Below the pieces are notes generated by a model. The model was not told the DNA's origin and made no database searches. It saw nothing but the letters and a program-made list of their open reading frames with translations. Below are positions 1 through 37,383 of a stretch of DNA of 37,383 nt, piece by piece; position 1 is the stretch's first letter, and each line of letters starts with the position of its first letter. The position numbers were made by a program, and so were the translations under genes. This DNA comes from a virus: positions 1 through 37,383 of the IMG/VR virus record IMGVR_UViG_3300032893_000172; one strand, given 5' to 3'.

Positions 1-1340
1 CCTCCATATGGATATATTTGGTAATCATTCTGATCTAATTTCTTTATAAATCTATTAATATCAGTAATATACTTATTATCTCCTTCTCGATTAGGATCAT
101 ATGTTACATTATAATCAAACTTCTTAGCTTTATATCCTCTTTGTTGAGCAACTTTATCATTCTTAGTATCAACTACTGTGCCATATTGAGATGGATTAAA
201 TGCTACTGAATGTCTAGCACCAACTTTCCAAGTCTCTGGTTTATTAGGATCTTCATTCTCTCCTATTAAATCTAATTGCTTACCATATTTACTTCTAAGT
301 TTATTATAATCATCCCAAGAATCTTTTAATATCTTTTGTTGTTCATCTGGAGAAAGATAAAAATCAGAATGTTTCTTGGCATAAGCCTCAGCACCTTCTA
401 CTCTAGTTTTATTAGCTAAATTAGTAGAATTATCCCATACAGATTCCCCACCTTTCCATCCATAATTCTTTTGAAGGTCTTCATATACTTTAGGATTTTT
501 AGATTTAAGCTGTTGATTTAACTGTTGAGAATAATAATATAATCTAGCTCTATCTTTTAATTCGTCTTTACCAATTAAATTTGGATAGTTCTTATTACTA
601 TTAGTTTCTACTGCATTAAGCCAATCTTTGTAATCAAGATCTTTTAATTTTGGATCATCTTTATATTCTTCTTCTACTGTAGAATAAGGATTTACTATAG
701 AAACATTTCCTCCCATAGGATACATTTTCATTGGTACTCCTGAATAGTCTCCTCCAGTAGCAAAAGTAGGATTATAATTATATTGAGGAATAGTACCTCT
801 ACTATTTAATGAATTATTCCAATCATTAAGTTGTTTGTCATATTTCATTTTCTGATCTAACTTCTTATAATTAGGATGTTCCATCAATGCTTTAAGAGGA
901 TTAAATAAACCTCCTACTACAGCAGTTCTACGTGCCTCTCCTAAGTTAGCATATCCTCCTGTAGTTTGATCTGTACGTTCAGCATGTTCTCGTATAGGTT
1001 TGCCTATAGCATCTCCAAAAGCAGAAACTCCACCAATAACTCCTCCTATAGGACCTGCTTGAGATACTGCCCCCATAGTAGTATTATACCCTTGTTCTCC
1101 TTGAGCACTTGCTAAACTATTAGGTTGCTGACTAGCATAATATCCAGTTCCAATAGCTCCTCCAAGTTTACTAGTCTTATTCATATATTGATTAAACTGT
1201 CCAGGTCGTGAACTAAATTGTCCAGACTGTTGCTGTTGTTGTAATAAAGGTTGAATTTGATTAGTAAACTGAGGATCAGGATTTAAGTAATTTAAATTAC
1301 CTCCAGTTTGATATCTTTTTACTCTTATTCTTTTTTTCAT
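1..1340 (-). CDS. Partial large virion protein (cargo-like), C-terminus outside window
   Basis: The gene is open from an ATG at 1340 to the window edge (446 codons), so its C-terminus is missing. The N-terminus is strongly basic (MKKRIRVKRYQTGG). It is followed by a Gln-rich stretch, a Gly/Ala-rich segment around residues 60-110 that could be membrane-active, and then a hydrophilic region rich in Lys, Asn and Tyr. Short GG-containing motifs recur (YQTGGN, ATGGDYSG, YPMGGN, YPYGG). The start overlaps the stop of the 1654-aa gene in a TAATG junction, which suggests translational coupling. In crAss-like phages the genes after the stabilization/muzzle gene encode large cargo or ejected virion proteins; position and composition fit that, but I see no catalytic motif. 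The exact function is unknown. Confidence 0.7.
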   Translation of the reverse strand, partial: MKKRIRVKRYQTGGNLNYLNPDPQFTNQIQPLLQQQQQSGQFSSRPGQFNQYMNKTSKLGGAIGTGYYASQQPNSLASAQGEQGYNTTMGAVSQAGPIGGVIGGVSAFGDAIGKPIREHAERTDQTTGGYANLGEARRTAVVGGLFNPLKALMEHPNYKKLDQKMKYDKQLNDWNNSLNSRGTIPQYNYNPTFATGGDYSGVPMKMYPMGGNVSIVNPYSTVEEEYKDDPKLKDLDYKDWLNAVETNSNKNYPNLIGKDELKDRARLYYYSQQLNQQLKSKNPKVYEDLQKNYGWKGGESVWDNSTNLANKTRVEGAEAYAKKHSDFYLSPDEQQKILKDSWDDYNKLRSKYGKQLDLIGENEDPNKPETWKVGARHSVAFNPSQYGTVVDTKNDKVAQQRGYKAKKFDYNVTYDPNREGDNKYITDINRFIKKLDQNDYQIYPYG

Positions 1341-4300
1341 TATCGTTTAGATATTCTATAATTGGTAGTTATATAAGATACATTAAATCTATTATTTCCT
1401 GCATCATTATATAATAATTCTGTAATAAGATATTTATCTCTCATACGTTCTTTAAACAATCTTGTTTCATTTGATATATTACTTGGATCAAATATATCTG
1501 GATAGTTAGGTTGTGATAAATTTACTCTATTCCTTGGAATATTTAAAACAAACTCTCTTTCTTTACGAGTAATATTAGTATTAACTCCAGAAGTATATAT
1601 TGTTTGAAAATTAGAATTTTGATAATCATTATAACATCTTATAGTTACAAATGTTTTATCATATTGGTCTACATTACCTGTTCGAGTTTTACAAGTAGAA
1701 TTAAATCTAAGACTATCAAATGTTTTAACTTCTTCAAAATTATCATTAATAATAAATTTTAAAGTAGATGGATATTTTATTCCATAGAATGTATTATGTT
1801 CTCCTAAATTATGCATATACAAATCAGATCCAGAATTAGTAATATAATTTGTATTATTTGGAGTAATAAATAAAGATGTATTATCTGTATTAAATGTATA
1901 TATTCCATTAAATGAACCTAATAATTCATTATATACTATAGGAGCTATTGTATTAACTGATACTCCACCAGCATGATAACCTGATGCAGTTAATTTATCG
2001 CCAGTTCTATAATAAAGACTCCACCCTGTAGGAACATCTCCAACTGATGATATTCTATAAAATGAATCAAAAGTTTCACTAAAAAATGGTATTTCTGAAA
2101 ATTCCGGAAAAGATATTGTTATACTAGATATAGTCATACTCATTGCTGATACAGAATCTGAAATATCCTGTATCATAAATATTAAATCATAAGATTTAGA
2201 TGGATCTATATTTATAAATTCATCATAGTCTCCATAATTACCAAATGTAATAGTACGAGGATAACTTACTACAGTATTTGGTTGAAAATCCCATACAATA
2301 TTATCACTACTTAAGGTAAATCCACAATTCTTTCCACTAGGAGGGTAAGTCCAACCTGTAGCATCAGAAACTGTAATTTCAATTTTACAATCATGTGTTC
2401 CAACAGGTATAACATTAGACCTAACAGCTCTTACAGAATAAAGTTGTGTAGGAGAAAAAGTTTCAATATGTAATTTATTAGATATTATATTAGCTTCCCA
2501 AGTTATAGGATATTGAGGAAAACTTTCTAATAAATTTTGTTTGTTCCAAATTCCTCCAGTAACAGAATTTATATAACCATCTGGATAATCAAAACTTTCA
2601 CTTTCTCCTATAACATCTACCATTTCATAACATTTTATAGAATCTATTAAAATACGAGAATTATGAGGTATTGTAGGAACATATCCACTTGTACCTTCTC
2701 CAGTCCCTGTATTCATTAATTCAAATTCTAATTTTGTAGATGTACCAATACTATTAGAGGTAAAATCCCATGTATTAGTTCCATTTCTAAGATAGCGAGT
2801 AATAGTTCCAGGAACTCCTCCAAAAATTGATATAGTAGCATCAGAAAAATAAGAAGAATTATTAGAAACATCTATTACTTCTACTACCATTCTAAAATCT
2901 TTAATAGTACTAAATATATCAGAATTATGTCTCCATGTAACAGTTAAAAATGGTGGTATATCAGTTGCAGTAGCTAAATATGTTCCAGGTTGTATTGAAT
3001 TTCCAGAAACTGTTGTGTATGTATAAGGTACAGTAAATAATACTTCACTATATTTTCTGTCAGAACATGATATAGTTATTGTATCTAAATCTATAGAATT
3101 TACTATAAATGAATTTATTCCTTTACTTTTAGAAATAGGTTCTACTCCTTGACTATCATATTTACAAATAACCTTATTAATATTATCTACCCAATATAAT
3201 CCTTTTAATCCGATAACAGGAGAAAATCTACAAGTTGCTCCATAATTAGTAGATATATAATCATATCTATCTAATACTCCACCAGTACCTAAAACTAACG
3301 CTCCAGGATTATTATCTGATAAAACAGAACGTTGACTAACTGATAATACTCCAAATGCCCTTGGTTGCCAGAAGTATAAATAATTATCTCTACTTATTAA
3401 AGAAGTTATCCCTCCATATTTAGAATCTACATCTAAGAAATTGTCTAATTTAAATATAGTCCAACTATCAGTTATCTCTCCATCTATTTTTAAATCGGAT
3501 ACAATTACTCTATTATCATGTATTTTATCTCCAGATATTGTTGTATCTAACTTTGGATATGATCTAATTGTTGTATTCTCTTGTGAATATACAGAATTAT
3601 ATTTATATAAATTAGTTAATTGTGTATAAGTTACATCTGAAACATATACTCCAGCTAATTCCTGCATTAATCTTCTACTATGACTTGAATCATCAGTAGT
3701 TTTACTAAAACAATCATCAGATCTATATCTGAGATTTATAGAAGTTTCTACTGGAAAATACATTACTATTTGACTACGTCTATTAGTTGGAATATCTCCA
3801 GTCACTATATTCCTAAGATAATCAAACATTCCTACATAAGTATCTCCTCCATAGACATTAATAGAAGTAGATGAAGAACTACAAGCAGTTATATAACCAC
3901 AATCTATATAAGAAGTATATTGTCTAGCAGTATATGTATTACCTCCGTATTGACTATTAAATACAGGTCTTCTGTAATTACTATAAAAAGCATTATATAC
4001 AATACTTGAAGAAGGAGATGGTGTAAAAAGAGGGTTGGCTGAAGATACTTTAATTATAAATTTTGTTCCTCCAGGACCAAAATGACTACTACTTCCAGAT
4101 CCAGTCATAGTAGTTTCTACAAAATTTAATACTTTATAATCAACTCCAATCATTGTAACTCCATCTTGATAAGTTACATTTACAGACTTATTAGGAACTC
4201 CAAATAAATTTGCAGAAACTATATTAGTTATTCCATATGCTGTAGTAATTCCTCCATATTTTATAGTAAAAGAATAATTATTATCAGACGGTAATGTTCC

Positions 4301-6304
4301 TATAGTAACTGATGAATTAGAAAAATTATCCCATTGATATTGATAAGAACTATTTCCTATAAGTTCTAAAGAATCTCCATCCTCAAATGTTAAATTTTTA
4401 TTGAAATTAACTTCAGGAGATATGAATTCTAAAATAGTAGGTTCTTTAGTTATTCCTGCACGTGCATTAGTGGCAGTATATGGAATAACAAAACCTCTAT
4501 AACTCCATCCTGAGCCATCTCCGTATTTTATCATAGTTGGAGTAACTCCTTGAGCAAGTATGTTTCTATCTCCAGTTTCTCTTTTTGCTCTAACTATCTT
4601 AAAATATTTAGCACCTTGAGAATATGGTATAGAAGTATCTACTGTAAATTGTATTCCTAAAGATCTACCATAAGTAGATCCATTATATACAAAACTATGT
4701 GTATAATCAGAAGTACCATGATCTCCAGAAGGAACTGAATAACCATTTGAATACCAAGGAAATCTAATATCTCCTATCCATTTTACATTTGATTGTCTTC
4801 CTTTCTCATCAAAAAATACTATTCCAAATCTATATACTTCATCTCTTTGATAACCTACAAAACTTATCTCTATATTTGTATTACTATAATCAGTATTATA
4901 ACAGTAATCTTCTCCATAATTAGTACCTGTATCACTTATTATAAACTCTTTTTGAATAAATTTATAACTCACATACTTTCCTTGTCCTCCTAATGTAGTA
5001 CCATCTACTTGATACATGAATGGATATAAATGAACCCAACCTGGAGAACTAGAAGTTCTACCAGCAGTATCTAATGAAATATCATTATAGGGATTTAAAC
5101 AATCATAAGTTTCAGGAACTTCATAAATACTATCTATCTTAAAGTTATTATATATATTATACCAAGCATTAGATCCCCAGGGACCACTAGCAAATATAGC
5201 AGAATGACCAGGAGTTAAAGTTCCAGTAGCTGTACTAGAAACAAATCTATATGCTCTAGCATCAAAATCAATATCCCAACTTTTATCAGTTATATTACCT
5301 ACAAATAAATAATTATTTTTTCCTTCTATTTCACTACCAATAAATAAGTCTCTACCTAATATCGCAAATTCTTCATATGTATAACCACCTAAATTTGATA
5401 TTCCAGAATCATAGAAATATGTAGTAGATGGTGTAGTACTAATATCTTGATCAGCTACTATACTTATAATAGGAATAGAATTTAATGAATTATACTTAAT
5501 TGATACTACTCTTATTCTATTAAATCCAGATGGTGGATAAATTGATATTCGTATTCCTTTTCCAGTATCTTCATTTAAATCAGATCCCTTAAATGTCTTG
5601 TTACTTCCAGATTGTCCAGATGTTTTACAAACAGAAATTAAACTAGATGCTGGAGAAAATAAAGTTTCAGATCCATTAATATTATACATTTGATAAGCAT
5701 ATTGAATCTTTCCTGATGTCAATTTACCTGTTCCAAATGACTGAAATACAGGTTTAGATAAATTAAAATTGGGAATAACATCAAATTTATTAACAGGAGA
5801 ATCAACTGACACACTAACAACATTCATATTTCTGAAAGTGTTATATCCATCTACAAAATAAATCTTTTTAATAGTATCAGATTCATATCTGCCTACCATT
5901 TTTATCAGATGGTCTCTACTCCAGTTTAATCTAGAACCATCAGATGAATCTTGATCTCTGTAAACATAACTATAAGAACTAATACTTTCTCCATCAGAAG
6001 AAAATATAACCTTTATTAATTCACTATATAAACCATCTGTTGGAGATTGATTTTGTGTAGTAGCTATATATAATTCATCTCGTATATTACAATAACCTAT
6101 AGGATAATATCCATCAGTAATAACACTAGATAATTTAATATTACCTAATATGTTTTCAAGTGACCCTACTGTATTAGTAAAATCATTAAATATTCTAAAA
6201 TTTTCCCCATATAAATACTGATTTTTTGGAAAAACTGATTTATCTGCATCAGTATTCATTCCTCCAGAAAAAGTATTTACAACTTGATATCTATTATTTG
6301 TCAT
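1340..6304 (-). CDS. Giant tail stabilization / muzzle-like protein
   Basis: This 1654-aa protein is beta-rich, full of Ser, Thr, Asn, Tyr and Gly, with no signal peptide or membrane segment. The N-terminus (QVVNTFSGGMNTDADKS) is the type seen in phage tail tube nozzle and stabilization proteins, in which a GGMN-type motif precedes beta-propeller-like domains. Position supports this: it directly follows the gp4-like tail tubular gene through a TAATG overlap. In crAss-like phages this slot holds the 'tail stabilization protein' (P22 gp10 / T7 gp12-like by earlier annotation), called the muzzle in structural work. The length is large but usual for the group. It probably forms the distal nozzle of the short tail and gates DNA exit. 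The assignment rests on order, size and N-terminal motif. Confidence 0.75.
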   Translation of the reverse strand: MTNNRYQVVNTFSGGMNTDADKSVFPKNQYLYGENFRIFNDFTNTVGSLENILGNIKLSSVITDGYYPIGYCNIRDELYIATTQNQSPTDGLYSELIKVIFSSDGESISSYSYVYRDQDSSDGSRLNWSRDHLIKMVGRYESDTIKKIYFVDGYNTFRNMNVVSVSVDSPVNKFDVIPNFNLSKPVFQSFGTGKLTSGKIQYAYQMYNINGSETLFSPASSLISVCKTSGQSGSNKTFKGSDLNEDTGKGIRISIYPPSGFNRIRVVSIKYNSLNSIPIISIVADQDISTTPSTTYFYDSGISNLGGYTYEEFAILGRDLFIGSEIEGKNNYLFVGNITDKSWDIDFDARAYRFVSSTATGTLTPGHSAIFASGPWGSNAWYNIYNNFKIDSIYEVPETYDCLNPYNDISLDTAGRTSSSPGWVHLYPFMYQVDGTTLGGQGKYVSYKFIQKEFIISDTGTNYGEDYCYNTDYSNTNIEISFVGYQRDEVYRFGIVFFDEKGRQSNVKWIGDIRFPWYSNGYSVPSGDHGTSDYTHSFVYNGSTYGRSLGIQFTVDTSIPYSQGAKYFKIVRAKRETGDRNILAQGVTPTMIKYGDGSGWSYRGFVIPYTATNARAGITKEPTILEFISPEVNFNKNLTFEDGDSLELIGNSSYQYQWDNFSNSSVTIGTLPSDNNYSFTIKYGGITTAYGITNIVSANLFGVPNKSVNVTYQDGVTMIGVDYKVLNFVETTMTGSGSSSHFGPGGTKFIIKVSSANPLFTPSPSSSIVYNAFYSNYRRPVFNSQYGGNTYTARQYTSYIDCGYITACSSSSTSINVYGGDTYVGMFDYLRNIVTGDIPTNRRSQIVMYFPVETSINLRYRSDDCFSKTTDDSSHSRRLMQELAGVYVSDVTYTQLTNLYKYNSVYSQENTTIRSYPKLDTTISGDKIHDNRVIVSDLKIDGEITDSWTIFKLDNFLDVDSKYGGITSLISRDNYLYFWQPRAFGVLSVSQRSVLSDNNPGALVLGTGGVLDRYDYISTNYGATCRFSPVIGLKGLYWVDNINKVICKYDSQGVEPISKSKGINSFIVNSIDLDTITISCSDRKYSEVLFTVPYTYTTVSGNSIQPGTYLATATDIPPFLTVTWRHNSDIFSTIKDFRMVVEVIDVSNNSSYFSDATISIFGGVPGTITRYLRNGTNTWDFTSNSIGTSTKLEFELMNTGTGEGTSGYVPTIPHNSRILIDSIKCYEMVDVIGESESFDYPDGYINSVTGGIWNKQNLLESFPQYPITWEANIISNKLHIETFSPTQLYSVRAVRSNVIPVGTHDCKIEITVSDATGWTYPPSGKNCGFTLSSDNIVWDFQPNTVVSYPRTITFGNYGDYDEFINIDPSKSYDLIFMIQDISDSVSAMSMTISSITISFPEFSEIPFFSETFDSFYRISSVGDVPTGWSLYYRTGDKLTASGYHAGGVSVNTIAPIVYNELLGSFNGIYTFNTDNTSLFITPNNTNYITNSGSDLYMHNLGEHNTFYGIKYPSTLKFIINDNFEEVKTFDSLRFNSTCKTRTGNVDQYDKTFVTIRCYNDYQNSNFQTIYTSGVNTNITRKEREFVLNIPRNRVNLSQPNYPDIFDPSNISNETRLFKERMRDKYLITELLYNDAGNNRFNVSYITTNYRISKR

Positions 6305-7131
6305 TATGATGGATTAATACTAGTTTCAGTAAATGGAAATAAAACAGTAGGAGTCATATCATTATTATATATTGTTTCTTGTTCTCCTAATGTAGAATAG
6401 AATGTATCATGTGCATTAATTTCAGGAATAAGTCTAAGCCATGTATTCTTTATAGATTCTAATTGATCTGGATTAGGCATCATTGCATTAGCATATGCTT
6501 GTTTACGATAGTAGTTCCATGAACTCTTAGCATCATAATATACAGCATCTCTAACTCTTCCTTCTTTCCACTCTGGATAAGTTAATTTCATATTAATATA
6601 CCAATATATAGCTTCAAAAAATGATTCATCATCTGGAATTAAAGGATATTTATCAGAATCTGTAGGAATAGCTTGATATGATATAAGTAAATATCCATCT
6701 TTAATATTAGTTTTTATATATCCTCCAACTATTATATATGAATAATCTAAAGAAAACATAGTATCTTTTTCACTATCTGGAGTATTCTGAGTAGGTATTA
6801 CTGATGTTCCTTTAACTGTATGATTAGAAGAATAACTTCCAGTAGCATACCTCATAGGATAAAATGGACCTAATTGTTTAACAGAGTAAGCTACTTGATT
6901 GATAGTATTAAGATCAGCAGGAAGTTTAGCTTGATAGTTACTTAAAACTAATAAAGGAAGATCTTCTTTACCAGTTGTCCTAGTTATCATTGCAGGAAAT
7001 GCTCCTATTTTCTTAAGAGCTTCGCCTGCATATTCAACCATGTCTGATATACGATGAGGCTTCTCATTTAAATCTAAATCAGCAAATACTTTTGCAATTA
7101 CTTTCTTTACTGAAACGTAATTATAAATCAT
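6304..7131 (-). CDS. Tail tubular / head-tail connector ring protein (P22 gp4-like)
   Basis: The protein has 275 aa. The N-terminus (YVSVKKVIAKVFADLDL... ISDMVEYAGEALKKIGA) has the helical pattern of the P22 gp4 / T7 gp11 tail tubular family. In crAss-like phages this protein carries the same 'V..VI..V..DL / R.SDM.E...EAL..IGA' signature near the N-terminus. A central beta-rich region follows, then a helical C-terminal part with the segment FFEAIYWYINMKLTYPEWKEGRVRDAVYYDAK. It would form a dodecameric ring joining the portal to the tail. The stop overlaps the next start as TAATG, so the two tail proteins are probably made in coupled amounts. Confidence 0.8.
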   Translation of the reverse strand: MIYNYVSVKKVIAKVFADLDLNEKPHRISDMVEYAGEALKKIGAFPAMITRTTGKEDLPLLVLSNYQAKLPADLNTINQVAYSVKQLGPFYPMRYATGSYSSNHTVKGTSVIPTQNTPDSEKDTMFSLDYSYIIVGGYIKTNIKDGYLLISYQAIPTDSDKYPLIPDDESFFEAIYWYINMKLTYPEWKEGRVRDAVYYDAKSSWNYYRKQAYANAMMPNPDQLESIKNTWLRLIPEINAHDTFYSTLGEQETIYNNDMTPTVLFPFTETSINPS

Positions 7132-7145
7132 ATCATTTTATTATT

Positions 7146-7634
7146 TTAAATTTCCAAGTAATCACGTTCTCCACTTTTAATTACTTTAGCTAAATATCTT
7201 TTATTACTTCTAGTAAATACTAATCTATAAAATTCTTTATTAACCACCCTACAATCTATTTTTGACCAAAAAAATCTATATTTATATCCTCCGGTATGAT
7301 CATTTATATGGTGTACCCATTTACCAAGTTTTTTACTTTCCTTCCAATCTATACTAGTACTATGTAATGGAATTTTACGTTGAATATTCTGAGATCCTTT
7401 AAGTATAGCTGGTTTCTTTTTACCTACATACAAATTACCTAATCTAAATGGCAACGTAATAACCTTTGATTTATCTATTATTTGACTAACAATCCATTTA
7501 TAATAATCTGCACATATATTATAATATTCTTTAAATGATACATAATACGGATTTCCAGGAGTTTTATCACTTATATACTCTTCATACATTTGTCTAAGAG
7601 TATAACAATTAGTTACTTTGTTCTTTCCTCTCAT
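7146..7634 (-). CDS. HU/IHF-like phage protein
   Basis: The reading frame is open from 7688, but I place the start at the ATG at 7634 (MRGKNKVTNCYTLRQ). The longer version begins with a low-complexity stretch that lies wholly inside the coding end of the upstream gene. From 7634 the protein has 162 aa. The segment VITLPFRLGNLYVGKKKP resembles the HU/IHF beta-arm entry 'V.L.gFGtF.v..r.a', preceded by helices (YEEYISD... FKEYYNICADYYKWIVSQIIDKS). crAss-like phages are known to carry one or two 'IHF subunit' genes between connector and tail tubular genes, exactly this position. A role in DNA or nucleoprotein handling in the virion is inferred. It overlaps the 236-aa gene by 26 nt. Confidence 0.55.
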   Translation of the reverse strand: MRGKNKVTNCYTLRQMYEEYISDKTPGNPYYVSFKEYYNICADYYKWIVSQIIDKSKVITLPFRLGNLYVGKKKPAILKGSQNIQRKIPLHSTSIDWKESKKLGKWVHHINDHTGGYKYRFFWSKIDCRVVNKEFYRLVFTRSNKRYLAKVIKSGERDYLEI

Positions 7635-8319
7635 TTGGTGTAGTCGTATTAGAGGCGTCATTTTTATTGTCAGAAGGAGCATTAACAAAAATTCCTAATT
7701 CTTTTTTTAATATCATCTCTTTAAGAGTTGTAAGCATATTGATAGGAATTGGATATTTATTATCTAATCCAAACTCTGGTAAATTAGTATATGGATTAAT
7801 AAAATTAGCTACTTCCTGTGGTTGTTCAAATATTCCTCTTATACACAACCATTCTATAACATGATCATTATCAATATATATATGTTGATTTTTTAGATAT
7901 GCTAATGGAGAATTTGATGTATAATATTTTTCTTTCTGCCATCTAACCCTAGATTGAGGTACAAAATCTATTTCTTTTCCATCTAAAGTTCCTATATATG
8001 TAAATCCAGATCTAAAATTTAAATCAATAGTTTTAGGAATAGCTAACTCAGTTTTTAATAAAGATCTGCCAGTAGATATGGTTGAATCATCAGCTTTATC
8101 TACAACTATAAGTTTAGCACATTGTATTTCTTGAACATAATCTGGATTAACAACTTTATTCTTATCAAGGTCTTGTTTAATTAATAAAGCTCTATATTGA
8201 TGAACCCATCCTTCTACTTGATTATCTGAAATAGTTTCACTTTGAGATACATGTCCACTTCTGATTATATATAAAAGATCATGTACAATGGTATCTATTG
8301 ATACAAATTCTATAGCCAT
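7609..8319 (-). CDS. Conserved virion protein of the connector block
   Basis: This soluble protein has 236 aa, an N-terminal helical segment (IDTIVHDLLYIIRSGH... DNQVEGWVHQYRALLIKQDLDK), a beta-rich middle and a hydrophilic, probably disordered C-terminal tail (NAPSDNKNDASNTTTPNERKEQSN). The N-terminal pattern 'DNQVEGWVHQYRALLIKQ' resembles the 'I.FW.N..R..FI..R' helix of the two connector proteins at 22417-23842. A ring or adaptor protein of the neck is therefore plausible. It lies just upstream of the HU/IHF-like gene and two genes before the tail tubular gene, a position held in crAss-like phages by neck ring proteins. I cannot assign the exact ring. Confidence 0.55.
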   Translation of the reverse strand: MAIEFVSIDTIVHDLLYIIRSGHVSQSETISDNQVEGWVHQYRALLIKQDLDKNKVVNPDYVQEIQCAKLIVVDKADDSTISTGRSLLKTELAIPKTIDLNFRSGFTYIGTLDGKEIDFVPQSRVRWQKEKYYTSNSPLAYLKNQHIYIDNDHVIEWLCIRGIFEQPQEVANFINPYTNLPEFGLDNKYPIPINMLTTLKEMILKKELGIFVNAPSDNKNDASNTTTPNERKEQSN

Positions 8320-8332
8320 TATATACTAATTA

Positions 8333-8659
8333 TTAAGTTGCTTTTGTCATTACAGTATACCACCAGTCTGTTCCATCACTTTCTATTCTATAAAGTAATC
8401 CTGTACCAGAACTATCAGCAATAGTACATTGCCAACCAGCACCAACTGTAGATGGAGTCAAACCAGTAGCTGCACTAATTTCAGCCTTTGAAGGAGTACT
8501 ATCTGTAAGAGATGCACTAATCTGCGACTTTATTACATATAATTCATTAAAGTTATGATTAAGTCTATCCCATGTATTATTAGAACTAGGATCTGGATTT
8601 ACAGGTCTTTGTCCTCTAAATAGATTATATTTATTCTCATTAATTATTAATTGAGCCAT
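8333..8659 (-). CDS. Small fibre- or decoration-like protein
   Basis: The protein has 108 aa and no membrane segment. The N-terminal half contains NNTWDRLNHNFNELYVIKSQIS, a pattern common in phage fibre and structural proteins where a short amphipathic helix ('N.L..NF.ELY') trimerises. The C-terminal half is a small beta domain (GAGWQCTIADSSGTGLLYRIESDGTDWWYTVMTKAT). It sits between the spanin-like gene and the connector gene. It is probably a minor structural or fibre-associated protein; function is not known. Confidence 0.5.
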   Translation of the reverse strand: MAQLIINENKYNLFRGQRPVNPDPSSNNTWDRLNHNFNELYVIKSQISASLTDSTPSKAEISAATGLTPSTVGAGWQCTIADSSGTGLLYRIESDGTDWWYTVMTKAT

Positions 8660-8666
8660 ATCTATA

Positions 8667-9242
8667 TTAATTATTTATTTTTAAATTCTTTTCCACACTT
8701 ACAGTATCATTTAAACACTCTGAATATGTTTTACTATCTACTATCCATTTACCCCATTTGATAAATAAAAATTTATGAGGTCTAACTCCATATAGAAATG
8801 TATGAAACTTATCATTAAATGTTTCATTAGTAAATATTATTTTCTTATCTATAGTATATCCTTCTACTTTCATACATTTAATTGGAGCAATAAATTTTAA
8901 AGTATCTCCTTTAGTAGGAATTAAAGGAAATTGAATTATACTAGTATCTTTATAATGATAGTTATTAACTATTACATTTTGAACTTGATTAGGTTTAATA
9001 TCTATCTTCTGAGCTATAGAATCTTCGTAGTGGTAATATTTTTTAAATTCTCTTCTAGTTAAATCTATCTGTTCACTTTGATTAGCTAACAATGCATCTT
9101 GATTCTGTTTTAATCTATCTACATTAGCAGATAAATTCTTTCTATCTATCATCCATAGATATATACATCCAGCAATTACTGCATATAAAAATATCTTACT
9201 ATTAAGAAGATTCTTTATCCATTTCAATATTATTGTCCACAT
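8667..9242 (-). CDS. Membrane-anchored coiled-coil protein, spanin-like
   Basis: The protein has 191 aa. An N-terminal amphipathic stretch is followed by one transmembrane segment at about residues 17-31 (IFLYAVIAGCIYLWM). A heptad-like charged helix spans about residues 33-75, and a beta-rich exposed domain follows. This is the layout of an inner-membrane spanin subunit (Rz-like) and of similar small proteins in Bacteroidota phages. The start lies 41 nt inside the end of the holin-like gene, as often seen in lysis cassettes. No separate outer-membrane lipoprotein partner (lipobox) is visible nearby, so the spanin call is inferred from topology and context only. Confidence 0.45.
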   Translation of the reverse strand: MWTIILKWIKNLLNSKIFLYAVIAGCIYLWMIDRKNLSANVDRLKQNQDALLANQSEQIDLTRREFKKYYHYEDSIAQKIDIKPNQVQNVIVNNYHYKDTSIIQFPLIPTKGDTLKFIAPIKCMKVEGYTIDKKIIFTNETFNDKFHTFLYGVRPHKFLFIKWGKWIVDSKTYSECLNDTVSVEKNLKINN

Positions 9243-9450
9243 AACTAGGATCTAATGTAAATTTACTTATTATTTTTACTGTTGCTAATGCAGATGACAA
9301 TCCTGCAAGTATCCATAATTTAATATTATCATTAATTGGCAAAGTAGTTAATATTAAACTATACGATGGAATAGCAACTAAACATACATCTCCAATCTTT
9401 TTAAATAAAGGATGAGATGGTTTATTGTAATTACTTAGTTTCAAATTCAT
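9202..9450 (-). CDS. Holin-like small membrane protein
   Basis: The protein has 82 aa with two hydrophobic helices, about residues 20-38 (GDVCLVAIPSYSLILTTLP) and 43-62 (IKLWILAGLSSALATVKIIS), joined by a short turn (INDN). The N-terminus is basic and the C-terminus charged. This is the size and topology of a class II holin with two membrane spans. It directly precedes and overlaps the spanin-like gene. A DUF5675 candidate lysin lies one gene upstream of the tailspike, which supports a lysis role. Sequence alone does not prove pore formation. Confidence 0.5.
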   Translation of the reverse strand: MNLKLSNYNKPSHPLFKKIGDVCLVAIPSYSLILTTLPINDNIKLWILAGLSSALATVKIISKFTLDPSYVDNNIEMDKESS

Positions 9451-9459
9451 ATTATATTT

Positions 9460-11994
9460 TTATTGTACATAGGCTCCAATATTCCAATTAGCACCTTGTT
9501 GTTTTGTTACAATTACTGGCATTTGGGTTGAACTACCCCAATCAGATGAAACATCTAATCCACTATTATAATTTGTTCCGAGATTTAATCCTGTATTAAG
9601 TGCAGGAGAATTAGATTGTAATGTTAAAATATTATTAATTATATCACTAAATAATGGATTTGTCTCTAAATTTCCTGATCCTAATCCTGCCGATTCTAAT
9701 GCTGATATAGATGTATAATAAGTACTTCCTGTTCCTACTCTCAAAAGACGATTAACTGAATCAGTATTATTAATAATATTATTTATATACTGACACCCAT
9801 TATCAGCTGCATGTTGATCAAAATAAAGCGAATAAGTGTTTGCTTCAGAGTAATTATGATTAATAATATTATTCTTTAATAATACATTCTCACAATAATT
9901 ACCTGGATTTGCAGCATTTTCGTCTATTTGAATTCTAACTGAATCTGTAATACCAGAAATTCCTCCATTATAATTTAATGAATTATTATAAATAAGCAAA
10001 TCCTTAACTCCTCTAACCCAAATATCAATCTTATTATTAAAGAATATATTATAACCAACTCCATTTTTAGTATAAGACTGAGCAATACCTGATTTAACGA
10101 CTATTCCTAATCCTGTATATGTAACTTTATTATTTCTAATGTCAAAATTTATACCTCCATTCATTAAAGCAAAATGCGTAGATCCAACCGCTTCATTAGG
10201 ATAATCATATAAACTACCTATGAAATGATTTCCTATTAATTCTGATTCATCAAATTTATTTGCCAATCCAGTTTCGCCACCTAATGAAACTATTATAGAT
10301 ATATTTCCTGTATTTGTATTACATTTAAAAACATTGTTGTTTATTTTACATTTTCCAACAACTACAGAGGTCGCTTCTATATCTATGTGTCCAACATTAG
10401 ATTTTGAATCAGAAATAAAAATATTATTAGAAATTTCAGGTGTTGTGCATTTGCCGAGATATACCAAATAAACATAATCTGTTATATTTAAACTATGACA
10501 AATTAAATTGTTGTTTTTTATGGTTGGAATCCAACCATCTTGATCAGAATATATAAGATAATTTACTTGTCCGGTTGTGCCAGTCCAAACGAAATTAAAG
10601 TTGTTATAATAAATATCTGTACTACCAGAACCAACGCATCTAATACCCATAGATTTGGTAGTAATTTTATTATATTTTATTGACGTTCCCCCATATACCG
10701 CAGGATATGTATTATATAAAGTAGTGTTATTAAATTTATTATAATAATATTCTCCAGTTGTTTTAAAATAAGTACATCCAACTATGTACGATCTATATAT
10801 TTTAGATGGGTCTGATAATTGAATATTTATTGCATTATTAACATTTGTTGGAAATACACAATCGTACGCTTCAAATGTATTTACAAGTCCATCATGACTA
10901 GTATCTGAAAATACTGCCATACCTGTATATCCTTTAACCATACATTTATTCAGTATTATTGTATTTACATTAGGATAATAAAAGTTAACCGTATACTGTG
11001 TTGTTGATTGACCATCAATAATAAAATTGTAAAAATTAACTGTCCCCGCAACTGCACGTAAAACAAAAGAAGTCGATATTGCTTTAATAGTATTAAATCC
11101 TAATGATTTTATTGTCCACGTTCCAACACGATCCATATAATAATACCGAAGTGTGGTATTATTATATTCTCCACAAGTTGAATTTGATTTTACATATATT
11201 GTAGACCCATCAGCAACTACAGAATAAGCTTTAAATACGGTTAAGTAAGGATTAGCTTTTGTTCCTGTTCCAGTAGTATCATTACCCGATGGTGAGACCC
11301 ATTTTGCTGTGCCGCTTTCAGTAGGTACAGAATAGTAACTTTGGCAAGTCACTAAATCATTTCCGCTTTTAACTGTATTATAAAGTACAATATCTAATAC
11401 TCTTGGTTCATATGTTTCAACTCCATTACTATCTAATACTTGTGCAGAATGTCTACAGAACAACTTGTGTTCATAATCTATATCTTGAAATAGTGAAATA
11501 ACTGGAATTTGATTTGGTGTTCCATTAGATGCATACAAGAAATTATTTATATCAGCAGCAATTAGTGCAGTATCTCCAGCAGGAGCAGATATTGTTGCAG
11601 CAGTTTTGTATGGAAATCCTTTATCCCAATCTGAATTAAAATCATAAGAAGTAATTAAAAAATTTCTAGCATATCCAGATTTATCTGCAAAATAATAATC
11701 AGATCCATTAAGAAGAATATCTCCATCTAACCAAACTAAAGCATCTGTCTTAAATGGAATTCCAGTAGAATATCCAACTAATTCTAACAAATCTTGATCA
11801 GTTAAAGTATATATTTCTTCACAAAACAAATAGAAAGCATCTATAAATTTCTCACTATGATTATAAGCAATCTTAGATTCTATATTCTGATTAAGAGTTA
11901 ATGCTCCATATATTGTACTTAAGAAGTCATTAACTTCAGAAGTAGTAAATCCATAATCATATAACTCTCTAACTAACCATTGTACATTTGTCAT
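9460..11994 (-). CDS. Tailspike / receptor-binding protein with right-handed beta-helix
   Basis: The protein has 844 aa. Residues 1 to about 235 form an N-terminal module, helical at first, then beta-rich; it probably attaches to the virion. From about residue 235, WVSPSGNDTTGTGTKANPYL with the downstream 'A....DGSTIYV' is the classic entry motif of right-handed parallel beta-helix proteins of the pectate-lyase type. Repeated short strands of 'I.NN.F / NLLIYNN..' type follow. The C-terminus (SPALNTG... WNIGAYVQ) matches the 'SPAiD.G......iGAye' end of such domains. It probably binds or cleaves host capsular polysaccharide; no catalytic residues can be fixed by eye. The gene ends next to lysis-like genes. 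Base use in the helix part (about 10300-11500) looks slightly richer in C and G at third positions than the ends, compatible with module exchange. Confidence 0.75.
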   Translation of the reverse strand: MTNVQWLVRELYDYGFTTSEVNDFLSTIYGALTLNQNIESKIAYNHSEKFIDAFYLFCEEIYTLTDQDLLELVGYSTGIPFKTDALVWLDGDILLNGSDYYFADKSGYARNFLITSYDFNSDWDKGFPYKTAATISAPAGDTALIAADINNFLYASNGTPNQIPVISLFQDIDYEHKLFCRHSAQVLDSNGVETYEPRVLDIVLYNTVKSGNDLVTCQSYYSVPTESGTAKWVSPSGNDTTGTGTKANPYLTVFKAYSVVADGSTIYVKSNSTCGEYNNTTLRYYYMDRVGTWTIKSLGFNTIKAISTSFVLRAVAGTVNFYNFIIDGQSTTQYTVNFYYPNVNTIILNKCMVKGYTGMAVFSDTSHDGLVNTFEAYDCVFPTNVNNAINIQLSDPSKIYRSYIVGCTYFKTTGEYYYNKFNNTTLYNTYPAVYGGTSIKYNKITTKSMGIRCVGSGSTDIYYNNFNFVWTGTTGQVNYLIYSDQDGWIPTIKNNNLICHSLNITDYVYLVYLGKCTTPEISNNIFISDSKSNVGHIDIEATSVVVGKCKINNNVFKCNTNTGNISIIVSLGGETGLANKFDESELIGNHFIGSLYDYPNEAVGSTHFALMNGGINFDIRNNKVTYTGLGIVVKSGIAQSYTKNGVGYNIFFNNKIDIWVRGVKDLLIYNNSLNYNGGISGITDSVRIQIDENAANPGNYCENVLLKNNIINHNYSEANTYSLYFDQHAADNGCQYINNIINNTDSVNRLLRVGTGSTYYTSISALESAGLGSGNLETNPLFSDIINNILTLQSNSPALNTGLNLGTNYNSGLDVSSDWGSSTQMPVIVTKQQGANWNIGAYVQ

Positions 11995-11995
11995 A

Positions 11996-12421
11996 TTATA
12001 CTATTTCAATTGTTATTTCTTCTCCTTTATCAAATGCATCTTTTAGTATTGGATATAACTTATCAAAAGTAACTTTGCTATTAATAACCTTACCTTTAAC
12101 TTTATTCTCTCCAACTAATATACATCCCCATGTGTCTTCAGTAGTATTTCCTGAATGTATTCTAATTCCTTCAAAATTTGGTACATTTAATAAGAGAGGC
12201 ATATCTCTCTTGAACTTATCACTATACGTTATAGTTACAATATATATTCCATAAGGTATAGCAGTACTTTCAGGAATCTTTACTTCTCCATTATCAAATA
12301 CACCATCTTTATTTAAATCCCTATTTGGATCTTCAAGTGTATCACAAAAATATACATCATCTATATATAGATGTCCTATAGTATATGTTGGTAGACATAC
12401 TCTTTTAAGTAGTAATTTCAT
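11996..12421 (-). CDS. DUF5675 family protein, candidate lysis enzyme
   Basis: This 141-aa protein matches the DUF5675 layout as I know it: an N-terminal strand pair, LEDPNRD, an acidic loop, IPYGIYIV, LLLNVPNFEGIRIHSGN and DTWGCILVG. The segment at residues 86-104 pairs a His (HSGN) with a Gly-Cys (GCILVG), reminiscent of the H-x-G...GC active site of YkuD-type L,D-transpeptidases; the similarity is by eye only. Residues 35-46 (DLNKDGVFDNGE) fit a 12-residue EF-hand loop with acidic or Asn residues at 1, 3, 5, 9 and Glu at 12, so a bound calcium is plausible. The start overlaps the previous stop as TAATG. Proximity to holin- and spanin-like genes makes a cell-wall role attractive, but the family's activity is not established. 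Confidence 0.7.
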   Translation of the reverse strand: MKLLLKRVCLPTYTIGHLYIDDVYFCDTLEDPNRDLNKDGVFDNGEVKIPESTAIPYGIYIVTITYSDKFKRDMPLLLNVPNFEGIRIHSGNTTEDTWGCILVGENKVKGKVINSKVTFDKLYPILKDAFDKGEEITIEIV

Positions 12422-12726
12422 TATCCTATAAATTTAGAATATATACTATACATATCCATTGTTAACTTCTTTTGTTCATCTAACTTCTTAAGTTGTTCAA
12501 TTATAATATCAGTTGCTTTTTCACCAATTGATATTTCCTTTTCTTCGTTACCAGTCAAATCCCAAGTAATTTTACTATTATCTTGTTTTACATTATAATA
12601 TTTATATTCTTCTTCAGTAAAAGATAATGAATTTTTAAGATCATTCACAATCTTTAAAGTAATAAAATTACTCTCTTGAGGTAATATATTCAATAGAACT
12701 ACACGTTCTAGAAGATTTAATTTCAT
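12421..12726 (-). CDS. Conserved small phage protein, function unknown
   Basis: The protein has 101 aa, is soluble and mostly helical. The pattern 'LLERVVLLNILPQESNFITLKIVNDL' followed by 'LSFTEEEYKYY' and 'EKEISIGEKATDIIIEQLKKLDEQKKLT' is one I have seen in many phages next to structural or lysis genes, without a known role. It is translationally coupled (TAATG) to the DUF5675 gene, so it may regulate or assist it. There are no catalytic or metal-binding motifs. Confidence 0.6.
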   Translation of the reverse strand: MKLNLLERVVLLNILPQESNFITLKIVNDLKNSLSFTEEEYKYYNVKQDNSKITWDLTGNEEKEISIGEKATDIIIEQLKKLDEQKKLTMDMYSIYSKFIG

Positions 12727-12744
12727 AAATTATTCTATTAATTA

Positions 12745-13620
12745 TTATGAATAAAGTAACACATATCTAATATTACCAGCTGCATCAATTGCATATGGTG
12801 CATATAAACTTGTAGTATTCTTACTAGAAGCAGATCCTAAGTCACTAATATTATTACAATCAATTAAAGCTGTAATAGCTACATTATTTGTATTAATACT
12901 AAAAGGACATACTCTACCAGCAGCAGCCATACTTACAGGAATCTCCATTCTCATTCCAAATATAATCTTAGCTCCAGTTAAAGTACCAGATATATAATAA
13001 ATACCATTATCTTGAGCACACAAATATTTACCAGAACCTATTGTAGCTGAAGTATTAATCCAACTTCCAGAACCATAAACAAATTCACCAGCCTGTGTAC
13101 CAGAAATATCTGTTTCAAAATAACTAGACGCTCCATATGAATTACTAGGATCAGCAGAAGTCACATAACTAGATATTCCAGAATAACTATCACCAGCAGC
13201 TAAAGAAGACAATGTAACACTTATTCCATTATTAGTAGCTCCAACAATACTTAATCCAGTAGTATAAGTACCAGTTAAAGTAATTCCAGTTGTAGCTGTG
13301 CCAATACTAATTCCAGTAGTTAATGTACCTCCTAATAATAAACCAGTTGTAAATGTTCCAGTACCTGTTTTAAACGCAGTTGTTGAACTACCAGTTATAT
13401 AAACACCATTAGTGGTAGCACCACTTATAGCAACTCCAGTAGTAACTGCAGCTGCCATTTTAATAGTACTGTTATTTATTACTGTATCATTAAATTGAAA
13501 ACCATTAGTATTATCATAAGTTATTGAAGCAATATTATCACGTTTATCTTCAAATATTAATTCAACTTTATTTACTCCATAAAGATTACTATCAGTAATC
13601 CTTTTAAAAAATGTATACAT
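12745..13620 (-). CDS. Repeat-containing fibre-like virion protein
   Basis: The protein has 291 aa. Residues 1-50 form a small N-terminal domain. Residues about 55-135 consist of imperfect tandem repeats built on 'TTG(I/L/V).I.G(A/T)TT', expected to form a triple beta-helix or stacked-strand shaft as in trimeric fibres. Residues 140-291 form a C-terminal beta domain with Gly/Ser-rich strands and a WIN.SAT segment. The matching DNA (about 13190-13450) carries a clear imperfect repeat. It is probably a trimeric short fibre or head fibre; which part of the virion it decorates is not visible. Confidence 0.55.
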   Translation of the reverse strand: MYTFFKRITDSNLYGVNKVELIFEDKRDNIASITYDNTNGFQFNDTVINNSTIKMAAAVTTGVAISGATTNGVYITGSSTTAFKTGTGTFTTGLLLGGTLTTGISIGTATTGITLTGTYTTGLSIVGATNNGISVTLSSLAAGDSYSGISSYVTSADPSNSYGASSYFETDISGTQAGEFVYGSGSWINTSATIGSGKYLCAQDNGIYYISGTLTGAKIIFGMRMEIPVSMAAAGRVCPFSINTNNVAITALIDCNNISDLGSASSKNTTSLYAPYAIDAAGNIRYVLLYS

Positions 13621-13654
13621 AATTTTATTATTTTATTTTTACTTATATGTTTAT

Positions 13655-14104
13655 TTATCTAATGATAATCTTATCTAATTTTAACAAACTATTATGTTTT
13701 TCCCTTAATAACGCTATACTATTTTCAAGCTGTTTATCTGTATCAACTTCTATATTAAAAATTTTAGTTGTATCAGTTCTTAACTTTCCAATTTTACAAT
13801 TAAATATAAAATTCCTTATTTCATGTATTTCAGAACTAGTATGTATAAATAAATCATCAATATGAGTAGTTACTTTTCTTTCTGTATTTTCTATTTTATT
13901 ATCTAATTCTTTACATTTGATATCTACATAAGGTATAGAAGCTTTTGATTGAAGTTCAGTTTTAATTTTTTCTCTTTCTTCAATTTCACGATTATTAGTT
14001 TCTCTAATAACTGTCAGTCGTTGAGTTATAAGCAATAACATTACACTTAACGTAGCTGTAAACAATCTTTCAAACCATTTAGAATTTAAAAATTTTGGCC
14101 ACAT
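13655..14104 (-). CDS. Single-pass membrane protein with coiled coil
   Basis: The protein has 149 aa. One membrane segment at about residues 13-28 (LFTATLSVMLLLITQ) follows a short aromatic N-terminus. A long charged helix then runs from about residue 33 to 85 (IRETNNREIEEREKIKTELQ...) with heptad character, and more helix follows to the end. It overlaps the 140-aa membrane gene by 26 nt. Topology again resembles an inner-membrane spanin or a membrane-tethered scaffold. Together with the next gene it forms a second membrane cassette separate from the holin/spanin-like pair at 8667-9450. Confidence 0.45.
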   Translation of the reverse strand: MWPKFLNSKWFERLFTATLSVMLLLITQRLTVIRETNNREIEEREKIKTELQSKASIPYVDIKCKELDNKIENTERKVTTHIDDLFIHTSSEIHEIRNFIFNCKIGKLRTDTTKIFNIEVDTDKQLENSIALLREKHNSLLKLDKIIIR

Positions 14105-14501
14105 ATTTTCTATTTCTCATAATTAAATTTAAACAATATCCTACTCCGATAGTTAATAAAAATGTACATATAAAACTCCATATATTTTCCCACCATTTTT
14201 CTGAAATTATATATATTTGACCAAATGCACTATAATGATAAATTAATTTTATAATAAAATATGGAATAAATATCCATTTAAATAGTAATCTAATAGTTCC
14301 AACACCAGAATAAATAGAAACCAAACTGGCCATTAATAAACTTATAGAATTCTCTGCAATTGCCCATATTACATTCCATTGTTTAGTAGTTAATCCTTCA
14401 AATCCATTATATGATAAATGATATGCACTAATTACAAATATAAATAATAATGATAGAATAACTACTAAAAATTCTAATATATCAACTTTCTTAACATCCA
14501 C
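14079..14501 (-). CDS. Multi-pass membrane protein, possible holin
   Basis: The protein has 140 aa with about four hydrophobic helices: residues 8-27, 42-66, 70-88 and 106-127. The loops are short and the C-terminus basic (RNRKYVAKIFKF). No enzyme motif is visible. Size and topology would allow a holin or a superinfection-related membrane protein. It lies between a 40-aa ORF and the coiled-coil membrane gene and overlaps both, so the three are probably translated together. Confidence 0.45.
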   Translation of the reverse strand: MDVKKVDILEFLVVILSLLFIFVISAYHLSYNGFEGLTTKQWNVIWAIAENSISLLMASLVSIYSGVGTIRLLFKWIFIPYFIIKLIYHYSAFGQIYIISEKWWENIWSFICTFLLTIGVGYCLNLIMRNRKYVAKIFKF

Positions 14502-14596
14502 ACTAGTATTCTAACTAATAAGTTATATTCACTTGGATCTTCTATCATAACACCCTTAGTTGGTGTTTTAGGTACTTCAATTGGATCGACTGGCAT
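14474..14596 (-). CDS. Small 40-aa protein filling the gap between 93-aa and 140-aa genes
   Basis: From an ATG at 14596 the frame stays open for 40 codons and ends with TAG at 14474-14476. The protein begins MPVDPIEVPKTPTKGVMIED, Pro- and acid-rich, and ends in a hydrophobic, basic helix (LLVRILVWMLRKLIY) that could insert into or lie on a membrane. It occupies a stretch that would otherwise be a non-coding gap in a densely packed operon, starts 11 nt after the previous gene, and overlaps the next gene by 28 nt. Those facts favour a real gene. Function is unknown. Confidence 0.5.
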   Translation of the reverse strand: MPVDPIEVPKTPTKGVMIEDPSEYNLLVRILVWMLRKLIY

Positions 14597-14606
14597 AATC
14601 TTTATT

Positions 14607-14888
14607 TTATAAATTAATACTATAATCACTATTACATAAATCATTAAAATGATCTATTATTTCTAAAATCTCATCAGTTGTAAAAAAATTATTATTCTCG
14701 TAATCATCCTCACTAAAATAATCTATAATTATATTACAATATTCATTGATAGCTTGTAATTTAATTAAATAAACTTCATTATCAACTCTTCCTCCGATTG
14801 CTAATACATTAGTTATTATATTAGCTATCTCCACCTGTTTAAACATTACAGTGGCTTTAAAATCATTTATTTCTGTAAGTGTTGCCAT
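14607..14888 (-). CDS. Hypothetical helical protein following the long tail fibre gene
   Basis: The protein has 93 aa and is acidic and mostly helical (ATLTEINDFKATVMFKQVEIANIITNVL... FFTTDEILEIIDHFNDLC). There are no membrane segments and no recognisable motif. It starts 1 nt after the stop of the 1283-aa fibre gene, a position often used for small fibre chaperones or adaptors. That role is inference only. Confidence 0.5.
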   Translation of the reverse strand: MATLTEINDFKATVMFKQVEIANIITNVLAIGGRVDNEVYLIKLQAINEYCNIIIDYFSEDDYENNNFFTTDEILEIIDHFNDLCNSDYSINL

Positions 14889-14889
14889 A

Positions 14890-17800
14890 TTAAGCTGCTG
14901 TTATTGTTAGTGTACCTCCATTTGCAACTGTTAATCTATATCTTGTCCCATCTGGAGATTTTAATATTATACCTTTACTTACTGTTGTTAGCTCTAATTC
15001 TCCATCTGAATTTACAAATACTTTTTCAGTTCCTTGATTCCTTAAACTTAATAAATTAGAGGTAGTTAAAGAATTATGAGTATCAAATATATATGCAGTT
15101 CCTCCTGTTGCTAAAACTCTAGGATTAATATCTACTCTTACATTTGAACCTACAGTTGCTTTTAAAATAGAACCAGAAACTGTTCCTGAAGTTACTGGAT
15201 TATCAAGAATAGTTATTATATTACCTGTTGAATTATATGATCCAGTATTAAATCTTGTTAGATACATAACAGTAGTTGATGTACTACTTCCTCCTTGTTG
15301 ATCAAAATATGCACAATAACCTGTATAAGAAGTTCCTCTTATTCCTATACCAGATGTATTATCCTGACCTAATATAGCAACACTACCAGAACTATAACCA
15401 ACAACTCCATCAACTTTTGCATATAACTTACTAACATATAAATTACCATCATAGTTTAATCTATTATTATCAAGAGGATCATTAATCGAACTATCAAAAC
15501 ATCCAGCAGTTCTTGATGTGTAAGGAGTATATTTATTAGTATTCCAATTTAATATATCAGAAACTGGAGTAACTCCACCACTAACCTCTCCATTTGCATT
15601 ATATAACTTAGTTGCATACAAATATCCATCATAATTCAATCTATTTGTATGAGATGGAGTTGTTGTACCATTATCAAAGTATCCAGCGGTCGAAATTGTT
15701 CCTGAAGTATTTAATACTAAACTATTAATATTTCCATTAATTGTTAAAAGCTGATTAGCAGGAGAAGCATCAAATATTCCATAAATTAATGCCTTAGTTC
15801 GTCCATCTAATTCAGATGATCTGCTAGCATTATCTATAAATAATTTATTATCCCCAGTCTCATAATATCCAGCATTAGATCCAAGAAATACATTATAATT
15901 ACCTGTATTTGAATATCCAGAACGATATCCAACTCCAACATTATTAAAACCAGTACTATTATAAAGAGAAAATGCTCCTATTCCTACATTATACCATCCT
16001 GTAAGATTGTTAAATAAAGAATCAAACCCATATGCACAATTTTGATATGCTGTAGTATTCTTATTTAAAGAATTACCACCATATGCACAATTTTGATTCC
16101 CAGTAGTATTATTATATAAACTATTACATCCAATAGCTGTATTTTCTTCACCAGAACTATTATTAGTTAAAGAATTAACTCCAATAGAAGTATTATAACT
16201 ACCAGTAATATTGTTTTGTAAAGAAACACTTCCAATACCTATATTATCAATTCCAGTCGTATTAGAATTTAAAGCAAAGTATCCAATAGCAATATTATCA
16301 GTTCCAGTTGTATCAGAAGTTAAAACATTATATCCAATAGCTGTATTATTCATACTTGCAGATGGAATATAAGAAGTATACCCTACAATAACATCATAAT
16401 ACTTATATATATTTGCTTTTCCAGTAGCACTAATATCATTAATAGATATTAAATTTGTTGCATATAAATTACCATCATAATTCAATCTATTTGTAGCTGT
16501 TACTATATCTGTACCATTAAAAAATTTACCGGAACTAGATACCCCACCAGCTTCAGTCTTATTTGTATAAGGTCTATAATAAGAATTAATAGAATCCCAT
16601 TTCCATGTATAATTATTTACTAAAATAGATTCAGATACTATAGGAACTATTATATAAGAATAATGTAATGATCCTTCATAATACATAAATACATTTATAG
16701 TACTACCACTAGTAGTACTAGTATAATATTTAACTACAATTCTATCAGTAGCATCTAATGAAAAAGCAGGTTGAACACTTTCTATCACAAACTGAGAAAC
16801 TGTTGTATTATTTATTTCAGCAGTCGTTACATTAAATAATTCAGTTTCAACTCCACCAGGATCAGTTCTTTTATAAACTCTTATAGTTACAGTAGTATTT
16901 CCGAAAGCAGAATCAACTCTCAACCAAGTTTTAAATATCCATAATCCAGCAGGTATTTCAGTGAGTCCTGGATATCCAGGCTCAGTAACATGATTATGAG
17001 AATCAATTAATATAGGACTAGTTGCAGAAGTAACTCCAACAGTTTCTATATTTTCAGGATCATTTGCTGGAGATGTCAGTAATTTTTCATATCCAGATAC
17101 ATCTGATACTTCTTCGTGAAGAAATAAAATTACATTATTTCCAACTGATCCTATAATTTTATAAGTTCCATCATTAGCTAAATAAGCATCTCCGGCTCCA
17201 GTATTTATTATAACAGAAGCTTTATTCCAAGTTACTAAATTAGCTGCTGTAATTGAATTAACAGAAGCATAACTTATAAAGTCTGATTTAAGAGAATAAT
17301 CTGATAAATCTCCAACTATTAAATCACTCAGTAATATAGGATTTCCACCATTAGCATTAAGATCTCTAAACTCTAAATTATCTAAATTATCCCTACGAAT
17401 ACTTACTGTAGAATCTCCAAAAGCTAACCTTTTAATTGTATTAATATAAGTATCAGCATTAAACTTTATCTCTTGATTTACAAAATCTCCATATATTAAA
17501 GGAGTTGCACTATCACTATTAGCAATATACAAAAGATTATCTCCAGTTTCATTATTACCCGCATTTGGACCAAGTAATAAATTACTATTCTTATATCTTA
17601 AATAAGAACTATTAAAATCAGTAGCTTGAATATTACCATTAACTGTTAATGCTTCATCTAAACTAAGAGGAGTATTAACACCCACATAATCAGTATAATA
17701 TATCCCTCCAGTCATAGTAGTCCAATAATTAGTAGCTCCACCAATTAAAGATGCTAAAGTATTTGATCCAGACACTGAATCTGTAAACACTAAATTATCA

Positions 17801-18741
17801 CTACCATCAACAGTTATAGATATACTAGAATCACTAGCAAGATCTAATTCAGTAGAAATATATAAAGTACCTACTGTTAATTTTTTTGTAATATCATTAA
17901 AAAAGAATGTAGAATCTCCACCTAAAACTCCACTATTATTGTACTGAACATATGAATCTGCTCCACCTACTACAGTAGCAACTGTTTTATACGTACCATC
18001 ATCAAATAAAGCACTTGTACCACCTCCAGAAGAGATTAATGTATCTAATAATGATTTATTAATATGAGTATGTGAATTTGTATATGCTGTATTCCAATGA
18101 CTTGTATCAGTTGAAGTAATAAAGTATGCTTCAGATGCAACAAATACAGGATCTAATTCTGTAGTCAAATAACCAGCAGAAGCATGATTACCCCATCCGT
18201 ATGCAGTATCCCAATGACTTACTTGAGTAGATGTTATTCCATAAGCTACAGAAGCTAAAAATACTGGATCTGTTTCAGTAATTAAATATGGTACATCATT
18301 GACTAATAATGATACATTATCTCCAGGTTGTATACCAACATTTACACTATCTACATAAGCTTTAATAGATTGCTGTGTAGCTAAAGCATGTTCATCGTTA
18401 GAAACTAAATTATCCTCATCTAATATTTTGGTTACATAAGTAGATTCTGATCCAAAAATTAATTCTGTAATATTTAATGCACCTACAACTCTAAGAGTTT
18501 CAGTTCCAATAAAAGAAGCTCCTCCTATAACTACTTTATCAGTAGTTAAAACAGGACGTAATAAATTAGTTCCAGATCTAACCCAATATGTATCTACTGA
18601 AGTTCCAGATCCAATAATGTAAGGATTAAATCCATCTGTTAATGGAATAACTGTTTCATCAGCTTCATGTGCAGGAACAGTAATCGGTGTTATTGTTCCA
18701 GAATCCTCCAAATAAGGATTACCAAGGATAATTACTTCCAT
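14890..18741 (-). CDS. Long tail fibre / adhesin with YadA-like head repeats
   Basis: The protein has 1283 aa. The N-terminal part holds fibre motifs common in Bacteroidota phages (SHWDTAYGWGNHASAGYL and SHWNTAYTNSHTH at about residues 170-225; a further WNKA motif near residue 510). A jelly-roll-like domain lies near residues 540-690. Residues about 795-970 contain roughly eight imperfect 23-24-residue repeats of 'G..N.AIG..SL.NNTTG', the pattern of YadA-type trimeric adhesin heads. Three copies of 'NRLNYDGNLYAT' flank the repeats. The C-terminus (GIILKSPDGTRYRLTVANGGTL) is a terminal motif I associate with Bacteroidota phage fibres. No peptidase S74 chaperone is visible. It probably forms a trimeric receptor-binding fibre. 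The start overlaps the previous gene by 23 nt. Confidence 0.75.
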   Translation of the reverse strand: MEVIILGNPYLEDSGTITPITVPAHEADETVIPLTDGFNPYIIGSGTSVDTYWVRSGTNLLRPVLTTDKVVIGGASFIGTETLRVVGALNITELIFGSESTYVTKILDEDNLVSNDEHALATQQSIKAYVDSVNVGIQPGDNVSLLVNDVPYLITETDPVFLASVAYGITSTQVSHWDTAYGWGNHASAGYLTTELDPVFVASEAYFITSTDTSHWNTAYTNSHTHINKSLLDTLISSGGGTSALFDDGTYKTVATVVGGADSYVQYNNSGVLGGDSTFFFNDITKKLTVGTLYISTELDLASDSSISITVDGSDNLVFTDSVSGSNTLASLIGGATNYWTTMTGGIYYTDYVGVNTPLSLDEALTVNGNIQATDFNSSYLRYKNSNLLLGPNAGNNETGDNLLYIANSDSATPLIYGDFVNQEIKFNADTYINTIKRLAFGDSTVSIRRDNLDNLEFRDLNANGGNPILLSDLIVGDLSDYSLKSDFISYASVNSITAANLVTWNKASVIINTGAGDAYLANDGTYKIIGSVGNNVILFLHEEVSDVSGYEKLLTSPANDPENIETVGVTSATSPILIDSHNHVTEPGYPGLTEIPAGLWIFKTWLRVDSAFGNTTVTIRVYKRTDPGGVETELFNVTTAEINNTTVSQFVIESVQPAFSLDATDRIVVKYYTSTTSGSTINVFMYYEGSLHYSYIIVPIVSESILVNNYTWKWDSINSYYRPYTNKTEAGGVSSSGKFFNGTDIVTATNRLNYDGNLYATNLISINDISATGKANIYKYYDVIVGYTSYIPSASMNNTAIGYNVLTSDTTGTDNIAIGYFALNSNTTGIDNIGIGSVSLQNNITGSYNTSIGVNSLTNNSSGEENTAIGCNSLYNNTTGNQNCAYGGNSLNKNTTAYQNCAYGFDSLFNNLTGWYNVGIGAFSLYNSTGFNNVGVGYRSGYSNTGNYNVFLGSNAGYYETGDNKLFIDNASRSSELDGRTKALIYGIFDASPANQLLTINGNINSLVLNTSGTISTAGYFDNGTTTPSHTNRLNYDGYLYATKLYNANGEVSGGVTPVSDILNWNTNKYTPYTSRTAGCFDSSINDPLDNNRLNYDGNLYVSKLYAKVDGVVGYSSGSVAILGQDNTSGIGIRGTSYTGYCAYFDQQGGSSTSTTVMYLTRFNTGSYNSTGNIITILDNPVTSGTVSGSILKATVGSNVRVDINPRVLATGGTAYIFDTHNSLTTSNLLSLRNQGTEKVFVNSDGELELTTVSKGIILKSPDGTRYRLTVANGGTLTITAA

Positions 18742-19342
18742 TGATTAATAGTCTTTGTAATGTTGCTAACATATCCAATAACTCAGTTTTTCGTGCAATA
18801 AATGCACTCTTCTCTATAGATTGTAGATAAGTATAATAATACCCAGCCTCTTGTATATCTCTATACTTTCCAGCATCGGATTCAGTCCATCTAGGAACTA
18901 ACCTTAACTTATCATATACTGCTTTTGTTATTTGCCCAGATACTAATATAGACATAGTTTTAGTAGCAATAGTTGTCCATACTCCTCCAGTATAATATTG
19001 TACTCTATAAGTTATATCCCATATTCCATCTGGTAATAAACTATTACTTGTTCCAAGAGCCTCTGCATTATTAAATATCATACTTGCATCTAAAGCAAAT
19101 ACTAAATCAGATTGAGTAACAAATGGAGTAGCTAATCCCTTCCCATATAAATCTATAGTATCATATACTGTTATTCCAGTAGGAGTATTAACAGTTATGT
19201 CTAATATTAGTGAATATGTATGAGTTGCCACTGCTGCAATATTTGTAACTGCAGGAGTACCCCATCCAGTTGAAGTATCTGTAAACGTTATAACTTTACT
19301 ATCATTCTGTTCCTCAACAGATAAGTTTAATGTTAATGCCAT
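18719..19342 (-). CDS. Conserved structural protein upstream of the tail fibre
   Basis: The protein has 207 aa. Residues 1-130 form a beta-sandwich-like domain (MALTLNLSVEEQNDSKVITFTDTS... SILVSGQITKAVYD). Residues 135-207 are helical, with RLVPRWTESDAGKYRDIQEAGYYYTYLQSIEKSAF. N-terminal 'LTLNLSV.EQ.D.K.ITFTDT' domains occur in Bacteroidota phages beside fibre genes. The helical C-terminus could plug into the tail while the beta domain holds the fibre, giving a fibre adaptor. That role is inference. Confidence 0.55.
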   Translation of the reverse strand: MALTLNLSVEEQNDSKVITFTDTSTGWGTPAVTNIAAVATHTYSLILDITVNTPTGITVYDTIDLYGKGLATPFVTQSDLVFALDASMIFNNAEALGTSNSLLPDGIWDITYRVQYYTGGVWTTIATKTMSILVSGQITKAVYDKLRLVPRWTESDAGKYRDIQEAGYYYTYLQSIEKSAFIARKTELLDMLATLQRLLINGSNYPW

Positions 19343-19343
19343 A

Positions 19344-19973
19344 TTAATTCTTTTTAACTAAATCTATTATAATATCAGTTACTGCATTCCAATCATGTAA
19401 GAAATGTTTATTTCTAACTTCTTCTGATTTTAATACCATTTCATTTGTAATACAATATGAAATTGTAACATCGAAATTACAATTTATTCCATAATGATCT
19501 AAATGATTTTCATGCATCCAATTCTTATTTAAATACCAACAAGTAGAATCAGCAATACTTCTAACATGTGTAGGATCTCCATATGCTCTCTCTGAAGTAT
19601 AATATGGAGCAATTAATTTTGCTTTTCCATCTAATTTAAGTATTCTATATATTTCATTTATAAACTTAATAAATCCATCTTGTGGTTGTAAAAAGTTTTG
19701 ATTATTTATATTTGCTTTAAATTCTTCAAATGTATTAGATTTATCCATTATTGACTTTAAATCTAAAGCTACATTATTATGTTTAATATGTTCTATATAA
19801 TTAGAACAATATATTTCTTCTACACTATCTGATTCTATAGGCCAAGGAAATACTTCCAAATCTACTACATAATCAGCGCAAGAAGTTTTAACAATATCAA
19901 TTCCAGCAAATCCTTCTTTCTTTGCATCTCCACATGCAAGATTAATCTTTAATTCATTTATCATATCTGTCAT
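19344..19973 (-). CDS. SAM-dependent methyltransferase-like protein
   Basis: The protein has 209 aa. Residues 9-16 (KINLACGD) are a class I motif I (SAM-binding loop), and GIDI at 24-27 gives the acidic residue that binds the ribose. SNYIEHI (57-63) sits where motif IV is expected. EIYRILKLDGKAKLIAPYY (107-125) matches the post-motif strand of small class I methyltransferases. The block AYGDPTHVRSIADSTCWYLNKNW (130-152) is typical of a phage and surface-glycan associated subgroup. The substrate cannot be told; a sugar is plausible because the adjacent gene is a glycosyltransferase, 2 nt away. DNA methylation is unlikely, since no target-recognition domain is seen. Confidence 0.7.
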   Translation of the reverse strand: MTDMINELKINLACGDAKKEGFAGIDIVKTSCADYVVDLEVFPWPIESDSVEEIYCSNYIEHIKHNNVALDLKSIMDKSNTFEEFKANINNQNFLQPQDGFIKFINEIYRILKLDGKAKLIAPYYTSERAYGDPTHVRSIADSTCWYLNKNWMHENHLDHYGINCNFDVTISYCITNEMVLKSEEVRNKHFLHDWNAVTDIIIDLVKKN

Positions 19974-19975
19974 TT

Positions 19976-20695
19976 TTAGTAAATAATTTCTGTTCTATTA
20001 TCATAATGTCCAACCAAAATATCAGTTTTACAGGCAAATTTAAAATTTAGAGCTCCAGCTTTCTTATAAAAATACATATCTTGTGTAATAGCCACTGTAC
20101 CACCATCTTCATTTTTACCTTCTTCTGTCTTAAACCAAGGTTTTGGTATATGTTTAAACATATCTAATTTAAATAAATTAAATCCCATACCCAAAGCATT
20201 TGCTCTCTGTAATGAATTAGGAATTGGTACAACTGGTTTAAAGTCTGTAGGATCTTCAGGATTTCCAAAAATCATTGGAAAACCAAGATCTCCCTTACTC
20301 CAATATAATCCACCAACTACATCATAATCATCCATACATTCATACAGTTTAATCAATCCATCAGCAGGAGGTAAATTATCTTCTTCTATAGTAAGTATAT
20401 ACTTATACTTATTTAAATGTTCATTAGTTAATATATATTCTATTAAAGTTTCATATGCAACATCTACCTTCATAGATTCTGCAAAAATTGGTCCAGCAAG
20501 TTGTTGATTCATTGGTCTCAATAACTTCATCCATGACTGCACAACTATTGTTGGAAACATCCCTCTAGTTGGACAAATCATAATAGTAGAATTATCTTTG
20601 TACATCTTAGACTTGTCAATTCTTTTTATAGACTCATCAAGATTAGCATTATGTTTTCCTATACTATCTCCGATTAATATCCTTGGTTCCTTCAT
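19976..20695 (-). CDS. GT-A fold glycosyltransferase-like protein
   Basis: The protein has 239 aa. MICPTRGMFPTIVVQSWMKLL (about 39-59) is the start of a nucleotide-sugar-binding Rossmann-like domain. EEDN at 104-107 is in the place of the metal-binding DxD motif, preceded by a hydrophobic strand (YKYILTI). TQDMYFY (204-210) supplies a likely catalytic acid and VGHYD (228-232) a metal-binding His, as in family 2-like GT-A enzymes. No membrane anchor. It may modify a virion protein or a host surface glycan. The methyltransferase gene follows after 2 nt, so the two probably act on one pathway. It is the first gene after the strong terminator in the direction of transcription. Confidence 0.65.
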   Translation of the reverse strand: MKEPRILIGDSIGKHNANLDESIKRIDKSKMYKDNSTIMICPTRGMFPTIVVQSWMKLLRPMNQQLAGPIFAESMKVDVAYETLIEYILTNEHLNKYKYILTIEEDNLPPADGLIKLYECMDDYDVVGGLYWSKGDLGFPMIFGNPEDPTDFKPVVPIPNSLQRANALGMGFNLFKLDMFKHIPKPWFKTEEGKNEDGGTVAITQDMYFYKKAGALNFKFACKTDILVGHYDNRTEIIY

Positions 20696-20710
20696 ATTTA
20701 TTATTTTATA

Positions 20711-20745
20711 TTAAAAAAGGAGATGAGGATAACCCTCACCCCCTT
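20711..20745 (-). terminator. Strong Rho-independent terminator after the 139-aa capsid-associated gene
   Basis: On the minus strand a 12-bp stem (AAGGGGGTGAGG with CCTCATCTCCTT, two G-U pairs) closes a 5-nt loop (GTTAT), and the T-rich tail runs TTTTAATA. The stem arms lie at 20734-20745 and 20717-20728. It is placed just after the stop of the 139-aa gene and before the glycosyltransferase, so it should sharply cut transcription leaving the head-gene block. It is by far the most GC-rich hairpin I found. Confidence 0.85.
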
Positions 20746-20783
20746 CTTAATACGTTAGATTTTACATAAAGTTACTTATTTAA

Positions 20784-21203
20784 TTATGCAATATCTCTAT
20801 CAGCACAATATAAATACTCTACATATACATCAGAATCAAAAGCAATACCAGTCTTCTTAGAAGAACTAGAAGCAAAATATATAACTAGTGGACCTCCTAC
20901 AGATACATAAATACCATTTGCATCAGAAATAGCCATTGACTTAGCAGCTGTTTGTACAAATACTTCTGAAGCTTTTCTATCATTTGTTCCAATAGCTAAA
21001 CCACCAATATACAGATTAACTGTAGCATTTTCAAAATTGCTTGCATTAGTTATTGCACCAGCTGGAAAGAAATGAATCCCTGTCACAATTGCTCCTTTCG
21101 GTACATATCCGCCAGTAACCTGGACACTATTTGTAGCGTTAGTTGCAGTACTAACATAAGTTACATTTCCAAAAGCAACTCTTTTTATTAAAAGTTCATT
21201 CAT
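20784..21203 (-). CDS. Capsid-associated (auxiliary or fibre-type) protein
   Basis: This compact beta-rich protein has 139 aa (NATNSVQVTGGYVPKGAIVTGIHFFP... VEYLYCADRDIA) and no membrane segment. It lies downstream of the capsid gene cluster and immediately before the strongest terminator of the window. Its codons are more GC-rich than those of neighbouring tail genes, as also in the capsid gene, which points to high expression. A high-copy head decoration or head-fibre protein fits; crAss-like virions carry such auxiliary and head-fibre proteins in this region. The exact position on the head is unknown. Confidence 0.55.
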   Translation of the reverse strand: MNELLIKRVAFGNVTYVSTATNATNSVQVTGGYVPKGAIVTGIHFFPAGAITNASNFENATVNLYIGGLAIGTNDRKASEVFVQTAAKSMAISDANGIYVSVGGPLVIYFASSSSKKTGIAFDSDVYVEYLYCADRDIA

Positions 21204-21221
21204 ATCAATTACATTTTAAGA

Positions 21222-22262
21222 TTAAAAACTAACAGCCGCAAATTCTTTGGTACAAGAAGCCATCCAAGGATTTAAACAAGCTAATACACTATCCATCTGA
21301 TAACCAGCAGTAGTATTATTAGGAATATAAATCTCAGTCGTAACTGGAGTTTTCTTAAGATACTGATTATCTGGAGATTGATATGGTACATTATGTTCAA
21401 TAACTAAAGTATTATAAGTTTCATCCTTAACAACTCTCATATCGGGAGCTTGATAAGGGAAAACTATTTTACTATGAACACCTTTATATCCCAATGCAGC
21501 TTGCTCAGCATCACGAACTCTCTGCCATGTTCCAGTTCCTGGAAATGGTGCAGTTGTGTACACTATAGGAGTAGCAGCAGTTCCCCAATTGTTAGAAGTT
21601 AAAAATGCTTTAAAATTAACCTGTTGGTAAGCATCGAGTGAATTTACACTATCAGTTACATCATAAGGAAGTGTACGACCAGTAAGAACAATTGTAGTAG
21701 TTCCACCAGTTGCATTTACACGCCTATGAGTATCAGAATTAATTTTAAGATTTATAGCTGTTAACAAATCAGCTAATGTAGCAGTAGTGGCAACATGACG
21801 ATATGTTGCAGTTACCTGACCGGGATGTTCTCTAGTATCCGTATATACTATACGAAGTACATACTCAGTTCCTATTACAGGAGTCAGAGTAGGAGTAATA
21901 GTAACAACCTGTTCAACAGCTGCAGAATATGCTTCACCTCTATAAGAAGTTACATCAGTACCAACTATAGGATCTGAAATAATAAATTTCCTAACCGAAG
22001 TAACAGCATAACTATTATAAGGTGTAGTGAAATTATAAGTATCTCCAGTAGCTTCTGCTATATAAATGGTATCACTATCTGATACAGTAGAACCAGCAAC
22101 AAGAAGTTTTTTATTCTTATCAAGAACTAAAATTTCTCCATCTGCTGGACCATTAGATTGAGCACCAGCTCCATTTCCAATAGCATAAAGAGTATTTGAT
22201 GTAAGAGCAGCAGTTCTGGTAATATCCTTGCCTATTAAAACTTTATTTACTCTATTAATCAT
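21222..22262 (-). CDS. Abundant capsid-associated protein candidate
   Basis: The protein has 346 aa, beta-rich and Thr/Val-rich, with N-terminal VNKVLIGKDITRTAAL, a Gly-rich loop (AIGNGAGAQSNGPADGEI), a central domain ending SRG-type (DVTSYRGEAYSAAVEQVV), a second domain (TREHPGQVTATYRHV... NLKINSDTH) and a C-terminal part (YQMDSVLACLNPWMAS). Codon use is enriched for C/G-ending codons, as in the capsid gene. It is preceded by a 154-nt leader with a branched RNA fold and an AT-rich stretch before the ATG, unlike other genes here, and is followed by the 139-aa gene. I propose an auxiliary capsid protein; this rests on context and expression signs. Confidence 0.6.
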   Translation of the reverse strand: MINRVNKVLIGKDITRTAALTSNTLYAIGNGAGAQSNGPADGEILVLDKNKKLLVAGSTVSDSDTIYIAEATGDTYNFTTPYNSYAVTSVRKFIISDPIVGTDVTSYRGEAYSAAVEQVVTITPTLTPVIGTEYVLRIVYTDTREHPGQVTATYRHVATTATLADLLTAINLKINSDTHRRVNATGGTTTIVLTGRTLPYDVTDSVNSLDAYQQVNFKAFLTSNNWGTAATPIVYTTAPFPGTGTWQRVRDAEQAALGYKGVHSKIVFPYQAPDMRVVKDETYNTLVIEHNVPYQSPDNQYLKKTPVTTEIYIPNNTTAGYQMDSVLACLNPWMASCTKEFAAVSF

Positions 22263-22416
22263 ATTTATTTATTTTTATTTATTAATACATATATACACTA
22301 TTCGGTTGAGATTCGAAGCGTACATTGTATTAATGTACGGATCTTTCTACTCAGCTCTTTTAATCATGAATTACTTCATGGCGTTTCCACGTCAGATCCG
22401 ATGTGTATTTCTTAAC
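22263..22416 (-). ncRNA. Branched RNA fold in the leader of the 346-aa gene
   Basis: This 154-nt stretch has no gene. CGGATCT (22338-22344) pairs with AGATCCG (22394-22400) and encloses two hairpins: CATGAA/TTCATG with a 4-nt loop (22365-22380), and GGCGT/ACGTC with a 4-nt loop (22380-22393; one pair is lost on the minus strand, where the loop reads GGAA). Immediately beside it CGTACATT/AATGTACG (22319-22339) forms an 8-bp hairpin sharing 2 nt with the first stem. Then come a short TTCG/CGAA hairpin (22301-22317) and an A/T-only run up to the ATG at 22262. A leader element, processing site or promoter-proximal structure is possible; I match no known family. Confidence 0.5.
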
Positions 22417-23148
22417 TTATTCCATTGTTTGTAATTCTCCAGAATAAGTACTATATCTAGTATTCATTGTGTTCTCTAAGTATAATCCCACTGCCATCTT
22501 TACGATTTCATAATGAGATTCTGCTGATAGATCACAATCAGTTGTTAAACTTACAATTGCTGGATTTTTGATATATCTTAAATAATAAGTTGGTATAGTA
22601 TATTGACCATCAGATATTAATAGTACAATATTGTCTTGATATAATCTTAAAGGTGCAGCAAATCCATATTGTAATACAAAATCACCTAATGGATTCATTA
22701 CTTCTTTTCTATATGTATCTGATGTAATTTGTGTTACTCCCATTCTTTTTGTTACAGAAGTATTACTTAAATTTATATACGTTATATCTACCTCTTCAGA
22801 AGCAGTAAACATATAATTAGAAGGAAGAGTTGCTTGATAACTATTTGGTTTTATAGTACTAGTAGAAGTACTAATAGTTGATTCTGTTACAAGAGTTCTA
22901 AGATCATTAATACGTTTTTGAGTCTGTTCAAATGATTCTCTCTTGGCATTCATTCCACTATATCTAGTTTTTACAAACTTTTCTACAGATCTATTAATCC
23001 AATAAAATATAATATCTGACCCAGGCATATCAGAACGATCAGCTTCTAAACTAGTTCCAGAAGAATGATGAGTGGTTCTATATATAATAAAATCACCATT
23101 ATGAGATAATTCTGTAATAAATGATATTTGCATTTCTCTACCTGTCAT
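22417..23148 (-). CDS. Connector/ring protein, paralogue 2
   Basis: The protein has 243 aa. The N-terminal third holds a helical pattern 'IIFYWINRSVEKFVKTRYSGMNAKRESFEQTQKRINDLRTLV', closely echoed in the next gene upstream. A beta-rich domain (LPSNYMFTASEEVDITYINL) and a C-terminal 'PTYYLRYIKNP... SAESHYEIVKMAVGLYLENT' segment follow. Helix-plus-beta proteins of this kind act as head-tail connector rings or adaptors. It starts 1 nt after the stop of its paralogue, so the two are co-translated. The last gene before the branched leader at 22263-22416. Confidence 0.6.
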   Translation of the reverse strand: MTGREMQISFITELSHNGDFIIYRTTHHSSGTSLEADRSDMPGSDIIFYWINRSVEKFVKTRYSGMNAKRESFEQTQKRINDLRTLVTESTISTSTSTIKPNSYQATLPSNYMFTASEEVDITYINLSNTSVTKRMGVTQITSDTYRKEVMNPLGDFVLQYGFAAPLRLYQDNIVLLISDGQYTIPTYYLRYIKNPAIVSLTTDCDLSAESHYEIVKMAVGLYLENTMNTRYSTYSGELQTME

Positions 23149-23149
23149 A

Positions 23150-23842
23150 CTACTCTATTTTAGAAGTATTAATTTGTTCAAATGTTTGAACTCTAGGAGA
23201 TTCAATATTTTCTACTACTAAATCAACAGCTAATATAACTATTTCTGGATGAGTATGAATTGCCAATTCACATGTATTAGTTTCATATGTTCCAGGAGTT
23301 CCTAATACTAACTTCTTAGGTCTCTTAATATATTTCATATCAAAAGTAACTGGAACGAATTCATCTCCATATACAAATGCTATTTTATCTCCATAAAAAG
23401 TAACTAACGGTCTACGAATATATGGATTATTTATAGAATCTTTGATATAATCACGCAAATTTATCTGTTCTACTGTATCTTTAACTTGCAAAGAATTACC
23501 ATTAGTATCGTATACAACAGAACTAACATAAAACATATAAGGAGAAGTAGCATCAGTAACTGGAAGATTGTATTCTCTAATATTAATTCCTAATCCACTA
23601 ACATTTAAACTGATACCAGTAGTGAGAATTAATAAATTTCTAAGATCATCTATTCTTTTCTGACTCTGTTCAAACTTTTCTCGTCTATAATTATTACCAA
23701 ACATTCTTTGTTTAATAAATCTATCTTGAGATTCATTAAGCCAAAAATCAATCTCCTCTGGAAGGAAATCTGGATTTCCAACCAAAGAAGAAGATTTATC
23801 TAGATGTAATCTAAAGGCAGTATGCATTTCACTAACAGTCAT
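23150..23842 (-). CDS. Connector/ring protein, paralogue 1
   Basis: The protein has 230 aa. It shares with the next gene the helix 'IDFWLNESQDRFIKQRMFGNNYRREKFEQSQKRIDDLRNLL', the middle beta domain ending 'SPYMFYVSSVVYD', the 'FVPVTFDMKYIKRPKKLVL' strand and the C-terminal 'IHTHPEIVILAVDLVVENI' helix. The two therefore came from one gene by duplication. In crAss-like phages two or more ring proteins of the neck are encoded after the capsid gene, which fits. The protein starts 3 nt after the 253-aa gene. Which ring each protein forms cannot be told by eye. Confidence 0.6.
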   Translation of the reverse strand: MTVSEMHTAFRLHLDKSSSLVGNPDFLPEEIDFWLNESQDRFIKQRMFGNNYRREKFEQSQKRIDDLRNLLILTTGISLNVSGLGINIREYNLPVTDATSPYMFYVSSVVYDTNGNSLQVKDTVEQINLRDYIKDSINNPYIRRPLVTFYGDKIAFVYGDEFVPVTFDMKYIKRPKKLVLGTPGTYETNTCELAIHTHPEIVILAVDLVVENIESPRVQTFEQINTSKIE

Positions 23843-23845
23843 CTA

Positions 23846-24607
23846 TCATTTACCGTTAACTTCATTTATAATAATTGCTTTTAAATCTCTATTTGTTGGA
23901 GAATCTAAATATGATATAGTATCTTCAAGAGTATGTCCAATTACATCAGTACCATATTTATATTCTGATTTATTCTTTCTAATAACATTCTTAGCTATCG
24001 CTTCATGAATTAAGTAATCAGTTTCTCTATTAGAATTGGTAACCCATTTATCAAAAAACTTTTCTGGATCTCTTTCTACAATATCAAACAATGTAGATTC
24101 AACTAATTCTGCACTTAAATTATCTGACTTATGTCCATACAAACGTAATACTTTTCTCATATCAGCTAATGAAAGTTTATCAAATTCTTTCATTGCTTTA
24201 CGTTTAATCTGACTAGCTTTATTAGATTCTACTGCTTCAACTTCTTTATTTATTAATACATAATTTGCAGTAGGTTTATGATCTGATAATCCATTAGCAA
24301 CTCTCTTATGATTCTTTAGAAATAAATATCTAAGTTCATCCCAAGGATCTTCAGTATGAAAATATGTTTCTTTATTAGTAATTCTAATAGTAAACGTTTT
24401 CCAAAATTCTGAAGAAGGATGTAAATTTTGTCCTATAGCTTTTTGAAGTTTCTCAATAGTCTCTTCAGATACTCCATCTTCTTCTGTTAGTCCTGTATAA
24501 ATAGATCCAGATCTAGTCCAATAAGAACCTAAATAATCAGAACAATTTCTATATTTAAATACTCCTGCCCACTTATCTTTGCGTAGGGGTCGTAATATAA
24601 CTTCCAT
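23846..24607 (-). CDS. Conserved head-region protein downstream of the capsid gene
   Basis: The protein has 253 aa. The N-terminal part (EVILRPLRKDKWAGVFKYRNCSDYLGSYWTRSGSIYTGLTEED) leads into 'IEKLQKAIGQNLHP' and 'FWKTFTIRIT'. The C-terminal half is helical and charged (KRKAMKEFDKLSLADMRKVLRLYGHKSDNLSAELVESTLFDIVERDPEKFF). Proteins of this design follow the capsid gene in many Bacteroidota phages and have no assigned role; a head completion or capsid-stabilising job is plausible. The helical part also resembles LEM/SAP-like nucleic-acid contacts (LRLYG.KSD.LSAELVESTL), which is weak evidence of DNA binding. Confidence 0.55.
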   Translation of the reverse strand: MEVILRPLRKDKWAGVFKYRNCSDYLGSYWTRSGSIYTGLTEEDGVSEETIEKLQKAIGQNLHPSSEFWKTFTIRITNKETYFHTEDPWDELRYLFLKNHKRVANGLSDHKPTANYVLINKEVEAVESNKASQIKRKAMKEFDKLSLADMRKVLRLYGHKSDNLSAELVESTLFDIVERDPEKFFDKWVTNSNRETDYLIHEAIAKNVIRKNKSEYKYGTDVIGHTLEDTISYLDSPTNRDLKAIIINEVNGK

Positions 24608-24638
24608 TAATTTAATTATTAAGAGTTAAACATTGAAA

Positions 24639-24683
24639 GAAAGGTAGGATAGAGATCGTAACCTCTATCCATTTTATCCTTTC
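24639..24683 (-). terminator. Hairpin after the capsid gene (attenuating terminator or mRNA stabiliser)
   Basis: Between the capsid stop and the next start, GGATAGAGG (24662-24670, minus strand) pairs with TCTCTATCC (24647-24655) around a 6-nt loop. A second outer helix GAAAGG/CCTTTC (24678-24683 with 24639-24644) extends it across an internal loop. The tail is TTTC-rich rather than a pure T run. It probably lets only part of the transcripts continue, or protects the capsid mRNA's 3' end. Confidence 0.6.
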
Positions 24684-24709
24684 CAACTTCTTTAAAATAT
24701 TTTCATGTC

Positions 24710-26173
24710 TTATGCCGCATCACACACAAGCTCACCGGAACTGGTCGGATCTTTAATCATAATACCTTGTTCTGACAAGAAATGAACTGAATATCCATCT
24801 TTTGCATTTGAACGAAGAGTATTCTTTGATGTAGAAAATCCCTGTCCTGGAGCTACTGAACCACCAGTATACCACTGAACCATTTCGCGTCCTTTACGAA
24901 CAACCTTCATAACATTGGATTCACCATCACGGTTACCAAAATCAAGGAATGTAAAACGATAAGATTCTAAAGGTTTACCAGTTACCGGATGTAACTTACG
25001 ATTGTAAACAATATTGTCATACAACGGGAAATGTTTCAGAGTTAATTCAACTCCGTTTAACATTTTCCAAGTTACAAACTGACCACCTAAACTCAATTCC
25101 TGGCCTGTGCCAGTAACAAATTTGGAATCAACTAATGTGTAAGCAGCTGCTTTAGCTTTTAATACTCTATCTAATTCTTTCATCCCCATTTCACCGGTTA
25201 GAGCTACGAACTTACGATCGTTAGTCCCAAGAACGTTATATGAGAGATCGAATAAGAAATCTTCTAATAAATCAGCCGTAAGAGTAGTATAAGTCTTACG
25301 ATTAGATGGAGCAATCTGTTGTAACAAACCTGCACCAATATATACTGGACGACCACTCGTACCTATTAAATCAGTCGTACCATCACTATTAGCATTAAAC
25401 TTAGAATAAACTAATTGACGATCAAGAGTTTGATACCACTGACGTAATGCCAGCCATTCTTGATAATCAGACCACAAATATGAAGTCTTCTTTGTTTTAG
25501 GATCACGCATTGCAATAACCATTACGGAAGCAACAGCAGAACCAGTTATGTCATAAGAGAGACGCATAGTTGTTAGATGGTTTCTAAGTTTAAACGGAGC
25601 TTGATAGTTGACGATATCTGCTTCTTCCGAGTATTCCTCATATGCAGAACCTAATCTACTTACTTGACTTCCTGCTGTTAACAGAGAAGGTGGAATAAAA
25701 GAAGCTGGCTGACCGTCAGCACAAACTACCGTATAAACATAATCATTACCATCTTGGTATGGTGTGCCCATTACTCTTGCTTGGAATTCTTTATCATCGA
25801 ATTCGAGAATAGCACCTGGACCAAACCATTTTTCGGATAACCACAATTGGATTGGAGTTCCGTTAATACCAGGAGTCAAATCAGAGGTAATAGCAGCACC
25901 TAGCCACTTAGCTTGATTAATCATGATTGATTTATCACTTTCAATCATTACTGGCCATTCATATTGACGATTTTCAGTGACGATAGTTTTACCCATACCA
26001 CTAGTTAAAAAGTCAATCGAACTATTTTCGTAACGACCAAAAATGTAAGACAATACAGTAGACACCTTATGAGGTTCAGTCATTAACGCGTTTGAAAGCA
26101 TGTTCTCATCTACTAAGTCAGAAAACCATCTGGCTTTAAATAGTTGAAGATCATTTAATACACTATCTTGCAT
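24710..26173 (-). CDS. Major capsid protein (HK97-fold type, crAss-like)
   Basis: The protein has 487 aa, the usual size for crAss-like capsid proteins. It has a helical N-terminal arm (VLNDLQLFKARWFSDLVDENML), a long beta-rich middle with 'SEKWFGPGAILEFDDKEFQARVMGTPYQDGNDYVYTVV', an 'APFKLRNHLTTMRLSYDITG' strand, a spine-like helix region 'LTADLLEDFLFDLSYNVLG' and a C-terminal 'LGGQFVTWKMLNGVELTLKHFPLYD'. It follows the portal and scaffold-like genes, as expected. Its codon use is richer in C/G-ending codons than the tail genes, a mark of high expression. A hairpin lies right after the stop. Confidence 0.88.
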   Translation of the reverse strand: MQDSVLNDLQLFKARWFSDLVDENMLSNALMTEPHKVSTVLSYIFGRYENSSIDFLTSGMGKTIVTENRQYEWPVMIESDKSIMINQAKWLGAAITSDLTPGINGTPIQLWLSEKWFGPGAILEFDDKEFQARVMGTPYQDGNDYVYTVVCADGQPASFIPPSLLTAGSQVSRLGSAYEEYSEEADIVNYQAPFKLRNHLTTMRLSYDITGSAVASVMVIAMRDPKTKKTSYLWSDYQEWLALRQWYQTLDRQLVYSKFNANSDGTTDLIGTSGRPVYIGAGLLQQIAPSNRKTYTTLTADLLEDFLFDLSYNVLGTNDRKFVALTGEMGMKELDRVLKAKAAAYTLVDSKFVTGTGQELSLGGQFVTWKMLNGVELTLKHFPLYDNIVYNRKLHPVTGKPLESYRFTFLDFGNRDGESNVMKVVRKGREMVQWYTGGSVAPGQGFSTSKNTLRSNAKDGYSVHFLSEQGIMIKDPTSSGELVCDAA

Positions 26174-26196
26174 TTATTTTTAAAATTTAAATTTAC

Positions 26197-27396
26197 TTAA
26201 AAAGATCTAAGCTCTTTACTAGCAATGTCCCAAAGCTGTGCTACTCTCCCTCCACCACTTTCATCCATATCAGAGTGAGTATTCTTTGTACTCTTCCCTT
26301 GAGTTTTAAGTTTTAGTTTAAGATTTTTAACAGCATCACTAGTTGCTTTCTTTTGGATATTATTTACTAATGTATTCTTATTCTTTGTAAGATAAGCAGA
26401 TATAAACACATTCTTAAGATCACTTACATAATCTTTTTGATATTTTGTTTGACCATCTCTTTCAGGTTTTAACATATATTCAAGTGTTTCCTTTTTATCT
26501 TTATCTGAAAGTTGAATACCTAAGATATTATCCATATCTTTTGCTACTTTCTCTACGTTCCGAATAAAAGATAGTTGCTCTTGAATTTCAATTTCTTGAC
26601 GATTTTTCTGAGTCTCTAATAGCTCTTTCCTAGTTTTTTCTTTAAATTCTTTTACTTCTTCTAAAGAATCTTTGGATTCATCTTCTAAAGATCCAGCTTC
26701 TTCATATCTACTAATAAGCTTATCTATTCTTGATTCGGAGTATCCTCGATTTCGAAGATTCTCTCTAATTACAGCTTTTTGATTATCTTCTTTTGTAATG
26801 TCAAGATCTTCAACTTTTAATTCTGAACGATAAACATTCTTATAAAAATCTTCAACTCTTCCACCATTTTTTACAAATTCATCTATCTCTCTAACTTGAT
26901 CATTTGCATATTTAGGTTGAGAATTCTCATCAACAATTGTTTGTATATGTTTAACAAGATCTTTTATATTAGATGGTTTTTCATCATCTTCATACTTCCA
27001 CCCTAATTCATCTGCAAATAAATCAGAAAAAGCTTCAACTATTTCTTTCTCTTCCAAATCTATTTTATCATCTTCTTCATCTGATTTCTTTTTAGAAGTA
27101 GTAGATTTTTCAATTTCTTCATCATCCTCTTCTTCTAATTCTTCTTCAGGTTCTTCTTCTATTTTTTCTTCTACTTTCTTGGGCTTTACAGTAGGTTCCT
27201 TTTCTACCTTAGCAGGAACTTTCTTAGAGTCATCATCTTGATGTTTTTTATCAAGAGACTCCATTGCCTTTTTAATCTCTTCTGGAGTTACCTCTGGAAG
27301 TTCTTCATCATCTTTTCTACTTCCTGTCGATGGTATGAATTGATCAACGACTGCATCAAATCCTCCAAATAGATTATTTTTCTTTTCCTCTGCCAT
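26197..27396 (-). CDS. Charged head scaffold-like protein
   Basis: The protein has 399 aa, with a highly charged, Glu/Asp/Lys-rich region at about residues 30-130 and long predicted helices thereafter (KEFKEKTRKELLETQKNRQEIEIQEQLSFIRNVEKVAKDMDNILG). The N-terminus (FGGFDAVVDQFIPSTGSRKDD) and a basic C-terminal segment (KKATSDAVKNLKLKLKTQGK) frame it. Position between portal and capsid genes, lack of enzymatic motifs and low complexity are the hallmarks of a phage scaffolding protein. No protease domain is visible, so how the scaffold leaves the head is not known. Confidence 0.6.
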   Translation of the reverse strand: MAEEKKNNLFGGFDAVVDQFIPSTGSRKDDEELPEVTPEEIKKAMESLDKKHQDDDSKKVPAKVEKEPTVKPKKVEEKIEEEPEEELEEEDDEEIEKSTTSKKKSDEEDDKIDLEEKEIVEAFSDLFADELGWKYEDDEKPSNIKDLVKHIQTIVDENSQPKYANDQVREIDEFVKNGGRVEDFYKNVYRSELKVEDLDITKEDNQKAVIRENLRNRGYSESRIDKLISRYEEAGSLEDESKDSLEEVKEFKEKTRKELLETQKNRQEIEIQEQLSFIRNVEKVAKDMDNILGIQLSDKDKKETLEYMLKPERDGQTKYQKDYVSDLKNVFISAYLTKNKNTLVNNIQKKATSDAVKNLKLKLKTQGKSTKNTHSDMDESGGGRVAQLWDIASKELRSF

Positions 27397-27413
27397 AATA
27401 TATTTATTAATAT

Positions 27414-29789
27414 TTATTTGTTTACAGACTTCTTTGTAGCCTGTTTCTTTTTAATTTCTAACTCCTGTTTTTTAATCTCTTCTTGAGCTTTATTTTTTCG
27501 AATAGTTTCAGAAACAGTAGTTTGTTTATATCTATCATCTGATAAAATTTTATCCCTTTGTAATTGTAATTTCATTTCATCAACAGTATAATCTTCAAAT
27601 TTTTCATCAGGTTTGGACTTTTCTTTAGACTCAGCTTGAATCTCAGCAACTGTGATTGCAGTTTCAGCTTTTCTAATAGAATCTTCTTCCTTTATTCTAC
27701 GATCTTCAGCCTTATCCTGTAACTCAGCTTGCTGTTGTTGTTGTTGTAATTGTACTTGTTGCTTCTGCATCTCTTGATCATACTTCTGTTTCTTTTCTTC
27801 TATTTCTTTAAGTTTTCTCTTAATTTCAGATATACTATCACTAGTAAGTAAAGTAGTAACATCTGAAAGAGTAGCTCCATTCTGAATAGCAGGTTGCATA
27901 AGACTTCTCAAAGCTTCAAGATTAGTATTCTCCTTAGTAGAATCTGATACAAATACATCAAAATCTGAATATAAAAAATCATCATTTAATTCTAAAAATG
28001 TTCTAGAAAAGTCATCAAGAATAAAACTTAATTTCTTTTTACTATTTTCAGCCCATGCATATTTAGCTACATTTAGTAAAGAAGTATAAACTCTTTTCTT
28101 AACATTATTATGTAATTCAAATAACGGTTCAGTAATATGACTGGATTGAATAGTAGCTCTCTGTACATTTCCAACTAATTCACTAGTAGATATCTCACCT
28201 TGTCTTTGTCTAGATACTCCAGATATCTCTCCAGCCATATCTTCTATCTTATCAAGTAACTTTATATAATCAACAATAACAGCTGTCATTGTAAGATCTT
28301 GAGCAGACATTTGATTATAAGCTGCAGGCCTACCACCTTCTCTACCAGGAATATCCCATCCTTCTTCATAAGGATTAATAAGATTTACTCCTAAAGCTGA
28401 TAAATAATGCATCCATTGTTTTACATCAATTCCCATTGATTTAGGAATCTGTGTAATATCCATATTAATTATACGTCCTTTATCTCTAGCTAAAGCTAAT
28501 TCCAATCTATACCATATTACAATATACATATATTGTAATGGTTTCATTAGATCAACTAATGACTTATTCCTAGTATTAGTATCATTATGTTTAGCTCCAA
28601 TGTATGGTAATTTAGTAGTTTTAGGATGTTCCAATGATTGATATTGATATTGAACAGGACCCATATCCAAATGTATATCAGTACCTATTCTATATCCTTC
28701 CCATATTTCAGTAATCCATTCCCAATCAATAGACATTCCTTTAATCTTATCTTCTTCAGTAAGTTGATAAGTTTCATCTACAGTCTCTTCAATTTCTTCA
28801 CCAGTTTGTAAGTCTCTAGTTTTAAGAGTACCAACTTTCTTAAATGATTTCCAACATGTATGCCATACTGGAACTAATTGTCCTTTAAAAAATTCATCTT
28901 GTTGTATATCAGATATGATTTTATCTCTATACATTATACTATTATAATTTACATCTCCAGGACGACTAACCATTGATTGACCTCCATCAATCATTTTAAG
29001 GAGATTATCAAGATCTTCATCACTCATAACGGATTGAAATCTATCATATATTGCTCCAGGAGACATTAAAAATCTTCTAACAAACCAATCTCCATCTTCT
29101 ATATAATCTAAATCTGGATCATTATCATAAGTACAATGATATGGATTTACTCTTTCGAGAGTAGCTTCTCCATTAACTATTCCAGTATAATACAATTCTT
29201 CTCCAGCTATTAAAGCATCTTTCCATCCTTTAAGAAACTCATGATCTATATCAAGTTGTTCACGTAAGTAGAGTAATGAATTATAAGCAGTCTGTTCAGC
29301 AACTGTATTATACTTATTCTTTATATAAGTATCAATCTCTGACATTCTCTTATCTATTTCATCATCATCTTTACCTTCGACTAATGCACCAAGATATTCC
29401 TTTATTAACAATTGTTTCTTATAATCTTGAATTTGTGATACTGCATTATCATTAGTAGAAAAAACTCTAAAATTAAATGGTCTCTTAGTTTCTTCACCAA
29501 TTAATAAATCAATCTTAGGTTTAATAATATTAAAGTTCTGAGGATGAGCCGGAAATGAATCTCCAACATTAAATGGATCAATTACATATTTGAAATCATC
29601 TTCACTAAATACACTATTATATAAATCATAGTCTATTTTTAATACATCTTTTCTTGATCTACCATTTACAAATGAACTTCCTTCTCTAGATATAAGGACA
29701 TCAACACATGCTTTTCTCCAAGGTTCTGTCTTCTTAACTAGAGGAAGTTTCTGAATTGGAAACTCTGATCTTTTATAATATATATCCAT
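27414..29789 (-). CDS. Portal protein
   Basis: The protein has 791 aa, long like other crAss-like portals. It has an N-terminal 'PWRKACVDVLISREGSSFVNGRSRKDVLKIDYDLYNSVFSEDDF' part and 'NIIKPKIDLLIGEETKRPFNFRVFSTND', which starts the wing domain. The middle includes 'AGEELYYTGIVNGEATLERVNPYHCTYDNDPDLDYIEDGDWFVRRFLMSPGAIYDRF' and the stem/crown part with 'GEISGVSRQRQGEISTSELVGNVQ'. The last 130 residues form a long coiled-coil barrel with a Gln run (KQQVQLQQQQQQAELQDKAEDRR). It forms the dodecameric ring through which DNA is packaged. It follows TerL by 6 nt. Confidence 0.85.
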   Translation of the reverse strand: MDIYYKRSEFPIQKLPLVKKTEPWRKACVDVLISREGSSFVNGRSRKDVLKIDYDLYNSVFSEDDFKYVIDPFNVGDSFPAHPQNFNIIKPKIDLLIGEETKRPFNFRVFSTNDNAVSQIQDYKKQLLIKEYLGALVEGKDDDEIDKRMSEIDTYIKNKYNTVAEQTAYNSLLYLREQLDIDHEFLKGWKDALIAGEELYYTGIVNGEATLERVNPYHCTYDNDPDLDYIEDGDWFVRRFLMSPGAIYDRFQSVMSDEDLDNLLKMIDGGQSMVSRPGDVNYNSIMYRDKIISDIQQDEFFKGQLVPVWHTCWKSFKKVGTLKTRDLQTGEEIEETVDETYQLTEEDKIKGMSIDWEWITEIWEGYRIGTDIHLDMGPVQYQYQSLEHPKTTKLPYIGAKHNDTNTRNKSLVDLMKPLQYMYIVIWYRLELALARDKGRIINMDITQIPKSMGIDVKQWMHYLSALGVNLINPYEEGWDIPGREGGRPAAYNQMSAQDLTMTAVIVDYIKLLDKIEDMAGEISGVSRQRQGEISTSELVGNVQRATIQSSHITEPLFELHNNVKKRVYTSLLNVAKYAWAENSKKKLSFILDDFSRTFLELNDDFLYSDFDVFVSDSTKENTNLEALRSLMQPAIQNGATLSDVTTLLTSDSISEIKRKLKEIEEKKQKYDQEMQKQQVQLQQQQQQAELQDKAEDRRIKEEDSIRKAETAITVAEIQAESKEKSKPDEKFEDYTVDEMKLQLQRDKILSDDRYKQTTVSETIRKNKAQEEIKKQELEIKKKQATKKSVNK

Positions 29790-29795
29790 TCCTTC

Positions 29796-31796
29796 TTATT
29801 TAAAACTTTCAAATTCCACTTTACCAAATAATGGAAACTCAAATAGTAAATTAACTTTTTCTATCTCTTCTTTTTTCTTTACATGAAGATCATGTAGTTC
29901 TTCTTTATATATCATTAATATAAACATTGCCATTACTCTATCAAAGTTACCTTTGTCATTATAAGCAATAGTCTCTTCTAATAATGGTTCTGAAAGTATC
30001 TTAGTTAAATTCTTCTTACCAGGCTCATACTCTTCTACTAACCAATCTCTATATCTTCCTTCTGCCCAATCTTTAAGTGCAGTTACCATATGAGTTCCTT
30101 TAACCCTTTCAACTCTGCTATCTTTTATTATCTTTGATATAATTCCAGGTTGATCAGCTAATAAATATTCAAGATGTTTATTTTTAAAATATACTCCTAA
30201 TCCAGGATTTTGATTTTCATATAAAACAGTAGCATGATAATATAATAACAACTTTCTAACTATTTCATAAAATTCCTCAGCAGTATCTGGGCGTCCAGTA
30301 TATTCAGCAACTATAGTATCATATGAATATTCAAATGTTTGAAATCTTTTATATATAAATACAGATCCTAAAGAATCAGTTCCAGATTTATCATGATCAT
30401 AAGGATCGCAAGTAGCTATATACAAACCATAAGGAGGGTTATCCATAGGATGTTCCCATATAACTATAGCTCCATCCCTACTTTCTGTTTTATCTAGTTT
30501 ATACTTTGTTAAATCTTTAAGATCTTTAGATTGCCTCCATTTTAATAGCCCAAGTTCATCAAAATATAGTTCTCCAACTTGTTTGAGATTTCTTATATGT
30601 TCATTATTTCTTATGTATGCAAGATGTCTAATCAAATCTTTCTTAGGAAATATATTACCACTCAATTGAAGAGTAGCTTCCATTGGATTAAATGGATGCT
30701 CAGCTATATATCTATCAATCGCAGATCTATCAGTAGCATTATCTATAATCTTCTGACGTTCTTTCAATGCATACTCTATAGCAATTTTACTAAGAGTATT
30801 ACCATCGGAATCCATGAAAGATCTACCTTGATCATCATAACCCTCCATATTAGCATACTCTGGAACAAAGAATCCACATCTTTTACTAGCTCCTTCATCC
30901 CATATATTCTCTACTGATAATACATTATAACCATCTGGTTCATAGAACAAATCCTTTAATCCAGTATAATCAGCCTCATTAGTACCACCAGTTCCATAAG
31001 CTATCATCAAACCAAATACATTTGATCCTTGTTCAACTGATGGCCTAGCTATCTGCCAAGCTTCTCTTAGTCCTGGAAACTTACCACCTTCCTCCCATAA
31101 AATTAACTTAGCAGCTTTACCTCTAGCTTTTTGAATATCATTCTTTAATGTAACTCCTATGACTTCAGACATAATCCCTGCTTCAATCATAGTACCTTCA
31201 CTATTAACTACATAAGATGCTCTCTTATGCATTTTAGTGTCAATCTTTTGTCTTTTCTTAGTCCATGCAGTATTAGCATCTATCCAAGACATTAAATCCC
31301 AAGCCTTAGTTAATAATCCATCCTTAGTAAGATATTCATTTTCGGAAGCAATAGCATAAGATTTAGACTGTGGAATTAAATAAAAGTTTCTACATAACAT
31401 ACTAGAACCTTTATATGAATATCCTGCACGTCTTCTTTTAATAACTACAGCATGCTTTCCAGTCTTTTCAGCTTCTTCTATATAATTAAAATATTGATAA
31501 TCAGTATCATAAAATCTAGGAAAATCTCTTTTCCTTTCTACTATTTTCTTTGTAAGATTTTCACCAACTTTAATTTCTCTTTCTTCTACTATTAGTATAG
31601 GAGAAAAGTTTAAATAAAAATAATTGTATCCAGAAATAAAATCACCATCATCAGCAGTCCATCCAAACAAACAACGTCTAGTTTCTTCATCCCAGTATTC
31701 CTTATATCCTGTTGTTCCTTTTGGAGATGCTGTATAATACCCATACTTTTGAAAGTGTATCGCTGCAGAACGAAACTTATCTGTATTCTTAATCAT
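29796..31796 (-). CDS. terL: Terminase large subunit
   Basis: The protein has 666 aa. KHAVVIKRRRAGYSYKGS (about 114-131) is the divergent Walker A of crAss-like terminases, with Arg/Tyr/Ser around the Gly instead of a plain GKT. LILWEEGG (231-238) is Walker B with the catalytic Glu. The C-terminal RNase H-like nuclease starts at YIATCDPYDHD (459-469), whose Asp is the first metal ligand; a Glu in LYENQNPGLG (525-534) is the likely second. It packages the concatemeric genome into the head. The portal gene comes right after. Confidence 0.92.
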   Translation of the reverse strand: MIKNTDKFRSAAIHFQKYGYYTASPKGTTGYKEYWDEETRRCLFGWTADDGDFISGYNYFYLNFSPILIVEEREIKVGENLTKKIVERKRDFPRFYDTDYQYFNYIEEAEKTGKHAVVIKRRRAGYSYKGSSMLCRNFYLIPQSKSYAIASENEYLTKDGLLTKAWDLMSWIDANTAWTKKRQKIDTKMHKRASYVVNSEGTMIEAGIMSEVIGVTLKNDIQKARGKAAKLILWEEGGKFPGLREAWQIARPSVEQGSNVFGLMIAYGTGGTNEADYTGLKDLFYEPDGYNVLSVENIWDEGASKRCGFFVPEYANMEGYDDQGRSFMDSDGNTLSKIAIEYALKERQKIIDNATDRSAIDRYIAEHPFNPMEATLQLSGNIFPKKDLIRHLAYIRNNEHIRNLKQVGELYFDELGLLKWRQSKDLKDLTKYKLDKTESRDGAIVIWEHPMDNPPYGLYIATCDPYDHDKSGTDSLGSVFIYKRFQTFEYSYDTIVAEYTGRPDTAEEFYEIVRKLLLYYHATVLYENQNPGLGVYFKNKHLEYLLADQPGIISKIIKDSRVERVKGTHMVTALKDWAEGRYRDWLVEEYEPGKKNLTKILSEPLLEETIAYNDKGNFDRVMAMFILMIYKEELHDLHVKKKEEIEKVNLLFEFPLFGKVEFESFK

Positions 31797-31798
31797 TA

Positions 31799-32368
31799 TT
31801 ATTGTTCAAATGTTTTGAAAGAATGAGCATCTTCATATAAATCAACTTGAGTTCCACCCTTAACTCTATTAACTTCTAATTCCTCTCTTCTAACTTGTTC
31901 TCTAAGAGAATGTAAAGACTTTAATATACCTCCAGCTTTCTCAAGATTAGCTGCTAAATCTCTAGATGAATAGATAGGTTTTCCAGATTTATCTATATCA
32001 TCCCAGTTAACTCTTTTATAAAAATCCATTAACTTCTTAGCTCCTTCCATATTCTGTTCTAAGAATTGTAATGAAAAAGTATGTTGAAAATCTTGATATC
32101 TTTCAATAGCTTGTTTAGTTAAATCATCTAATTGATAATTTTCATCACCAAATATATCTTGCTTAATAACCTTATCTCTTATATCCTTATCTGTAAATGA
32201 TGAATACGGAGAATCCCATTTATACATAAATATAATATAAGATATTTTATTAAATGAATTCTGTTTATCTTTTGATTTATCAGATTCATATATCTTCTTA
32301 AATAATGGAAGAGAAAGCTCTTCAGCATTAAGAACTACTTTTCCATCTATTATATCAAATAATTTCAT
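31799..32368 (-). CDS. Conserved protein before TerL, possible packaging cofactor
   Basis: The protein has 189 aa, soluble, mainly helical, with 'LNAEELSLPLFKKIYESDKSKDKQNSFNKISYIIFMYKWDSPYSSFTDKDIRDKVIKQDIF' and 'FSLQFLEQNMEGAKKLMDFYKRVNWDDIDKSGKPIYSSRDLAANLEKAGGILKSLHSLREQV'. It directly precedes TerL (2-nt gap), a place where many phages keep the small terminase subunit. No helix-turn-helix could be defined with confidence, so small-terminase function is only a contextual guess. It also resembles a widespread Bacteroidota phage family of unknown role. Confidence 0.55.
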   Translation of the reverse strand: MKLFDIIDGKVVLNAEELSLPLFKKIYESDKSKDKQNSFNKISYIIFMYKWDSPYSSFTDKDIRDKVIKQDIFGDENYQLDDLTKQAIERYQDFQHTFSLQFLEQNMEGAKKLMDFYKRVNWDDIDKSGKPIYSSRDLAANLEKAGGILKSLHSLREQVRREELEVNRVKGGTQVDLYEDAHSFKTFEQ

Positions 32369-32402
32369 TGATCAACGTTACGTTATATTATTAAATAAGT
32401 TA

Positions 32403-32639
32403 CTACTCCTTAGCTATGTGTTTCTTAGATAAAAGTTTTAATACATTAAGTTTCTTACCTTCTAATGTCTTACCAAACTTAAATACAAACTTACCAAAGT
32501 ATGGAATCATAATAGGTCTATTATCATCTGGATCTTTAATACGATTCTTAGTAAAGAGTAAAGGGTGTTCAGCTATTAACTTGATCACCCTCTTATCTTT
32601 ATTATACTTCAAAGACAACTTTTTAATTATCTCATCCAT
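32403..32639 (-). CDS. Small conserved protein with IPYFGKF motif
   Basis: The protein has 78 aa, basic and helical at both ends, with 'DEIIKKLSLKYNKDKRVIKLIAEHPLLFTKNRI' and the motif 'RPIMIPYFGKFVFKFGK'. Short proteins with a central 'I.Y(F)G.F' motif occur near terminase genes of Bacteroidota phages. The motif resembles the HU 'v.l.GfGtF' turn, so a nucleic-acid contact is possible but uncertain. Position between a helical protein and the packaging genes suggests an accessory packaging or head gene. Confidence 0.5.
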   Translation of the reverse strand: MDEIIKKLSLKYNKDKRVIKLIAEHPLLFTKNRIKDPDDNRPIMIPYFGKFVFKFGKTLEGKKLNVLKLLSKKHIAKE

Positions 32640-32640
32640 A

Positions 32641-32826
32641 TTATTTATGTTTAAATCCTACAGTTTTATTCTTATTTTCTATATCATTTTGTTTACTAGT
32701 ACAAGTATGATTATAAACTAATATTCCAAACAACCATATCTTTTTATTATAATCAACATCACTAATCTTATGCTCTTTATCTTTGATATTAACTGTTTCA
32801 GTTATCATTCTTTTATACATTAACAT
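32641..32826 (-). CDS. Small hypothetical protein of uncertain start
   Basis: The frame codes for up to 61 aa. The first ATG (32826) lies inside the end of the upstream gene; ATGs at 32820 and 32808 are other candidates. The last one (MITETVNIKDKEHKISDVDYNKKIWLFG) comes just after the upstream stop and is preceded by an A-rich stretch. The protein is hydrophilic with a short hydrophobic patch (IWLFGILVYNH). No motif is recognised, so this call is modest. Confidence 0.4.
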   Translation of the reverse strand: MLMYKRMITETVNIKDKEHKISDVDYNKKIWLFGILVYNHTCTSKQNDIENKNKTVGFKHK

Positions 32827-33184
32827 CTAATCCAATTTTAAAAGTAACTTGTAATTCATTATTAACTATAGAAGGTCTAATATTATTATGGATAATCCAC
32901 TTATTAGTTGGAGGTACACCTACTCCTTGTAATATATGTTTATTCTTAAATAATGTTAAATAAGTAGAAAGATTGCACTCGTTAATAGTGCAACTTTCCA
33001 TTATTTCATGTCTATTATCCTTACAAAGAAGAGATTTATTATTAGGAGTAGACTCATTCAATTCAAACAACTTAGATAATACCAAAACTTGTTTATCAGT
33101 TAATCCTAATAAACTATTTAATAACTTAGCATATTCATTATACAGGTTGTTTCTGGTCTGTACCTTCTTCTGAAACTGATTCAT
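32813..33184 (-). CDS. Small helical protein, winged-helix-like
   Basis: The frame is open from 33310, but the ATG at 33184 (MNQFQKKVQTRNNLYNEYAKLL) is preferred. A clear Shine-Dalgarno-like AAGGAG lies just upstream of it, and the extra residues lie within the coding end of the zinc-ribbon gene. From there the protein has 123 aa. The block 'LYNEYAKLLNSLLGLTDKQVLVLSKLFELN' followed by 'TINECNLSTYLTLFKNKHILQGVG' has the shape of a small winged-helix or HTH protein: helix, turn, recognition-like helix, wing. It may act in regulation or packaging. Confidence 0.5.
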   Translation of the reverse strand: MNQFQKKVQTRNNLYNEYAKLLNSLLGLTDKQVLVLSKLFELNESTPNNKSLLCKDNRHEIMESCTINECNLSTYLTLFKNKHILQGVGVPPTNKWIIHNNIRPSIVNNELQVTFKIGLDVNV

Positions 33185-33530
33185 TATTATCTCCTTCTTG
33201 TTCCTTTCTAATACTTTTACCAGCTGTAACAGGTTCTTTAATACTTTCTTTATTCGTAATTTCATCTTTCTTATTAGACTCAATATAAAATAATGACATT
33301 TCATTTCCACAATCTTTACATACTAATCTCATTTCATGAACATTAGTAGGGGGTAAAAATATTTGTACTGCACTACCTTTCTTTACATTCTCATCTACTA
33401 TATACTTACTCTTACAACTACCACAGAATAATACTAAATGAGCATAATCATACTCCTTATAATTTGCTGGCTTTTCTTTACCCTCAGATGTTTGTGTAAT
33501 TTCTTGTTTCTTAACTTCTTTTTCTTTCAT
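33138..33530 (-). CDS. Zinc-ribbon small protein
   Basis: The protein has 130 aa. CGSC (about residues 36-39) and CKDC (about 71-74) provide four Cys spaced as a zinc ribbon within a short beta region 'LVLFCGSCKSKYIVD... MRLVCKDCGNEMSLFYIE'. The N- and C-terminal tails are charged and probably disordered (Glu/Lys rich). Its end codes a strong Shine-Dalgarno for the following gene. Zinc ribbons of this kind can bind nucleic acid or other proteins; no closer role is visible. Confidence 0.55.
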   Translation of the reverse strand: MKEKEVKKQEITQTSEGKEKPANYKEYDYAHLVLFCGSCKSKYIVDENVKKGSAVQIFLPPTNVHEMRLVCKDCGNEMSLFYIESNKKDEITNKESIKEPVTAGKSIRKEQEGDNNESVSEEGTDQKQPV

Positions 33531-33534
33531 TATT

Positions 33535-34014
33535 TTAAATATAATTAGTGCATACTATTGGTAAACCCATCCATTGTTTAACTATAGGATAAAATGGGTA
33601 CTGATTTACTGACTTACTTCTTTCAATATCCTCCAACTTCTTCTCCAACTCTTTAAGTTGTTCCTGTAATTTAGAAATCTCAGAATCTTGAGATATTGTG
33701 TTCTCAACTTCTGGTTCTGCTTGCACAGGAGTTTCTGATTTTTTAATTGAATTGTTATCATCTTCAGGAAAATCACGATAATAAATTTTATTAATCTCCA
33801 TATCATTATTATCATCATCTATAAAGACAAAATAATCTTTATGTTCTTCTACTGTATAAGAACTAATGATAACTCTAATAGATCGTACTGATTGAGTTTT
33901 ATCTCCAATATCATAATCTGTTTTAGTTATTTCGTATGTATCAGTTTTATCATTATAATACAATATATCTCCAGGAACTAATCCTTTAATCTCTTTAATT
34001 ACTTTTACTCTCAT
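33535..34014 (-). CDS. Hypothetical protein with C-terminal coiled coil
   Basis: The protein has 159 aa. An N-terminal small beta domain (MRVKVIKEIKGLVPGDILYYNDKTDTYEITKTDYD... YTVEEHKDYFVFIDDD) resembles short SH3-like or KOW-like folds. A linker rich in Pro and Glu and then a coiled coil (SEISKLQEQLKELEKKLEDIERSK) follow, ending in a short hydrophobic tail (YPIVKQWMGLPIVCTNYI). It probably oligomerises; function is unknown. Confidence 0.5.
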   Translation of the reverse strand: MRVKVIKEIKGLVPGDILYYNDKTDTYEITKTDYDIGDKTQSVRSIRVIISSYTVEEHKDYFVFIDDDNNDMEINKIYYRDFPEDDNNSIKKSETPVQAEPEVENTISQDSEISKLQEQLKELEKKLEDIERSKSVNQYPFYPIVKQWMGLPIVCTNYI

Positions 34015-34018
34015 ATTC

Positions 34019-34201
34019 TTAAAAACAATTATTTAATTTATCAACCAAACTTTTAAATGGACATTCATATTTGTAACAACAATCTTCACATGGACTTTCA
34101 GTTTCAACATATATATGTCTAGTTCTATATACTGGCTTAACTCTATCAACTCTTATACGAACTATATCTCCATTATCTCTAATCTTAATTATTCTTGACA
34201 T
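34019..34201 (-). CDS. Small Cys-cluster protein
   Basis: The protein has 60 aa: a basic N-terminal half (IIKIRDNGDIVRIRVDRVKPVYRTRHIYVE) and a C-terminal cluster PCEDCCYKYECPFKS...NNCF with five Cys. The clustering suggests a metal site of zinc-finger size. Part of a dense run of small genes with 1-22 nt overlaps or gaps. Role unknown. Confidence 0.5.
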   Translation of the reverse strand: MSRIIKIRDNGDIVRIRVDRVKPVYRTRHIYVETESPCEDCCYKYECPFKSLVDKLNNCF

Positions 34202-34736
34202 TTTCTTTAATTTTAAGTTTATTATCTTTTCTTTTATTATACCAATCTCTTAATTCTCTACGATAATTCTTTTGAGTTTTTTCATAATAATTTGTAGTAT
34301 ATTCTGATATTTCTTTTCTAAGTTTATTCCAATTTTTATATCTTAGCTGCTTATTTAAATCTACAGAATATTTTCTCCATATACAATTATAATTGTCATC
34401 TGGTTCTGTTCTTAACCTAATAAGTATATCTCCTTTTATTTTTCGTGAAGGTCCTTCTAATAAAAAATATTTCCAAAATTCAGGATAATGATAATGTATA
34501 TTAATATTTTCTATAGTAAGTTTAAACATGTCCTCAAATGTTGGCATAGATGGCATAACTTCAGGTTGTATTTCAGATTCTACCAATATTTTAAATGAAT
34601 TATCATCTTGTGCATTATCTAAAGTATTTTCTATAAATTCTCTAGCTTTTTTAGATTTAACTTCTAATGTATCATGAAAATCAAAATCTGGAATTTCAAT
34701 AATTTTACTTTCTTCATTCTTTATCATCATCTTCAT
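34185..34736 (-). CDS. Hypothetical protein of the small-gene cluster
   Basis: The protein has 183 aa. The N-terminal part is acidic, with 'IPDFDFHDTLEVKSKKAREFIENTLDNAQDDNSFKILVES'. The C-terminal part is strongly basic and aromatic (IRLRTEPDDNYNCIWRKYSVDLNKQLRYKNWNKLRKEI... KTQKNYRRELRDWYNKRKDNK), suggesting nucleic-acid or protein contact. Three closely spaced in-frame ATGs (34736, 34730, 34727) make the start uncertain by a few residues. No family recognised. Confidence 0.5.
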   Translation of the reverse strand: MKMMIKNEESKIIEIPDFDFHDTLEVKSKKAREFIENTLDNAQDDNSFKILVESEIQPEVMPSMPTFEDMFKLTIENINIHYHYPEFWKYFLLEGPSRKIKGDILIRLRTEPDDNYNCIWRKYSVDLNKQLRYKNWNKLRKEISEYTTNYYEKTQKNYRRELRDWYNKRKDNKLKIKENVKNN

Positions 34737-34953
34737 ACTTAGTAACTATCTTATCTATAAGTTTATTAACTTTATTATCATATTCTTCTTTACTTTCTAA
34801 TTCATCAACATACTTATATCCTATATTAGAATGAATTATAATATATTCATACATCATATCTCTAATCTTTGGAATAGCATGATTATACTTAATACTTAGA
34901 TAATATTCACATATATTATCAAAATCTTTAGAATTTAATTTATAAGTTGTCAT
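34714..34953 (-). CDS. Small hypothetical protein
   Basis: The protein has 79 aa and is helical (KLNSKDFDNICEYYLSIKYNHAIPKIRDMMYEYIIIHSNIGYKYVDELESKEEYDNKVNKLIDKI) with an acidic end. It overlaps the next gene by 23 nt. No membrane segment or motif; role unknown. Confidence 0.45.
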   Translation of the reverse strand: MTTYKLNSKDFDNICEYYLSIKYNHAIPKIRDMMYEYIIIHSNIGYKYVDELESKEEYDNKVNKLIDKIVTKYEDDDKE

Positions 34954-34954
34954 A

Positions 34955-35227
34955 TTAATCTATATCAAGTTCTCCTTCAAAATATCTGAATCCACCACAC
35001 TTATTACAATCATATTTATATTGTGTTGGAAGTCCACACCAAGTTCCATATATAAATCCTTTACCTCCACATTTGGAACATTTTATTTTTATAGTTATAT
35101 TCATATTAATCTTTATAATCTTATACGATATTAATAATACTAAGGTTACAACAATTATCAACTTTATATAATAAATATTAATAGATATAAGAAAAGCCAA
35201 GAGTTTTAATCTTAGCTTAACTATCAA
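34955..35227 (-). CDS. DnaJ-type Cys-rich small protein, with or without membrane anchor
   Basis: The frame codes 90 aa. The C-terminal half has CSKCGGKGF and CNKCGG, the CxxCxGxG pattern of DnaJ zinc domains, spaced for one zinc site. The N-terminal half is hydrophobic (about residues 8-40; LIIVVTLVLLISYKII) and could be a membrane anchor, or could be non-coding if the gene starts at the internal ATG at 35104 (MNITIKIKCSKCGG). Both versions are possible. It may be a chaperone-like or redox helper; role unknown. Confidence 0.45.
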   Translation of the reverse strand: MIVKLRLKLLAFLISINIYYIKLIIVVTLVLLISYKIIKINMNITIKIKCSKCGGKGFIYGTWCGLPTQYKYDCNKCGGFRYFEGELDID

Positions 35228-35230
35228 TTA

Positions 35231-35572
35231 TTATTGAAGATATCTATCTTCTAATTTCCATGTTTTAATGGAATCATTTATAGCTTCTTCTGGAGAATTA
35301 TATAACTGGTCTTCAGAATAAAAAAACCCATACTTTATATTTTTATTATCTTCATCAATATTAATATTCAACTTATATTGATAAATTTCAAATTCATCTA
35401 TTTCATTTCCATCTTCATCTGTAGGAACTTCTTCTTCTCCAGTAGTAATATCATACTCATATCCGTCTTTCCCAACTAAATACTTTTCTATTTTAATTAC
35501 TTTACCTTCAACTAATCCCCAATTACTGAAGACATAAAAGACGTCACCTAATTCTATCTTTCTTGTTTCCAT
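35231..35572 (-). CDS. Hypothetical acidic protein, first gene of the leftward block
   Basis: The protein has 113 aa and is acidic. The N-terminal segment 'KIELGDVFYVFSNWGLVEGKVIKIEKYLVGKDGYEYDIT' resembles small SH3-like barrels; an acidic loop (EEEVPTDEDGNEIDEFEIYQYK) and a helical end (SPEEAINDSIKTWKLEDRYLQ) follow. It is the promoter-proximal gene of the long leftward operon, so its mRNA leader must lie within 35573-35880. Role unknown. Confidence 0.5.
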   Translation of the reverse strand: METRKIELGDVFYVFSNWGLVEGKVIKIEKYLVGKDGYEYDITTGEEEVPTDEDGNEIDEFEIYQYKLNINIDEDNKNIKYGFFYSEDQLYNSPEEAINDSIKTWKLEDRYLQ

Positions 35573-35880
35573 ATATATTGTATTTATTAATAATATCTAA
35601 TACAGGATCCCCCATAAATATTACATTTACAGTTCCTGTGTTTTCAGACTCTATCTTCTATAAGGTCGTACGATCCTGAACACCTATCCTTACTCTTCCC
35701 ACATTTCCTACTTAGCAGAGGTAAGGCCCTTATATATTTTCAAATCCTTTCACTCCTATTTAGAGTTACTACTCTTTAATAGAGTTAATAATTGACATAA
35801 CGAATAAGTTTAAAAAAGGTTACGTTTTTGATAAACTTTTTTTAAAAAAATTTTTATAGATAGGTATATTTGAGCTCGTC
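35573..35880. other. Gene-free divergent region, left half
   Basis: No convincing gene lies here. The stretch holds the leader of the leftward operon. It contains two mutually exclusive 5-bp hairpins: AGAGT (35762-35766) with ACTCT (35771-35775), or the same ACTCT with AGAGT (35781-35785). A homopolymer-rich A/T tract lies at 35831-35857, next to the rightward promoter candidate. The leftward promoter itself is not obvious; I found no perfect TAnnTTTG on the minus strand within the first 300 nt. Confidence 0.5.
35865..35872 (+). promoter_or_regulatory. Bacteroides-type -7 box (TATATTTG) for rightward transcription
   Basis: TATATTTG matches the Bacteroidota housekeeping -7 consensus TAnnTTTG exactly. 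It is preceded by a long A/T tract (35831-35857) that could act as an UP-like element. A clear -33 TTTG at the usual distance is missing, so the call is moderate. Transcription would start near 35878 and read into the folded leader and the 58-aa gene at 36169. Confidence 0.4.
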
Positions 35881-35891
35881 TTCTACCCTAT

Positions 35892-36052
35892 TCAAACTAC
35901 CCCAATGCGCAAATGCGCAGGAAAGTACTCCGGTGCAAATTTGAGGATGAAACTTTAAGATTTAGAGCAATTAACTAGAAGATTGAAAAATCAATGTCGA
36001 TCTAGTAGGTTCACCAGACTAACGGCACTAAGCGATAACGGTGATTGCTCTA
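35892..36052 (+). ncRNA. Structured leader RNA with three-way junction
   Basis: Two elements fold next to each other. First, TGCGC/GCGCA with an AAAT loop (35906-35919) is enclosed by TCAAA/TTTGA (35892-35896 with 35940-35944). Second, a three-way junction: P1 TAGAGCAAT/ATTGCTCTA (35963-35971 with 36044-36052, 9 bp); P2 ACTAGA/TCTAGT (35974-35979 with 36001-36006) topped by ATTGA/TCAAT with an AAAA loop; P3 TCACC/GGTGA (36011-36015 with 36040-36044). No known RNA family recognised. It lies between the promoter box and the 58-aa gene. Confidence 0.5.
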
Positions 36053-36148
36053 TCTCTTTTATTAGAGGCGCGTAATAGAAGCGCTAACACAAACTTATTT
36101 CCCATCCCAATGCTAGACCCTTCCCAAGAAGGATCTTCGCCATTACTG

Positions 36149-36160
36149 AAACCACTAATA
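36149..36160 (+). promoter_or_regulatory. Start-associated motif AAACCACTAATA, copy 1
   Basis: This 12-base motif ends 8 nt before the ATG of the 58-aa gene at 36169. Identical copies lie at 37053-37064 and 37249-37260, each ending 9 nt before a start. It replaces any Shine-Dalgarno. It could be a translation enhancer or a phage promoter core. Confidence 0.65.
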
Positions 36161-36168
36161 ATTTAGAT

Positions 36169-36345
36169 ATGAAAGCAACTATTAGTAAGATTGAACACTT
36201 TGATCGTAAGAGTGATGGTACTCCGATCAGTAAGATCAGCTTTGAACCAACAGTTATCAATGATGAGGTTGTATTCCTCAATCCTAGATGGTCTGATGGA
36301 CATTTGGATAAGAAACTTGAAGGTAAGATAGCTAGAGTAGAGTAA
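36169..36345 (+). CDS. Small 58-aa rightward gene in the divergent region
   Basis: The frame starts at ATG 36169 and ends with TAA at 36343-36345. The protein (MKATISKIEHFDRKSDGTPI... SFEPTVINDEVVFLNPRWSDGHLDKKLEGKIARVE) is soluble, with predicted beta strands and a charged C-terminus. It has no stop inside, an exact AAACCACTAATA motif 8 nt upstream and a folded leader of about 290 nt, which support a real gene. Its codons are visibly richer in G and C (CGT, CCG, GAG, CTC, TTG) than the structural genes, so it may have another origin. A hairpin covers the stop codon. No family recognised. Confidence 0.6.
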   Translation: MKATISKIEHFDRKSDGTPISKISFEPTVINDEVVFLNPRWSDGHLDKKLEGKIARVE

Positions 36346-36362
36346 TATCTACTCTTCCTCCT
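36334..36362 (+). terminator. Terminator-like hairpin spanning the stop of the 58-aa gene
   Basis: AGAGTAGA (36334-36341) pairs with TCTACTCT (36348-36355) around a 6-nt loop GTAATA that contains the TAA stop. A pyrimidine-rich tail (TCCTCCTTATCC) follows. The stem is 8 bp with three G-C pairs, so it is of medium strength. It would end the first rightward transcript or separate it from the structured region that follows. Confidence 0.5.
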
Positions 36363-36428
36363 TATCCTTTACAATCTAAAATACACTATTTTCATCAATT
36401 AGTCAATAACTAAATAGCTTATAACATA

Positions 36429-36684
36429 GCAACTAAGGGAGAAACCTATCGAATTAACATTCAATAGGAAAGTTGTCATTAATCAGATAGAACAAAAGCC
36501 TAGAAATCCAAGTCAACGCTAATCGGACTTATATACAGATTTGACTGCTCGTCATCTATCTGATTACATAAAATTTAATAGTCATAATACTTTACACTAA
36601 TAAAGCACTCTTTCGAGCATAAGATGTAAATTGCCCTGGTACAAAATGCAGATTTATTTTGAGTTTACTTTATTATGACTATTA
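36429..36684 (+). ncRNA. Three consecutive stem domains before the 113-aa gene
   Basis: Domain 1: CAACT/AGTTG (36430-36434 with 36471-36475) encloses CCTAT/ATAGG and GAAT/ATTC hairpin stems (36445-36468). Domain 2: TAATCAGATAGA/TCTATCTGATTA (36480-36491 with 36555-36566, 12 bp) encloses AGTCAA/TTGACT (36511-36516 with 36541-36546), with AAGTC/GACTT as an alternative. Domain 3: TAATAGTCATAATA/TATTATGACTATTA (36576-36589 with 36671-36684, 14 bp) encloses TTTACA/TGTAAA (36591-36596 with 36625-36630). No protein gene fits. It could be a long mRNA leader, a structured ncRNA or an origin. Confidence 0.55.
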
Positions 36685-36720
36685 TTTATATTATTATCAA
36701 ACAATCTAAACTATACAACC

Positions 36721-37062
36721 ATGAAAAATTATCAAATAACAGTATTAGATCGTCCACATTACAAAGTTCAGTTAACAAACATTAAAAATAAAACTGAAAA
36801 ACCTATCATATTAAAGATCTATCAAAAAGGAAATAGAGAATTAATTTTCGATGAAATCAACCATATTGTCGAAGAATCTCTCCCTTGGAGCAATCACTTA
36901 CCATATAAAATATCACCAAAAAGAATGTATTTCTGTGGAAAAATGATACAAAAATGGATTAAATATCCTTGGAATAAAAAAGCAATTAGAATAAGAAAAT
37001 TCATTTTCGACTTCGAATATGAGACAGGAATGGATGAAATAGTTCTACTCACAAACCACTAA
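36721..37062 (+). CDS. Hypothetical rightward (probably early) protein
   Basis: The protein has 113 aa, basic, with alternating strand-like N-terminus (KNYQITVLDRPHYKVQLTNIKNKTEKPIILKIYQKGNRELIFDEINHIVEE) and a positively charged middle (SPKRMYFCGKMIQKWIKYPWNKKAIRIRKFIFDFEYETGMDEIVLLTNH). No family recognised. It is the first gene after the structured leader at 36429-36684 and lacks the AAACCACTAATA motif; CTATACAACC stands before its ATG. The motif of the next gene overlaps its last codons, so the downstream genes are linked to it. The direction opposite to the structural block suggests early expression. Confidence 0.6.
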   Translation: MKNYQITVLDRPHYKVQLTNIKNKTEKPIILKIYQKGNRELIFDEINHIVEESLPWSNHLPYKISPKRMYFCGKMIQKWIKYPWNKKAIRIRKFIFDFEYETGMDEIVLLTNH

Positions 37063-37064
37063 TA
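37053..37064 (+). promoter_or_regulatory. Start-associated motif AAACCACTAATA, copy 2
   Basis: The motif overlaps the last two codons and the TAA of the 113-aa gene and ends 9 nt before the ATG at 37074. It is read here in a different codon phase than in copy 3, so identity is not due to protein coding. Confidence 0.65.
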
Positions 37065-37073
37065 TCTACATAT

Positions 37074-37250
37074 ATGGAAAATCTAGTTGCAATACATGCA
37101 GTATCAATTATAGAAACAAAAATCCCATACTTTGGATCTATAACTGATTACGATTTACCAATTACATCATCTCCAATGTTCTACATAGAACTATGGAGAG
37201 ATAAATATCAAGAAAATCCAGATAGAGAATTTCTACTATCTAAAAATTAA
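37074..37250 (+). CDS. Small 58-aa rightward gene
   Basis: The frame runs from ATG 37074 to TAA at 37248-37250. The protein (MENLVAIHAVSIIETKIPYF... SSPMFYIELWRDKYQENPDREFLLSKN) is hydrophilic with a beta-like N-terminus. The start is supported by AAACCACTAATA 9 nt upstream, and its stop overlaps the next copy of that motif. Such overlapping small genes are typical of early phage operons. Function unknown. Confidence 0.6.
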   Translation: MENLVAIHAVSIIETKIPYFGSITDYDLPITSSPMFYIELWRDKYQENPDREFLLSKN

Positions 37251-37260
37251 ACCACTAATA
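37249..37260 (+). promoter_or_regulatory. Start-associated motif AAACCACTAATA, copy 3
   Basis: The motif begins within the TAA of the 58-aa gene and ends 9 nt before the ATG at 37270. The spacers of copies 2 and 3 also share TACATAT before the ATG. Confidence 0.65.
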
Positions 37261-37269
37261 ATTACATAT

Positions 37270-37383
37270 ATGATACCACCAAAAGTTCAACATCATCCAA
37301 CATCTGGATTATTAATTGGATGGAACATAGTAATCTGTAGCAGAGATAACACTCATCAAATGTTAATACATAAAGATGAAAAA
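37270..37383 (+). CDS. Partial rightward gene running off the window
   Basis: From ATG 37270 the frame is open to the window end (38 codons: MIPPKVQHHPTSGLLIGWNI... INHK-type end). The start is preceded by AAACCACTAATA with a 9-nt spacer. The C-terminus lies outside the window, so no function can be given. Confidence 0.55.
   Translation, partial: MIPPKVQHHPTSGLLIGWNIVICSRDNTHQMLIHKDEK

Follow-up and report, generated by a model that had tools for sequence, protein, structure and literature searches.

A conserved word before early start codons in one lineage of crAss-like phages, a candidate promoter block for the virion RNA polymerase

Crass-like phages are the most common viruses of the human gut, and the virion RNA polymerase is one of their hallmark enzymes; in phi14:2 it drives early transcription that is resistant to rifampicin (PMC10136315). 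The open-access papers that we searched, a scope which leaves out the main phi14:2 paper, describe no promoter motif for such a polymerase. The closest described systems are found in other phages. Virion polymerases of the phiKZ type recognize one contiguous block and start 6 nt downstream of it, as in the AR9 consensus AAATATATATTAT-6N-G, and AR9 promoters are also known within ORFs (PMC5312081); the virion polymerase of P23-45 likewise uses a conserved upstream motif (PMC10770324). At the level of mRNA, about 30 T4 messages carry RegA sites that overlap the AUG or stand immediately 5′ of it, and RegB cuts within early initiation regions (PMC3014915). Here we describe a short word that stands at a nearly fixed distance before early start codons in two related crAss-like phage genomes, and we weigh these two kinds of system as models for it.

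The window, by which we mean the whole stretch of DNA analysed, is a virus record of 37,383 bases. Its leftward 35.5 kb carry genes for packaging and for the head, an arrangement known from crAss-like late blocks; the terminase has a match in the PHROG family of terminase large subunits, and the portal region shares 85% identity across 226 bases with phage cr118_1, a member of the Suoliviridae, Uncouvirinae. Rightward genes follow from a first start at 36169, the last of them running past the window end. Via a 96%-identical protein we found a relative, IMG/VR record 3300033004_000001 (hereafter G001), whose 92,612 bases (92.6 kb) can be regarded as complete because of a terminal direct repeat of 127 bp; it was handled as circular, and flipped and rotated such that its rightward early genes lie on the plus strand (“C” coordinates). 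Over the greater part of their length the late blocks of the two genomes can be aligned at 79-91%, and their early regions have diverged almost completely. Searches for further relatives with this early region, using a 494-aa and a 977-aa protein, the DNA polymerase, the terminase and conserved intergenic words as queries, returned G001 only; a terminase search of genome contigs found no relative, and partial contigs with 76-79% terminase identity end before the early region, as judged by where the terminase lies in them. A joint query with the leftward genes closest to the divergence point was not feasible, as these are not homologous between the window and G001. Every comparative statement made here is thus limited to two genomes, the window and G001, the two found with this early region. 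That the rightward genes are early is suggested by their position beside the divergence point together with the expression order of crAss001, in which the corresponding block is transcribed first.

The first-pass annotation had drawn attention to three exact plus-strand copies of a 12-base word, AAACCACTAATA, ending 8, 9 and 9 nt before an ATG, and all three are indeed present. The first (36149-36160) has ~575 nt of non-coding DNA on its 5′ side and precedes the ATG at 36169, the start of a 58-aa ORF (36169-36345) with no Pfam or PHROG match. The second (37053-37064) overlaps the TAA of a 113-aa ORF (36721-37062), for which no relative was found, and precedes the ATG at 37074; the third (37249-37260) overlaps the TAA of the next ORF (37074-37250, 58 aa) and precedes the ATG at 37270, whose ORF passes the window end with 38 aa visible (37270-37383). 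As had also been observed, the two overlaps with preceding stops are in different codon phases. The fourth of the four rightward starts, at 36721, has no copy. The claim that the leftward block is free of the word can even be widened, as no further exact copy occurs on either strand of the whole window. The degenerate form WAWCCACTAA occurs three times in the 1.8-kb rightward stretch, as opposed to 0.025 times in dinucleotide shuffles; in the late block it is found once on the plus (non-coding) strand and never on the coding strand. With three mismatches to AAACCACTAATA permitted, the window contains 104 matches versus 95 by chance, and hence the signal is confined to the exact or near-exact word.

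In G001, WAWCCACTAA occurs nine times on the coding strand of the early block, where 0.21 would be expected; every one of these plus-strand sites falls in the opening ~14 kb of rightward genes (C 35906, 36810, 38027, 38889, 39184, 39649, 41235, 44876 and 48790). The word is absent from the replication (middle) genes behind the early block and from the opposite strand of the early and middle regions, and the late region has a single copy, on its non-coding strand. The suggestion that the motif is special to early genes therefore held in G001, with the same spacing: six sites lie 10-13 nt before an ATG (starts 35927, 36830, 38049, 38910, 44897 and 48813). As for the other three, C 39649 ends 1-2 nt before the ATG at 39661, and C 39184 and 41235 fall in codons 3-6 of the ORFs starting at 39175 and 41229, which have the 22-mer AATTATGAAAAAACCACTAATT in common. 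One pair of sites is orthologous, in that the 62-aa product starting at C 36830, with AATCCACTAA 10 nt upstream, resembles the window ORF at 37074-37250 (FYIELW...P...FL.S.N).

Measured from the word to the ATG, the spacings in both genomes are 10, 11, 11, 11, 10, 12, 11, 2, 11 and 13 nt. In nine of these ten upstream copies the word stops 10-13 nt short of the ATG, an arrangement matched by none of 200,000 uniform placements, and all 12 early-block copies are confined to the stretch from about -23 to +17 relative to a start codon. When the upstream regions of G001 were ranked by k-mer in an unbiased manner, words of the CCACTAA type came out on top for early genes and did not come first for middle and late genes. 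A motif (mixture) model of the early upstream regions of both genomes reached 51.7, compared with 21-31 in shuffles; for G001 only, the gain was modest with an 11-nt model (36 versus 24-32 shuffled) and 50 versus 35-39 with a 14-nt model. Because it stands about 10 bases before many early starts in both genomes and almost nowhere else, AAACCACTAAT is a real control signal of early genes.

How far this signal extends was judged from nine further phages, all of them more distant than G001. None of cr118_1, cr50_1, cr53_1, crAss001, crAss002, phi14:2, G007 and G011 has the motif as a feature of its starts, nor does cr4_1, in which a single word has an ATG close by, and de novo motif models of nine other phages yielded nothing comparable. 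More distant contigs found by their DNA polymerase contained only background one-mismatch matches. Two sets of candidates were discarded: near-matches in crAss001 (96937 and 99355) run antisense to the early genes of that phage, and the matches listed in an IMG/VR scan for AAACCACTAAT-N8..11-ATG were single-hit, chance-like contigs. The same pattern occurs once in ~20 Mb of six Bacteroidales genomes versus three times in 1.8 kb of the window. Looking for the motif in related crAss-like phages, as had been proposed, was therefore positive in G001 and gave no support beyond that one lineage. Being nearly absent from Bacteroidales genomes and not found at the starts of other crAss-like phages, the motif would appear to be a signal of this lineage, neither of its hosts nor of Crassvirales at large.

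The explanation that we consider best, and to which we would give an even chance of being correct, is that AAACCACTAAT, with its core WAWCCACTAA, is the block by which a gp66-like virion RNA polymerase recognizes early promoters, with leaderless or very short-leader mRNAs as the result. The block would be read as DNA by this two-barrel enzyme, which would be injected together with the phage DNA. Transcription would start a few nt downstream, such that the mRNAs would begin at or just before the ATG, and the block would consequently be held ~10-13 nt upstream of it; if the start fell 6 nt past the block, as in the AR9/phiKZ type, it would lie within a few nt of the ATG, which would explain the spacing. 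Early genes or small operons situated after non-coding, often hairpin-bearing gaps would tend to carry their own copy, as would some packed genes. The restriction to the early block and to one strand, the 10-13 nt spacing and the presence of a gp66-like polymerase gene in G001 all support this explanation. In that genome, a protein of 4047 aa with a DFDVD motif matches the giant virion proteins of phi14:2 (1.8e-43) and crAss001 (4e-81); it was seen in G001, the window fragment ending before the corresponding region.

Two options had been offered for the motif at the outset, a translation signal of early genes and a promoter core for the phage's own RNA polymerase; our analysis leans to the promoter and keeps a reading at the level of RNA alive. 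We lean this way because the motif is a single contiguous block that prefers starts with long gaps before them: in G001, copies at the usual spacing precede 6 of 12 starts with a gap of more than 60 nt and none of 12 tight starts (p = 0.014). In one case a terminator-like hairpin lies directly upstream, namely a stem-loop at C 44813-44867 followed by TTTTTT, which leaves ~30 nt before the ATG at 44897, with the motif inside that space. Further reasons are the lack of complementarity to rRNA and the fact that neither the hosts nor later phage genes use the word. Bacteroidota host promoters conform to the consensus TAnnTTTG at -7 and TTG at -33, and no such box pair was present at the early motif sites.

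The comparison with known promoters cuts both ways. Like the early promoters of AR9, the motif is one contiguous, strand-specific block (11-13 nt) before early genes, and the AR9 promoters inside ORFs (PMC5312081) offer a parallel for copies within coding sequence. However, the AR9 consensus differs in sequence, is followed by leaders of 26-491 nt with no fixed distance to the ATG (PMC5312081), and is read by a multisubunit polymerase from mapped start sites, whereas our word is defined by its sequence. The pre-early motif of P23-45 resembles ours in being upstream, limited to early genes and found in phages with a two-barrel virion polymerase, but it is AT-rich, was mapped by ONT-cappable-seq and ChIP-seq (PMC10770324), belongs to a phage of Thermus and is common to several related phages. 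The free distance to the ATG in AR9 weakens the promoter explanation, as do several features of the motif itself. A promoter at C 39649, 1-2 nt before the ATG, would remove the start from the transcript, and the exact copies in codons 3-6 (C 39184 and 41235) pose a similar difficulty. Two of the three window copies lie at packed gene junctions; with the window added the association with gaps weakens to p = 0.10, and half of the G001 early starts that follow long gaps have no motif. Finally, the motif was not found in other crAss-like phages, for which such polymerases are described as a hallmark. Early promoter words specific to a virus are a known kind of thing; what is new here, as far as we have seen, is this particular word and the way it is locked to the start codon. 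Being strict in sequence (10-11 nt) and fixed in its distance to early starts, it is a direct and cheap experimental target.

Alternatively, the motif may act in the mRNA, as a translation control element of early genes to which a phage factor binds, either in competition with the ribosome or to recruit it; this is a serious possibility, albeit the less probable one. The factor might be a RegA-like repressor or an enhancer, or the motif a RegB-like cleavage signal. All 12 copies fall inside the ribosome footprint, including the one abutting the ATG and the two in codons 3-6, the spacing to the ATG is tight, and some copies sit at packed junctions where no promoter is needed. By occupying the initiation regions of several early genes the motif resembles RegA operators, and RegB sites too lie in the initiation regions of many early genes (PMC3014915). 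On the other hand, RegA sites conform to no clear consensus and mostly overlap the AUG or lie next to it, and the RegB site is the Shine-Dalgarno sequence GGAG (PMC3014915), whereas here one strict word lies mostly 10-13 nt upstream. If the site could lie anywhere in the footprint, the clustering of nine of the ten upstream copies at 10-13 nt would be hard to understand, and the preference for long upstream gaps in G001 is not accounted for. Since middle and late genes do not have the motif and yet rely on the same ribosomes, a special early factor would be needed. The particular version in which AAACCACUAAU, about 10 nt upstream of the AUG, is read by a phage factor that switches early proteins on or off, in a sequence-strict and early-specific manner and in hosts that do not use Shine-Dalgarno sequences, is doubtful. 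Were the motif read in RNA, it would represent start-site control without Shine-Dalgarno in phages of Bacteroidota.

It is also conceivable, though improbable, that the ribosome itself recognizes the motif in place of a Shine-Dalgarno sequence. Bacteroidia ribosomes do not use the latter and other determinants matter to them (PMC6847099, PMC9976891), and the fixed spacing to the ATG would fit. This idea is nevertheless largely refuted, given that the six Bacteroidales genomes contain the arrangement only once and that most phage genes, including the middle and late genes served by the same ribosomes, do without it. The first-pass annotation was right that the 16S tail offers no complementarity (the longest run is only 4 nt), and over the whole 16S rRNA the motif pairs no better than shuffled motifs, 73.5% of which match its complementarity. 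The known determinants are adenines at -3, -6, -12 and -13. These Kozak-like adenines act, as the motif would, in the initiation region of mRNAs that have no Shine-Dalgarno sequence, but they are single adenines that tune initiation genome-wide and not a 10-nt word of early genes only (PMC6847099). An A at -3 is rarer at motif genes (4 of 9) than at the others (32 of 44), a difference that is not significant (p 0.11).

More improbable again is a small antisense RNA encoded by the phage with the motif as its target. Targets of small RNAs typically lie within the initiation window, as the motif does, and one plus-strand ATTAGTGG occurs at C 40552 in a structured non-coding gap; this 8-nt match, however, leaves the conserved AAA uncovered, and neither G001 nor the window has a plus-strand RTTRGTGGTTT, G-U pairs permitted. 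Chance or a protein-coding repeat, for which the AT-rich genome and two G001 copies encoding KPLI might speak, can be dismissed on the counts over expectation (3 versus 0.025 and 9 versus 0.21), the differing codon phases and the restriction to one strand and block.

The rightward start at 36721, which has no motif, is preceded at a distance of 18 nt by TTATCAAAC (36694-36702, plus strand). The word TTATCAAA, which precedes this start, also stands ahead of two rightward starts in G001 (word at C 41832 and 50042), and in cr118_1 and G011 it is enriched close to starts of early or middle genes. It was not counted as the same signal as the motif because much of this enrichment reflects the A-rich context adjoining the ATG; it may be a second start-proximal signal or merely that context.

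The early block of G001 has further features of note. A 494-aa protein (C 45819-47303) matches AMP-binding enzymes (PF00501, 2.7e-7, just above the cut-off), and the 1.5 kb that follow (C 47304-48812) contain no convincing gene and no tRNA or Rfam match. Non-coding gaps of this genome harbor stems of 11-14 bp closing 49-60 nt (C 35782-35865, 37242-37317, 37944-38022 and 49954-50033, also 52693-52780 and 62799-62874) and shorter ones at C 36264, 36770 and 44813; five stems, the shorter ones included, end ~26-31 nt before a start codon. They could possibly be small RNAs or, as in the early mRNA of T7, sites of processing. In the window, about 600 nt of non-coding DNA (35573-36148) separate the divergent blocks, of which 35884-35940 is kept in G001 and 35963-36052 is predicted to form a branched structure. 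Rfam searches were negative throughout, also for a pair of sequences, AATCAGATAGAACAAAAGCCTAGAA ... ATTTGACTGCTCGTCATCTATCTGATT, found only in these two records. Its halves (25 + 27 nt; window 36481-36505 and 36539-36565, C 36264-36314) are identical in both genomes within otherwise diverged non-coding DNA, and their ends pair as a stem of 11-12 bp, with an insert of ~33 nt between the halves in the window, so that the element looks like a structured RNA.
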